DNA of 46,442 nucleotides, from positions 1-46,442 of the forward strand of contig CANFST010000019.1 of the NCBI GenBank assembly GCA_947449695.1. Direction: 5' to 3'. Both the position numbers and the translations under genes were made by a program. The notes beneath the pieces are model-generated. The model made no database searches. It was given only the letters and a program-made list of their open reading frames with translations, and was not told where the DNA came from. The first letter of the stretch is position 1. The number at the start of each line of letters is the position of its first letter. Positions 1-46,442 of the stretch are shown here, one piece after another. Origin of the DNA: Chitinophagales bacterium. GTDB taxonomy: Bacteria > Bacteroidota > Bacteroidia > Chitinophagales > CAIODY01.

Positions 1-1
1 A

Positions 2-433
2 CAAAAGTCAGCATTATTGCCGCTTTTGCATTTAGCACAAGACAATAACAACAATTGGTTAGATACTGCCGCAATGGATTATGTAGCTGAATTATTGAAG
101 ATTACAAAAATCGAAGTGTATGAAGTAGCTTCTTTTTACAGCATGTTTAATTTGAAACCTGTCGGAAAATATGTTTTTGAATTTTGTCAAACAGGGCCAT
201 GTAATATTCAAGGTGTGAAAGATGTAATTAAATACATTGAAAAAAAACTGGGTGTAAAAGAAGGTGAAGTAACTCCTGATGGATTGTTCTCGTGGAAACG
301 TGTAGAGTGCTTGGGAGCTTGTGGTTACGCACCAATGATGCAATTGGGCGAACATTTTCGTGAACATTTAACACCCGAAAAAATTGACGCAATTGTTGAT
401 GAGTACCGAAAAAAGGCAGTACAATTAAATTGA
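2..433 (+). CDS. nuoE: NADH-quinone oxidoreductase subunit E (partial, 5' end outside window)
   Basis: This is the C-terminal part of the 24-kDa subunit of respiratory complex I, which holds the N1a [2Fe-2S] cluster in the peripheral NADH-oxidising arm. The reading frame is open from the first bases of the window (codons for QKSALLPLLHLAQD), so the real start lies upstream and the TTG at 17 is not a start. The thioredoxin-fold cluster ligands are visible as CQTGPC (about bases 186-203) followed by ECLGAC (about 307-324), the expected CxxxxC...CxxxC pattern. The stop codon overlaps the ATG of the next gene (TGATG), which suggests translational coupling. The nuoF gene follows after one intervening small gene. 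Function is well supported; only the amino end is missing. Confidence 0.95.
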   Translation, partial: QKSALLPLLHLAQDNNNNWLDTAAMDYVAELLKITKIEVYEVASFYSMFNLKPVGKYVFEFCQTGPCNIQGVKDVIKYIEKKLGVKEGEVTPDGLFSWKRVECLGACGYAPMMQLGEHFREHLTPEKIDAIVDEYRKKAVQLN

Positions 434-855
434 TGCAAAAAATGGAATTTCAATATTTCTGCGAAGCACTTGACACATTAAGTAACAAGTTCTCGAATCC
501 TAATTTTCAAACAAAAACTGGGTTCAAGAATATGCTCTTAGATTGTAACCAACTTTTAAAAGATTTTGATGAAAATAATTTTGAAATAGAAGTTGGAAAA
601 CGCAATACAACAGAGATTATGAACCCTAAGCATAATTTACTTTATCTTCTACCAATGATCAAAGCTAATTTGTATTTAGAAGAGAAAATAATAAATGATA
701 GTGAGCTTAACGAGATACAAAGTGATTTTAAAAAATTCTTTTTATTAAAAGATAGTAATGGTGATGTATACTACAAAACAAGCGATAATTTAAAAAATGA
801 AGCTGATGTTTTGTTGAGAAAAATAGGTTCTTTTTTAGACTATATTGATTGCTGA
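433..855 (+). CDS. Hypothetical protein between nuoE and nuoF
   Basis: This 140-residue protein is not recognised. It is acidic and lysine-rich, probably helical and cytosolic, with no signal peptide, membrane segment or cysteine motif; a central stretch (NLLYLLPMIKANLYLEE) is hydrophobic and amphipathic. The start is taken at the ATG at 433 because it overlaps the nuoE stop as TGATG; the TTG at 430 and an ATG at 442 are alternatives. It ends 23 bases before nuoF, so it must be co-transcribed with the complex I genes. In most nuo operons nuoE and nuoF are adjacent, so this is a lineage-specific insertion. A role in complex I assembly is possible only by position, and a passenger gene is equally likely. 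Confidence 0.75.
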   Translation: MQKMEFQYFCEALDTLSNKFSNPNFQTKTGFKNMLLDCNQLLKDFDENNFEIEVGKRNTTEIMNPKHNLLYLLPMIKANLYLEEKIINDSELNEIQSDFKKFFLLKDSNGDVYYKTSDNLKNEADVLLRKIGSFLDYIDC

Positions 856-878
856 ATAGATTTAACCAAAGAAAATAA

Positions 879-2231
879 ATGGCAAGAAAATTATTAATAG
901 ACAAAGCGCACATTGCAGGCATCGAAACCTTTGAAGGATATCGCAAAGAAGGCGGTTATCAGGCTGCTGAAAAGGCTTTGAAAACAATGACTCCTGATGA
1001 AGTTACGGAAGAAGTAAAAAAATCGGGATTGAAAGGTCGTGGTGGCGCAGGTTTCCCAATGGGCATGAAATGGAGTTTCTTGGCAAAGCCTGAAGGTGTG
1101 CCTCGTTACTTAGTATGCAATGCTGATGAAAGCGAACCTGGAACTTTTAAGGATAGATTTTTGATGGAAAAAGTTCCTCATCTTTTCATTGAGGGCTTAA
1201 TTATTTCATCTTATGCTTTGGGTGCAAACACTTGTTATATCTATATCCGTGGTGAGTATGCCTGGATTGTTCATATTTTAGAAAGAACAATTGCTGAAGC
1301 TAAAGCCAATGGTTTTTTAGGAAAAAATATTTTAGGAAAAGGATTTGATTTAGAGATTCATGTTCAACGTGGTGCAGGTGCTTATATCTGCGGTGAAGAA
1401 ACTGCATTGTTGGAATCATTAGAAGGCAAACGTGGAAATCCACGTATGAAGCCACCTTTCCCTGCTATTAAAGGTTTGTATGGTTGCCCAACGGTGGTTA
1501 ACAATGTTGAATCTTTGGCGACAGTGGTTCCGATTATTAATCTTGGTGGCGATGCTTATGCAAAAATCGGAACAGAAAAAAGTACAGGAACGAAATTGAT
1601 TTCTGCTTCTGGAAATGTTAATAAACCTGGTGTTTATGAAATTGAATTAGGAATTACTGTTGAGGAATTCATCATGAGTGATGAATATTTGGGCGGAATG
1701 AAAAATGGCAAAAAATTGAAAGCTTGTGTACCTGGCGGTTCATCAGTGCCAATTTTACCACACGATTTATTATTCAAAACAGCTAAAGGCGAAACCCGAT
1801 TGATGAGCTATGAATCAATGAGTGATGGTGGTTTTGCAACAGGTTCAATGATTGGTTCAGGCGGATTTATTGTGTATGATGAAGACCAGTGTATTGTTGA
1901 AAATACTTACAATTTCACTCGTTTCTATCGTCATGAAAGCTGCGGACAGTGCAGCCCATGTCGTGAAGGAACAGGCTGGATGGAAAAAGTTTTACATCGT
2001 TTAGATAACGGACAAGGAAAAATAGAAGACATTGATTTGTTATGGGATATTCAACGCAAAATTGAAGGCAACACGATTTGTCCTTTAGGTGATGCGGCTT
2101 CATGGCCTGTTGCAGCAGCTATTCGCCACTTCCGTGAAGAATTTGAATGGCATGTTACACATCCGAAAGAGGCTATGGAAAGAAATTATGGATTGAGGAA
2201 GAATGTTTTTGTCGCCTCCCCTAACGCATAA
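879..2231 (+). CDS. nuoF: NADH-quinone oxidoreductase subunit F
   Basis: This is the 51-kDa flavoprotein subunit of complex I: it binds NADH and FMN and passes electrons to the N3 [4Fe-4S] cluster. The 450 residues are full length for the family. The glycine-rich nucleotide-binding motif GRGGAGFP is at residues 53-60, the second motif GAGAYICGEETALLESLEG is around 165-183, and the cluster ligands are ESCGQCSPC (about 353-361) plus a cysteine in CPLG near 400. The ATG at 879 gives the usual short N-terminus. It follows the unknown gene in the same operon. Unusually, nuoG and the membrane-arm genes do not follow: the next gene is an unrelated desaturase more than 100 bases downstream, so the nuo genes are split in this genome. 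Confidence 0.97.
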   Translation: MARKLLIDKAHIAGIETFEGYRKEGGYQAAEKALKTMTPDEVTEEVKKSGLKGRGGAGFPMGMKWSFLAKPEGVPRYLVCNADESEPGTFKDRFLMEKVPHLFIEGLIISSYALGANTCYIYIRGEYAWIVHILERTIAEAKANGFLGKNILGKGFDLEIHVQRGAGAYICGEETALLESLEGKRGNPRMKPPFPAIKGLYGCPTVVNNVESLATVVPIINLGGDAYAKIGTEKSTGTKLISASGNVNKPGVYEIELGITVEEFIMSDEYLGGMKNGKKLKACVPGGSSVPILPHDLLFKTAKGETRLMSYESMSDGGFATGSMIGSGGFIVYDEDQCIVENTYNFTRFYRHESCGQCSPCREGTGWMEKVLHRLDNGQGKIEDIDLLWDIQRKIEGNTICPLGDAASWPVAAAIRHFREEFEWHVTHPKEAMERNYGLRKNVFVASPNA

Positions 2232-2342
2232 TTGCAAAATTTATAGTCACGTATTTTTTTTATTGAAAGAAAATTATTTTTAAAATATAATTTCTTTTTT
2301 GCTTTATTTGCGAAAAATAAAACCTCGATAGCGAACTGATTA

Positions 2343-3446
2343 ATGGAAAGTATTAAGAAAGTAAAGTTTACTGGTCACAACAATTCATCATTTAATAAAG
2401 ACCTAAAAAAAAGATTAGATAATTATTTTGCTACACAACAACAATCACAATTTGCTGATTACAGAATGTGGTTTAAAATTACATTCTGGATATTTGCATG
2501 GATTAGCACATGGGTATTTGTAATATTTTCAAAAATGCCTGGTTATGTGCTCTTCATAGTAGCAATTACACATTTATATACCCATTTGTTCATTGCTTTT
2601 AATATTGCTCATGATGCAAATCATGACGCAATTAGCAAAAAGAAATGGATAAATCAATTGCTTTCAGCCTCACTTGACTTTTGTGGGGTAAATTCCTATT
2701 TGTGGCGCTATTCGCATAATACGGCTCATCATAGTTATGTCAATATTGAAGGGGCGGATACGAGCAGCCAAGGTCATGGTATTATAAGATTCACTTCTCA
2801 AGCTGAATGGAAACCAATTTACAGATATCAACATATTTATGCGCCATTTTTATATGCCGTATCAACTTTAAATTATGTTTTCACAAAGGATTTTTTAATA
2901 TTTCTGCATTTACGCAAAAATCAACATGGCATGCGACCAGGTATTAGACAATGGTCTTTTTTGATTTTTACTAAATTATTTTATTACAGTTACACTTTAT
3001 TGATTCCTACCATTCTATTACCCTACTCTTTTATGACAATTTTAGGTGTATTTGTTTTTGGTCATGCATTGCTTGGAATCACGTTAGCATTAACCTTTCA
3101 AACTGGTCATTTAATTGAAGAAACAAGTTTTCCGGCTTTAAACAGCGATGGTAATATTGATAAAAACTGGGCTATTCATATTGTAGAAACCACTGTTGAT
3201 TTTGCAAGAAATAACAATTTGGTGGGTTGGCTATTGGGCGCTATTAATGTGCACGTAATTCATCATTTATACCCTCGTATATGTCATACACATTATGCTG
3301 ACATCGCTCCTATTGTGCAGGCTACAGCAGAGGAACACGGATTGCAATACAGAACTTTTCCATCTTTTAGTTCAGCCATCTTATCGCATTTTAAATTGCT
3401 AAAACAATTAGGGCAAAATACCATAGCAATACAAAAAGCTGCTTAG
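2343..3446 (+). CDS. Membrane fatty acid desaturase (acyl-lipid/acyl-CoA type)
   Basis: A 367-residue integral membrane di-iron desaturase that introduces a double bond into a fatty acyl chain. The three histidine boxes are present: HDANH at residues 90-94, HNTAHH at 125-130 and HVIHH near 304-308. Hydrophobic segments precede box 1 (about 45-90) and lie between boxes 2 and 3, matching the standard topology with all boxes cytosolic. The third box begins with His rather than the Gln of classic cytochrome b5-fusion front-end enzymes, and there is no fused b5 domain, so regiospecificity cannot be read from the sequence. An AT-rich leader with a TTTATTTGC element near 2313 resembles one upstream of the gene at 4788 and may be its -7 region. 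The next gene is convergent and starts one base after its stop. Confidence 0.9.
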   Translation: MESIKKVKFTGHNNSSFNKDLKKRLDNYFATQQQSQFADYRMWFKITFWIFAWISTWVFVIFSKMPGYVLFIVAITHLYTHLFIAFNIAHDANHDAISKKKWINQLLSASLDFCGVNSYLWRYSHNTAHHSYVNIEGADTSSQGHGIIRFTSQAEWKPIYRYQHIYAPFLYAVSTLNYVFTKDFLIFLHLRKNQHGMRPGIRQWSFLIFTKLFYYSYTLLIPTILLPYSFMTILGVFVFGHALLGITLALTFQTGHLIEETSFPALNSDGNIDKNWAIHIVETTVDFARNNNLVGWLLGAINVHVIHHLYPRICHTHYADIAPIVQATAEEHGLQYRTFPSFSSAILSHFKLLKQLGQNTIAIQKAA

Positions 3447-3830
3447 TTATTCCTCTTCATAAAAATCTTGCAGCGCCCCGAAATAATAATTATTCCAACC
3501 ATCTACTATTTCGTCAAAATCATCTTCAGGGATATTGGTATGGACTAATTCGGCTGAAGTGCCTTTATTATGCTCATGCAGTTTTATGGTTACGATAGAA
3601 TCGGGCTTTATATCGCCAAAATACCAATGTTGTACAATTTTTTTTCCTTCAGTAAATTCGATATTTCTGCCTACAATACTGCCATCCCAAAGTGAAAACT
3701 CGGTATCGGGTTCAGCTTTCATTTCGGCTTTATCACCAGTCCAAAGCATAATGGTGGGTTTATGGGTGAGTGCCAAATAAACATCGTGGGGCGTTGCATT
3801 CAACAAATAATACTGTTTAAAATCGGGCAT
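3447..3830 (-). CDS. SRPBCC/AHSA1-like (START-superfamily) domain protein
   Basis: A 127-residue cytosolic protein that looks like a single Bet v1/SRPBCC fold of the activator-of-Hsp90 (AHSA1) type: an N-terminal strand, the segment ATPHDVYLALTHKPTIMLWTG, a middle FSLWDGSIVGRNIEF strand pair, IVQHWYFG, and a C-terminal helix GWNNYYFGALQDFYEEE. These proteins bind small hydrophobic ligands or modulate Hsp90; no specific role can be assigned. It is convergent with the desaturase, with stop codons directly abutting, and has a long gene-free region upstream. Length and domain order are typical for bacterial AHSA1-like proteins. Confidence 0.8.
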   Translation of the reverse strand: MPDFKQYYLLNATPHDVYLALTHKPTIMLWTGDKAEMKAEPDTEFSLWDGSIVGRNIEFTEGKKIVQHWYFGDIKPDSIVTIKLHEHNKGTSAELVHTNIPEDDFDEIVDGWNNYYFGALQDFYEEE

Positions 3831-3920
3831 AAATATTTTTTTGGAAGCAATTAAGTGAAGCTATATGTTGCATTTATTGCCTAACAAAGGAACTACAAAG
3901 ATTTGAATGTAGCAAGTAAG

Positions 3921-3957
3921 TTGCAGACAATGCTTTAAGTCAGGCATTTATTTAATC
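3921..3957 (+). pseudogene. Relic of the 3' end of a DUF1501-type gene
   Basis: Bases 3929-3957 match 28 of 29 positions with the last codons of the DUF1501-type gene at 15240-16580 (bases 16554-16582), including the stop codon and two bases beyond it; the match extends to 3921 with one indel. Translated in that frame it reads NALSQAFI-stop in both places. No open frame exists upstream, so this looks like the surviving tail of a deleted paralogue. A copied short repeat that happens to carry the stop codon is the alternative. Confidence 0.55.
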
Positions 3958-4232
3958 TTTTACCTATTCAAAATGACTATCCATTAATCAGTAATGATAG
4001 TAAAGCTATACTGCTGCTGTTGTGTCGTAAGTTCCGATTTGGCACTTTTTGCTTAAGAAGTATCTATTTATCCCATAACTGAATTGAATCGGATAGCTCA
4101 CAAGCGAAGCGAATTGATGAACGCCTTAAAAAATAATTATTCGTGAATAAATCTGATTGAGCTTAGCAATGGCAAAGTGAGCAATGCTAAATTTGTGAAA
4201 CAAAAAGCTATTTTATTTCCTACGATGAGAAA

Positions 4233-4267
4233 GAGCGTTTAGAAAAATCGAAACGCTCCTTTTTTAT
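4233..4267 (+). terminator. Rho-independent terminator with no gene upstream
   Basis: An 8-bp perfect stem (GAGCGTTT at 4233-4240 with AAACGCTC at 4251-4258) is followed by a run of T residues on the plus strand. No plus-strand gene ends upstream before the nuoF/desaturase region, so the terminator either ends a small non-coding transcript or is left over from a deleted gene. A TAAATTTG element at 4188-4195 could serve as a -7 box for a transcript of about 65 nt; this is weak. Confidence 0.6.
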
Positions 4268-4296
4268 TAAAGCCTTAATCAATTGCGACGGTTAAG

Positions 4297-4583
4297 CTCT
4301 TAATTATCAATAGTTGGATGGGCTTTTGATGATTTTGATATAAATGATGAGTAATACAATAAACTATCGATGGTTAAGCTCTTAATTATCAATAGTTGAA
4401 TAAGTTATTGATGGGTTTGCTCTTAATTATCAATAGTTGAATAAATTATCGATGGATTTACTCTAAATTATCAATAGTTGAATAAATTATCGATGGGTTT
4501 ACTCTAGATTATCAATAATTGAATGAGTTTTTGATGATTATACTCTTAATCATCAATAGTTGGATGAGTTTTAGATGGCTAAG
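4297..4583 (+). repeat. Tandem array, seven 41-bp units
   Basis: Units begin with CTCT(A/T)AATTATCAATAG-like sequence at 4297, 4379, 4420, 4461, 4502 and 4543, with an exact 41-base step; a degenerate unit fills 4338-4378. Each unit contains a dyad, ATCAATA and TATTGAT, separated by about 10 bases, so it can form a small hairpin or bind a dimeric protein. 41 is not a multiple of three and no reading frame runs through, so the array is not coding. It lies in the gene-free interval between two divergent genes. Between 3831 and 4787 the only other structure seen is the relic at 3921, the orphan terminator and a short hairpin at 4590. Confidence 0.9.
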
Positions 4584-4589
4584 CTTTTT

Positions 4590-4624
4590 AGTCGTTGTCG
4601 GAGTTTGCTCTCACAACGGCTAAA
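4590..4624 (+). repeat. Short hairpin related to the 69-bp element near 28 kb
   Basis: The sequence has a CGTTGT...ACAACG stem (4593-4598 with 4613-4618) and ends in ACAACGGCT, the same ending as the double-hairpin elements at 28035 and 28528. The rest is diverged, so kinship is only suggestive. It directly follows the 41-bp array. Confidence 0.4.
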
Positions 4625-4787
4625 TTATATTTTTTATATAGCTACAGTTGGAAGGCAAAAAAGAGATGAGTAAACTGAGTTTCATTTTAATTTAAAAAAA
4701 TGTTTTTGTTTAGTATTTAATATTTCACATTGCACAAAATAAATTTCTTTTTGCGTTTATTTGCAGTCATAATTTTTTTAGAAAGGA

Positions 4788-5462
4788 ATGAATATACTAA
4801 TCATTGGCGATGAGCAGCGTACAAACGAATTCAAAACCAAAATAAAACTGGTTGAAAACATTACGCTTCAAATTACGGATTCAGCCTTATCAGCCAGTGT
4901 AAATGAACTCAATCAGTTTGAAGCCATTTTCGATTTAAGTTTTAATGGCAATCTGCAATCGGTAGAAAACTACAGGCAATTGCAAAACCGGATAGTGGTA
5001 TTGAATGCCACAACGAATAATTTACATCAGTTTTATTCCGCATTAAATAAATCCAATGTGCTGCTGGCAGGCATGAATTGTTTGCCAGGTTTTATTGATA
5101 AACCTTTAGCCGAGTTAAGTGTATTGAATGAAGCTCATCAACGCATGATTGAAAAATTGTTTCATCAATTACAATGGCAGGCAACATTTGTAGCTGACAG
5201 AATTGGTCTGGTAACACCAAGAGTGGTTTGTATGATTATTAACGAAGCATTTTTTACTTTACAAGAAAACACTGCCAGCATTAATGATATTGATACTGCT
5301 ATGAAACTAGGCACTAATTACCCTTATGGTCCGTTTGAATGGTTGAAAATAATTGGAGTAAAAAATGTGTACACTACATTAGAAGCGATTTACAACGATA
5401 CGCACGACGAACGATACAAAATTTGCCCAATGCTGAAAACTGCATATTTAGAAGTTATTTAA
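4788..5462 (+). CDS. 3-hydroxyacyl-CoA dehydrogenase C-terminal domain-like protein
   Basis: A 224-residue cytosolic protein. The second half carries the 3HCDH C-terminal helical domain: DRIGLVTPRVVCMIINEAFF, then TAMKLGTNYPYGPFEWLKIIG, which is the substrate-binding and dimerising part of beta-oxidation dehydrogenases. The first half has a Rossmann-like start (NILIIGDEQRT) but lacks the GxGxxG motif, and the usual SxH catalytic segment is not recognisable (LAGMNCLPGFIDKPLAEL occupies that place). At 224 residues it is about 60 shorter than a normal enzyme. It may be a degenerate or non-canonical member in fatty acid or short-chain hydroxyacyl metabolism; catalysis is uncertain. It is followed after 15 bases by the rhomboid gene, probably in one transcript. 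Confidence 0.75.
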   Translation: MNILIIGDEQRTNEFKTKIKLVENITLQITDSALSASVNELNQFEAIFDLSFNGNLQSVENYRQLQNRIVVLNATTNNLHQFYSALNKSNVLLAGMNCLPGFIDKPLAELSVLNEAHQRMIEKLFHQLQWQATFVADRIGLVTPRVVCMIINEAFFTLQENTASINDIDTAMKLGTNYPYGPFEWLKIIGVKNVYTTLEAIYNDTHDERYKICPMLKTAYLEVI

Positions 5463-5477
5463 TTTAATTGAATACCC

Positions 5478-6335
5478 ATGGATGATTATCGCCCCCGACA
5501 GTTTAGCTTATTGCCAATTGCTGTAAAAAACATTTTAATCATAAATGTAATTTTTTATTTAGCCAGCTTTGTTTTCGATTCTGTTTATCATGTTGATTTA
5601 TCGAAATTTTTAGGTTTATATTTTCCTACCAACGAGCATTTTCATGCCTGGCAGTTTTTAACCTATTTGTTTATGCATGCCAGTTTTGACCATCTGTTTT
5701 TTAATATGTTCAGTTTCTGGATGTTTGGCAGTGCCATCGAAAATTTTTTAGGTACCAGGCGCTTTTTGATATTTTATTTCTTCACGGGCATAGGGGCAGC
5801 ATTGTGCAATTTAGCCGCTAACTATTGGAGTTATTATCATATTCAGCAAGCAGCACAGGTATTTTTAAACCATCCTACGCCAGCAGCTTTGAGTTATTTT
5901 ATCAGTTCACAACATCTGAATGATTTTAACAATATCATTTCTGCCAACCGATTGCCGATTAATCATTGGTTGATGAATCCTGACGATTCAAATCTGGCTC
6001 AGCAAATTAAAGTTTTGGCAAGCGATTACAGTTTGCATCTGGCAAATGTTGACGAACGGTTTGCCGAAGTGATGATTGGTGCATCGGGTGCTGTTTATGG
6101 TGTATTGTTTGCCTATGGTTATTTCTTTCCTAATACACTGATTTATGTGTATTTTTTTATACCGCTAAAAGCAAAATATTTTGTTTTGATTTTTGGTGCT
6201 ATTGAGTTTTTTTCAGCATATCGTAGCGTACCTGGGGATAATGTGGCGCACGTGGCACATTTAGGTGGTATGCTATTCGGGTTTTTGCTGTTATACATCT
6301 GGAAAAATGCAAACAAATGGCGGCAAAGATTTTAA
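5478..6335 (+). CDS. Rhomboid family intramembrane serine protease
   Basis: A 285-residue polytopic inner-membrane protease that cleaves transmembrane substrates. The N-terminal segment HAWQFLTYLFMHASFDHLFFN holds the loop-1 and TM2 signature; the catalytic serine is in GASGAVYG near residue 204 and the catalytic histidine in AHVAHLGG near 261. An insertion of roughly 80 residues between about 117 and 198 (QAAQVFLNHPTPAALS onwards) separates the early helices from the active-site helix, which is seen in some Bacteroidota rhomboids and is probably extramembrane. Its stop is 18 bases from the convergent end of the giant secreted protein gene. Substrates are unknown. Confidence 0.93.
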   Translation: MDDYRPRQFSLLPIAVKNILIINVIFYLASFVFDSVYHVDLSKFLGLYFPTNEHFHAWQFLTYLFMHASFDHLFFNMFSFWMFGSAIENFLGTRRFLIFYFFTGIGAALCNLAANYWSYYHIQQAAQVFLNHPTPAALSYFISSQHLNDFNNIISANRLPINHWLMNPDDSNLAQQIKVLASDYSLHLANVDERFAEVMIGASGAVYGVLFAYGYFFPNTLIYVYFFIPLKAKYFVLIFGAIEFFSAYRSVPGDNVAHVAHLGGMLFGFLLLYIWKNANKWRQRF

Positions 6336-6353
6336 GCGAAAAAGAATAGTATC

Positions 6354-9300
6354 TTATTTCACTATTTTATAAGTTTTCTTTCTTTTTTGCGAATTGTTGG
6401 TCAGTACTGCTACATAAAATCCATGTTCAGCACCATTCAAATCAATAGCTTTCACTTCGCTTCCTCCCCCATTTATATCGAAATTTTCAAATTGCTTGAT
6501 GATTTGACCTGCTTCATTATAAATTTCTAATGAATAATTAGATGAACTCCATGATGATGGTGTAGTAATACTTAAAGCTGGGTCAGTTGCGCTATTCAGT
6601 AAGTTGACTTTTTCATCTTCATCCAACCCATCAGAAGTGAAATTAATTGCCACAATATCTGAATATTCAAAAGTACCATCTAAGTTAAATTGTTTCAAAC
6701 GATAGTAGTTATAACCTGATAATGGTTGCTCATCAGTTGAATTATAATTCAAAGTTGATTTGCTATTTCCACCTACTGCTTTAGTTTTTACTTGTGCAAT
6801 TGATTCAAAAGTAATTCCATCGCTACTTCTTTCTACATCAAAATGATCATTATCTGATTCAGTGGCAGTTGCCCAGGTTAAATCAACTTTAGCTTCATTT
6901 TTTTGAGCGTTGAAAAACAACAATTCAATAGGTAATACATTTGCGCCTCCGCTGCTATTTGCCAGTGCAAAAGTTGAAAATGAATTAAAGGCAGAAGGTG
7001 ATGAAGTGGATGTGATACTTCCTGCTCCATTATTCAAAACTCCATTTGTGCCGCCAATGTCAATCCAGCGGTTAGTAGCTAAATAAGTATTTTTAACAAT
7101 AGTTAAATTGCTGACATTTGATATGCCATCATTTGCACCAAAAAATACTTGTATAGTCTGGTTACCACTTAAGTTTTGTGTTGGCTGAGAAGTATTGGAA
7201 GCATCTTTTCTTGTGATAGTATAATAATGAACTAACGACACATTCTGGACGGTCATTGGTATGAAATAATGCAAAGCATTTGCACTTGCATTAATCAGTT
7301 TTGATTGATAAGTGTATAAAGTACCATTTGAATGATTAACTGTTAAAGCAACTGGTCGGCAATCTGTACCATTCCCAATTGGAAAATTTAGTGTAGTTGC
7401 GCCACTGGTAGATTTTTGATAATTCATTGGTCCGTTTACATAACTAGTTGATAATGCAGTTCCAACTGCAGTTGTAGAAGCATTAAGCATAGTTAAAATA
7501 TAACTTGTTGAAGTATTCAACAAGCCTGATGTCAACGTTAAATTATTTGAGACATTTATAGAAGTTGAATTTAATGTTACACCACCGCCAACGGCTGAGT
7601 TATTAATAACTAACCGAGTAAATACTGGAGTTGCTGTGCCAGCAGTGGCATTAATGTTTTGTGCAATAGAACCTCCAAATGTTGCAGTACCATTGCCTTG
7701 ACCAAAAGTAATAGCTGTAGCTGATGGTGATGTAATAGTTAAATTACCATTATAACTACTATTGTTATTGTAGTTTGGATAAACCGGTCCTGTACTGCTT
7801 TGAACAAAGGTTACATCATTATTATAAGTATCGGCAGTATTGTTCGTCATCAATAAATAGCCTGTACCTGTATTTGTAAATGTGCTGCTTCCATTGAATA
7901 CATTTGCACCCGTTGAAGCGTCATTGGTAGTTCCGGTTTTTGTTGAATTAACTATTCCATTAAACGTTGAGCCATTAAAAAACAAACCAGGACTTGAGGT
8001 TGTAATATCACCATTAAATGTTGTACCCGTTGCAAATTGAATATAACTGGTTCCAGTTGTAGCAAGTATTTGTGGTGTAGAGCCTGATTGAACAAAATTT
8101 CTAAAAATTAATCCACCACTATTAAATCCATTTACGCCTATGGTAATTGTTTTGCCACTTGCCAATGTTGCAGTGCCTGTACTTGGTCCAAAATTTATTC
8201 CTCCACCTGCAACATTATTTAATATGATATTGCCATTGAATTGTGTATTGATGCCATAATAGTTGGGATAAATCCAAACTCCACTTGATACAGGTTGATT
8301 GTTGAAAATAACATCTCCATTAAAAATATTTCCAGTGCTGTTGTAGGCAACATACATGTGCTGACCAGTACTTTGATTGTTAAAAGTAGCAGTAGCATTG
8401 AATACATCTGGGTTGCCATTGCCCATTAAAAAATATCCGCTACCTGTATTCGTAATAGTAAATGTTGAGTTGAAAGTGTTGCCACCTGGCGAAGCATCAT
8501 TATTAGAGCCAGTTTTAACTGCATTTACAGTTCTATTAAATGTTCCACCATTAAAAAGAATGGATGGGCTTGAACTTGATACATCACCATCAAAACGTGC
8601 AGTAGAGCCAAAATATAATTGAGCTGTTCCAGCTAATGTAAATGTTTGTGGTGTATTACCAATCTGTGTAAATTGCTTCAATGATAATATACCTGCCGAA
8701 AATCCACCAGCACCAACCGATATAGTTTTTGTTGCTACTAAAGTGGCTGTGGCAGTATTGTTTCCACCACAAAATTGTACACCTTGTCCATTGGTAGAAG
8801 TTACAATAATATTATCATTAAATGTTGTGTTAGCTGAATACCAACCTACATAAATTGCTGAATTTCCAGTAGGTGTATTATTAAAAGTTGTTACACCTCC
8901 AAAAACATTATTAGCAGCATTATATGCAACATAAATCTGACTACTCCCTGTATTATTAAAAGTTGACGCTGCATTGAATTGGTCACGATTTCCATTACCA
9001 AACAACAAATATCCTGAACCTGAATTGGTAAAAGTTGATATACCATTAAAAACATTGTTCCCAGTGCTTGCATCATTTGATGCACCAGTTTTTACGGAAG
9101 TTACAGTGCCATTAAAAGTACATCCGTTAAAATATAATCCTGGGCTGCTTGTTGTAATATTGCCATCGAATGAAGAACTTGGTCCAAATTGCAAATAAGA
9201 TGCAGTGCTGTTCATTGCAATGTTAGTTGAAGAACTTCCTACCTGAGTAAATTGTTTTAAAATTAAATATCCAGCATTTAATCCATTCAAACCCGATTGA

Positions 9301-12300
9301 ATTGATTTTGAATTGGCTAATGTTGCTGTCGCAGTATTATTTCCACCACAAAATTGAATGCCTTGAGCATTCCCAGAAGTATTTACATATATATTGCCAT
9401 TAAACTGATTACCTGCACTTGAATAAGCTGGTAAAATTCTTTCACTACCATTATTGGTAAAGGTTACATCATTATTCCAGATATCCGGATTAGTTCCTCC
9501 GAACAATAAATAACTTGTCCCTGAATTGGTTAAAGAACAAACACCATTAAATGTATTCCCACCTAAACCCCAATCACCTGATATTCCTGTTTTTGTAGCG
9601 TTTAGAGCACCATTAAAAGTACATCCATTTAATAATAAAGCACCACTTGTTGATGTAATGTCACCATTAAAAACTGAAGTCGGCCCAAATGTTAAATTAC
9701 CAGCACCTGTTAGTAATAATGACTGTGAAGTTGCACTTAATTGTGTGAATTGCTTCAGCAACAAAGTACCTGCTGAAAATCCACCTGCACCAACTGCAAT
9801 TGTTTTGTTGGCAGCCAAAGTAACAGTTGCATTACTTGCTCCGCAAAACTGAACTCCCTGCCCAAAGGTTGATGTAACTTCAATATTATCATTAAACAAT
9901 GTGCCTGCTGAATACCAACTCACATATATTCCTGTGTTGGCAGTTGGTGTATTATTGAAAGTTGCCTTACCATTAAAAATATTATTGCTACTGTTATATC
10001 CAACATAAATCTGATTGCTTCCTGTATTATTAAAAGTGGATGCAGCATTAAATTGATCAGGATTTCCATTCCCTAACAATACGTACCCAGCCCCAGAATT
10101 AGTAATATTTACTATGCCATTAAAAATATTTCCACCACTGCTGGCATCACTGCTGTTGCCAGTTTTGGTAGCATTCACAGTGCCATTAAAAGTACATCCA
10201 TTAAAATAAATTGAAGGTGTATTAGTAATGACATTTCCACCAATAACTGAGTTTCGAGCAAATGACAACGAAGTTGTTGAACCACTAAAAGTTAAGTTGA
10301 TTGGTACTGTGCCTAATTGAGTAAATGTGTTTAAATTGAGTGAACCAGCGCTAAAACCAGCATTACCTATAAAAATTGATTTGCCTGAAGCAAGAGTTGG
10401 AGTGCCTGTTCCACCTGTATAACCTAAATTAATTCCGCCAGTGCCTGTTGAAGTAACAATGATTGAATCGTTGAACAACTCATTTGAATTATACCCCAAC
10501 ATAAAGTAACCAGTATTACTTTGTTGATTAATGGTACACGATGCGTTAAAGATATTTTGTTGTTGATTGTTATGATTAGATGAACCACCAGTTTTGGTGA
10601 AAGTGGCAGGAGCATTAAATGTTGCCCCTTCTACCCAAATATCCGGAGCAGTTACATTAAACGAACCGTTGAATATAGAAGGGCTTAAAGTTTTAAAAAT
10701 ATATAAACTTGCTGTACCAGTTAAGGTTAAATTGATTCCAGTCGATGAGCCTAATTGTGCAAATCCACCAAAATTTAAAGAGCCAGCACTGAAGCCAGCA
10801 CTGCCAATATAAATATTTTTCCCTGCTGCTAATGTTGGTGTACCTGTGCTTCCAGGTTGCCATCCTAAATAAATTCCACCTGTCCCAGTTGAAGAAACAA
10901 TAATAGAATCGTTAAATAATTCATTGGAATTATAACCCAACATAAAATAACCAGTGTTACTTTGTTGATTGATAGTACAAGATGCGTTGAAAATATTTTG
11001 GTATTGTTGATTGTGATTGGAATTACCACCAGTTTTTGTAAAAATGGCTCTGTTGTTAAATGTTCCGCCCATTACACTGATATTGGGAGCAGTGACGTTA
11101 AACACACCATTGAAAACACAATTGCCAGTTGTTTTGTAAATGTTAAGTGTAGCACTGCCTGTAAGCGTTAAATTAATTCCACTTGATGAACCCAACTGAA
11201 TAAATCCACCTAAATTTAATGACCCAACTGAAAAGCCAGCACTACCAATATAAATATTTTTACCAGCCGCTAACGTTGGTGTACCAGTGCTTCCAGGTTG
11301 CCATCCTAAATAAATTCCACCTGTCCCAGTTGAAGAAACAATGATAGAATCATTAAACAAATCATTAGAGTTATACCCTACCATAAAATAACCTGTATTG
11401 CTTTGTTGATTGATTGTACAAGAAGCATTGAAAATATTCTGGTATTGATTATTGTGATTGTATATACCACCAGTTTTATTGAAAGTCACTCTGCCATTGT
11501 ATGTTGCACCTTGTGCCCAAATATCAGGTGCAGTTGCGGTAAATACCCCACCAAAAACTGATGATGGCCCAAGATATAAAACTGAAGTGCCTGTTGCAGT
11601 TAAATTGATGGGTGCAGTACCCGATTGAATAAATTGCTTTAAATGTAAATATCCAACCGTTAAACCTCCAGAGCCAGGTTGAATAGTTTTACCTGAAGCT
11701 AACAGAGCAGTTGCGGTATTATTTCCACCGCAAAATTGAATTCCTTGTGCGCTGCCTGATGTGTTCACATAAATATTGCCATTGAATTGATTGCCCACAC
11801 TTGACCAGGCGGGCAATAATCTTTCAGAGCCACTATTGGTAAAGGTTACATCGTTGTTCCATATATCAGGATTGGTTGATCCCATCAATAAATAACTACT
11901 ACCTGTATTAGTTATGGCTGATACGCCTTGAAATGTATTGCCACCTTGCCCCCAATCACCAGTTGAACCAGTTTTTGTTAAATTAGTTGTGCCGCTAAAT
12001 ATTGCCCCATTCATATACAATGTAGGACTTGATGCTACAACATTTCCACCGAAATTTGAGAAAGGTCCAAATGTTAGATTACCTGTTCCGGTCAAAGTAA
12101 AATTTTGTGCAGTACTTCCGATTTGAGTAAACTGACGAAGTAATAACGTGCCTGCTGAAAATCCGGCAACACCAATCGAAATTGTTTTCAGAGCAGCTAA
12201 AGTTGCATTAGAAGTATTATTGCCGCCACAAAACTGAACACCCTGCCCATTGGTTGATGTTACTACAATATTTTCATTGAAAGAGGTATTTGCCGATAAC

Positions 12301-12995
12301 CAACTTACATAAATAGTTCCAGAAGTATTGTTAGGTGCATTATTGAATGTGGTTATACCAGCAAAAATATTGTTACTGCTGTTGTACGCCAAATAAATAT
12401 GATTACTTCCTATATTGTTAAAAGTTGCCGTAGAATTGAACTGATCGGGGTTTCCATTACCCATCATTAAATAACCAGAACCAGAATTGGTCATGATTAC
12501 TGCCCCATTAAAAATATTATTTCCCGAACTGGCATCATTAGATGATCCGGTTTTTGTTAAAGTTAAAGTATTTTGAAAAATTGTTTTAGTAATAGTAATT
12601 GTGGCTGAAGTAACATTCACTATGCAATTCATAGTCACGTTACTGCTTCCAAATGTTGTTGTTGTTGCGCCTGAAATAGTTAATGTCCCATTTTGAATAG
12701 TGCCCAAAGTAAATGTGGCATTAGTACCACCAACAGTCAATGTATTACCGCCTAAATCAAATGTGCCACTAGTTAAAGTTAAATTTTTAACTGATGAAGA
12801 AGAGTTTAAAATACAATTTCTACTGCCAGTTACAATAGTAATATTATCATTTGCTGTAGGTACTCCATTTGGAGTCCAATTAGTTGAAACATTAAAAGCT
12901 GTTGAGGTATTTCCGTTCCATGTATAAGAAGTTTGCGCCAATGCGATTTGCATCGAAGCAATCATCAAAACAGAATGGAGTAAAATGTTTTTCAT
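6354..12995 (-). CDS. Giant modular T9SS-secreted surface protein (2213 aa)
   Basis: A cell-surface or secreted protein. A signal peptide (residues 1-20, cleavage after QIALA) is followed by a long Asn/Thr/Ser/Gly-rich beta-solenoid-like region. From about residue 148 to 1760 it consists of ten modules, each opening with a KTG segment and containing a GNGNPDQFN, GSTNPDIWN or GYNSNELFN motif; five also carry QFCGGNN or QFCGASN. Three near-identical modules in the middle contain INQQSNTGYFM. Near residue 2020 begins a beta-sandwich segment (LPIELLFFNAQ...DHFDVERSSDG) and the last ~75 residues are a type A T9SS sorting domain ending in KKTYKIVK, which directs outer-membrane export and anchoring. 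No catalytic domain is visible; adhesion or matrix function is an inference. The C-terminus is paralogous to that of the protein at 33513. Confidence 0.9.
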   Translation of the reverse strand: MKNILLHSVLMIASMQIALAQTSYTWNGNTSTAFNVSTNWTPNGVPTANDNITIVTGSRNCILNSSSSVKNLTLTSGTFDLGGNTLTVGGTNATFTLGTIQNGTLTISGATTTTFGSSNVTMNCIVNVTSATITITKTIFQNTLTLTKTGSSNDASSGNNIFNGAVIMTNSGSGYLMMGNGNPDQFNSTATFNNIGSNHIYLAYNSSNNIFAGITTFNNAPNNTSGTIYVSWLSANTSFNENIVVTSTNGQGVQFCGGNNTSNATLAALKTISIGVAGFSAGTLLLRQFTQIGSTAQNFTLTGTGNLTFGPFSNFGGNVVASSPTLYMNGAIFSGTTNLTKTGSTGDWGQGGNTFQGVSAITNTGSSYLLMGSTNPDIWNNDVTFTNSGSERLLPAWSSVGNQFNGNIYVNTSGSAQGIQFCGGNNTATALLASGKTIQPGSGGLTVGYLHLKQFIQSGTAPINLTATGTSVLYLGPSSVFGGVFTATAPDIWAQGATYNGRVTFNKTGGIYNHNNQYQNIFNASCTINQQSNTGYFMVGYNSNDLFNDSIIVSSTGTGGIYLGWQPGSTGTPTLAAGKNIYIGSAGFSVGSLNLGGFIQLGSSSGINLTLTGSATLNIYKTTGNCVFNGVFNVTAPNISVMGGTFNNRAIFTKTGGNSNHNQQYQNIFNASCTINQQSNTGYFMLGYNSNELFNDSIIVSSTGTGGIYLGWQPGSTGTPTLAAGKNIYIGSAGFSAGSLNFGGFAQLGSSTGINLTLTGTASLYIFKTLSPSIFNGSFNVTAPDIWVEGATFNAPATFTKTGGSSNHNNQQQNIFNASCTINQQSNTGYFMLGYNSNELFNDSIIVTSTGTGGINLGYTGGTGTPTLASGKSIFIGNAGFSAGSLNLNTFTQLGTVPINLTFSGSTTSLSFARNSVIGGNVITNTPSIYFNGCTFNGTVNATKTGNSSDASSGGNIFNGIVNITNSGAGYVLLGNGNPDQFNAASTFNNTGSNQIYVGYNSSNNIFNGKATFNNTPTANTGIYVSWYSAGTLFNDNIEVTSTFGQGVQFCGASNATVTLAANKTIAVGAGGFSAGTLLLKQFTQLSATSQSLLLTGAGNLTFGPTSVFNGDITSTSGALLLNGCTFNGALNATKTGISGDWGLGGNTFNGVCSLTNSGTSYLLFGGTNPDIWNNDVTFTNNGSERILPAYSSAGNQFNGNIYVNTSGNAQGIQFCGGNNTATATLANSKSIQSGLNGLNAGYLILKQFTQVGSSSTNIAMNSTASYLQFGPSSSFDGNITTSSPGLYFNGCTFNGTVTSVKTGASNDASTGNNVFNGISTFTNSGSGYLLFGNGNRDQFNAASTFNNTGSSQIYVAYNAANNVFGGVTTFNNTPTGNSAIYVGWYSANTTFNDNIIVTSTNGQGVQFCGGNNTATATLVATKTISVGAGGFSAGILSLKQFTQIGNTPQTFTLAGTAQLYFGSTARFDGDVSSSSPSILFNGGTFNRTVNAVKTGSNNDASPGGNTFNSTFTITNTGSGYFLMGNGNPDVFNATATFNNQSTGQHMYVAYNSTGNIFNGDVIFNNQPVSSGVWIYPNYYGINTQFNGNIILNNVAGGGINFGPSTGTATLASGKTITIGVNGFNSGGLIFRNFVQSGSTPQILATTGTSYIQFATGTTFNGDITTSSPGLFFNGSTFNGIVNSTKTGTTNDASTGANVFNGSSTFTNTGTGYLLMTNNTADTYNNDVTFVQSSTGPVYPNYNNNSSYNGNLTITSPSATAITFGQGNGTATFGGSIAQNINATAGTATPVFTRLVINNSAVGGGVTLNSTSINVSNNLTLTSGLLNTSTSYILTMLNASTTAVGTALSTSYVNGPMNYQKSTSGATTLNFPIGNGTDCRPVALTVNHSNGTLYTYQSKLINASANALHYFIPMTVQNVSLVHYYTITRKDASNTSQPTQNLSGNQTIQVFFGANDGISNVSNLTIVKNTYLATNRWIDIGGTNGVLNNGAGSITSTSSPSAFNSFSTFALANSSGGANVLPIELLFFNAQKNEAKVDLTWATATESDNDHFDVERSSDGITFESIAQVKTKAVGGNSKSTLNYNSTDEQPLSGYNYYRLKQFNLDGTFEYSDIVAINFTSDGLDEDEKVNLLNSATDPALSITTPSSWSSSNYSLEIYNEAGQIIKQFENFDINGGGSEVKAIDLNGAEHGFYVAVLTNNSQKRKKTYKIVK

Positions 12996-13186
12996 TTCTT
13001 CTTAAAAGGATTGAATGTTTTCGTTTCATGCAAAAGTTGAAAAGTTGCTTTAATGCTTTAATCGGCAATTATTGGTAAAAGCATCAGTATAAATACTTAA
13101 ATTTTGAATTTTTAGTAAAGCAGGCGGTCAAATCATCTCTGAAAAGTATTCCATTAAAAAAATTACTCAACCCCCAAAAAAAACAT

Positions 13187-13194
13187 TAGATTTG
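13187..13194 (+). promoter_or_regulatory. Bacteroidota -7 box TAGATTTG upstream of the lipoprotein gene
   Basis: The octamer fits TANNTTTG exactly and lies 10 bases before the ATG at 13205, implying a nearly leaderless transcript. No clear TTTG -33 element is present at the expected distance, so the call is tentative. Confidence 0.35.
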
Positions 13195-13204
13195 AACTTC
13201 GATT

Positions 13205-14104
13205 ATGATTAAGAAATATTTTTTATTGTTATCATTTATAGTGATTTGTTATGCTTGTAAGAAAACAACTCACGAAACTGTGCATGAAAACCATGTGGTA
13301 TCGGGCAATCAAATACCTAATTATGCTGGTGTTTCCACTATTCAGGTGAATGCTTATGTTAATCGTGTGTATGTTGATTTGCTGGGCAGAGAAGCCGATT
13401 CGACAGAGTTGGTAAAAGCCAACAACATTATTAAAAGCGGCAACTACAATGATGCGGCTCGTGATTCGGTTATTAATACGGTGATAAAAAATGCGCAATT
13501 TTATCCGCAGTTTTTTATAAAAACATCGGCAGTAATTTTAAACTCAACCAGCAAACAAGATATTATTGACGAAATAAATTTAGATACTTATGTAAAACAA
13601 TTGAGCCTGCAAAATAGTGATACTGTTACTGCCAATGCCTTAACTGTTGAGCTGAATGCACTGACGAATTTACAACAAACTGATTCATTATATCGCATCA
13701 AACAAATTGATATCAACGAATTTTATCGCCGATTTATTTACAATTATTTCTACGACCAGATTAATATGGGAACTGAAAATTTTGTGAAAGCATGTTTTGA
13801 AAATTTGTTTCATCGCAATGCAACTGCAAATGAATTAACCACTTCGAAAACAATGGTAGATGGCTTAAGTGGTTCATCTGTATTGTTTTTGCAAACTGGT
13901 AATTGTAAAGGTGATTTTGCTTATATAGTAACCCATTGTACTGAATTTTATCAGGGCTTAATTATTACTGCGTATCAAAATTATTTATTGCGCAAGCCTA
14001 CTGACAATGAGATTAATGCACAGGTAAATGGCTTAACACAAACCAAAGATTATCTGGCTTTGATAAAATCAATTATGAAAACAAAAGAGTATGCAGGGTT
14101 TTGA
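13205..14104 (+). CDS. Lipoprotein with DUF1549-like segment, DUF1501 neighbourhood
   Basis: A 299-residue lipoprotein: the signal peptide ends in a lipobox with Cys18 followed by KK, which suggests a membrane-anchored protein rather than one carrying an acidic surface-export signal. After the anchor the segment YVNRVYVDLLGREADSTEL resembles the start of DUF1549-type domains, which in Planctomycetes and other groups are paired with DUF1501 proteins; a second similar segment (FVKACFENLFHRNATANEL) follows near residue 196. A DUF1501-type gene lies two genes downstream on the same strand, which supports a functional link. Molecular function is unknown. The family assignment is by motif resemblance only. 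Confidence 0.75.
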   Translation: MIKKYFLLLSFIVICYACKKTTHETVHENHVVSGNQIPNYAGVSTIQVNAYVNRVYVDLLGREADSTELVKANNIIKSGNYNDAARDSVINTVIKNAQFYPQFFIKTSAVILNSTSKQDIIDEINLDTYVKQLSLQNSDTVTANALTVELNALTNLQQTDSLYRIKQIDINEFYRRFIYNYFYDQINMGTENFVKACFENLFHRNATANELTTSKTMVDGLSGSSVLFLQTGNCKGDFAYIVTHCTEFYQGLIITAYQNYLLRKPTDNEINAQVNGLTQTKDYLALIKSIMKTKEYAGF

Positions 14105-14212
14105 AATAGTCATTAGTCATCGGTCAACAGTCATTAGTAAATACAAAACAGCTATTCAAAAATATAACCTTTGTACACTTAGCAATTTAGTGAAAGAAAA
14201 AATAAAAGAAAG

Positions 14213-14716
14213 ATGAAAAAAATATTTTTACTACTGGTTTTAATTACTGTTTTTGCGGCTTGCAAAAAAACGGTGATACAAGACCATGTGTATGATAATG
14301 TGATTTATGATGTGGGTAAAACTGTCGTATATCAATCATCGGCACAAAAGACCAGACAAAAAACACCCACCCAATTTATTTCAATTTTGTATTCGGATTT
14401 GTTTCAGAATTCAATTCCTAATAATCAACTCAATGATTTATCAGTTATGTTTTTAGCCAATGGCGATAAAAATATGATTACGGAGATGCTGGTGAGTAAT
14501 TATATGAATACCACTGGTGTGAAACTGCCAACCAGTGCTGCTATGAGAGCCGATTTGGATAAGTTTATTGATGCTACTTTTATTCGGTTTTATTTGCGCA
14601 ACCCAACTGCGTATGAAAAATATTACTTGAAAAATATGATTCGGAACGATGCGAACATTACACCTGAATTGGTTTATAGTTCGTTTGTATTGAGTGATGA
14701 ATATTGGTTTTACTAA
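14213..14716 (+). CDS. Small lipoprotein, divergent relative of the preceding gene
   Basis: A 167-residue lipoprotein with lipobox Cys17 in VFAACKK. The N-terminus (CKK plus a polar stretch with VYDNVIYDVGKTVVY) and the segment FISILYSDLFQNSIPNNQL follow the same plan as the gene at 13205, where FVDLLGRE-type sequence occupies the equivalent place, so the two are probably paralogues of different length. It begins 109 bases after that gene in the same direction and ends 15 bases before a DUF1569 gene, so it is likely in one operon with the DUF1501 gene. No catalytic motif is visible. Confidence 0.75.
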   Translation: MKKIFLLLVLITVFAACKKTVIQDHVYDNVIYDVGKTVVYQSSAQKTRQKTPTQFISILYSDLFQNSIPNNQLNDLSVMFLANGDKNMITEMLVSNYMNTTGVKLPTSAAMRADLDKFIDATFIRFYLRNPTAYEKYYLKNMIRNDANITPELVYSSFVLSDEYWFY

Positions 14717-14731
14717 ATAACAAAACAAAAA

Positions 14732-15187
14732 ATGAAAAATTTATTTGAACAAACTACTTACACAGAAATTGTAAATCGAGTGAATCAACTTTCTGTTAAT
14801 TCAGAAAGAAAATGGGGAAAGATGAATGTAGCTCAAATGTTAACGCATGCAGCGATACCTTTAGAATATGCCATTGGCGACAGACATGGTAAACAATCTT
14901 TTATCGGAAAAATATTCAGACCATTTGTGAAAAAAGCTTTTTTTGATGAAAGACCATATACCCGTGATTTACCAACTGCACCCGAATTTAAAATAAACCC
15001 GACTGATGAAAAAGAATTTAACAGTGAAAAATCGAAATTGGTAACTGCATTGAATCGGTTTCATAAGGATGGGAAAAATATTGCTGGCAATCAACAGCAT
15101 TTGTTTTTAGGAAAAATTACTGCTGATGAATGGGCAAGAACTATGTATAAACATCTCGACCATCATTTGAGTCAGTTTGGGGTGTGA
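14732..15187 (+). CDS. DUF1569 / DinB-like protein
   Basis: A 151-residue cytosolic protein of the DinB-like four-helix-bundle type (DUF1569). The first conserved histidine is in WGKMNVAQMLTHAAIPLEYAIGD and a second cluster is at the end, YKHLDHHLSQFG; these are the positions that bind a metal in DinB-superfamily proteins. Members are often thought to be thiol-dependent transferases, but this one has no assigned reaction. It sits between a small lipoprotein and a DUF1501-type gene on the same strand, with 15- and 52-base gaps. Confidence 0.85.
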   Translation: MKNLFEQTTYTEIVNRVNQLSVNSERKWGKMNVAQMLTHAAIPLEYAIGDRHGKQSFIGKIFRPFVKKAFFDERPYTRDLPTAPEFKINPTDEKEFNSEKSKLVTALNRFHKDGKNIAGNQQHLFLGKITADEWARTMYKHLDHHLSQFGV

Positions 15188-15239
15188 GAAATAATGTGCT
15201 GATGTGATAATGAAATGCAATTGAACAGATTTTAAATTT

Positions 15240-16580
15240 ATGATGATGAAAAGAAGAACCTTTATAAAAAACACGGCAGCCGCAGCAGCAGGTGTAATTC
15301 TGTCGCCTTACATTTTGCCATCTGGGCGGTTGTTTGCAGCCACAGGTACACGGTTGGCAAATCATGTGGTGTTTGTATTGTTTGCAGGTGGTATCCGCAA
15401 TCAGGAAAGTATTCAACAGGCTTATGTATCGGCGCAAACTGGCTTCAATACTTCGGGCAATATGATGAGCAATATGCTGACAGGCAATGTGCCATCGAGC
15501 AATTTGTTGTTTAATTTATGGAACCCTATTCAAACTAATTCTATTCAATCGCAAGGTGTTTTGTTTCCAAATATTCAATACACCACTGGCCCTACGGGAC
15601 ATTTCAACGGACATACTGTAGCCATGACAGGCAACTACACCAACACAGGTTTGAATTTAAATATCAATCCTGATATGCCGACCTTGTTTGAATATTATCG
15701 CAAACATACCAGCCCAACAAAAAGTGCTATCAACAGCTGGTGGATTAGCGAAGGCTTAGTCCCTTATCCGGCTTTGAATTACAGCAAACATCCCTTGTAT
15801 GGTGCACAATATGGTGCTAACTTCTTAAATCCTGCTGCGGTGTTTCAGCAATATTCCAGCTACATTGCTAATGCAAAAGTTTATCAGCCGCAAGATGTAA
15901 ACAGGATGGATGGCATGAAAACATTTTTAAACAATAGTTTTCATCAATCCGCATCTAATTTGCCGGGCATAAAAAATGATTCGGCTGATGACCAGGCGAT
16001 TAAAACTTTTATTTCGAATTTAATTGCCAAAACACAAAACAATCAAATAACCTGGCCATTGCCTCCTAGTATTTCTACCAATGAACTGACAGGCGATTTA
16101 ACCAATATTGCTTATGGCTGGGAAGTACTGAATAATTTCAAACCCGAGTTAACTGTTATTAATACTTTCAATTTAGATATTTGCCACAGCGATTTCAGCA
16201 ATTATTTACATTTCTTACACAAAGCTGATTATGGTGTGGGCTGGTTGTGGAATAAAATTCAATCAACACCAGGTTTGATGAATGATACCATTATGATTTG
16301 CATGCCTGAACATGGCAGAAACTTGGCACCCAACGCCATTTATGATGCTAATGGTTTACGTGCTTTCGATCATACTGGCGATGCCAATAGTCGCAGCATG
16401 TTTGCATTAATAGTAGGGCCTAACGGCATTGTAAAACAAAATCAAACGTTCGGCAGCAGCGGCAACCCGGTTGGTGAAAGCATAGACATTGTGCCAACCA
16501 TTGCTAAAATATTGGGTTTTGATACTTCTATTCCAAATGGTATGTTGCCAGGCAATGCATTAAGTCAGGCATTTATTTAA
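15240..16580 (+). CDS. DUF1501-type, Tat-exported sulfatase/phosphatase-fold protein
   Basis: A 446-residue exported protein of the alkaline phosphatase superfamily type (DUF1501). The N-terminus has a twin-arginine signal (KRRTFIKNT, then an alanine-rich stretch), so it is exported folded through Tat. Family features seen are NHVVFVLFAGGIRNQES at the start of the mature part, GHFNGHTVAMTGNY, the segment MICMPEHGRN and the C-terminal IDIVPTIAKILGF. Usual metal-binding Asp/His residues are partly present (DICHSD, PEHGRN, FDHTGD), but catalysis is unproven. The start could be any of three consecutive ATGs from 15240. The last codons and the stop recur as relics near 3.9 and 44.8 kb, and the region downstream matches that at 44.85 kb. 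Confidence 0.8.
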   Translation: MMMKRRTFIKNTAAAAAGVILSPYILPSGRLFAATGTRLANHVVFVLFAGGIRNQESIQQAYVSAQTGFNTSGNMMSNMLTGNVPSSNLLFNLWNPIQTNSIQSQGVLFPNIQYTTGPTGHFNGHTVAMTGNYTNTGLNLNINPDMPTLFEYYRKHTSPTKSAINSWWISEGLVPYPALNYSKHPLYGAQYGANFLNPAAVFQQYSSYIANAKVYQPQDVNRMDGMKTFLNNSFHQSASNLPGIKNDSADDQAIKTFISNLIAKTQNNQITWPLPPSISTNELTGDLTNIAYGWEVLNNFKPELTVINTFNLDICHSDFSNYLHFLHKADYGVGWLWNKIQSTPGLMNDTIMICMPEHGRNLAPNAIYDANGLRAFDHTGDANSRSMFALIVGPNGIVKQNQTFGSSGNPVGESIDIVPTIAKILGFDTSIPNGMLPGNALSQAFI

Positions 16581-16671
16581 TCCGGAGTTTTAGTTGAGTA
16601 TAAAAAAGCATTCAGTATTTTCTGACCGCTAGTTAACTACGTTTTATTGATAAAATGTTTGGTAGCCACAT
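16557..16671. repeat. Degenerate copy of the block at 44841-45029
   Basis: Bases 16557-16630 align with 44841-44917 at roughly three-quarters identity with small gaps, covering the end of the DUF1501 gene, a spacer and a decayed version of the hairpin terminator at 44889. Bases 16646-16671 then match 45004-45029 at 24 of 26 positions; that second segment is coding in the minus-strand gene at 44950, and here reads VATKHFINKT-stop against VTTQHFINVL. The block therefore looks like the relic of a lost minus-strand paralogue of that gene. The remaining gene-free sequence to 16950 shows nothing else recognisable. Confidence 0.6.
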
Positions 16672-16952
16672 TTTATTGAATCAATGAGGTTACTTTTATT
16701 TATCCTAACTGATGATATAATTCTTTCGACTAAGTCTTAACAACAGACAAGCAGGGTTCATTTGTATTTCAGTTTAATAGTTACAAACTTGACGAGTTCA
16801 AGAATCGACACTAAATAAAAGTTAGTGTAATAAAATAAAACTTGCTGACAAAACTTGTATAGTTTTTTCAAAAAGAATTTCTTTATTTTCTTTAAAGGCT
16901 TCATAAAATACAATTTAATGAAGTAATCTATCAAATTTAAGATATTTATTTT

Positions 16953-16984
16953 TTTGTTAGTTTGAATATTTACACCTACATTTG
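16953..16984 (+). promoter_or_regulatory. Consensus Bacteroidota promoter of rpsA
   Basis: TTTG at 16953-16956 and TACATTTG at 16977-16984 are separated by 20 bases, matching the sigma-ABfr pattern TTTG-N17-20-TANNTTTG. Transcription would begin near 16990, giving a leader of about 35 nt that contains only the Shine-Dalgarno and the start. Confidence 0.65.
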
Positions 16985-17009
16985 CAGCCCAAAAATATTT
17001 TTTAACAAA

Positions 17010-17015
17010 AGGAGG
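17010..17015 (+). promoter_or_regulatory. Strong Shine-Dalgarno AGGAGG that sets the TTG start of rpsA
   Basis: AGGAGG lies 9 bases before TTG at 17025. Such strong sites are rare in Bacteroidota, whose ribosomes mostly ignore Shine-Dalgarno sequences. The site fixes the start, since no ATG is available nearby that fits the family's N-terminus. Confidence 0.8.
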
Positions 17016-17024
17016 AACCAAACA

Positions 17025-18833
17025 TTGACAGAAACAAAAAACATTAACACAACAACCGCTCACGATGATTTTGATTGGAACATCGACAAACGTAGTGCAA
17101 ACAACTACACTAAAGCGCAATCAACTGACATGGCTTCTATGTATGATGGTACATTTAAAGCTATTAACAACAACGAAATTGTTATCGGACATATCGTTGG
17201 TATTTCAAAAACTGATGTAGTGGTAAACATCGGCTTTAAATCGGATGGCTTGGTGCCATTAAACGAATTTAGAGATATGCCATCTATTAAAATTGGTGAT
17301 GAAATTGAAGTATTTGTTGTGAACAAAGAAGACAAATCTGGTCAATTATCGTTATCTCGTAAAAATGCTAAACTGGCTAAAGCCTGGGATCAAATTGTTA
17401 GTGCCCATGCTACTGGAATTATTGTTACAGGTCATATTATCAGCAAAACAAAAGGTGGCTTGATAGTAGATGTATTTGGTTTAGAAACATTCTTACCAGG
17501 TTCTCAAATTGATGTAAAACCAGTAACTGATTATGATGGTTATGTAGGTAAAAGCATGGAATTTAAAGTTGTGAAAATCAACGAACAAATTAAAAATGCA
17601 GTTGTATCTCATAAAGCATTAATTGAAAGTGATATTGAAAGCCAACGTGCAGTAATCATCGGACAAATGGAAATTGGTCAGGTATTAGAAGGTACAGTTA
17701 AAAACATTACTGACTTTGGTGCATTCATTGATTTGGGTGGTATTGATGGCTTATTATATATTACTGATATTTCTTGGGGTCGTATTTCTCACCCAAGTGA
17801 AGTGTTGGAAATGAACCAAAAACTGAATGTGGTTGTATTAGGATTTACAGATGAGAAAAAACGTATCAGCTTAGGCTTAAAACAGTTGACTCCTCATCCT
17901 TGGGAAGTATTGCCTGAAAACGTTGTTGAAGGTGGTATTGTAAAAGGCAAAATTGTAAACATTGAAGAATACGGTGCATTCATTGAAATTAAACCAGGTG
18001 TTGAAGGTTTGTTGCACGTTTCTGAATTGAGCTGGAGCAACCAACCAGTTAATGCTAAAGAATTCTTTAAATTAGGTGATGAATACGAAGCTAAGGTTGT
18101 GGCGTTAGATAAAGAACAACGCAAAATGTCGTTGAGTTTAAAGCAAATGACAACTGATCCTTGGACAAGCATTGCTGATACCTATCCAGTAGGTAGCAAA
18201 CATACAGGCACTGTGAAAAATGTAACCAACTATGGTATTTTTGTTGAGTTTGAAGCTGGTATTGGTGGTATGGTTCATATCAGTGATTTAAGTTGGACTA
18301 AACGCTACCAGCATGCTCATGAATTTGCAAAAGTAGGTAGCCCAATTGATGTGGTAGTTTTAGGATTAGATACTGAAAACCGCAAAATGTCTTTAGGACA
18401 CAAACAATTGGAAGAAGACCCTTGGGAAACATTTGAAAGTATTTTCCCTATTGGTTCAATTCACCAAGGCACAATTGTGAAAAAAGACGATAAAGGTGCT
18501 ACTGTTCAATTGCAATATGGTTTGGAAGGTTATTGTCCTGCAAAACATATGAAAAAAGAAAACGGTAAAAATGCTGAATTAGATGAAACACTTGATTTTA
18601 AAATTTTGGAATTTGAAAAAGGCGAAAAACGCATTTTATTATCACATTCAAAAGTGATGCAAGATGTGATTAATGCAACTAAAGCAGCTGAAGCAGGTGA
18701 AAAGATTGCTGAAGATAAACGAACTAAAGAAACAGTAAAAAACATCAATGAGAAAGCAAAAAAATCAACGATGGGCGATATTGAAGCTTTAAGTAAGTTG
18801 AAAGAATCAATGGATAAAAACGAAAGCAAATAA
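17025..18833 (+). CDS. rpsA: 30S ribosomal protein S1
   Basis: Ribosomal protein bS1 binds mRNA through S1 (OB-fold) domains and helps initiation on the 30S subunit. Six S1 domains are visible; the best conserved are the third, fourth and fifth (GTVKNITDFGAFIDLGGIDG, GKIVNIEEYGAFIEIKPG, GTVKNVTNYGIFVEFEAG), with diverged first, second and sixth domains as in other S1 proteins. A lysine-rich tail follows. The start is the TTG at 17025, placed by AGGAGG at 17010 and giving MTETKNINTTT, as expected for Bacteroidota S1; an in-frame extension to 16962 has no support. It is monocistronic, between a consensus promoter and a strong terminator. The combination of a strong Shine-Dalgarno and a weak TTG suggests autoregulation. 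Confidence 0.95.
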   Translation: MTETKNINTTTAHDDFDWNIDKRSANNYTKAQSTDMASMYDGTFKAINNNEIVIGHIVGISKTDVVVNIGFKSDGLVPLNEFRDMPSIKIGDEIEVFVVNKEDKSGQLSLSRKNAKLAKAWDQIVSAHATGIIVTGHIISKTKGGLIVDVFGLETFLPGSQIDVKPVTDYDGYVGKSMEFKVVKINEQIKNAVVSHKALIESDIESQRAVIIGQMEIGQVLEGTVKNITDFGAFIDLGGIDGLLYITDISWGRISHPSEVLEMNQKLNVVVLGFTDEKKRISLGLKQLTPHPWEVLPENVVEGGIVKGKIVNIEEYGAFIEIKPGVEGLLHVSELSWSNQPVNAKEFFKLGDEYEAKVVALDKEQRKMSLSLKQMTTDPWTSIADTYPVGSKHTGTVKNVTNYGIFVEFEAGIGGMVHISDLSWTKRYQHAHEFAKVGSPIDVVVLGLDTENRKMSLGHKQLEEDPWETFESIFPIGSIHQGTIVKKDDKGATVQLQYGLEGYCPAKHMKKENGKNAELDETLDFKILEFEKGEKRILLSHSKVMQDVINATKAAEAGEKIAEDKRTKETVKNINEKAKKSTMGDIEALSKLKESMDKNESK

Positions 18834-18855
18834 GTTTTTGTTTTATCTTAAAAAA

Positions 18856-18887
18856 AGCATCGTAAACTTAATTACGATGCTTTTTTA
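18856..18887 (+). terminator. Terminator of rpsA
   Basis: A perfect 10-bp stem, AGCATCGTAA with TTACGATGCT, and a six-base loop are followed by a T run. It begins 22 bases after the rpsA stop. A run of A before the stem makes it work in both directions, which would also serve the minus-strand operon ending at 19014. Confidence 0.9.
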
Positions 18888-19013
18888 TTTAATAAAGCTT
18901 CTATTTTTAATATAGAGAAAATTGAATTGAAAACAGATTTACAAAGTATATTTTACTTTATTATAATTTAGGAGTATTTAATTAAAATAAGCTAATGAGC
19001 AAGTATGATTACT

Positions 19014-19706
19014 TTACTTCTCCTCTTCCGTAAAAACGGCATCTTGCAATTTTTGATTCACTTTGTAATTGCTGAAATTTAAAGTGATAAAACCAGCAGT
19101 TTTGGTATTGTAGCTTTTGTTGGTGCTGCTTTTCGAATTAATATCTACTGCCAGCGCTTTTGGAATTTTGAATTTAGCAATGTCCACCGTAAATAAAATT
19201 TTACTGGGCAGCAAATTATTTTCTTCGTAAGTATTATCCATTTGAATAGTGCCATTACTTTTTGTAGTCAGCTGCGAACGCATAACCAGAGCGGTTTTAG
19301 CATCAATCCAAAACTTACCCAAAATCATATCACCATCTTTATTCGGAATTACATTCACCACTTTACAAACACAATTTCCAATTTTTTCTTCGCCATTTAT
19401 CAATGCTGTATAAGAATTTGTATCAGCTAAAAGTGTGAGTGCATAAGCCGGATTTTCTTTTGGTAAAAAAACAATGCCATGCGTTCGTACACGAAATTTA
19501 TTAGGCTTTTTAAAAAAAACTTTTCCTTTTATGGTTTGAATATTTACCGATGGAATATTGAAATCCATTTTTAAATCGGCTGAATAATCTTGTACGCTGT
19601 TAAATTTTTTATTCACCGCAGCAATTAATTGCTTTGGATTTTGCGCCATTAATTGCACAGAAAAAATCATCAAAACAATTGCGCTGAAAAATATTTTTTG
19701 TTTCAT
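19014..19706 (-). CDS. LolA-like periplasmic protein
   Basis: A 230-residue exported protein with a signal peptide (about 1-21, cleavage after QLMA). The segment KKFNSVQDYSADLKMDF and the following beta-strand pattern (GKVFFKKPNKFRVRT, GKFWIDAKTALVMRSQL) match the LolA/LolB-like half-barrel that binds lipoproteins or lipid. It differs from classic LolA in sequence and may serve a different cargo. It starts 3 bases after the stop of the ABC permease, so the two are in one operon; this hints that it works with that exporter. The call is to superfamily level. Confidence 0.75.
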   Translation of the reverse strand: MKQKIFFSAIVLMIFSVQLMAQNPKQLIAAVNKKFNSVQDYSADLKMDFNIPSVNIQTIKGKVFFKKPNKFRVRTHGIVFLPKENPAYALTLLADTNSYTALINGEEKIGNCVCKVVNVIPNKDGDMILGKFWIDAKTALVMRSQLTTKSNGTIQMDNTYEENNLLPSKILFTVDIAKFKIPKALAVDINSKSSTNKSYNTKTAGFITLNFSNYKVNQKLQDAVFTEEEK

Positions 19707-19709
19707 CAG

Positions 19710-20549
19710 TTAACTTTGAATGTCTTTATTATTGAAGTGATACAACGAAATCCCTAAAAATGCAGCAATGTGAAAAACCAGCACAGATAAGGATTCCATA
19801 ATTTGTTTTTTATCCAATGGATTATCAAAAAGATTTCGCCAGATAATCATGTGTGTGGTAAATAAAAATGGCTTGATGTAATCGAAGATAGGCACCTCGA
19901 TAGTGCCAATAATAGTGAACACAATGATAACTGACATGCTGATAATAATAGGTCCAATCGAATTATCAGTGAAACAAGAAAGCATCATTGAGAACGAAGA
20001 AATCACCACCAAACTCACAATTGCAATTAAAAAAGCAAACATAAATCTCCACAACACATCTGTAGAACGAAGAATAATTAATGATTCGCTTTTGATAACA
20101 ATAATATCACCATCACCAAATATCAAACGACTCAAACCCAATGCCAGCAAGCCTAGCCAAGCTACTAAACAAACAGTGTAAATTGTGCCAGCAAAATATT
20201 TGGATAGTAAAATTTGAATTCGTGAAAATGGTCTTGTGGTTAATAATCTAATTGTGCCAGTAGCTGCTTCGCCCGAAATCAAATCACCAGTTACCAACGC
20301 CACCATCAATGGCATTTGCATAATTAGTGTTTGCAAAATGATAAAGCAAATTTGATTGCCATTTAAAATATTGCCTTGCATCACAAATGTTTGTTGCAAA
20401 TTTTGAAACACAAAATTGATATAGTTATCGCCTTGCAAATACAAAGCAAACTGAATCAGTAAAATCACCACAGTAACGGCCAGAAAACCAATGTAGCTAC
20501 GTGGTTTCGTGATTATTTTATACAACTCAACTAAAGTTAATTGCAGCAT
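19710..20549 (-). CDS. ABC-2 family permease
   Basis: A 279-residue inner-membrane protein with six hydrophobic segments: near residues 20-40, 70-85 (MQMPLMVALVTGDLIS), 130-150, 170-200, 205-225 and 250-270. The pattern ISGEAATGTIRLLTTRPFSRIQILLSKYFAG is the conserved cytosolic loop of ABC-2 permeases. It is 6 bases downstream of its ATPase and 3 bases upstream of the LolA-like gene. The substrate cannot be read; the set resembles drug, lipid or signal exporters of the type with one ATPase and one permease. Confidence 0.9.
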   Translation of the reverse strand: MLQLTLVELYKIITKPRSYIGFLAVTVVILLIQFALYLQGDNYINFVFQNLQQTFVMQGNILNGNQICFIILQTLIMQMPLMVALVTGDLISGEAATGTIRLLTTRPFSRIQILLSKYFAGTIYTVCLVAWLGLLALGLSRLIFGDGDIIVIKSESLIILRSTDVLWRFMFAFLIAIVSLVVISSFSMMLSCFTDNSIGPIIISMSVIIVFTIIGTIEVPIFDYIKPFLFTTHMIIWRNLFDNPLDKKQIMESLSVLVFHIAAFLGISLYHFNNKDIQS

Positions 20550-20555
20550 TTTATT

Positions 20556-21464
20556 TTAGGAATGAGTAAGTTTTAAAAAATAATCCTCTAATTTTTTGCG
20601 GTACTGAATGGCAAACAACTCCACTTTGTTTTCAGTCAAATAATTAATCAGCGCAGGAATTTCCTCTTTCGATAATCGCAAACTGATTTGCGTTTTATCC
20701 ACTGAAACTTCATTCTTTCGCCATTGCGAATTTGCCAAAGTAGCTTGTAATTGAGCAATATTAATGGGTTCAATGAACACCAACAAATCTTCGGTGGAAA
20801 GTAATTCATTCACCTTGCCTTGAACAGCCACTTCGCCTTTATTGATAATCGCCATGCTATCAGCAATCAATTCTATCTCACTTAAAATATGCGATGATAA
20901 AACAACTGTTTTATTCTTTTCATTTTTCAATTGCAAAATCAGGTTTCGCAAATCGATAATGCCTTGTGGGTCTAAGCCTGTAGTGGGTTCATCTAAAATT
21001 ATTAAATCAGGATTATGAATTAAAGCCTGCGCAATGCCCAATCGTTGCTTCATTCCATGGCTATAGGTTTTTACTTTATCAGTATCTCGTCCTTTCAAAC
21101 CAACCAATTCAATTACTTCATCCAACATTTTTTTGGTTGGATTTATTTTACTCATTTTAGCAAACAACTCTAAATTTTTTCGAGCAGATAAGTATAAATA
21201 AAAATCAGGTTTTTCGATGATGCAGCCAATATTTTGCAAAATTTCATTTCGCTTTTCAAACAAACTTTTTCCAAAAATTTTAATGCTGCCCGAATTGGGT
21301 TTGATGAGCGAAAGCATCATTCTAATCGTGGTGCTTTTGCCTGCACCATTTGGACCAAGCAAGCCTAAGATTTCACCTTTAGGAACAGTTAAATTCAAAT
21401 GATTTACGGCAACATGCTTGTCGTAAATTTTCACCAAATCATTCAACTCAATTACATTTTCCAT
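20556..21464 (-). CDS. ABC transporter ATP-binding protein
   Basis: A 302-residue ATPase that powers the permease encoded just downstream. Motifs are Walker A GPNGAGKST (residues 37-45), signature YSHGMKQRLGIAQAL (about 138-152) and Walker B LIILDEPTTGLDP, with the switch histidine in VVLSSHILSEIE. A C-terminal region of about 85 residues (VFIEPINIAQLQ...LFAIQYRKKLEDYFLKLT) is typical of ABC-2 export ATPases. It is the first gene of a three-gene minus-strand operon with permease and LolA-like protein. Confidence 0.95.
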   Translation of the reverse strand: MENVIELNDLVKIYDKHVAVNHLNLTVPKGEILGLLGPNGAGKSTTIRMMLSLIKPNSGSIKIFGKSLFEKRNEILQNIGCIIEKPDFYLYLSARKNLELFAKMSKINPTKKMLDEVIELVGLKGRDTDKVKTYSHGMKQRLGIAQALIHNPDLIILDEPTTGLDPQGIIDLRNLILQLKNEKNKTVVLSSHILSEIELIADSMAIINKGEVAVQGKVNELLSTEDLLVFIEPINIAQLQATLANSQWRKNEVSVDKTQISLRLSKEEIPALINYLTENKVELFAIQYRKKLEDYFLKLTHS

Positions 21465-21646
21465 TGCCGATATAACATTGTTTCAGTTAAAAAGGTTTTG
21501 AAATCATACAACGAAAATGGCAAAGCAATATTTTGAGAATCACAGTTTTTGCTTCATCATTTTTGTTAAAAAATTTCTTTTTGCTCATCAAAATACTTCC
21601 ATCGAAATTTTTAGAAACAATATTTCAATATAGTTGTTTTTGAATC

Positions 21647-22345
21647 ATGCAAAAAACATTTTTAATCGCTGGAGGCAGCAGTGGAATTGGGTTAGCGTTA
21701 GTCAATCAATTGGTGGAAAACGGAAACGAGGTGATTGTTTTCTCAAGAAACAGAAATTCGTTGGCTGAAAACATTGAGCATCATGCAATCGATTTTAGTG
21801 CCGATGAATTGCAACTTCCAATCATCGAAAAACCAATTGATGGATTTGTTTACTTGCCAGGAAGCATACAGCTAAAACCTTTCAGAGCATTTAGCAAAAA
21901 AGATTTTTTAGAAGATTTCAATTTGAATGTGTTGGGTGCCACTGAATGTTTGAAAAAATATTTCACCAATTTATCGCAAACAAAAAATGCAAGTGTGGTA
22001 TTAATGAGTTCAGTAGCGGTAAATGTCGGCATGCCCTTTCATACCCTAGTAAGCAGCAGCAAAGGGGCTCTAGAAGGATTAACAAAAACTTTAGCTGCCG
22101 AATTTTCACCCAATATCAGAGTGAATGCTATTGCACCATCACTTACAGAAACACCATTGGCAGAAAAATTTTTAAACACCGAAGAGAAACGTAAAGCCAG
22201 TATAGAAAGGCATCCGATGAAACAAATTGGTTCGGCAGATGATGTGGCAAGTTTGATTTCATTTATATTATCGCCACAAAGTAAATTTATGACTGGTCAA
22301 ATTATTCAAGTGGATGGCGGCATGAGCAGCATCCGAAAATTTTAG
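21647..22345 (+). CDS. Short-chain dehydrogenase/reductase lacking the catalytic tyrosine
   Basis: A 232-residue Rossmann-fold SDR protein. The NAD(P) motif GGSSGIG is at the start, and the C-terminal part (VNAIAPSLTETPLAEKF, GQIIQVDGGMSS) is classical. The active site is not: the usual Tyr-x-x-x-Lys reads V135-S-S-S-K139 (codon GTA at 22049-22051), and the NNAG motif is replaced by YLPG. The serine in VLMSSVAV is kept. The protein may use another residue, act on a different chemistry, or be a non-enzymatic family member. Its last four bases overlap the end of the convergent LysR gene. Reading frame and length are intact, so it is not a pseudogene. Confidence 0.9.
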   Translation: MQKTFLIAGGSSGIGLALVNQLVENGNEVIVFSRNRNSLAENIEHHAIDFSADELQLPIIEKPIDGFVYLPGSIQLKPFRAFSKKDFLEDFNLNVLGATECLKKYFTNLSQTKNASVVLMSSVAVNVGMPFHTLVSSSKGALEGLTKTLAAEFSPNIRVNAIAPSLTETPLAEKFLNTEEKRKASIERHPMKQIGSADDVASLISFILSPQSKFMTGQIIQVDGGMSSIRKF

Positions 22346-23265
22346 TATTTCTCAAACCAATCAAATTTGTTTTTGATGATGTTGCTTTTTTCTTTTTTGA
22401 TGTAAGTCAAAAATGCTTCGGCGACAGGAGAAAACTTTTTGTCCTTCATCCACACTAAATTCCAAACCGATTTTATTGGAAATCCTTTTACAGGAATGAT
22501 TTGCAAATCGCCATTGTGCAGTTCGTTTTTAATTCCAATCAAAGGCATGATGGAAAACCCTAAACCTGCTATCACAGCTTGTTTTACAGCTTCGTTACTG
22601 GTCAGTTCCATTTTCTTTTTTACTGGCAAATGATTGCGCTCAATAAATTTTTCCATTGTTAATCTGGTTCCTGAACCTTGTTCGCGATAAATCATCGGCA
22701 ACTTTTCAAAAATAGATTTGTCATAGATTTTTTGCTTGAATTTTTGTTCAGTATTACCTACCAAGTATAATTTGTTTTGCAACAATTCAATTTTTTGAAT
22801 TTGCGAATTATCTGGCAATACACTCACCAATGAAAAATCAACTTCATTCTTTTCTAAACTTTCCACCACTTTGGTTTTGTTGGTTACATCCATTTGTAAT
22901 TCAATGCCCTCATGCAGTTTGATAAAATCTGCTAAGAAATAAGGCATCACATATTTTGCAGTTGATACTACTGAAAGCTTCAATCTGCCGCTCATCTGAC
23001 CTTTATGTGCCAAAGTTTTGTAATTGATTTTATACACCTCATTCAAAATATTTTCGGCAGCAATAGCAATCTCTTTTCCAAAATCGGTGATAAATAATTT
23101 TCTGCCCACCACTTCAGTCAAAGGAATTTCAAATTGTTCTTGAAAATTTTTAAGCTGAATAGAAACCGCAGGTTGGCTTAAATAAAGCTCTTCAGCAGCT
23201 TTTGTAATGCTTTGTGTTTGCGCAATTTTCAAAAATACTTGTAGTTGTCGTAATGTATAATCCAT
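22342..23265 (-). CDS. LysR-family regulator, CbbR/CmpR-like
   Basis: A 307-residue DNA-binding activator. The winged helix-turn-helix is at residues 5-60 (FLKIAQTQSITKAAEELYLSQPAVS), followed by the periplasmic-binding-protein-like effector domain with YREQGSGTRLTMEKFIE and ELTSNEAVKQAVIAGLGFSIMP. These two segments are characteristic of the CbbR/RbcR/CmpR group, which controls CO2 fixation or bicarbonate uptake genes. It is divergent from the icd-carbonic anhydrase-sbtA run, 94 bases away, so it very likely controls that operon. A good promoter is present (23281-23309). The CbbR-like placement is by eye from motifs and would be settled by a tree. Confidence 0.88.
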   Translation of the reverse strand: MDYTLRQLQVFLKIAQTQSITKAAEELYLSQPAVSIQLKNFQEQFEIPLTEVVGRKLFITDFGKEIAIAAENILNEVYKINYKTLAHKGQMSGRLKLSVVSTAKYVMPYFLADFIKLHEGIELQMDVTNKTKVVESLEKNEVDFSLVSVLPDNSQIQKIELLQNKLYLVGNTEQKFKQKIYDKSIFEKLPMIYREQGSGTRLTMEKFIERNHLPVKKKMELTSNEAVKQAVIAGLGFSIMPLIGIKNELHNGDLQIIPVKGFPIKSVWNLVWMKDKKFSPVAEAFLTYIKKEKSNIIKNKFDWFEKY

Positions 23266-23280
23266 AAGTTTTGTTTATGA

Positions 23281-23309
23281 CAAAGATAAAAAGGTTAAAT
23301 AAAAACAAA
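23281..23309 (-). promoter_or_regulatory. Consensus Bacteroidota promoter of the LysR gene
   Basis: Read on the minus strand, TTTG (23306-23309) and TATCTTTG (23281-23288) are 17 bases apart. It starts the LysR transcript close to its ATG at 23265. A near-dyad around 23320-23340 (TGCATTTTTGCA) in the same intergenic region might be an operator; that is a guess. Confidence 0.6.
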
Positions 23310-23359
23310 TGAATTAGGCACTGCATTTTTGCACCGTCAAAATTTAAACAATAAACAAC

Positions 23360-24799
23360 ATGCAAAAAATAACTGTAGCAAAAGGAGATGGCATCGGACC
23401 TGAAATTATGGATGCCACTTTAGAAATCATCAAAGCCGCTGGGGCAAAAATTGAAATAGAAGAAATTGAAGTTGGTGAAAAAGTTTATTTAGCAGGCAAC
23501 ACAGCAGGCATCGCAAAAGAATCATGGGATGTAATTCGTAGAAATAAAATTTTCTTAAAAGCTCCAATCACTACACCACAAGGCGGTGGCTATAAAAGTT
23601 TGAATGTTACTACCAGAAAATTTTTGGGATTATATTCAAATGTTCGCCCTTGCACTAGTTTTCATCCATTTGTAAAAACGAAGCATCCTGCAATGGATTT
23701 GGTGATTATTCGTGAAAATGAAGAAGATTTATATGCAGGTATTGAACATCAACAAACTGATGAAGTGGTGCAATGTTTAAAATTAATTAGTCGCCCGGGC
23801 TGTGAAAAAATAGTTAGATATGCTTTTGAATATGCTAAGCAATATGGCAGAAAAAAAGTAACCTGTTTTACAAAAGATAACATCATGAAACAGACTGATG
23901 GCTTGTTTCATCAAGTGTTTAATGAAATTGCAGCAGAATATCCACAAATAGAAAATGAGCATTGGATAATTGATATTGGCGCTGCAAAAATGGCTGATAC
24001 ACCTGAAGCATTTGATGTGATAGTGATGCCGAATTTATATGGTGATATATTATCGGATGTGGCTGCACAAATTGCTGGTTCAGTTGGATTGGCAGGTTCT
24101 GCAAACATTGGTGAAGAGTGTGCCATGTTTGAGGCAATACATGGTTCGGCGCCAAGAAGAGCTGGTCAAAATATGGCAAACCCATCAGGCTTATTACATG
24201 GTGCAATTTTGATGTTGAATCATATTGGGCAAACTGAAGTGGCTGAAAAAGTTCACAACGCATGGCTTTATACTATTGAAGAAGGAATTCATACTTATGA
24301 TGTTTTCAAGGAAGGTATTAGCAAAGAAAAAGTAGGAACAAAAGAATTTGCTCAAGCCGTAATTAAAAATTTAGGAAAAAAACCAACAACGCTTAAAGCT
24401 GTAAATTATTCCAACGGAAGCAGTTTAAAATTACCAAAATACAAACGTAGAGCACCTGCAAAAAAAGATTTAGTTGGTGTGGATGTTTTTGTAAACTGGC
24501 AAGGATTGAATGCTGATGAATTAGCCGCTAAGCTTAATCCAATTGAAAAACTATGCAATGTAAAATTAAGCATGATTACCAATCGTGGAATAAAAGTGTG
24601 GCCCGACGGATTTCCAGAAACTTTTTGCACCGACCATTGGCGATGCAGAATGAAGCCAAAAGATGGTTTGATGCTACCTAAAAAAACGATTGCAGAAATT
24701 TTAACACAATGCGAATTATTAGGAATTGATACCATTAAAACAGAGAACCTGTATGAGTTTGATGGCAAATCAGGATTTTCATTAGGTCAAGGACAATAA
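23360..24799 (+). CDS. icd: Isocitrate dehydrogenase, Thermus-like type with C-terminal domain
   Basis: A 479-residue cytosolic enzyme that oxidatively decarboxylates isocitrate to 2-oxoglutarate, releasing CO2. The catalytic core matches the isocitrate/isopropylmalate dehydrogenase family: AKGDGIGPEIM, NVTTRKFLGLYSNVRPC, the metal-binding NLYGDILSDVAAQIAGSVGL, and the cofactor loop HGSAPRRAG, whose arginines suggest NADP. A C-terminal extension of about 140 residues (from VGVDVFVNWQGLNADEL to the end) is the extra domain known in Thermus- and Rickettsia-type enzymes of 480-500 residues. It leads the run of genes facing a CbbR-like regulator. A TCA enzyme in a bicarbonate-uptake cluster is unusual. 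Confidence 0.93.
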   Translation: MQKITVAKGDGIGPEIMDATLEIIKAAGAKIEIEEIEVGEKVYLAGNTAGIAKESWDVIRRNKIFLKAPITTPQGGGYKSLNVTTRKFLGLYSNVRPCTSFHPFVKTKHPAMDLVIIRENEEDLYAGIEHQQTDEVVQCLKLISRPGCEKIVRYAFEYAKQYGRKKVTCFTKDNIMKQTDGLFHQVFNEIAAEYPQIENEHWIIDIGAAKMADTPEAFDVIVMPNLYGDILSDVAAQIAGSVGLAGSANIGEECAMFEAIHGSAPRRAGQNMANPSGLLHGAILMLNHIGQTEVAEKVHNAWLYTIEEGIHTYDVFKEGISKEKVGTKEFAQAVIKNLGKKPTTLKAVNYSNGSSLKLPKYKRRAPAKKDLVGVDVFVNWQGLNADELAAKLNPIEKLCNVKLSMITNRGIKVWPDGFPETFCTDHWRCRMKPKDGLMLPKKTIAEILTQCELLGIDTIKTENLYEFDGKSGFSLGQGQ

Positions 24800-24813
24800 A
24801 AAAACAAAACTAT

Positions 24814-25053
24814 ATGCAATTCATTCAAGGTCATTTTTCAAAGCAAGAAGCAATTGAAATTCTAACTCAAATTGTTCATGTAAAAATAAAATTTCATGAA
24901 AACAAAATTCACTCAACTTCTAATGAAGAGGATATTAAAATGAGGGAAAAAAGAATTAAACAATTGCAAAAAGATTTGTACGAAGCAAGAATTAAAATCG
25001 AACAAAATCAAAAAAATAAAATCAGCCTGAATGGCGAATTAATAATTAATTAA
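24814..25053 (+). CDS. Small coiled-coil protein, paralogue A
   Basis: A 79-residue, very polar protein of unknown function. The first 30 residues contain QGHFSKQEAIEILTQIVHVK and KIKFHENKI; residues 40-66 (EEDIKMREKRIKQLQKDL) form a probable coiled coil. The same plan (EA...LL..L...KI.FH..K, then a charged helix) recurs in the next gene, so the two are tandem paralogues. It begins 14 bases after icd and ends 4 bases before its paralogue, so both are in the icd-carbonic anhydrase-sbtA operon. It lacks the PII fold of SbtB. Confidence 0.8.
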   Translation: MQFIQGHFSKQEAIEILTQIVHVKIKFHENKIHSTSNEEDIKMREKRIKQLQKDLYEARIKIEQNQKNKISLNGELIIN

Positions 25054-25057
25054 AAGC

Positions 25058-25348
25058 ATGAAACACATTCAACAATTCAAGTTAATAGATGGAACTTTTG
25101 AAACGGAAGAAGCTCGAAACCTTTTGCTGGAGCTAATTAGCTACAAAATAAATTTTCATGCTAAAGAAAAATTCAGCAATCAAGAACGATTTGGAAAAGA
25201 TGTTTTGAATTCAGGAAAAAGAATGGAGGAATTAAAAGAAGAAGAAACAGCTTTAAGAAAATTATTGGAAAAAGTGAAATCAGAAAACTTCAGATTAAAT
25301 GTAAAATGCAATATCGAAATAGAAATTATTAATCAACAAACAAAATGA
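25058..25348 (+). CDS. Small coiled-coil protein, paralogue B
   Basis: A 96-residue protein homologous to the preceding one: FKLIDGTFETEEARNLLLEL, then YKINFHAKEKF, then a strongly charged helix (GKRMEELKEEETALRKLLEK). It has no signal peptide, membrane segment or metal motif. Its stop overlaps the carbonic anhydrase start as ATGA at 25345-25348, which points to translational coupling. Position suggests an accessory or structural role for the carbonic anhydrase or permease, but nothing in the sequence proves that. Confidence 0.8.
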   Translation: MKHIQQFKLIDGTFETEEARNLLLELISYKINFHAKEKFSNQERFGKDVLNSGKRMEELKEEETALRKLLEKVKSENFRLNVKCNIEIEIINQQTK

Positions 25349-26052
25349 AAAACAAAATTTTTAAATTAAGCTTACTTACTACAATTCTTATTAGCAGTGC
25401 ATTTGTGTATGTTCAACAAGTGCAAACAAATTTGATGACAAAAGAATCGCAACAGAAAATTACTTCGAATGAAGCACTTGAAAAACTGAAAGCTGGCAAT
25501 GAAAGATTTGTATCAGGAAATGAATTAAAACACAATCATAAAGAAGAAGTAGCGCAAACTGCGAATGGACAATATCCTTACGCTGTAATCTTAAGTTGTA
25601 TTGATTCACGAGTTTCCTCAGAAATTATTTTTGACCAAAATTTAGGTGATGTATTCAATGCTCGAATTGCTGGAAATATTGTAAATACTGATATTTTGGG
25701 CAGTATGGAGTTTGCTTGTAAAGTAGCTGGTGCAAAATTAATTGTGGTAGTTGGGCATACAAAATGTGGTGCTATCAAAGGAGCATGCGACCATGTTGAG
25801 TTAGGAAATTTGACTCATTTAGTGAATGAAATTAAGCCAGCAGTGGATAGTGTAAAAAATATTTCAGGCGAACGAAATTCAAAAAACGATGCTTTTGTAA
25901 GAGCGGTTGCATTGAAAAATATTGAGTTAACCATCAAAGAAATTCGCCTAAAAAGCCCGATTTTAAAAGAATTGGAAGATAATGGAAAAATAAAAATCGT
26001 AGGCGCATTATATGATGTAAGCACAGGAAAAGTAAATTTCAATTTGAACTAA
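25345..26052 (+). CDS. Exported beta-class carbonic anhydrase
   Basis: A 235-residue enzyme interconverting CO2 and bicarbonate. The zinc ligands of the beta class are all present: Cys85 in SCIDSR, Asp87/Arg89 as the catalytic dyad, and His138/Cys141 in VGHTKCGA. An N-terminal hydrophobic segment (residues 6-22, LSLLTTILISSAFVYV) is a signal peptide or anchor, so the enzyme acts outside the cytoplasm. The segment EALEKLKAGNERFVSGN is the usual beta-CA start. It overlaps the upstream small gene and sits 9 bases before the next one. With a bicarbonate permease two genes on, it could supply the periplasmic substrate of the permease. Confidence 0.95.
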   Translation: MKNKIFKLSLLTTILISSAFVYVQQVQTNLMTKESQQKITSNEALEKLKAGNERFVSGNELKHNHKEEVAQTANGQYPYAVILSCIDSRVSSEIIFDQNLGDVFNARIAGNIVNTDILGSMEFACKVAGAKLIVVVGHTKCGAIKGACDHVELGNLTHLVNEIKPAVDSVKNISGERNSKNDAFVRAVALKNIELTIKEIRLKSPILKELEDNGKIKIVGALYDVSTGKVNFNLN

Positions 26053-26061
26053 ATCAATCAA

Positions 26062-26898
26062 ATGTTTGAAGGAAGAAAAATAATTATTTCAACGAAACAT
26101 TCAAAAGAACAAGTGATTGCGCCCTTGTTGGAAAAGCATTTGCATGTAAAATGTTTTGTGCCTGAAAATTTTGACACAGATAAATTAGGAACATTTTCAG
26201 GAGAAATTGAAAGAGAACACGACCCAATAACTACGCTACGCAACAAATGTTTGATGGCAATGGAGCAATATAATTGCGACTTAGGAATAGCCAGTGAAGG
26301 CTCATTTGGAGCTCACCCTACGTTATTTTTTGTTCCTGCTGATGATGAATTTGTAATGCTGATTGACAAAAAAAATGGTTTAGAAATTGTAGCTCGTGAG
26401 CTTTCAACGCTAACAAATTTTAGTGCTGAATTTATTTCTACAGAAAAGGAATTAAAAGCATTTGCTGAAAAAATAAATTTTCCGTCACATGGTTTAATAA
26501 TAAAAAAATCAGAAAAAGAATTAGGTGAAATGCAAAAAGGAATAACAGATTGGAATACTTTAAATAGTGCATTCCAAAGCATGTTGAGGCAAAATGGAAA
26601 GGCTTATGTAGAAACAGATATGAGAGCAATGATGAATCCAACACGAATGAGTGTAATTGAAAAAGCCACAGAAAAATTAATTGAAAAAATAAAATCCACT
26701 TGCCCTCAATGCAATACACCAGGTTTCTCAATAACCGATTCAAAGGCAGGTTTGCCGTGTGAAAATTGCGGCTTCCCAACAAAATCAACTTTAAGTTATT
26801 TATATCAATGTGCTAAATGTTCCTTCACAAAAGAAGAAAAATTTCCAAAACAAAAAACAGTTGAAGACCCAATGTATTGCGACATCTGCAATCCATAA
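26062..26898 (+). CDS. Zinc-ribbon protein of unknown function (DUF6671-like)
   Basis: A 278-residue cytosolic protein. The N-terminal two-thirds (RKIIISTKHSKEQVIAPLLE, CDLGIASEGSFGAHPTLFFV) match what I recall of the uncharacterised DUF6671 family. The last ~65 residues carry four CxxC pairs, CPQC, CENC, CAKC and CDIC, consistent with two zinc ribbons. The reading frame is intact and in the carbonic anhydrase-sbtA run (9-base gap upstream, 42-base gap downstream). No enzyme motif is evident. Nucleic acid binding or metal-dependent regulation are possible but unproven. Confidence 0.8.
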   Translation: MFEGRKIIISTKHSKEQVIAPLLEKHLHVKCFVPENFDTDKLGTFSGEIEREHDPITTLRNKCLMAMEQYNCDLGIASEGSFGAHPTLFFVPADDEFVMLIDKKNGLEIVARELSTLTNFSAEFISTEKELKAFAEKINFPSHGLIIKKSEKELGEMQKGITDWNTLNSAFQSMLRQNGKAYVETDMRAMMNPTRMSVIEKATEKLIEKIKSTCPQCNTPGFSITDSKAGLPCENCGFPTKSTLSYLYQCAKCSFTKEEKFPKQKTVEDPMYCDICNP

Positions 26899-26940
26899 CA
26901 TTTCTAAAAATAAAATTAAACCAAACAAAAAACAAACACA

Positions 26941-27903
26941 ATGGACTTTCACATTTTAATTTCAAACTTAACCAACCCAACTTTATTGTTTTTCGCTTTA
27001 GGCGTATTTGCCATCCTAGTGAAAAGTGATTTAGAAATTCCTGCATCTTCCAGCAAATTTATTTCATTGTATTTATTGTTTTCCATCGGCTTCAAAGGCG
27101 GACAGGAATTGGCACACAGCGGTTTCACCACTGAAATTATTTATTCACTTTTATTCGCCATATCGATTGCATCTATCATTCCGCTGTATACTTTTTTTAT
27201 TCTTAAACGCAAAATGAGTATCAGCGATGCAGCTGCTGTGGCTGCGGCTTATGGCTCGGTGAGTGCAGTAACATTTGTGGCAGCAGTTTCATTTTTAGAT
27301 GCGCAGAAAATAGTTTACGGCGGTCACATGGTGGCTGTGATGGCTTTGATGGAATCTCCTGCCATTATCATGGGTGTAATTTTGCTGATGAAATTTGATG
27401 CTGAAAATAGAAGCGAAGGAAAATTGACCCAAACCATAAAACACTCTTTCACTAATGGAAGTGTCATCATGATTTTGGGAAGTTTAATTATCGGATTTAT
27501 TGCCGATACCAAACAAGCTGAAGGCATCAAACCTTTTACAACAGATATTTTCAAAGGATTTCTTGCAATTTTCCTTTTAGAAATGGGAATGGTAACTGCT
27601 CGAAGATTTTCAGCTTTCAAAAAATATGGCTGGTTTGCAACCGCTTTCGCCATTGTAATTCCTTTACTAAATGGCTGCGCTGTAGCGGCTTTGAGTGGTT
27701 TGTTTATTCACGACATGGGTAACAGATTCATCTTCGCAATTTTGGCTGCAAGTGCATCTTACATTGCAGTGCCAGCGGCTATGCGATTAGCAGCTCCAAA
27801 AGCAGACCCAGGGCTTTATATACCAATGGCTTTAGGAATTACTTTCCCTTTCAACATTACGATTGGGATGCCCTTGTATTATTTGATTGTTCAAAATATT
27901 TAA
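26941..27903 (+). CDS. sbtA: SbtA-type sodium-dependent bicarbonate permease
   Basis: A 320-residue inner-membrane protein with about ten hydrophobic helices in two halves. The family-specific segments are GVFAILVKSDLEIP near residue 20, FSIGFKGGQELAHSG near 50, AAAVAAAYGSVSAVTFVAA near 96, MALMESPAIIMGVILL near 137 and the C-terminal SASYIAVPAAMRLAAPKADPGLY. These match the DUF897/SbtA bicarbonate symporter family of cyanobacteria and other bacteria. It ends the run icd, small genes, carbonic anhydrase and zinc-ribbon protein. No SbtB (PII-like regulator) gene is adjacent. Confidence 0.92.
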   Translation: MDFHILISNLTNPTLLFFALGVFAILVKSDLEIPASSSKFISLYLLFSIGFKGGQELAHSGFTTEIIYSLLFAISIASIIPLYTFFILKRKMSISDAAAVAAAYGSVSAVTFVAAVSFLDAQKIVYGGHMVAVMALMESPAIIMGVILLMKFDAENRSEGKLTQTIKHSFTNGSVIMILGSLIIGFIADTKQAEGIKPFTTDIFKGFLAIFLLEMGMVTARRFSAFKKYGWFATAFAIVIPLLNGCAVAALSGLFIHDMGNRFIFAILAASASYIAVPAAMRLAAPKADPGLYIPMALGITFPFNITIGMPLYYLIVQNI

Positions 27904-28034
27904 ATTGTAAATTCGAATTAAAGAATTAATTGGCTTGAAGTGACCACGAAAACAAAAGTAGCCGAAACAACCGAACTTTCAAATTACTCGTCAAGCCTCA
28001 GTGGCAAGAAAACTATACTATTATTTCTGATTTT

Positions 28035-28103
28035 AGCCATCGTTGGTGTTTGTTCACCAACGATTCAAATGGAGTTGTCGGTGAACAAACACCGACAACG
28101 GCT
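28035..28103 (+). repeat. 69-bp double-hairpin element, copy 1
   Basis: The 69 bases contain two hairpins: CGTTGGTG/CACCAACG with a six-base loop and GTTGTCGGTG/CACCGACAAC with a six-base loop, separated by a short linker. It is identical to the copy at 28528 except for one base. A partial inverted copy (15 of 16 bases) ends near 28144. The layout resembles REP/BIME-type palindromic elements. A plus-strand open frame from 27940 to 28221 crosses it and is considered spurious. Confidence 0.9.
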
Positions 28104-28112
28104 CTACACAAT

Positions 28113-28289
28113 TCAACCCAATAACACTGAACACCAACAATGGCTAAAAGCCGCCAATAAAGCATTTTTGTTAGGCGTTGAAACCAGCAATCGAGCTAAA
28201 TTGGCTGCATTGGTTAAATAAGGCACTGCGGCAATGTAATAATCATTGCGGTCAGCTTCAGCACTTGGAAATGGTCCGTTGTGTGGCAT
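28113..28289 (-). pseudogene. Truncated gene fragment interrupted by a hairpin element
   Basis: On the minus strand an ATG at 28287-28289 opens a 58-codon frame starting MPHNGPFPSAEADRNDYYIA and AAVPYLTNAANLARLL, with composition like a Bacteroidota family of small helical proteins I cannot name. The family-like part ends at LLAAF; beyond that the frame runs into the partial inverted hairpin element and stops at 28113. The most likely reading is that an element replaced or deleted the 3' part of the gene. A real short protein is possible but less likely. Confidence 0.4.
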
Positions 28290-28333
28290 AAAATTATTGT
28301 TTAAAAGTTAAGAAATTACGTGTAAAAGTGCAT

Positions 28334-28499
28334 TGGGCGGCAGCCCACAACTTTTGGGCAGATGCCCCGAAAAGTTGGGCGGATACCCAAAAACCTTGGG
28401 CGGATGAAAATTTATTTTGGGCGGCAGCCCACATTGATTGGGCGGATGCCCACAATCTCTGGGCGGCAGCCCCTAACGCTTGGGCAGATGCCCAAACCA
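28334..28499 (+). repeat. 21-bp palindromic array, eight units
   Basis: The motif TGGGC-RGMW-GCCCA recurs at 28334, 28355, 28376, 28397, 28418, 28439, 28460 and 28481, an exact 21-base step. The 14-base palindromic core is conserved (degenerate in units 3 and 4), and the seven bases between cores differ in every unit. 21 bases is two helical turns, so all cores face one side of the DNA. Read on the plus strand the repeat would give WADAHNL-like heptads and on the minus strand LWAAAQ-like ones; both frames are short and lack start signals, so coding is doubtful. Confidence 0.9.
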
Positions 28500-28527
28500 T
28501 GACTATAAAATGATAAAAAATATTTGG

Positions 28528-28596
28528 AGCCATCGTTGGTGTTTGTTCACCAACGATTCAAATGGAGTTGTCGGTGGACAAACACCGACAACGGCT
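28528..28596 (+). repeat. 69-bp double-hairpin element, copy 2
   Basis: Same element as 28035-28103 with one base changed (in the loop of the second hairpin). The two copies are 493 bases apart in the same orientation and bracket the truncated gene and the 21-bp array. Such near-identity of non-coding DNA implies recent duplication or selection on the hairpins. Confidence 0.9.
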
Positions 28597-28620
28597 TAAA
28601 ACTTTTTTTTAGCCATAAAA

Positions 28621-28651
28621 AAAGCGAACCTTATTGGTTCGCTTTGCTTTT
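28621..28651. terminator. Bidirectional terminator
   Basis: A perfect 10-bp stem (AAAGCGAACC/GGTTCGCTTT) with a five-base loop, flanked by A and T runs on both sides. It lies downstream of the minus-strand gene ending at 28768 and can stop transcription from either side. Confidence 0.85.
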
Positions 28652-28767
28652 TGCATATTTTTAAGCAGTTATATAGTAGTTATTTATTCAGATTAGCTGT
28701 TTTGAATTCAAAATAGAGTCATCCCGAATCATAGCTTTAAATAATATAAGGTATTTAGGCGTTGGTT

Positions 28768-29709
28768 TTACAAATTCATAATCGCTGCTATTGACCCAAC
28801 TGAAATAAATACCCAAAGCAATATGCCTAACAGCAAGGGCATGGCGCCTACATTTTTAATTGCTTTGCGGCTTAAGCCTGCTCCTATCAGCAATAAAGTG
28901 ATGGTGAGTCCTTTTCTGGCAATTAATACAATAACCGGGGTGATGCTGTGCAATACGGGTAAAAATGTATTGATGAGCATGGCTACTACAAATAATAAGA
29001 TAAACCAGGGTATTTTGATTTTGTTTTTTTGTCCACGGTAAAATATAGCCACTACAATAGATAATGGAATTATCCACAAAGCACGTTCTAACTTAACAGT
29101 GGTAGCAATTTTCAAAGCTTCGCTGCCATATTGTGATGCAGTGCCTACTACTGAGCTGGTATCGTGAATGGCAATGGCCGACCATAAGCCAAATTGCTGC
29201 TGCGATAAATTGAAATAGTGGCCTACAAACGGGAAAATAAGCAACGCAAGCGAATTTAAAATAAACACAGTGCCTAATGAAATGCTTATTTCATCTTCTT
29301 TGGCATCAATAATTGGCGATACGGCAGCTATGGCACTTCCGCCACAAATAGCAGTGCCCGATGCAATCAGCAATCGGGTATTGCGGTTAATCTTAAATAG
29401 TTTGCCTACCAGCAATCCTAAAAATATGGTAACGGATATAGATATAATAGTAAATACCAGCCCCTGCTTGCCTGCCTGTGCAGCTTCAAATATATTCATC
29501 CCAAATCCTAAGCCTACTACCGATATTTGTAATAAATATTTGGTGGCTTTGCTGTTGTATTGCTGAAACGGATGACCAATAGTTTGCGAAATAATAAATC
29601 CCATCAGCAATGCTAATGGCGGATTAACCCACGGTGTGAGGCAACTGATAACAGCAGCTATAAATAATATTTTTGCAAACAAATCGGTTTTATAAAAAGG
29701 CACTGACAT
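28768..29709 (-). CDS. YeiH-family putative anion exporter (UPF0324)
   Basis: A 313-residue inner-membrane protein with about ten helices. Family features are NPPLALLMGFIISQTIGHPF, ISVVGLGFGMNIFEA, ASGTAICGGSAIAAVSPII (residues about 116-134) and AIAIHDTSSVVGTASQYG (about 180-197), the signature of the conserved 698/YeiH family (PF03601), often annotated as sulfate exporters. The substrate is not known here. It is last in a minus-strand run with the GNAT-like gene 19 bases upstream, aroA, def and ruvX. Confidence 0.9.
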   Translation of the reverse strand: MSVPFYKTDLFAKILFIAAVISCLTPWVNPPLALLMGFIISQTIGHPFQQYNSKATKYLLQISVVGLGFGMNIFEAAQAGKQGLVFTIISISVTIFLGLLVGKLFKINRNTRLLIASGTAICGGSAIAAVSPIIDAKEDEISISLGTVFILNSLALLIFPFVGHYFNLSQQQFGLWSAIAIHDTSSVVGTASQYGSEALKIATTVKLERALWIIPLSIVVAIFYRGQKNKIKIPWFILLFVVAMLINTFLPVLHSITPVIVLIARKGLTITLLLIGAGLSRKAIKNVGAMPLLLGILLWVFISVGSIAAIMNL

Positions 29710-29728
29710 AAATTAAAAGGAAAAGGAT

Positions 29729-30886
29729 TTATTTGATAATTGGGTGTGGTTTCATTTCAGCATTTTTATCAAACATTATTTTATAGGTAGCTAATGTTTT
29801 TATCTTTTTGGCATTAAGGCTTTCGCAAATGGCAATCATTTTTGGGTTAAATGAACCAATCCAGTTCATTTCCATATCCGTGTATTTATTTAAAGGCTGA
29901 ATCACTTCTTCGGCAGCTTTAATAATGCCACCTTCAATACCCCTGCCCTGAAACTCGGGTATAACGCCAAACACTACGCCATAACACTTGTTTACAGCCT
30001 TGCTGAATTTGAGCAGATAAATAAATTTTAATTTATGATACCAGTCAAATTTGCCATTCAGTTTTTTAATTGCCTGATTGATTTCGGGCAACATAATAAA
30101 AAATGCTATAGGCTTATTGTCATAAAATCCAAACCAGATGAGTTTTGGGTCCATGATGGGTTTAATAGTGTTCAAAATCTTCTTTGCCGCTTCTAAAGCC
30201 ATTGGCTTAAACCCATGATGGCTTCCCCAGGCAGCATTATATACTTCATGAAAATAGGCTGCGTATTTTTCTAATTCCGATTTTTTTAAATATTCAAATC
30301 TGTATCTGTTATCCCGTGCTATCCGTTCGGCTTTTTCGCCAAACTTTTCGGGCACTGGCTGGTTGACTACATAATTAAAAACATATTGTTCGTAGTAAGT
30401 TTTAAAGCCATATTGTTCGAACAATTGCTTGTAATAAACCGGATTATAATTCATGCCATAAGTAGGGTGCGTAAAACCATCAATTAATAATCCCCACCAT
30501 TTATCTCTGTCACCAAAGTTAATCGGTCCTTCCATAGCGGTCATATCCTGCAATTGAAGCCATTGCTTGGCAGTATCAAATAACAAACTGGCAGCAGCCT
30601 GATTATTTTCACATTCAAAAAAACCAATCCCTCCTACTCTATTATCTTTAGCCGTACGATTATTTATAAATGCAGCTATTCTGCCAATAGTTTTATCAGC
30701 ATCATTTTTCAAAATCCATCTTGTACACACCCCATGACGAAAAAATTTGTTCTTCTTTTCATCAAAAACCTGGTCTATATCATGATTCCAGGGTTGCACC
30801 CAGGTTTCATCTTGCGCATAAATAGCACAAGGCAATTGTAAAAATTCTTTTGCATCGGCTAAAGTTTTTACCTCTACTATATGCAT
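29729..30886 (-). CDS. GNAT-fold acyltransferase-like protein
   Basis: A 385-residue cytosolic protein of the YghO-like type. The C-terminal third holds a GNAT-like cofactor motif, FGVIPEFQGRGIEGGIIKA (about residues 308-326). The N-terminal part (FLQLPCAIYAQDETWVQPW, then AMEGPINFGDRDKWWGLL) is typical of this family, which is related to peptidoglycan or phospholipid-associated transferases but has no established substrate. It lies 66 bases after aroA on the same strand and 19 bases before the YeiH-like gene. The family is widely conserved in Bacteroidota; function is open. Confidence 0.8.
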   Translation of the reverse strand: MHIVEVKTLADAKEFLQLPCAIYAQDETWVQPWNHDIDQVFDEKKNKFFRHGVCTRWILKNDADKTIGRIAAFINNRTAKDNRVGGIGFFECENNQAAASLLFDTAKQWLQLQDMTAMEGPINFGDRDKWWGLLIDGFTHPTYGMNYNPVYYKQLFEQYGFKTYYEQYVFNYVVNQPVPEKFGEKAERIARDNRYRFEYLKKSELEKYAAYFHEVYNAAWGSHHGFKPMALEAAKKILNTIKPIMDPKLIWFGFYDNKPIAFFIMLPEINQAIKKLNGKFDWYHKLKFIYLLKFSKAVNKCYGVVFGVIPEFQGRGIEGGIIKAAEEVIQPLNKYTDMEMNWIGSFNPKMIAICESLNAKKIKTLATYKIMFDKNAEMKPHPIIK

Positions 30887-30952
30887 AGTTTATTTATTTT
30901 TTTAAAAGCGTAAAAGTAGAAAACTATCAGCAATGGCTGATAATGAAATTGA

Positions 30953-32227
30953 CTATTCAAGTATAAATCCAAGTTTTTTTAATTCATCCCAATAGCTGGG
31001 AAACGACTTAACTACCACTTCGGGCTCATCGATATTTATTTTACCCAGTTTTAAACAAAGTGGCGCTAACGACATAGCCATCCTATGATCGTTGTAGGTT
31101 TGAAATGAAATAGGTGAATTCTCTTGAGGTAAGTTTCCCGAAGGAGAAATAGTAAAAATATTGTTTTGATGATTAAAGCTAACGTTGATTTTTTTTAATT
31201 CATTTTCCAATGCTACTAATCTGTCAGTTTCTTTTAATGCCAGATGTGCAATGCCCAAAAAATCTGTTTCGATGCCCAACCCTGCACTCATACTTGCAAC
31301 TGGCTGCGTTAAATCGGGCGTTGAGCGAAAATCGAATGATAGTTTTCTTTTGCTGATTGTAGCCGAAGTGTATTTGTTTTTAATAATGATTAATTGATTA
31401 TCAATAAATGAAAACTGCACTCCGTATTGAATTGCAATTTGCGAAATAATAATATCGCCTTGCACACTTTTAGGCGAAATGTTTTCAATAATAATTTCAG
31501 CTTCATCTGCTAAAGCAGCAACTAAACAAAAAAATGCAATTGAACTCCAATCTGGTTCAACAGTATAACTAACCTTAATTCTTTCAGTAAATTCAACCTC
31601 AATAATGTTTTCATTCTTATTACAATTGATTCCAAATCGCTTTAATACACCCATTGTATTTTCAATATAACTTTCAGAAACCGGATTTTTTTCTAATTCA
31701 ATTCTCAATCCATTAGGGAAAGTTGGAGCTACCAAAAGCAGGGCATTAACAAATTGGCTACTTTGTTGAGTAGTCATATAAACATCACCCCCTTCTATTT
31801 TTTTACCAATGATTTTAAGTGGTGGAAACCCTTGATTATTCAGATAAGTAATTTCAGCACCTAATGAATTTAATGCATCCACCAATGGTTTAATTGGTCG
31901 CTCTTGCATTCGTGCATCACCAGTTAAAATCCAATTGCCTGGAGTTGTAGCTAATAAGGCAGTAAGAAAACGAAATGCTGTGCCTGCATTCCAGGCATCA
32001 ATTACATAGCTCGATTTGGAATTGTTTTCATAAACACTTCGATGATAGGCTAATTGATCAAGACATTGAATGAGTAACTCGGTATCTTTAGCTTCAGAGG
32101 CATTAGAAATTGTTACTTCATCTTCGCCATATAAATACTGTAATATCAATGCTCGGTTGCTAATGCTTTTAGACGATGGCACTTGCACAATTCCTTTAAC
32201 GATTTTTGTAGGATGGCTGATTTTCAT
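30953..32227 (-). CDS. aroA: 3-phosphoshikimate 1-carboxyvinyltransferase (EPSP synthase)
   Basis: A 424-residue cytosolic shikimate-pathway enzyme joining phosphoenolpyruvate to shikimate 3-phosphate. Motifs: VPSSKSISNRALIL near residue 17-30 (phosphate-binding), the NAGTAFRFLTALLA loop (about 85-98), DARMQERPIKPLVDAL (about 108-123), QQSSQFVNALLL, and the C-terminal NDHRMAMSLAPL. The length is standard. It is in the middle of the ruvX-def-aroA minus-strand run, though these genes have unrelated pathways. Product EPSP feeds chorismate, which also supplies the futalosine menaquinone route represented by mqnD in this window. Confidence 0.96.
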   Translation of the reverse strand: MKISHPTKIVKGIVQVPSSKSISNRALILQYLYGEDEVTISNASEAKDTELLIQCLDQLAYHRSVYENNSKSSYVIDAWNAGTAFRFLTALLATTPGNWILTGDARMQERPIKPLVDALNSLGAEITYLNNQGFPPLKIIGKKIEGGDVYMTTQQSSQFVNALLLVAPTFPNGLRIELEKNPVSESYIENTMGVLKRFGINCNKNENIIEVEFTERIKVSYTVEPDWSSIAFFCLVAALADEAEIIIENISPKSVQGDIIISQIAIQYGVQFSFIDNQLIIIKNKYTSATISKRKLSFDFRSTPDLTQPVASMSAGLGIETDFLGIAHLALKETDRLVALENELKKINVSFNHQNNIFTISPSGNLPQENSPISFQTYNDHRMAMSLAPLCLKLGKINIDEPEVVVKSFPSYWDELKKLGFILE

Positions 32228-32302
32228 CAGTTGAGATATGGAGTTTTAATAAAATGTATCGACCAACAAGATATAATTTTTTTAAATCATGAAATAAGAA
32301 AA

Positions 32303-32884
32303 TTATTTAGTACTAAATTTCATTCGGTAATCAGTTTTCACAAACCCTTTACTGATGTCATTTAATTTTTTTGTCAATAATTTTTTCTTCAAAGGTTTTA
32401 AATGATCAGTAAATAAAATTCCTTCAATATGGTCATATTCATGTTGAATAATTCGAGCGTTGATGCCGTCGAATGTTTCAGTATGCATTTCGAAATTTTC
32501 ATCTAAATATTCCATCACAATAGCTTCTGGCCGATATACATCTTCACGGATGTTGGGAATACTCAAACAACCTTCATTATATGCCCATTCTTCGCCCATT
32601 CTTTTTATAATTTGTGCATTAATGAAAACTTTCTTTAGCGGATTGTTATACAGATGAATATCCTCATCGTCTGGCTTGGCATTTTTAATAATCTGTTCAC
32701 TATCTGCAATAAACAATCTGATTGCCTTGCCAATTTGAGGTGCAGCCAAACCAACACCCGATGCATTATACATGGTATCCCACATATTAGCAATTAGCTC
32801 CTCTAATTGCGGATATTGGTCATCAATATCTTCTGCTAGTTTTTTTAAAACTGTACTTCCATACGCTACAATTGGTAAAATCAT
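32303..32884 (-). CDS. def: Peptide deformylase
   Basis: A 193-residue metalloenzyme removing the formyl group from nascent peptides. The three signature motifs are complete: GVGLAAPQIG (residues 43-52), EGCLSIP (104-110, metal-binding Cys106) and HEYDH (148-152, two metal-binding His and the catalytic Glu). It starts 18 bases downstream of ruvX in the same minus-strand run. Length is usual for type I enzymes of Bacteroidota. Confidence 0.97.
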   Translation of the reverse strand: MILPIVAYGSTVLKKLAEDIDDQYPQLEELIANMWDTMYNASGVGLAAPQIGKAIRLFIADSEQIIKNAKPDDEDIHLYNNPLKKVFINAQIIKRMGEEWAYNEGCLSIPNIREDVYRPEAIVMEYLDENFEMHTETFDGINARIIQHEYDHIEGILFTDHLKPLKKKLLTKKLNDISKGFVKTDYRMKFSTK

Positions 32885-32902
32885 TTGCTGATAAATTTTA
32901 AT

Positions 32903-33316
32903 TTATTTTTTCATTTCCATATAATACTGCAAAATTATGGTGGCACTTACCTGATCAATCAATCCTTTGTTTTGCCGTTCGGTTTTTTTTATACCACTCA
33001 TCAAAATCGCTTGCGAAGCCATTTTGGAGGTAAACCGTTCATCAACTAAAACAAATTCAACGGATGGGAATTGTTTTTGAAATAGATCAACAAATTTTTT
33101 TACTGGTGCAGTGCCATGCGTATCATTGCCTCTTAAATCCTTTGGATAACCAATGATTACTTTTTCAATTTTTTCATTGCTGAAATATTTTTTCAAAAAC
33201 TCCATCAACTTCGATGACTCAACAGTACATAAAGCGGTGGCAATAATCTGAAATTCATCTGTAACGGCTATTCCGCTTCGTTTTAAGCCGTAATCAATTG
33301 CTAAAATTCTTGCCAT
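32903..33316 (-). CDS. ruvX: RuvX/YqgF-type Holliday junction resolvase-like RNase H fold nuclease
   Basis: A 137-residue RNase H-fold protein. The first catalytic Asp is in ILAIDYGLKRSG (residues 4-15), IIGYPKDLRGND is the central motif, and VDERFTS carries the conserved Glu. In other bacteria the family helps pre-16S rRNA 5' processing and was named for a resolvase-like fold. The ATG at 33316 fits the family start. It heads the minus-strand run with def and aroA. A TAATCTTG element upstream might be a degenerate -7 box. Confidence 0.93.
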   Translation of the reverse strand: MARILAIDYGLKRSGIAVTDEFQIIATALCTVESSKLMEFLKKYFSNEKIEKVIIGYPKDLRGNDTHGTAPVKKFVDLFQKQFPSVEFVLVDERFTSKMASQAILMSGIKKTERQNKGLIDQVSATIILQYYMEMKK

Positions 33317-33512
33317 ATTTTTTGTGATGCAAGATTAAGGAGAATTATTGAAGGCTAAAAAAAATGAGCGGATTAAATTGTTTTTTTTATTGGCTAGTGA
33401 TTTATTAAAATTAAGTAAAACTACCTAGTCTATTACTTTCTATCCCTTACAAAAACAGACTTTGATGCATGTTTTCTTTGTAGAGTAATAATATTTCTAT
33501 CCACACTTTCAA

Positions 33513-34991
33513 ATGAAGACACACAATAAATACCTCATCAGTTCATTTTTTCTACTTTTTTGTAGTGCAAAAATGTTCGCTCAAACTGCAGTAACCAATC
33601 AAGGAACTTTATATATCAGTGGTGCCTCAGATATATTTTATGTCAGTGGTTCTTTTGATAACCAATCTACAGCAGCAACCACTAATAATGGAAATCTATA
33701 CTTATTAGGAGATTTAAATAATGACCAAAGCAGCATGGCTACTGGAACTGGTACCTTGTTATTACAAGGCACTTCAGCTCAAAATGTCACAGGTTCTCAG
33801 CCTTTCAACACTTACAATTTAACTTCTAATAATTCTAATGGAATAACTTTAAACAACGATTTAAGTGTTAGTAATTCACACACATTCAGCAATGGATTAA
33901 TCACCACATCATCAAGTAATTTTTTAATTTATCAAAGTGGCGCAACTTACAGTGGAGATAATGATTCAAAACATGTTAATGGCTGGGTGAAAAAATTAGG
34001 TACACAAGATTTTGATTTTCCTGTTGGCAATGCTTCAATCGAAAGAAAAGCAGGTGTTAGAAGTTTAACTGCAACATCTGAATTTCAGTGTCATTATTAT
34101 CAAAATACTCCAAACATAAATATGCACAATGGTTCATTAGCAATTGTTGACCCAAATGAATATTGGTATATCGATAGAAATAGTGGTGGTTCCGCAAAGG
34201 TTTATCTTACTTGGGACGTTTCAAAAGTTCCTTTAAATATTGGAACAGCTCTATTATCATCAATGCAAATTGCACATTACAAAAGTTCAATGTGGAATGG
34301 ACAAAATTCAACAGCTACAACAGGGAATTTACTATTGAGTGGTTCTATTACTTCAGGGTTATTAAATTCATTCAGCCCTTTCACTTTTGGAAGCAACATT
34401 AATGTTTTGCCAGTTACTTATTTATATTTTACGGCTACCCCACAAGATTCAAAATCTAAATTGGATTGGGCGACAGGAAGCGAAAATGCTAATGATTATT
34501 TTGAAGTACAGCGTTCAACAGACCAACAGAATTGGACTTATGTTACTACTGTGGCAAGTAGCGGACAAAAAACAGGTGGGACCTACAATACATTTGATAA
34601 TGAACCTGAATCCGGATTCAATTTTTATAGAATAAAACAAGTAAATCAGGATGGAAGTTTTTCTTATTCAAATATAGCTTATTGCAAATTTGATAAAGGT
34701 AGTTTAAGTGCAAGCGGTGATGAAGAAGATGAAAAAGTTGATTTATTAAATAGTACAAACAGTCCTTCGCTTCGTATCACAACACCTGGCTCATGGTCAG
34801 TGAGTCATTATACTTTAGAAATATATAATTTATCGGGTCAGTTGGTAAAAAATATTGAATCCGCAGATGTTGATGGTGGTGGAGAACAAGTAATGCCAAT
34901 TGATTTAGGCTATTTAGAAAGAGGAATGTATGTGGCTGTTCTAAGCAACACATCACAAAAACGAAAGAAAACATTTAAAGTGCTAAAATAA
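33513..34991 (+). CDS. T9SS-secreted protein (492 aa)
   Basis: A secreted or outer-membrane-attached protein with a signal peptide (1-23, cleavage after KMFA). Its N-terminal part (residues about 24-200) is a Thr/Ser/Asn-rich beta-strand region of the same general type as in the giant protein, with the TVTGSQPFNTYNL-like stretch. A beta-sandwich module (YLYFTATPQDSKSKLDWATG...YFEVQRSTDQQNW) and the C-terminal T9SS type A sorting domain (about 415-492, ending KKTFKVLK) are clearly paralogous to the end of the giant protein at 6354. It is monocistronic with its own terminator. Role unknown; surface attachment is an inference from the sorting domain. Confidence 0.88.
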   Translation: MKTHNKYLISSFFLLFCSAKMFAQTAVTNQGTLYISGASDIFYVSGSFDNQSTAATTNNGNLYLLGDLNNDQSSMATGTGTLLLQGTSAQNVTGSQPFNTYNLTSNNSNGITLNNDLSVSNSHTFSNGLITTSSSNFLIYQSGATYSGDNDSKHVNGWVKKLGTQDFDFPVGNASIERKAGVRSLTATSEFQCHYYQNTPNINMHNGSLAIVDPNEYWYIDRNSGGSAKVYLTWDVSKVPLNIGTALLSSMQIAHYKSSMWNGQNSTATTGNLLLSGSITSGLLNSFSPFTFGSNINVLPVTYLYFTATPQDSKSKLDWATGSENANDYFEVQRSTDQQNWTYVTTVASSGQKTGGTYNTFDNEPESGFNFYRIKQVNQDGSFSYSNIAYCKFDKGSLSASGDEEDEKVDLLNSTNSPSLRITTPGSWSVSHYTLEIYNLSGQLVKNIESADVDGGGEQVMPIDLGYLERGMYVAVLSNTSQKRKKTFKVLK

Positions 34992-35011
34992 AAACAATCA
35001 AAACAACTATC

Positions 35012-35046
35012 AAAAAAAGCAAATCATTAACGGTTTGCTTTTTTTG
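35012..35046 (+). terminator. Terminator downstream of the T9SS gene
   Basis: The 10-bp stem AAAAAGCAAA/TTTGCTTTTT (35014-35023 with 35034-35043) and a 10-base loop are followed by T residues, 20 bases after the stop at 34991. Confidence 0.8.
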
Positions 35047-35160
35047 TTTTTTCTAGTTGATTCATGTTGAATAAGAAATCAATTTTTATTGCCCTAGAGA
35101 TAGACAAAAACTTGTTCAATCAGTTTTTTTAATTAGATTATAAAAAGTAGTTTCTTTTTT

Positions 35161-35168
35161 TATCTTTG
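35161..35168 (+). promoter_or_regulatory. -7 box TATCTTTG of secDF
   Basis: Exact match to TANNTTTG about 90 bases before secDF. No good TTTG box is at 17-20 bases upstream, so the -33 element is weak or different. Confidence 0.5.
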
Positions 35169-35177
35169 CACTCCTTA

Positions 35178-35205
35178 AAAATGCTGCATCAGTTTGCAGC
35201 GTTTT
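35178..35205 (+). terminator. Terminator-like hairpin in the secDF leader
   Basis: AAAATGCTGCA (35178-35188) pairs with TGCAGCGTTTT (35195-35205) through an 11-bp stem with one G-U pair and a six-base loop, followed by TAAT. It begins only about 10 bases after the -7 box, so it would be the first thing transcribed. It could be an attenuator of secDF or a stabilising 5' hairpin. Confidence 0.55.
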
Positions 35206-35254
35206 TAATTTATTAGCTTTTATAAAAAAAATACAAACTTAACACAACTCACAA

Positions 35255-38200
35255 ATGCAACTGAAAGGAATTGTACGCTTTATTGCCATTGCTTTAATCG
35301 TTTTATGTTTATTCCAATTGTCATTCACTTGGATGGCTCATCGCACCGAAAACAAAGCTGCTGAAACTGCTGAAAAATTAGTTTCAAAAAATGCTGCGGC
35401 TGCTAATTTATCAAAAGATGAAAAAGATGCTTTGATTAAAAAAACAAAGAATCATATTTTGGATTCTATGAGTACGGAAACGGTGTATAATTTAGCAATT
35501 ATAAAATACACTTATCAAGAATGTAAAGAACAAGAATTAGGCTTAGGGCTTGACTTGAAAGGTGGCATGAGTGTGGTATTGCAAGTGAGTGAAGAAGATA
35601 TCATTAATGCTTTAGCGCAAAACAGCAGCGACCCTATGTATCGTAAAGCATTTGAAACCGCTAAACAAAAAATGAGCAACAGTACTGATGATTTTGCTAC
35701 GTTATTTGCACAAATTTATAACGAAATTGCTCCCAATGGTCAATTAGCTGCTATCTTTAATAGCGATGCAATGAAGGCTGATGGAATCAGTTTCAAATCT
35801 TCTAACAGCGAAGTTTTAACCGCTGTAAATAAAGAAGTAAAAGATGCTGTAAAGCGTACTTACAATATAATTTCTGCTCGTATTGATAAATTTGGTGTAA
35901 CTCAAGCTAACATTTCTTTAGAAGAAAGAACTGGAAGAATATTAGTAGAATTACCAGGCGTTGACAATCCTGAACGTGTTCGTAAATATTTACAAGCAAC
36001 TGCTAATCTTGAATTCTGGGAAATGTTTGACAATGGCGAAATTGCTCCTCGTTTGTTAGATGCTAACAAAGCTTTAAGTGCAAGCTTGAAGACTTCAAAA
36101 AATGATAAAGCTGATACTTCTGTTAGCTCATTATTAAAATCTGCCAAAGATACTGCATCGAAAAAAGATGATCTAGCATTGCTAAGTGCTAACAAAAAAG
36201 ACAGCAAATCAGTGTCAAAAAAAGATGAAAAAACTACCGCCAAAAAAGATACTTCAATGGCATCCAAACAGGCCAAAATGGCTGAAGAGAATGCTTTGTT
36301 TACTGTATGGCAACCAATCATTGATAACAAGGGAACTTTTGTTCAGGGTTCTTATGTAGTTGGTTATATTCAAGGAAAAGATACTTCTAAATTAAATGAT
36401 TACTTAAATCGCCCAGAAGTAAAAACAGCATTACCAAAAAATTGTATGATTTTGTACAGTGCAAAACCTGTTGATTTTGCAAAACGTGGTGCTAAAAATT
36501 TAACCGCAGCTGAAAGAAACACTTATGAAATTTATGCTATTAAGAAAAATCTGAATAATGATAATGCGCCATTAGATGGTAAATATGTTACTTCAGCTTC
36601 ACGTGATGTAAGCCAAACAGGTGGGAATGAAATTGTTATGCAAATGAGCAGCGAAGGAGCAACTATCTGGCAACGTTTAACAGCTAAATGTTCCGCTGAC
36701 AGACAACATTTAAAACCAATTGCAATTGTATTAGATCATAAAGTTTATTCTTACCCAACAGTTCAGAACGAAATTTCTGGAGGTCGTTCTTCTATCACTG
36801 GAGATTTTACTGCAAAAGAAGCTTTAGACATGGCTAACATTTTGCAAACCGGTAAATTACCTGCACAAGCCAAAATTATTCAGGAAGACATTGTAGGTGC
36901 CACTTTAGGTGATGCTTCAATTAAAGCAGGTTTCTGGAGTTTTGTTATTGCATTTTTAGTTATTGTAGTTTTAATGTGGATGTATTACAGCACTGGTGGT
37001 ATGATTTCCAATGTTGCATTAATACTTAACTTGTTCTTTACAATTGGCGTACTTACTGGTTTTGGTTTCTCATTAACAATGAGCGCTATCGCAGGTTTAG
37101 TAGTTACAATTGGTATGGCAGTAGATACTAACGTAATCATTTTCGAACGTATTAAAGAAGAAATTTTAAGAGGTAAAAGCAAAGCAAAAGTTACTGAGGA
37201 TGGTTACAAAGCAAGCTATGCTCCTATTATTGATGCGCATATCACTGCATTATTAACTGGTGGCATTATGTTTTATTTTGGTTTAGGCCCGGTTAAAGGT
37301 TTTGCAACTACCCTGATTGTTGGTTTGATTATTAATTTATTCAGTGGTGTATTAATTACTCGTTGGTTGTCTGATTGGTGGTTAAGTCGCGGTAAAAGCA
37401 TTGAATACATTACTGGTGTATCAAGAAACTTATTTAAACATTTCAACTTTGACTTTGTAGGCAAAAGAAAAATTGCTTTCGTTATTTCAGGTGCTTTAAC
37501 TGTTATTGGTATTGTTTCTATATTTACAAAAGGATTTGATAAAGGGGTTGATTTTTTAGGCGGTAGAACTTATACAATTCAATTTACAAAACCGGTTTCA
37601 ACTGAAGATGTAAGAGCTAAATTAACTGCTGTTTTCGATAACTCTGCTCCTGTTGTAAAAACTGTTGCTACTAATAATCAATTGAGAATTACCACTTCGT
37701 TTAAAATCAACGAAACCGATTCAAAAACTGATAGCTTGGTTGAAGCTACTTTATACAACGGTTTAAAAGGTTATTTTGATAATGCCAACTATAAAGATTT
37801 CCAAAAACAAGTGTTAAGTTCTCAAAAAGTAGGACCAACCATTGCTGATGATATTAAATCATCTTCTTTCTGGGCTACTATCATTGCCTTGATTGTCATT
37901 TTCATTTATATTTGGATTCGTTTCCGCAAATGGCAGTATGGTTTGGGTACTATTATTTCTTTATTCCATGATGTGATGATGGTATTAGGCTTGTTTAGTA
38001 TTTTCCATGGAATTTTACCATTCTCATTAGAAATAGATCAAACATTTATTGCTGCTATCTTAACTATTATAGGTTATTCAATGAATGATACAGTGATTGT
38101 ATTTGATAGAATTCGTGAATATATGAGAGAGCAAAAAGGAAGAGATATGAAAGATGTGATTAACGATGCGATTAACCATACTATGAGTCGTACGTTAATG

Positions 38201-38392
38201 ACTTCATTCACAGTATTCTTAGTGGTATTGATATTATTCATCTTCGGTGGTGAAGTAACTCGTGGATTTGCATTTGCTATGTTAATTGGGGTAATTACAG
38301 GTACTTATTCATCTATTTTCATTGCAATGCCAGTGTTGTTTGATTTACGTGATAAAAAAGAAGATGCTTTAGCTGCAGCAATTAAAAAATAA
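35255..38392 (+). CDS. secDF: Fused protein-export subunit SecDF
   Basis: A 1045-residue proton-driven helper of the Sec translocase, with SecD and SecF fused in one chain as in other Bacteroidota. N-terminal anchor and periplasmic P1 domain (LGLDLKGGMSVVLQV near residue 97) precede six SecD helices with the conserved GMAVDTNVIIFERIKEE; SecF begins near residue 730 (FVGKRKIAFVISG) and has GYSMNDTVIVFDRIREYM. In P1 there is an unusual lysine/aspartate/serine-rich insertion (about 273-345) of low complexity. It is a single-gene transcript with leader hairpin and a strong terminator. Confidence 0.95.
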   Translation: MQLKGIVRFIAIALIVLCLFQLSFTWMAHRTENKAAETAEKLVSKNAAAANLSKDEKDALIKKTKNHILDSMSTETVYNLAIIKYTYQECKEQELGLGLDLKGGMSVVLQVSEEDIINALAQNSSDPMYRKAFETAKQKMSNSTDDFATLFAQIYNEIAPNGQLAAIFNSDAMKADGISFKSSNSEVLTAVNKEVKDAVKRTYNIISARIDKFGVTQANISLEERTGRILVELPGVDNPERVRKYLQATANLEFWEMFDNGEIAPRLLDANKALSASLKTSKNDKADTSVSSLLKSAKDTASKKDDLALLSANKKDSKSVSKKDEKTTAKKDTSMASKQAKMAEENALFTVWQPIIDNKGTFVQGSYVVGYIQGKDTSKLNDYLNRPEVKTALPKNCMILYSAKPVDFAKRGAKNLTAAERNTYEIYAIKKNLNNDNAPLDGKYVTSASRDVSQTGGNEIVMQMSSEGATIWQRLTAKCSADRQHLKPIAIVLDHKVYSYPTVQNEISGGRSSITGDFTAKEALDMANILQTGKLPAQAKIIQEDIVGATLGDASIKAGFWSFVIAFLVIVVLMWMYYSTGGMISNVALILNLFFTIGVLTGFGFSLTMSAIAGLVVTIGMAVDTNVIIFERIKEEILRGKSKAKVTEDGYKASYAPIIDAHITALLTGGIMFYFGLGPVKGFATTLIVGLIINLFSGVLITRWLSDWWLSRGKSIEYITGVSRNLFKHFNFDFVGKRKIAFVISGALTVIGIVSIFTKGFDKGVDFLGGRTYTIQFTKPVSTEDVRAKLTAVFDNSAPVVKTVATNNQLRITTSFKINETDSKTDSLVEATLYNGLKGYFDNANYKDFQKQVLSSQKVGPTIADDIKSSSFWATIIALIVIFIYIWIRFRKWQYGLGTIISLFHDVMMVLGLFSIFHGILPFSLEIDQTFIAAILTIIGYSMNDTVIVFDRIREYMREQKGRDMKDVINDAINHTMSRTLMTSFTVFLVVLILFIFGGEVTRGFAFAMLIGVITGTYSSIFIAMPVLFDLRDKKEDALAAAIKK

Positions 38393-38410
38393 TCGCACCT
38401 TATTATGATA

Positions 38411-38446
38411 AAAAAGCCGCTTCTAATTCATGAAGCGGCTTTTTTT
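38411..38446 (+). terminator. Terminator of secDF
   Basis: The stem AGCCGCTTC/GAAGCGGCT (38415-38423 with 38432-38440) with an eight-base loop is preceded by A residues and followed by a T run. Confidence 0.9.
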
Positions 38447-38607
38447 ATGTTTGACATAGAAATCAATAATGCTTCAGATTTTTATTTTAAGCTTACAAAA
38501 CGTGAAATGCTAATCGTTTTTTGTTTTATCAAAATTGAATAACTTATTGATGAAGAAGATAACAATCAATTTTTATCAAATTTTAAGTTTGCTTCTAAAT
38601 TTAAAAC

Positions 38608-38615
38608 TACATTTG
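38608..38615 (+). promoter_or_regulatory. -7 box TACATTTG upstream of rnr
   Basis: Exact TANNTTTG match 17 bases before the TTG start. A TTTG at 38588-38591 is 16 bases upstream, shorter than usual, so the promoter call is moderate. The leader would be only about ten bases. Confidence 0.45.
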
Positions 38616-38632
38616 CTTAAATAAGTATTAAT

Positions 38633-40624
38633 TTGAAAAAGAGTAGAAACCAGAGTAACAAAAGAACCGACAGTAACCGAAAAACAACTTTAAAATCAGC
38701 ACCTAAACATACTAATACCAAGCTGATAGTATTAGAAGGAAAGCTGGATGTAAACCGCCAAGGATACGGCTTCGTTATATGCGAAGAAAGACCTGATGAT
38801 GATATTTTAGTTCGCCAAAATAATTTGAATTCAGCCATTAAAGGCGACAGAGTTTTAGTACAAATTACCAACAAATCAGGCAAGAAGACCGAAGGACGAA
38901 TTGTAAAAGTAATCAAGCGTTCACATGAATATTTTGATGGATTAATTCATGTGAAAAAAGATTTTGCTTTTGTATTGCCAGACAATAAATATGGCATGAG
39001 CAACGATATTTTTGTTCCACAAAAGCATATCAATGGTGCTAAAGATGGCGAACGTGTCATAGTGCAAATAGTGGATTGGAATGAGAAAGGAAAAAATCCG
39101 CAAGGAAAAGTGAAGGAAGTGTTGAGCGGCATTGGCACCAAAGAATTGATGTGGAAAACAATATTGATGGACCAAGGCTTTCCGCTTGATTTCCCAAAGC
39201 AAGTGTTGGATGAAAGCGAAGCCATCTCCACCGAAATTTCAAAAGAGGAAATCAAAAAAAGAAAAGACTTCAGAAAGACGACAACATTTACCATCGACCC
39301 TGATACAGCAAAAGATTTTGATGATGCTTTATCTATTGATTACTTAAGCAATGGCAATGTGGAAGTAGGCGTTCATATTGCTGATGTAAGCCATTATCTA
39401 ATTCCGAATACGGCATTGGATGCATTTGCTTATGAAAAAGCCACGAGCGTCTATCTGGTAGATGGCACCTTGCCGATGTTACCCGAAAAATTATCGAATG
39501 AATTGTGTTCGCTGAAACCGAATGAAGACAAACTATGCTTCAGTGCAGTATTTGAATTAGATACCAACGGAAAAATAATAAAAGAATGGTTTGGTAAAAC
39601 AATAATTCATAGCGACAAACGATTCACCTATGAAGGCGCACAAACGGTGATTGAAAACGGCGAAGGAGAATTTGCCGAAGAATTAAAAACGCTGAACACG
39701 TTGGCGCATAAGCTCCGTAAACAAAGATTTAAAGAAGGTTCTATCAATTTTGATACGATTGAAACCAAATTTATTTTAGATGAAGATGGACATCCTACGG
39801 GTATCATTTTAAAAGAAAGAAAAGATGCACATTTACTGATTGAAGATTTTATGTTGCTGGCAAATAAGCAGGTGGCTCGGTTGATAAACAAAGTCATTTA
39901 CAAAGGCAAACATGTTGAATTCCCTTACCGAATCCATGATTTACCTGATATGGAAAAACTCAAAAATTTCAACAATTTTGCCAAGCAATTTGGTTACAGA
40001 ATAAACCTGACCAACCCTAAAAAAATTGCTGAATCGTTCAATGAGTTGATGATTGCATTAAAAGGCAAACCCGAAGAAAAAATATTGACTTCATTAGCTA
40101 TAAGATGCATGGCAAAAGCAATTTATTCAACAAAGAACATTGGCCATTATGGATTAGGCTTTGTTGATTACTGCCACTTCACCTCTCCTATTCGCCGCTA
40201 TCCTGATGTGTTGGTTCATCGTGTATTGCAGGAGCATTTAATGAACCAAAATTTATCCTATCAAGGCGAAATGGAAGAACTATGCAAGCATTGCAGTGCA
40301 CAAGAGAAAAAAGCAACTGAAGCCGAACGTGAAAGTATTAAATATAAGCAAGCCGAATTTTTAAAAACACAAGTTGGGCAAGTAAAAGATGGAATTATTT
40401 CAGGTGTGACTACTTTTGGAGTATTTGTTGAATTGCTCGATAGTAAATGTGAAGGCATGGTGAGCCTGCGCCGATTAACTGAACCACATGAATTTGATGA
40501 AAGAACAATGACTGTAACAGCTAAATTTAGTGGCGTAAAATATACTTTAGGCAATCAAGTAAAAGTAATCATCAGTAGTGCTAATCCAGAAAAAAAAGAA
40601 GTGGATTTAATGTTTGTGGAGTGA
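38633..40624 (+). CDS. rnr: Ribonuclease R
   Basis: A 663-residue 3'-5' exoribonuclease degrading structured RNA. Domains: basic N-terminus, cold-shock OB folds (GKLDVNRQGYGFVICEE; KKDFAFVLPDNKYGMSNDIFV), the RNB catalytic domain with IDPDTAKDFDDALS near residues 221-234 and GLGFVDYCHFTSPIRRYPD, and a C-terminal S1 domain (GIISGVTTFGVFVELLDSKCEGM). The start is TTG at 38633: no ATG occurs in frame until well inside the OB domain, and MKKSRNQSN matches family N-termini. It is a bit shorter than the Escherichia coli enzyme, as usual for Bacteroidota. Its last 18 bases overlap the convergent mqnD gene. Confidence 0.95.
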   Translation: MKKSRNQSNKRTDSNRKTTLKSAPKHTNTKLIVLEGKLDVNRQGYGFVICEERPDDDILVRQNNLNSAIKGDRVLVQITNKSGKKTEGRIVKVIKRSHEYFDGLIHVKKDFAFVLPDNKYGMSNDIFVPQKHINGAKDGERVIVQIVDWNEKGKNPQGKVKEVLSGIGTKELMWKTILMDQGFPLDFPKQVLDESEAISTEISKEEIKKRKDFRKTTTFTIDPDTAKDFDDALSIDYLSNGNVEVGVHIADVSHYLIPNTALDAFAYEKATSVYLVDGTLPMLPEKLSNELCSLKPNEDKLCFSAVFELDTNGKIIKEWFGKTIIHSDKRFTYEGAQTVIENGEGEFAEELKTLNTLAHKLRKQRFKEGSINFDTIETKFILDEDGHPTGIILKERKDAHLLIEDFMLLANKQVARLINKVIYKGKHVEFPYRIHDLPDMEKLKNFNNFAKQFGYRINLTNPKKIAESFNELMIALKGKPEEKILTSLAIRCMAKAIYSTKNIGHYGLGFVDYCHFTSPIRRYPDVLVHRVLQEHLMNQNLSYQGEMEELCKHCSAQEKKATEAERESIKYKQAEFLKTQVGQVKDGIISGVTTFGVFVELLDSKCEGMVSLRRLTEPHEFDERTMTVTAKFSGVKYTLGNQVKVIISSANPEKKEVDLMFVE

Positions 40625-41416
40625 GCTGCTGGCTGATATTTTTTTAAAATAATTTTTCATCGTATTGATTGCTCTGTTTCCCTCCTCTCCCAAATCTATA
40701 GTGAAATTATTTACATATAAATCAATATGTTTTTTCATTACTTCCTCATCCATTTCCTGCGCATGTTCCCTAATGTATGAACTGATGAATGGTGTTTTTT
40801 GATAAGCCCATTCAATACTATCATGTAATAATTCTTCTATTCGGCTTTTAATATCATTTCCCAATCGCTTATGAATAAAAATGCCTCCTAATGGAATTGG
40901 TGATTGTGTTTCTGTTTCCCACCATTCGCCTAAATCAACAATTTTCACCAAGCCTTTATTTTGATAAGTAAATCTGTTTTCATGAATTATTACTCCTGCA
41001 TCTGCTTGTCCGTTTAGTACAGCATTTTCAATATCCGAAAAAACAATTTCTTTAATATTATTTAAGTTGGTAAATCTGGATTGCAATAAAAAATTTGCTG
41101 TGGTATATTTCCCCGGAATAACTATTCTTAAATCCTTTATTTCATCCTCTTCATAAAGTTTTTTAGCAATTAAGAGTGGTCCACATCCTCTTCCCAATGC
41201 ACTGCCACATTGTAATAGTTCATACTTGTCTTGTAAATATAACCAAGTGTGAAAACTTAATTTTGTAATATCTAATTCCTCGGCAAATGCTTTTCTGTTT
41301 AATGCTTCAACATCTGCCAGTACAGGTTCAAATTCAAACTGATGCTGAAAGTCGGCTTGCAGCAATCTTTCAAAAATAAAAGTATCATTAGGGCAAGGAC
41401 TGAAACCAATAGTCAT
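40607..41416 (-). CDS. mqnD: 1,4-dihydroxy-6-naphthoate synthase (MqnD)
   Basis: A 269-residue enzyme of the futalosine menaquinone pathway that converts cyclic de-hypoxanthine futalosine to 1,4-dihydroxy-6-naphthoate. It has the periplasmic-binding-protein-like fold of MqnA/MqnD: IGFSPCPNDTFIFERLL at the start, DITKLSFHTWLYL, GRGCGPLLIAKK, GQADAGVIIHENRFTY (His in HENR catalytic) and PIPLGGIFIHKRL. Menaquinone is the quinone for the complex I partly encoded at the other end of the window. Its end overlaps rnr by 18 bases tail to tail. The terminator of rpmE2 lies just upstream. Confidence 0.93.
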   Translation of the reverse strand: MTIGFSPCPNDTFIFERLLQADFQHQFEFEPVLADVEALNRKAFAEELDITKLSFHTWLYLQDKYELLQCGSALGRGCGPLLIAKKLYEEDEIKDLRIVIPGKYTTANFLLQSRFTNLNNIKEIVFSDIENAVLNGQADAGVIIHENRFTYQNKGLVKIVDLGEWWETETQSPIPLGGIFIHKRLGNDIKSRIEELLHDSIEWAYQKTPFISSYIREHAQEMDEEVMKKHIDLYVNNFTIDLGEEGNRAINTMKNYFKKISASSSLHKH

Positions 41417-41443
41417 ATTTTATATCAATTTGTATTAAAACAA

Positions 41444-41482
41444 AAAACCGCTTCAAAAGATTTATTTATGAAGCGGTTTTTA
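41444..41482 (-). terminator. Terminator of rpmE2
   Basis: The 12-bp stem AAAACCGCTTCA/TGAAGCGGTTTT (41444-41455 with 41469-41480) is flanked by A and T runs, so it works in both directions. It lies 25 bases downstream of the rpmE2 stop on the minus strand and ahead of mqnD. Confidence 0.85.
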
Positions 41483-41506
41483 AAAAGTGTAATGAATTGC
41501 AAAAAG

Positions 41507-41761
41507 TTATTTTGCTTTTTTCTCGTATTTCTTTTTGAATTTATCAATACGACCTGCTGTATCGATAAATTTCATTTTACCAGTAAAATAAGGATGACTG
41601 GTATGTGAAATTTCTAATTTAACTAAAGGATATTCGTTGCCGTCTTCCCATTTAATAGTTTCTTTTGTATTAGCACAAGAAGCACTTAAGAAAGCATAGT
41701 CATTGCTCATGTCTTTAAATACTACTTTGCGATAGCTGCTTGGATGGATATTCTCTTTCAT
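41507..41761 (-). CDS. rpmE2: 50S ribosomal protein L31 type B
   Basis: An 84-residue ribosomal protein. It starts [17 protein letters not shown] and has [21 protein letters not shown], the L31 pattern, but lacks the CxxC zinc ligands of type A (only one Cys, SCANT), so it is the zinc-independent form. It is expressed from a perfect promoter and closed by its own terminator. Confidence 0.95.
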
Positions 41762-41798
41762 CTGTTTTGATTATAAAAAATTATTTTTTTTCGGACTG

Positions 41799-41829
41799 CA
41801 AAGGTAATTGTATTTCTTTTATTTCCAAA
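41799..41829 (-). promoter_or_regulatory. Consensus Bacteroidota promoter of rpmE2
   Basis: Minus strand TTTG (41826-41829), 19-base spacer, TACCTTTG (41799-41806): an exact TTTG-N19-TANNTTTG, 38 bases before the ATG. Confidence 0.75.
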
Positions 41830-41903
41830 CATCTATTAATAAACTTTTGGTATAAGTAAAACAGATACATAAATCGGGAAAGGTTAATTTTCTGAAAAAA
41901 AAT

Positions 41904-42374
41904 ATGAACTGGAGACGATTTAACGGTGAAGCTTTAGGCGAAAGCATTATTGACGAAGTTAAAAAAACTTTGATTCGTGAGCAAAACAATGGTAATCGAT
42001 TAAAGGTTTGTATTGGTACCGATTCGCAAGTAAGAGGCAACATTACTGATTTTGCAACCGTAATCGTTTTTCTTCGTGAAAAACGGGGTGGATTTATGTT
42101 CATAAAAAATGACAAATCACATCAGCAATTTTCTATAAAAGAAAGAATGTTAACTGAAGTAACAATGAGCATTCAGGTGGCTTATGAATTATGTGAATTA
42201 TTTGATGAATTCAAAATAGATATGGAGGTTCATGCCGATATTAATACCAATCCTAATTTCAACAGCAACCTGGCTTTAAAAGAAGCTATGGGTTACATCA
42301 TGAGTATGGGCTTTATTTTCAAAGCAAAGCCCGATGCATTTGCTAGCAGTTCATGCGCTGATAAAGTCGTTTGA
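41904..42374 (+). CDS. YkuK-like RNase H-fold protein (DUF458)
   Basis: A 156-residue cytosolic protein of the DUF458/YkuK family. Diagnostic parts: VCIGTDSQVRGNITDFATVIVF near residues 35-56, REKRGGFMFIKND, and VHADINTNPNFNSNLALKEAMGYIMSMGF. Acidic residues in IGTDSQ and HADINTN could form an RNase H-like active site, but no substrate is known for the family. It stands alone and is followed after 117 bases by the TonB receptor. The ATG at 41904 gives the expected N-terminus. Confidence 0.88.
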   Translation: MNWRRFNGEALGESIIDEVKKTLIREQNNGNRLKVCIGTDSQVRGNITDFATVIVFLREKRGGFMFIKNDKSHQQFSIKERMLTEVTMSIQVAYELCELFDEFKIDMEVHADINTNPNFNSNLALKEAMGYIMSMGFIFKAKPDAFASSSCADKVV

Positions 42375-42490
42375 TGAGTCTTTTTTACGGGGTGTATGCA
42401 ACCATTTTGTTGTTTTTTTCGTCAATAATTTATTCTTGTTGATGTATCAAAATTTATCTTACTTTCGCTTCCTGTTTTTACAAAAAAATA

Positions 42491-44809
42491 ATGAGAAAAC
42501 TATTTATTACCATCTTTTCGCTGTTTGTTTTTGCTGATTTAATGGCTCAAACTGCTGCTACAACTACCGCTGATTTGAAAGGATTTGTTTATGATTATGA
42601 ATCGGGTGAACAGGCTATTTATATCAATGTGGTGATTAAAGGCACTACCATTGGTTGTCAATCTGATGCGAATGGTTATTTTGCTTTTAAAAGATTAGCC
42701 GTTGGCGAATACAATTTAATTGCCTTTGCAATCGGCTACGATACTGCCATTGTTAAAGCTTCTGTTACTGAATATGGTGCTAACTCAGCAAAGATTTTTA
42801 TCAAAAAGAAATCAAGAATGCTGAAAGATTTAAAAATCAGCAGCAAAAAATTAGAAAAACTTACTGAAGTAAAAATTGGCGAAACACAGGTAACGGCTGC
42901 CCAGATAAAACAACTGCCAAGCATTGGCGGCGAATCCGATTTAGCTCAATATTTGCAGGTAGTTCCGGGCGTAGTTAGTAGTGGCGATCAGGGTGGGCAG
43001 TTATATATCAGAGGGGGTTCTCCTATTCAGAATAAAATATTGTTGGATGGTATGACTATCTACAATCCCTTCCACTCCATTGGTTTGTTTTCAGTTTTCG
43101 AAACTGATATCATGAAAACTGCCGATGTAAAAACTGCTGGCTTTAACGCTGAGTATGGTGGTGCAACTTCAGCAGTAATTGATGTATCAACCCGTGATGG
43201 AAACAGAAAACGAATTTCAGGAAAAATTTCAACCAACACATTTGCAAGTAAAGTATTATTAGAAGGTCCTTTGAAAAAAATGACTGAAAACAGCGCTGGT
43301 AGCTCATCATTTATTATCACTGCCAAATCAAGTTATTTAGATAAATCGGCACCATTATTTTATAAATATGCTGATACATCTGGCAAAGGATTGCAGTATA
43401 ATTTCACTGATATTTATGCCAAGTTATCTTTCAACAGCGATGGTGGAAGCAAACTGAATTTGTTTGGATTTAATTTTAAAGATAATGCCAACTTTCAGGG
43501 CAAGTTGCAATATGGATGGAATGCCTTTGGAATAGGTGCTAATTTTGTTATCACACCTGCTGGTTCTTCTACTTTAATCAGCGGACAAGTGAGTGGCTCT
43601 AAATACTCCATCGGTCTTACTGAAAGCGATGGTTTGCCTCGTACCAGCAGCATTGGAGGTTTTACCATGAAAATGAACTTTGCTTATATTTTAGAAAACA
43701 ACAGCAATTTTAATTATGGTGTTGAATTGAATAATTATAAAACCACTTTCAATTTTTTCAATGCACAGCAAATAAAATATGGCGATGGTTTCGACCAAAG
43801 TACAACTGAGCTGGCAGCTTATACCAAATTAAAATTAGTGACTGGTAAATTTGTATTTGAACCTGGTATCAGATTGCCATATTACGCCAATCTGAACACC
43901 CCTGCTTTCGAACCAAGGCTGGGCATGAAATTTAATGCCACAAAAGATATTCGTTTAAAATTTGCTGCTGGCAGATATTCACAAAACCTGTTAAGCACAA
44001 AAAGCGACAGAGACATTGTTAATTTGTTTACTGGTTTTATGTCGGGGCCTGAAGAAACTGTCAGAAACACTGAAGGAGTTGAGTTGGTCTCTAAATTACA
44101 AAAATCGTGGCATTCCGTATTAGGCATTGAATATGATGTGGTGAAAAATGTTGAATTAACTTTTGAAACTTATTACAAAGATTTCACACAGCTAATTAAT
44201 CTGAATCGTGATAAACAATTTAATTCAGACCCTAACTTTTTGACCGAAACTGGCAATGCTTATGGCTTTGATTTTTTAGCTAAATACGATTACAAACGAT
44301 TGTATGTGTGGGTTACCTATTCGCTGGCTTATACTAACCGATATGACGGAACTAAAAATGCGGATGGAAGCAAATATTATTACCAACCTTCTTTTGACCG
44401 CCGTCATAATTTGAACATATTAACCACTTATACCTTCGGAAAACATCTGAACTGGGAAACCAGCTTGCGTTATAACTTCGGCACAGGCTTTCCTTTTACA
44501 CTTACACAAGGCTACTACGAAAATTATAACTTCACCAATGGCGTAACGGCTAATTATGTGAATAATCAAGGTAGCTTAGGCATTGATTATGATACCAAAC
44601 TGAATGGTGGAAGATTACCCAATTATCATCGGGTAGATTTTGCTATTAAGCGTAAATTTTTTGTTGGCAATCGGGGGGTGTTAGAGGCTAATTTCAGCAT
44701 CACCAATGTATTGAATTATGCCAATATATTTTATTTCGACCGTGTATCGGCTCAACGAATTAATCAATTGCCATTGCTGCCTGCTGCTGGTGTGAATTAT
44801 AGTTTTTAA
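42491..44809 (+). CDS. TonB-dependent receptor with carboxypeptidase-like N-terminal domain
   Basis: A 772-residue outer-membrane active-transport barrel. A signal peptide (1-19) is followed by a CarboxypepD_reg-like beta-sandwich (LKGFVYDYESGEQAIYINV to about residue 110), the plug (GGESDLAQYLQVVPGVVSSG, QLYIRGGSPIQNKILLDGM, GGATSAVIDV) and a beta barrel ending in aromatic INQLPLLPAAGVNYSF. No SusD partner or TonB box is visible next to it, so it is a lone receptor of unknown substrate rather than a SusCD pair. The plug sequence is well conserved; the barrel has no repeats or truncation. Confidence 0.93.
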   Translation: MRKLFITIFSLFVFADLMAQTAATTTADLKGFVYDYESGEQAIYINVVIKGTTIGCQSDANGYFAFKRLAVGEYNLIAFAIGYDTAIVKASVTEYGANSAKIFIKKKSRMLKDLKISSKKLEKLTEVKIGETQVTAAQIKQLPSIGGESDLAQYLQVVPGVVSSGDQGGQLYIRGGSPIQNKILLDGMTIYNPFHSIGLFSVFETDIMKTADVKTAGFNAEYGGATSAVIDVSTRDGNRKRISGKISTNTFASKVLLEGPLKKMTENSAGSSSFIITAKSSYLDKSAPLFYKYADTSGKGLQYNFTDIYAKLSFNSDGGSKLNLFGFNFKDNANFQGKLQYGWNAFGIGANFVITPAGSSTLISGQVSGSKYSIGLTESDGLPRTSSIGGFTMKMNFAYILENNSNFNYGVELNNYKTTFNFFNAQQIKYGDGFDQSTTELAAYTKLKLVTGKFVFEPGIRLPYYANLNTPAFEPRLGMKFNATKDIRLKFAAGRYSQNLLSTKSDRDIVNLFTGFMSGPEETVRNTEGVELVSKLQKSWHSVLGIEYDVVKNVELTFETYYKDFTQLINLNRDKQFNSDPNFLTETGNAYGFDFLAKYDYKRLYVWVTYSLAYTNRYDGTKNADGSKYYYQPSFDRRHNLNILTTYTFGKHLNWETSLRYNFGTGFPFTLTQGYYENYNFTNGVTANYVNNQGSLGIDYDTKLNGGRLPNYHRVDFAIKRKFFVGNRGVLEANFSITNVLNYANIFYFDRVSAQRINQLPLLPAAGVNYSF

Positions 44810-44840
44810 TGCTGATGCTGATTAGGTTAAAACTATCTGC

Positions 44841-44867
44841 GCTTTAAATTGGGCATTTATTTAATAC
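44841..44867 (+). pseudogene. Relic 3' end of a DUF1501-type gene
   Basis: In frame the bases read ALNWAFI-stop, against ALSQAFI-stop at the end of the gene at 15240 and at 3932. With 3932-3957 it shares 21 of 26 positions. It begins 31 bases after the TonB receptor stop and has no open frame upstream. It is the start of the block shared with 16557-16671. Confidence 0.45.
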
Positions 44868-44888
44868 GAAATTTTAAAGGCATCTATA

Positions 44889-44923
44889 AAAAAAGCGGTC
44901 AGTTATTTCTGACCGCTTTTTTG
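44889..44923. terminator. Terminator between TonB receptor and the unknown gene
   Basis: AAAAGCGGTCAG (44891-44902) pairs with CTGACCGCTTTT (44909-44920) around a six-base loop, flanked by A and T runs, so it can end both convergent genes. A decayed version is at 16604-16630. Confidence 0.9.
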
Positions 44924-44949
44924 TTTGATTAAAGTGAACTGCCGTTTTT

Positions 44950-45900
44950 TTAATCTATTATCATTTCAAAATGCCCTTCCATCAAGGCATCTACATTTAA
45001 TACATTGATAAAATGTTGGGTAGTCACATCGCCCAATTGATTAGCGGTAATATCATGGTCGGTCATCGGTGGCACTTCAAAATAGACTGCACCAATAGCG
45101 TCGGTTTTTAATGCTGCTAAATAAAACCGCAAAGGCGTATTGCCTGTATTGCGCAAAGTGATAAACTGTGTTGCATCTAAGGTGCGATGAACAATATCAA
45201 TAAAACTATTTCCAGCTACATGACCAACAAAATCAGTTTGCTGAATATTCCTTAAACTTTCTACATCTATATAATCAGTAATAGCAGCAGGATTGGTATT
45301 GAATTTATCCATCAGTTTACCCAATACACTATATAATCCATTGCAAATAATAAGGCGTTGTACCTCTACAGCAGTACTTAAAGTATTGGTGATTGATTTA
45401 TTATCACTACTGGCTAACAAGGCAGCTTGCAAAGCATTATAAGTATTGTTTACATCAGTTTTGGTAGCTGCCAATGCAGCAATACCAGTTAAATTAGTAT
45501 TTAGGCTACTTACCGCTTGAATACGGTCAAGTTGAGTGCCCGAAGTAAATACTGATTTGCCATGTGCAAACAGGTTTTCGTATTGGGTTGATGTTTTGGC
45601 ATATACCCCCCTGATGGCATATTCCCAGGTATCGTATTTGGCTGATAACCCTTCCAGCAGATTGTTCAAAGCCGAGGTATTGGCTATTTGGGTACTCTTT
45701 TGAGCATCCCAGGCATTGTAAGCCGCAGCAAAAGCCGTGTGCATTGGGTGATAAATATTGTACATAGCTAAAATGGCTGCATCGCTCATGTGGGCATGCA
45801 ATCCTGAATCGGTGAAGAAGCTAAGCTTCATGGCCAATCTAAAACTACCTTTGGTAGCTGATAAGAATGGGTTGATTAAAAAAATCCATAAACGGTTCAT
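44950..45900 (-). CDS. Hypothetical protein, alanine-rich helical (316 aa)
   Basis: This 316-residue protein is not recognised. Its first 25 residues (LWIFLINPFLS) could be a hydrophobic start, but MKLSFFTDSGLHAHMSDAAILAMYN at residue 24 is a plausible alternative start. The central part is Ala/Thr/Asn-rich and helical (YNAWDAQKSTQIANTSALNN), the end has beta-strand character (FITLRNTGNTPLRFYLAAL, VPPMTDHDITANQLGDV). A fragment of its C-terminal coding sequence recurs as a relic near 16646-16671. It ends at a terminator shared with the TonB receptor. The name and role are unknown. Confidence 0.75.
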   Translation of the reverse strand: MNRLWIFLINPFLSATKGSFRLAMKLSFFTDSGLHAHMSDAAILAMYNIYHPMHTAFAAAYNAWDAQKSTQIANTSALNNLLEGLSAKYDTWEYAIRGVYAKTSTQYENLFAHGKSVFTSGTQLDRIQAVSSLNTNLTGIAALAATKTDVNNTYNALQAALLASSDNKSITNTLSTAVEVQRLIICNGLYSVLGKLMDKFNTNPAAITDYIDVESLRNIQQTDFVGHVAGNSFIDIVHRTLDATQFITLRNTGNTPLRFYLAALKTDAIGAVYFEVPPMTDHDITANQLGDVTTQHFINVLNVDALMEGHFEMIID

Positions 45901-46094
45901 AAAAAAAGATTTAAAAGTGAATTAAATTTGTTTACGTATTCAAAATTAATAGTGCAAATAAGCGAAAAGTAAAAAAAACAAAACTAAATTAGTTAATAAA
46001 ATGTTAATAAGTAACTTTAATTATTGCTTTTTAACATTTTTTAACAGTATGGGCTTTCTGGTTATTACAATCAATTTAACATAAAGTAATTAAA

Positions 46095-46346
46095 TGGATT
46101 TCCTTGAAAGGAAATGGGCTCAGTGACATCCATAAATGGGTTTCCTTAAAAGGAAATGGGCTCAGTAACATCCATAAATGGGTTTCCTTAAAAGGAAATG
46201 GGCTCAGCAACATCCATAAATGGATTTCCTTGAAAGGAAATGGGCTCAGTGACATCCATAAATGGGTTTCCTTAAAAGGAAATGGGCTCAGTGACATCCA
46301 TAAATGGATTTCCTTGAAAGGAAATGGGCTCAGTGACATCTATAAG
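46095..46346 (+). repeat. 42-bp palindromic tandem array, six units
   Basis: Six units start with TGG at 46095, 46137, 46179, 46221, 46263 and 46305, exact period 42. Each has an 18-bp dyad (TTTCCTT-n-AAAGGAAA type) and a second, TCCAT-aa-ATGGA-like one at the unit boundary. Units 1, 4 and 6 carry ATT...TTG where 2, 3 and 5 carry GTT...TTA. In the plus frame the unit encodes W(I/V)SLKGNGLS(D/N)IHK, and most changes between units are synonymous or conservative, though there is no ATG or ribosome site and the frame runs into the following terminator. Between 45901 and 46094 only AT-rich sequence is seen. Confidence 0.92.
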
Positions 46347-46352
46347 CACAAA

Positions 46353-46381
46353 AAAGGAGCAATAATGGTATTGCTCCTTTG
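46353..46381. terminator. Terminator after the 42-bp array
   Basis: AAAGGAGCAATA (46353-46364) pairs with TATTGCTCCTTT (46369-46380) around a four-base loop; flanking A and T runs allow function in both directions. It could end a transcript of the array or a minus-strand gene beyond the window. Nothing else is visible to the window end. Confidence 0.8.
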
Positions 46382-46442
46382 ATTTTAGTATAATATCTTT
46401 TTAGTCAACACCTAACTCTGTTCAAAGGTCAGGTATAAACAA

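Follow-up and report, generated by a model that had tools for sequence, protein, structure and literature searches.

A regulator gene facing six closely packed genes

We have analyzed a window of 46,442 nucleotides from the genome of a Chitinophagales bacterium. It contains a minus-strand gene for a LysR-type regulator, which faces six plus-strand genes encoding in turn an isocitrate dehydrogenase (icd), two small proteins (smA and smB), a beta-carbonic anhydrase (CA), a DUF6671 protein and a permease of the Sbt_1 superfamily (Table 1). The gaps from icd to the permease are 14, 4, −4 (an ATGA overlap), 9 and 42 bases, and all the genes of the packed run described in the initial annotation, with no gap above 42 bases, are present. 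Terminator-like sites, such as the hairpin downstream of the operon, are not enriched (3 found, compared with a mean of 5.0 in shuffled sequences).

Table 1. Features of the locus, with positions in the window
Feature	Positions	Strand	Description or basis
LysR-type regulator, CbbR/NdhR radiation	22342-23265	-	307 aa; HTH_1 + LysR_substrate
Divergent operator/promoter region	23266-23359	none	palindromic EM and window letters
icd, isocitrate dehydrogenase, TIGR02924/PRK09222 type	23360-24799	+	curated models
smA, unnamed small-protein family	24814-25053	+	79 aa; aligned with smB
smB, smA paralogue	25058-25348	+	96 aa; AlphaFold2 model, family places
Beta-carbonic anhydrase, signal-like N-terminus	25345-26052	+	NF011765 and zinc motif
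DUF6671 protein	26062-26898	+	278 aa; PF20376, 342 bits
Sbt_1 superfamily permease, putative Na+/HCO3- symporter, outside canonical SbtA1 clade	26941-27903	+	PF05982, 390 bits
Terminator-like hairpin, downstream of operon	28621-28645	+	10 pairs; pattern match only
YeiH-family gene, 0.9 kb past permease	28768-29709		

The isocitrate dehydrogenase lies above the curated cut-offs of both TIGR02924 (722 bits; cut-off 561) and NF006673 (788 bits; cut-off 509). The genome encodes one more isocitrate dehydrogenase, at G000:C27, which by eye belongs to a different type. The carbonic anhydrase exceeds the cut-off of NF011765 and carries the zinc motif C85-x-D87-x-R89 / H138-x-x-C141. It had been annotated as an exported beta-carbonic anhydrase; the enzyme class is upheld, and export is suggested by the signal-like N-terminus, read by eye only. 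The genome has a second beta-carbonic anhydrase at G000:C3, with no signal-like N-terminus. The permease is the sole match to PF05982 in the genome, where the cut-off is 27 bits.

No match to smA was found in Pfam or NCBIfam. It can be aligned with smB, for which the AlphaFold2 model has a strand-helix-helix-strand fold (mean pLDDT 91.3). Across 248 genomes, 36 of the 39 places of the family are beside LysR or icd, and smA follows icd also in genomes that have no permease, for example at L166-L168. Judged by these positions, smA and smB represent a family without a name that is hardly found outside this regulon.

The regulator, its operator and its neighbors

Both domains of the regulator, PF00126 and PF03466, are above cut-off. 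The closest solved structures are 5y2v, described as a 'Rubisco operon transcriptional regulator' (residues 1-293, 185 bits), and CmpR (5z49). In a phylogenetic tree the regulator groups with CbbR and NdhR with support of 96/85, apart from YeiE of E. coli, CynR, CysB and OxyR; this tree used 48 of 118 rows with few outgroups, its long branches were flagged, CmpR was left out and the sister group is unsettled. Tree and structures agree with the earlier description of the protein as CbbR/CmpR-like, although it scores 187.8 bits with the CbbR equivalog model NF045990, below the cut-off of 450. Regulators from the sbtA side and the icd side of their loci are intermixed in one clade (100/100) inside the CbbR/NdhR radiation.

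Models of the YeiE family also match the regulator (156 bits), and with a YeiH-family gene lying close beyond the permease one might consider a YeiE-type LysR working with YeiH. However, YeiE of E. coli falls outside the clade, on a long branch, and yeiE directly faces yeiH in E. coli, which is not so in the window. We regard this explanation as very improbable.

What might the regulator sense? NdhR has two effectors, 2-oxoglutarate, bound by interface residues, and 2-phosphoglycolate (PMC13249358). The interface site K104, Y105, S224 and N225 is identical at all four positions in the window regulator, and is conserved in 59, 64, 56 and 64 respectively of 64 sbtA-side regulators, and in 35, 38, 38 and 35 of 38 others. 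The 2-phosphoglycolate cleft of NdhR (T101, T102, H130, N164, R195, T201 and R267) reads S, T, K, N, R, T and S, so that four of seven residues are identical. Among the 64 sbtA-side regulators the position of His130 is occupied by Lys in 60, the remaining 4 having Arg, and that of Arg267 by Thr, Ser or Ala in all; four CbbR references have R or Q at 130 and S at 101 in three of them, and retain R267. The interface residues do not single out 2-oxoglutarate, because the same residues bind RuBP in CmpR (PMC13249358) and are largely common to autotrophic CbbRs.

The divergent region contains the palindrome-like sequence TTTATGACAAAGATAAA at 23274-23290, followed by a TTAAATA box, and a TTTG box at 23328-23331 that we take to resemble the Bacteroidota −7 element. 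Palindromic expectation maximization (EM) on 100 dereplicated upstream regions gave a score of 259.9, compared with 15.9 or less in 4 shuffles run with fewer restarts than the real data. Sites above 6 bits were found in 87 of these regions and the exact TTATG at a fixed position in 56, while TTTG occurred at positions 57-70 in 88 (shuffled rate 0.04). The consensus is identical for regions in which the first gene is icd (40), sbtA (31) or another (29). By these results, one operator/promoter is common to the divergent targets of the regulator, icd or permease.

An orthologue of the regulator is present in 59 of 248 genomes of the order. Its distance to icd is at most 3.5 kb in 37 of the 59, and that to the permease at most 6 kb in 20; one or both of these apply in 48 genomes and neither in 11. 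It co-occurs with icd in 46 genomes (17.1 expected) and with the permease in 28 (10.7 expected), the permease being missing from the other 31 of the 59. Conversely, 52 of 115 Sbt_1 loci have no LysR upstream (40 of 98 where at least 4 kb of sequence is available there), and in one member of the genus, G030, LysR, permease, DUF6671 and this type of icd are all absent. A comparison of gene order across Bacteroidota had been suggested; the parts recur, but the exact six-gene order is unique to the window among the 115 loci. Recurrence, co-occurrence and the operator shared by relatives indicate, at the level of sequence, that the arrangement is more than chance.

The initial annotation had tied icd to the same signal as the bicarbonate genes. 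It is no passenger: icd is the commonest neighbor of the regulator among those tested, also in genomes without the permease. The regulon suggests that central metabolism has recruited a type of regulator familiar from autotrophs. The reason first offered was that icd is co-induced because decarboxylation yields CO2 for carboxylases. Icd does make CO2, and it shares an operon with CA and permease; yet LysR-icd pairs exist without the permease, the genome has another isocitrate dehydrogenase, and CO2 comes from respiration in any case. We find this account improbable.

The permease, DUF6671 and the case for bicarbonate

The permease matches the structure of Synechocystis SbtA (7cye) with E = 7.9e-24. 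Residues 178-212 of 7cye fall between two matched stretches, and the central loop of the permease looks shorter in the alignment. A branch of length 5.17 (100/100) separates the permease from Synechocystis SbtA1 in a tree where the 7cye row was typed from the two aligned stretches, with the loop left out. Two conserved motifs are altered, with YGSVSAVT for FGAVSGST of SbtA1 and SASYIAVP for SSSDISGP. The earlier assignment as an SbtA-type permease thus stands for membership of PF05982 and fails for canonical SbtA1. Because the permease is outside the canonical clade and both motifs are changed, we only infer that its substrate is HCO3-.

The DUF6671 protein ends in four CxxC pairs, whose cysteines are invariant in 21 homologues. 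In its predicted model (pLDDT 91.8) the N-terminal domain may have an ITPase/YjjX/HcgB-like fold, to which the cysteine tail is added. The best Foldseek match is 1u5w (E = 4.7e-4, TMq 0.30), and a VIA comparison gave its highest Z, 12.8, with 1vp2 (rmsd 4.5, 138 residues aligned); these similarities imply no activity. In other phyla DUF6671 is found within 4 kb of Sbt_1 or DabA-DabB on 9 of 12 annotated plasmids. It accompanies DabA-DabB on six of the 12, adjoining in four and with cysD between in two; within the order, 14 regions around DUF6671 showed neither DabA nor DabB alongside. The literature searched contained no paper on DUF6671.

A clade so distant from SbtA1, with altered motifs, might carry another small anion, such as an organic acid linked to isocitrate or 2-oxoglutarate, making this an operon for TCA-acid metabolism with CA incidental. 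The prominence of icd beside the regulator is in keeping with this, as is the rarity of CA of the window's type at non-redundant Sbt_1 loci (6 of 115). The neighbors in relatives are nevertheless related to bicarbonate. Cytosolic CA or SulP is near 16 of the 115 loci. At 11 of 120 loci the permease is preceded, at a distance of no more than 150 bases, by Sua5; YRDC, the human homologue of Sua5, is a user of CO2/bicarbonate (PMC5951830). The wider permease clade has a member in Cereibacter that adjoins a LysR gene facing rbcLS. Together with DUF6671 at DabAB, these neighbors favor the bicarbonate role first proposed, and we think transport of another anion unlikely.

We think it equally unlikely that the genes form a stress island (for alkaline pH/sodium or for shortage of metals) with bicarbonate uptake among its functions, responding to pH, Na+ or a metal and not to low CO2 or 2-oxoglutarate. 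In L054, Aureimonas, Pseudomonas, Mycolicibacterium and Arthrobacter U41, TerC-family genes are found adjacent or close to Sbt_1 or DUF6671. One Arthrobacter locus has NhaA and a calcium/sodium antiporter nearby, and the neighbors include IlvD and dihydroorotase, which are metal-dependent enzymes. Against this, a scan of 158 permease or LysR loci found TerC in one and IlvD in one (Verrucomicrobiota), the dominant neighbors being LysR, icd and smA/smB.

A model for the operon and comparison with known systems

The genes, the relatives of the regulator, the common operator and the recurrent neighbors, all established by comparison of sequences, lead us to regard as probable a bicarbonate-supply operon of a heterotrophic member of the Bacteroidota, controlled by a LysR from the CbbR/NdhR radiation. 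The sites of this regulator in relatives are icd, permease or both. The CA, probably exported, would make HCO3- from CO2 outside the cytoplasm, respired CO2 included; the permease would bring it in with Na+; and it would supply carboxylations such as those of acetyl-CoA carboxylase, carbamoyl phosphate synthesis and Sua5/TsaC. We consider these three steps together quite probable. LysR would sense a metabolite that falls at HCO3- shortage. The likeliest candidate is 2-oxoglutarate, which Icd produces and to which NdhR responds. A single signal would then tune both Icd and the HCO3- supply, which is needed for oxaloacetate and through it for 2-oxoglutarate; with 2-oxoglutarate as ligand we advance this step tentatively. 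DUF6671 and smA/smB may belong to the same circuit, possibly as regulators.

The genome fits the earlier statements that nothing suggests autotrophy and that SbtB is lacking: it has no match to PF00016 (RuBisCO), and a search of the 99.4%-complete assembly for P-II/SbtB (PF00543), positive in 13 of 14 control genomes, yielded no homologue. Against the model, a search confined to PEP carboxylase did not detect that enzyme. The loci and genomes in which LysR, icd and the permease occur apart, the DUF6671 regions of the order without DabA or DabB, and G030 also count against it.

A broader reading, which we hold to be rather doubtful, makes DUF6671 a general component of bacterial inorganic-carbon uptake with Sbt_1 and DabAB and, in Bacteroidota, part with smA/smB of a regulon read by 2-oxoglutarate that sets icd and bicarbonate together. 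The pumps concerned would be those of Bacteroidota, Pseudomonadota and Actinomycetota; as a nucleotide-binding-type domain with a cysteine-rich tail, DUF6671 might perhaps be a gate or sensor, as SbtB is in cyanobacteria. Its possible partnership with two unrelated carbon pumps is the most novel part of the picture.

To our knowledge, the bicarbonate supply of heterotrophs in air has been worked out for few models. These include MpsAB of S. aureus and the carbonic anhydrase of E. coli (PMC6689103). For tests in Bacteroidota, the regulon provides one specified regulator together with its operator and its genes; if 2-oxoglutarate is the ligand, LysR would act as a carbon/nitrogen sensor where no P-II has been detected.

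SbtA was already known in heterotrophic Bacteroidota (PMC5932025; PMC4148732), and for proteorhodopsin-bearing marine Flavobacteriia an anaplerotic role was proposed (PMC5932025). That account of SbtA concerns the occurrence of the gene and does not take in the regulator, icd, DUF6671 or the small proteins described here. Canonical cyanobacterial SbtA1/SbtB(/SbtC) shares the PF05982 family, but the window permease forms a separate clade in a genome where no P-II was found. In relatives, by a crude rule, 24 of 66 loci have a small membrane ORF separating LysR from the permease, which recalls SbtC (PMC13360264); none is seen in the packed operon of the window. DabA-DabB loci have the DUF6671 companion in common, although the transporter is unrelated and no such gene is among those annotated in the window; the one DabA-like match in relatives, at L034, is some 8 kb away from the permease. 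CbbR of Calvin-cycle operons belongs to the same LysR radiation, and the Cereibacter LysR lies between rbcLS and the Sbt_1 gene, whereas the window regulator is below the equivalog cut-off in a genome lacking detectable RuBisCO. The NdhR (CcmR) regulon of Synechocystis differs in the same absence of RuBisCO here, in the changed residues 130 and 267, in the inclusion of icd and in an operator that faces the regulator gene itself; yet there too a LysR of this radiation, with the interface residues kept, controls an Sbt_1 bicarbonate transporter.

Operon Organization and Genome Content

The initial annotation described six tightly packed plus-strand genes opposite a LysR gene, and the gene calls confirm this. 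The order is icd, smA, smB, beta-carbonic anhydrase, DUF6671 and Sbt_1 permease, with intergenic gaps of 14, 4, −4, 9 and 42 bases. The permease is the single match to PF05982 in the genome. Elsewhere the genome encodes one more isocitrate dehydrogenase, of another type, and one more beta-carbonic anhydrase, without a signal, both as judged by eye. The operon icd is therefore rejected as the sole isocitrate dehydrogenase. RuBisCO, P-II and PEP carboxylase were not found in the genome (assembly 99.4% complete, 99 contigs). Autotrophy is thus rejected on the lack of RuBisCO, as had been supposed, and the reported absence of SbtB agrees with the lack of P-II.

An Rfam scan of the window gave no matches, and a sigma-70 scan, which found fewer sites (14) than shuffled sequence did (mean 24.0), was not used. 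Between the permease and a downstream YeiH-family gene, a unit of 21 bases (TTGGGCGGATGCCCA-like) is repeated in a short array that lies inside open reading frames on both strands. In Escherichia coli the LysR gene yeiE lies opposite yeiH, whereas the YeiH gene of the window has no LysR gene opposite; a YeiE/YeiH pairing for the window LysR is rejected by both the tree (see below) and the gene layout.

Positions of features in the window
Feature	Position	Strand	Remark
2213-aa ORF	6354-12995	minus	no Pfam match at E ≤ 1e-5
LysR	22342-23265	minus	faces the six-gene operon
Operator palindrome	23274-23290		
TTTG box	23328-23331		
Array of 21-base units	28333-28485		
YeiH-family putative transporter (PF03601)	28768-29709	minus	downstream of operon

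A Regulator Associated with both icd and the Permease

We have compared the locus with its relatives. The permease scored above the cut-off in 45 of the 248 genomes of the order, from which 40 neighbourhoods were taken (L031-L070). To these were added 80 permease neighbourhoods from named genomes, being those closest to the query among the matches listed. Removal of five loci with near-identical permeases left 115, which include at least five that, by record title, come from outside Bacteroidota (L150-L154); other names are likewise attached to L078, L093 and L121. Among the matches listed, a divergent LysR gene lies upstream of the permease in 63 of the 115 loci, and is present in 58 of the 98 having at least 4 kb of upstream sequence. 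On the same basis icd and DUF6671 are each found in 19 loci, smA/smB in 28, carbonic anhydrase of the window's type in 6, and a cytosolic carbonic anhydrase or SulP near the permease in 16. LysR, icd and DUF6671 occur together in ten of the 115 loci among the matches listed, and the window's full gene set in no other. We conclude that this precise gene order is peculiar to the genome, while its parts recur in many families. At L104 (Flavobacterium luteum) and L125 (Polaribacter filamentus), LysR and permease are immediate neighbours. The arrangement varies within the genus: in G067 (83% complete) the LysR is 97% identical and smB comes immediately after it, where the contig ends, and G030 lacks LysR, permease, DUF6671 and icd of the window's type. 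Loci L035, L044 and L061 carry near the permease a trio resembling type I secretion (ABC ATPase, membrane fusion and outer-membrane factor, named by eye).

LysR orthologues (E ≤ 1e-60) are present in 59 of the 248 genomes. In 37 of these, icd of the window's type lies within 3.5 kb of the LysR gene, and in 20 the permease lies within 6 kb; both are near in 9, either in 48 and neither in 11. For counting across the order, PF18324 matches (106 genomes) were restricted to those of at least 124 bits, leaving icd in 72 genomes, two incomplete matches included; weaker matches (65-93 bits and below) had been excluded beforehand. In Fisher tests that treat genomes as independent and ignore shared ancestry, LysR co-occurs with icd in 46 genomes against 17.1 expected, with the permease in 28 against 10.7, and with DUF6671 in 19 against 6.2. 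In a further 38 LysR regions that were fetched, icd is found within 3.5 kb on the opposite strand in 28, and smA or smB matches in 14. The regulator is tied to icd no less than to the permease. The general reading of the operon was mostly right, but a regulon of LysR, icd and permease describes the system better than an SbtA operon with icd as an add-on. No paper on such a link in Bacteroidota was found among the titles and abstracts listed from the open-licence literature searched.

The upstream regions of the regulator genes share an operator. We aligned 100 dereplicated regions (of 102) without gaps at the LysR start codon, using four mononucleotide shuffles with fewer restarts as controls. 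A palindrome of the type TTTATG-N5-CATAA is located 8 bases from the LysR start, with sites above 6 bits in 87 of the 100. Exact TTATG occurs at the fixed place in 56 regions and a degenerate version of it in 74. Also common to the upstream regions, at fixed distance, is an ATAAATA box, and a TTTG box, which we take to resemble the −7 consensus of Bacteroidota, is present in 88 of 100 against a shuffled rate of 0.04. The consensus is alike whether the first gene is icd (40), the permease (31) or another (29).

The small proteins SmA and SmB are homologous to each other and have no match in Pfam or NCBIfam, although one SmA homologue matches DUF7073 with a score below the cut-off. The predicted structure of SmB is strand-helix-helix-strand, and a fold search with it gave no match at E ≤ 0.001. 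The family occupies 39 places in 33 of the 248 genomes, 29 near LysR, seven near icd only and three near neither, as found with a profile that was built from regulon members and leans towards them. Since LysR is the common denominator, present in 32 of the 33 genomes, a partnership with Icd alone or with the permease alone is not favoured.

The Permease, DUF6671 and a Proposed Link to Inorganic Carbon

The permease had been called SbtA-type. It is a member of PF05982, but falls outside the canonical SbtA1 clade: in a tree of 25 rows, a branch of length 5.17 with support 100/100 sets Synechocystis SbtA1 and a Pseudanabaena relative apart from all other rows, the window permease included. Two conserved motifs also differ between the window protein and Synechocystis SbtA1. 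SbtA in heterotrophic Bacteroidota is already known, according to passages of PMC5932025 and PMC4148732. Family and neighbours suggest bicarbonate as the probable substrate. In relatives the end of Sua5 (PF01300 + PF03481), whose human homologue YRDC uses CO2/bicarbonate (PMC5951830), lies no more than 150 bases before the start of the permease in 11 of 120 loci among the matches listed, and a putative dihydroorotase-like gene (from its PF01979 annotation only) lies within 160 bases in three. On a Cereibacter plasmid an Sbt_1 gene of the same broad clade adjoins a LysR gene opposite rbcLS.

At 24 of 66 loci of relatives (including L034, L053, L057, L082, L091, L105, L115 and L127), small open reading frames with at least one hydrophobic stretch separate the LysR gene from the permease gene. 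They were called by a rough hydropathy criterion that had no null, and some may be spurious. The layout resembles that of SbtC in Synechocystis; none was seen in the window operon. Roughly 8 kb from its Sbt_1 permease operon, locus L034 also has a DabA-like match at 85-1653 (28% identity, E 7e-56), and may thus hold both kinds of carbon pump. In the Leptolyngbyaceae and Nostoc contigs L150 and L152, the Sbt_1 permease is 52% identical to that of the window and is followed by a beta-carbonic anhydrase of the window's type (38-39% identical).

DUF6671 matches 15 places in 12 records of a plasmid collection; 14 were inspected, at least one per record, with a second Aminobacter place left out. DabB and DabA were recognized by their annotations, proton-conducting or NADH-quinone subunit for the former and DUF2309 for the latter. 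They are direct neighbours of DUF6671 in four records (Aminobacter, Fuscovulum, Ideonella and Mycolicibacterium), and in two from Mesorhizobium a single gene, cysD, intervenes. An Sbt_1 gene stands beside DUF6671 at all five places in three records from Arthrobacter that probably represent related copies. Nearby genes are a proton-conducting subunit and Sua5 in a Nocardia record; pyrC, ilvD and an acyl-CoA carboxylase subunit in Methylocystis; and TerC and pyrC in P. hygromyciniae, with a partial permease match about 6 kb off. Copies of ilvD, cysD or pyrC travel with DUF6671 on plasmids (L217, L220, L222, L224, L225, L226, L228 and L249), and most of these loci also adjoin DabAB or Sbt_1.

Within the order, 14 DUF6671 regions were fetched mainly for lying away from the permease. 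Seven have icd, Sua5 or a dihydroorotase-like gene close by, seven lack all the genes that were looked for, and DabA and DabB occur in none of the 14. The predicted model of DUF6671 may resemble the ITPase, YjjX and HcgB folds, and four CxxC pairs are invariant in 21 of 21 homologues. We infer that DUF6671 may be part of inorganic-carbon handling; no paper on it was found in the open-licence literature searched.

Kinship and Ligand Sites of the Regulator

The LysR tree was built from 48 of 118 collected rows, with few outgroups, long branches flagged and a CmpR fragment left out. The 34 Bacteroidota rows all fall in a single clade (100/100), in which permease-side and icd-side regulators are mixed. 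The clade lies within the CbbR/NdhR radiation (96/85), apart from E. coli YeiE, CynR, CysB and OxyR, bearing out the description of the regulator as CbbR-like. Another case of a CbbR-like regulator meeting a bicarbonate-linked enzyme is seen on a Catenovulum plasmid (L210), where such a LysR, presumably PycR-like, stands opposite genes for biotin carboxylase and oxaloacetate decarboxylase alpha (oadA).

The best PDB match of the window LysR is 5y2v, which we take to be NdhR because all 11 NdhR residues named in the text available of PMC13249358 match its letters; the residue printed there as 'Lys10' is interpreted here as Lys104. According to that text, the interface site of NdhR (K104, Y105, S224 and N225) binds 2-oxoglutarate, and CmpR binds RuBP at the same site. 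All four residues are intact in the window LysR, where N225 corresponds to N224, and they are kept in 59, 64, 56 and 64, respectively, of 64 permease-side regulators. The intact site is no proof of 2-oxoglutarate binding, since CmpR binds RuBP there.

The 2-phosphoglycolate cleft of NdhR contains His130 and Arg267, whereas both are replaced in all 64 permease-side regulators. At position 130, Lys is found in 60 of them and Arg in the other 4; at position 267 every one has Thr, Ser or Ala. Among 38 other Bacteroidota regulators position 267 is Thr in 19, Ser in 16, Asn in two and Glu in one, and is never Arg. NdhR, CmpR, the four CbbR references and three LysR proteins of cyanobacteria retain Arg267, but so do E. 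coli YeiE, CynR and OxyR; His130 is replaced in all four CbbR references, and K104 in two of them. Compared with NdhR, the loss of the 2-phosphoglycolate contacts in the Bacteroidota regulators would fit an organism that lacks RuBisCO.

Follow-up and report, generated by a model that had tools for sequence, protein, structure and literature searches.

The array analyzed here has its closest described counterparts in four kinds of element. TIGR arrays, which belong to TIGR-Tas systems, contain repeats that stay the same inside one locus but vary from locus to locus (PMC12045711), and the CRISPR array of L. pneumophila Lens carries a boxA, GTTCTTTAAAA (PMC7862264). REP/BIME elements are short intergenic palindromes, and iteron or operator arrays are composed of ~21-bp sites repeated on one face of the DNA next to a gene. 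The window (the whole stretch of 46,442 nucleotides that was analyzed, a contig of a Chitinophagales bacterium) contains an array that is similar to all of these in part. It occupies positions 28334 to 28501 on the minus strand, the strand of the gene to which it belongs, and consists of eight 21-nt units of the type TGGGC-N4-GCCCA.

As in TIGR systems, the array and its relatives are tandem arrays beside one gene, with half-units of ~17 to 21 nt and a longer double unit, and their short repeats are locus specific; palindromic variants are known for TIGR as well. However, TIGR spacer sizes vary between loci, whereas the step here is 21 nt; no Nop domain was found in 12 members of the adjacent protein family, whose C-terminal part matches Fn3 structures; distinct spacers, which in TIGR measure ~9 nt and lie between alternating repeats, are lacking in some of the arrays, although many contain variable stretches; and wobble pairs are not biased toward one strand. 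What boxA-led CRISPR arrays share with these arrays is the leader itself and repeats with variable parts between them, but the whole units here are only 21 nt long, the variable parts of 7 to 9 nt are common to different copies, and no cas gene was seen to recur among the neighbors of 20 cassettes (array plus gene), around which only the cassette gene itself recurs widely. Identical repeats of ~21 to 48 nt alternating with spacers of similar length, as in CRISPR, were not found in the array. The window copy is bracketed by REP-like repeats of 69 nt, which are dispersed in the genome as REP/BIME elements are; the palindromes of the array, in contrast, are locus specific, held in a 21-nt register and tied to one gene family, and occur at three places in the genome. 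Finally, unlike iteron or operator arrays, those described here were not found on plasmids in searches with one or a few queries, no Rep or regulator gene recurs alongside them, and paralogues differ in array sequence but agree in period and symmetry.

The TGGGC starts of the eight window units follow one another at a step of exactly 21 nt. TRF reports a period of 21 across most of the array, and identity within the array is 0.62 at lag 21 versus 0.40 at lag 20 and 0.38 at lag 22. An earlier note on this DNA had described eight palindromic cores at this step; the step and the TGGGC starts are indeed exact, but only units 1, 5, 6, and 8 are perfect TGGGC-N4-GCCCA palindromes. The other four retain TGGGC and are altered on the GCCCA side, which reads GCCCC in units 2 and 7, ACCCA in unit 3, and GAAAA in unit 4. 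Each whole unit comprises ~14 constant and 7 variable bases. The 7-nt spacers (CAACTTT, GAAAAGT, AAAACCT, and TTTATTT in units 1 to 4; CATTGAT, CAATCTC, TAACGCT, and AACCATG in units 5 to 8) all differ from one another within the array, as the note had stated; they are not unique in the genome.

A search of the whole assembly located the TGGGC-type array at three places, namely, the window (contig C19, 8 units), contig C20 (9 units), and contig C7 (6 units). Many spacers are common to the three copies and appear in the same order, with the best agreement in the units farthest from the gene, and one spacer, CAACTTT, occurs twice in the C7 array. Thus, the spacers are inherited with the copies, and the number of units changes by whole units. 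The likeness to a miniature repeat-spacer array suggested in the note is not supported by this comparison, nor by the finding that units in some other arrays of this kind are almost identical (lag-21 identity of 0.80 to 0.91) and so lack distinct spacers. When a collection of genome contigs was scanned with the array pattern, only GC-rich matches were obtained, mostly in actinobacteria, which were taken as chance; a scan of viral contigs gave no match.

The C7 locus reveals what the window array is. At C7, 44 nt separate the end of the array from the start codon of a gene that runs on the other strand, MPHNGPFPSAEADRNDYY...; its reading frame at this locus contains one in-frame TAG. Positions 28145 to 28526 of the window are a copy of this locus, with 93% and 89% identity over two overlapping pieces, and comprise, on the minus strand, the truncated 5' end of the gene (~48 codons, MPHNGPFPSAEADRNDYY..., 28145 to 28289, start codon at 28289), the 44-nt gap between start codon and array (28290 to 28333), the array, and, on its far side, a leader remnant (28502 to 28526); homology to the C7 and C20 copies stops at 28526. 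The displaced copy is bracketed by two copies of a 69-nt imperfect palindrome (28035 to 28103 and 28528 to 28596, both on the plus strand), which are 99% identical and in the same orientation. The C20 copy has the same left flank (190 nt at 99%), array, and leader, without the gene. The homology to C7, the 69-nt brackets, and the gene cut to ~48 codons identify the window array as a displaced and decayed copy of an array-plus-gene cassette that retains little of its gene and is probably inert. The 69-nt double palindrome has 31 matches in the genome (some copies being counted on both strands), adjoins the C20 copy as well, and looks as if it moves or captures DNA. When the shared flank GTAAAAGTGCA..TGGGCNGCAG was sought in 396 genomes of the order, it was found only in this genome and one other. 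In a different family of the order, two neighboring copies of a dispersed repeat (genome G088, contig C66; locus L071, 1260 to 1560) have GTAAAAGTGCA..TGGGCGGCAG in common with the gene-proximal end of the window array, and no array is present there.

The note had proposed a search for further arrays, and besides the two others in this genome, the 21-nt step was found upstream of the same gene family in Bacteroidota relatives. A gene-profile search gave 16 matches in the order; a phylum-wide search followed, with 29 loci analyzed, and a third round added 13 more members from one family of another group. Upstream DNA of at least 400 nt was available for 40 members, from several Bacteroidota families. 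Among these, the best upstream repeat lag (8 to 32) is 21 in 37, the top lag over 6 to 65 is a multiple of 21 in 38, and 32 possess strong arrays (z of at least 6, with the lag a multiple of 21). The pattern had first been seen in the initial search; the second and third rounds, run afterward, both reproduced it out of sample. Of 172 control genes from the same fetched regions, 1 reaches a z of 6, at lag 9, and none of 28 regions downstream of the same family genes shows the pattern. The exceptions are two near-identical members in genome G649 that lack an array and a few weak ones. Most of the arrays lie between positions −350 and −50, and as a rule the gene starts 45 to 120 nt after the array. 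The association of the array with the gene family is strong.

Of 185 control slices, drawn from the window and from further loci of this genome, 2 show the pattern, both of them 42-nt arrays. One is a second tandem array in the window (46091 to 46345; 6 copies of a 42-nt unit, 93% alike, with TTTCCTTnnAAGGAAA dyads), soon after which the contig ends. The window also contains an AT-rich tandem array of ~7 copies of 41-nt units between two genes (4286 to 4578) and a 441-nt tandem repeat (10423 to 11477; 2.4 copies, 80%) inside a minus-strand reading frame of 2,213 amino acids (6354 to 12995). An array of the same kind as that studied here, with a MVWAAAQ frame and without a cassette gene, lies in the sister species (genome G001, contig C126; locus L075, 1500 to 1700) directly after a tyrosine-recombinase-like reading frame.

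The core of the array differs from gene to gene, even among paralogues of one genome: examples are TGGGC..GCCCA, AGAAT..ATTCT, TCCGAA..TTCGGA, GCACATGTGC, and CTCC..GGAG. Variable stretches are present in many of the family arrays. The array sequence turns over, but its 21-nt step, its location, and its tendency toward dyad symmetry stay constant. Between the C7 copy and the sister species, the leader is 88%, the 44-nt gap 98%, and the coding DNA 62% identical, with the array itself in between at 75% (global alignment); among four genera of another group, the proteins are 83 to 92% identical and the arrays 54 to 83%. The array could be a neutral minisatellite spread by slippage and recombination, given that the copy number varies (6, 8, and 9 units) between copies and that some arrays are nearly homogeneous. 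We regard this origin as quite unlikely, however: in many genera, one gene family has the same period in the same upstream position, which is seen neither before neighboring genes nor downstream, leader and gap are conserved, and dyad symmetry goes beyond chance.

The symmetry was measured against arrays with permuted columns, a procedure that keeps array period and composition. Dyad symmetry exceeds that of the permuted arrays (Fisher combined P = 8e-10), with P ≤ 0.05 in 13 of 26 arrays; taken singly, the other 13 are not significant, and in G545:C41 and G545:C56 symmetry is at or below chance. The arrays also fold far better than dinucleotide shuffles on both strands (mean z of −4.6 and −4.7), and some contain changes on both sides of pairs beyond independence. 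If hairpins functioned in the transcript, G.T mismatches in stems should exceed A.C mismatches on the gene strand; they do not (90 G.T versus 109 A.C), and there is no RNA-strand bias. The lack of a G.T excess and the equal folding of the two strands favor selection of the symmetry on double-stranded DNA. Twenty-one base pairs correspond to two turns of B-DNA, and the exact 21-nt step would fit selection at that level: the units stand in B-DNA register and are dyad symmetric on double-stranded DNA, as in a helically phased binding array. The note's proposal of selection at the DNA level, with every core facing the same side of the helix, is supported, in that step and dyad recur across the family and the sequence does not.

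The note had offered, as an alternative, that the array encodes a heptad-repeat protein. In the window subgroup, the array frame is open on both strands, and the peptide reading finds its strongest case in the minus-strand frame, MVWASAQALGAAAQRLWASAQ..., which ends just before the next gene and, in the sister species, is kept open and in frame while half of the palindromes decay. This case does not extend to the family. A gene-strand open frame is present in 12 of 26 family arrays (9.2 expected by column permutation) and absent from 14, so the array is not a repeat protein in general; on the opposite strand, a frame is open in 17 (10.6 expected) and absent from 9. Homologous arrays with identical spacers, one half of what the note had named as the mark of a repeat protein, do exist, but codon-level conservation of one open frame across homologous arrays was not found in the wider family, and the translated motifs of different arrays have nothing in common. 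That the array serves to encode a small heptad-repeat protein (minus strand, MVWASAQALGAAAQ...) is, consequently, highly improbable.

Sequence motifs at the far end of the arrays suggest that they are probably transcribed as untranslated leaders. GTTCTTT, which we take to be the rRNA boxA of Nus-dependent antitermination, occurs at −300 to −360, just before the array, in 7 of the 15 members of the window's order and is missing from the other 8. Against a background of 0.14 per kb, the binomial P value is 2e-11, which is somewhat optimistic because the position range was chosen after the first examples had been seen; the opposite strand has 0 occurrences. In related genomes, the same motif, AAAGTTCTTTGA, is present both in the leader and on the downstream side of 16S; the string GTTCTTTAAAA, the one carried by the L. 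pneumophila Lens array, precedes the G000:C7b gene. The motif is missing in the second large group (G545 and relatives) and in the C7 source copy. A boxA before a long untranslated stretch would be expected if the array were transcribed into a leader.

If the array is transcribed, a role as RNA is as natural as a role as DNA. It could then be a functional RNA, a chain of small hairpins or a precursor cut to 21- or 42-nt RNAs, acting together with the downstream protein and perhaps in the manner of a guide, as in TIGR arrays, which are processed into ~36-nt RNAs, or in CRISPR arrays. BoxA is reported before CRISPR arrays too (PMC7862264), and TIGR arrays likewise have repeats that are uniform inside a locus and vary from one locus to the next (PMC12045711); folding is strong, and the repeat signal at lag 42 is often at least as high as that at lag 21. 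Conversely, the gene strand has no G.U excess, the two strands fold equally, several arrays with nearly identical units offer no distinct spacers, an exact step of 21 nt would serve no obvious purpose in RNA, and no Nop domain, nuclease, or known defense family was recognized in the protein. On this evidence, an RNA function is unlikely. Rfam 15 gave no match above the gathering score.

The protein itself offers few clues. The cassette gene is unnamed and encodes ~225 (~200 to 250) amino acids, with an N-terminal region unlike any known family and a C-terminal Fn3-like domain. No Pfam, NCBIfam, PHROGs, or PADLOC family covers it: the PADLOC anti-phage defense models gave no match, Pfam and NCBIfam scans of 12 family members found no Nop domain, and neither a nuclease nor a known defense family was recognized. 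A subgroup profile matches the Fn3 domains of solved structures over positions 106 to 210 (titin, E = 6e-22), and two family members match Pfam fn3. The first ~100 residues have no match and, from their sequence, give the impression of being helical. No DNA-binding domain was recognized in the protein, and DNA binding is not usual for Fn3 domains. The gene family was not found in viral contigs or plasmids, each searched with one or a few query sequences, and around 20 cassettes only the cassette gene recurs widely. The absence of conserved neighbors, the presence of several cassettes per genome, and their frequent truncation suggest that the cassette is a solitary, mobile, or quickly lost unit.

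Another reading is that the palindromes, phased on one helix face, are operators bound specifically by a separate regulator, a dimer, with the downstream gene merely its target. Palindromes at two helical turns, symmetry at the DNA level, and a position upstream of a gene are what such sites would look like. However, the core is different in each paralogue of one genome, so a separate regulator would be needed for each, and beside the cassette no regulator gene is conserved; we consider such operators improbable.

The best reading, to which we give tentative preference at rather less than even confidence, is that the array is a helically phased cis platform that controls its gene. The two parts of the cassette, a non-coding array of short dyad-symmetric units at exactly 21 bp and, after it, the gene for the ~200- to 250-amino-acid protein, are strongly associated; this association, the period, position, and symmetry, the lack of a consistent reading frame, and the boxA-like motif before many arrays of the window's order are observed, and the mechanism that we infer is as follows. 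A promoter would lie before the array, which would form a ~250-nt untranslated leader guarded by boxA against early termination. On the phased palindromes, all facing one side, a protein would bind repeatedly and cooperatively; the simplest candidate is the product of the gene itself, or else a cognate factor, and the binder would read spacing and symmetry more than sequence. In this way, the array would set the expression of the downstream gene. Less probable is that the cassettes make up a two-part system, widespread in Bacteroidota, whose protein, with its unfamiliar N-terminal region and Fn3-like domain, recognizes its own array, phased at 21 nt, by spacing and shape instead of sequence, either as DNA or as a boxA-led RNA cut to units.

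The recurrence of the array before an uncharacterized gene family in many Bacteroidota relatives suggests that array and gene form a unit not described before; the open literature that was searched contained no account of such arrays. Period and symmetry that stay fixed while the sequence turns over, at the same place before one gene family, imply a constraint of a kind that the libraries and open papers searched do not describe for any array. If the protein acts on its own array, the cassette would represent a recognition system based on spacing and shape.
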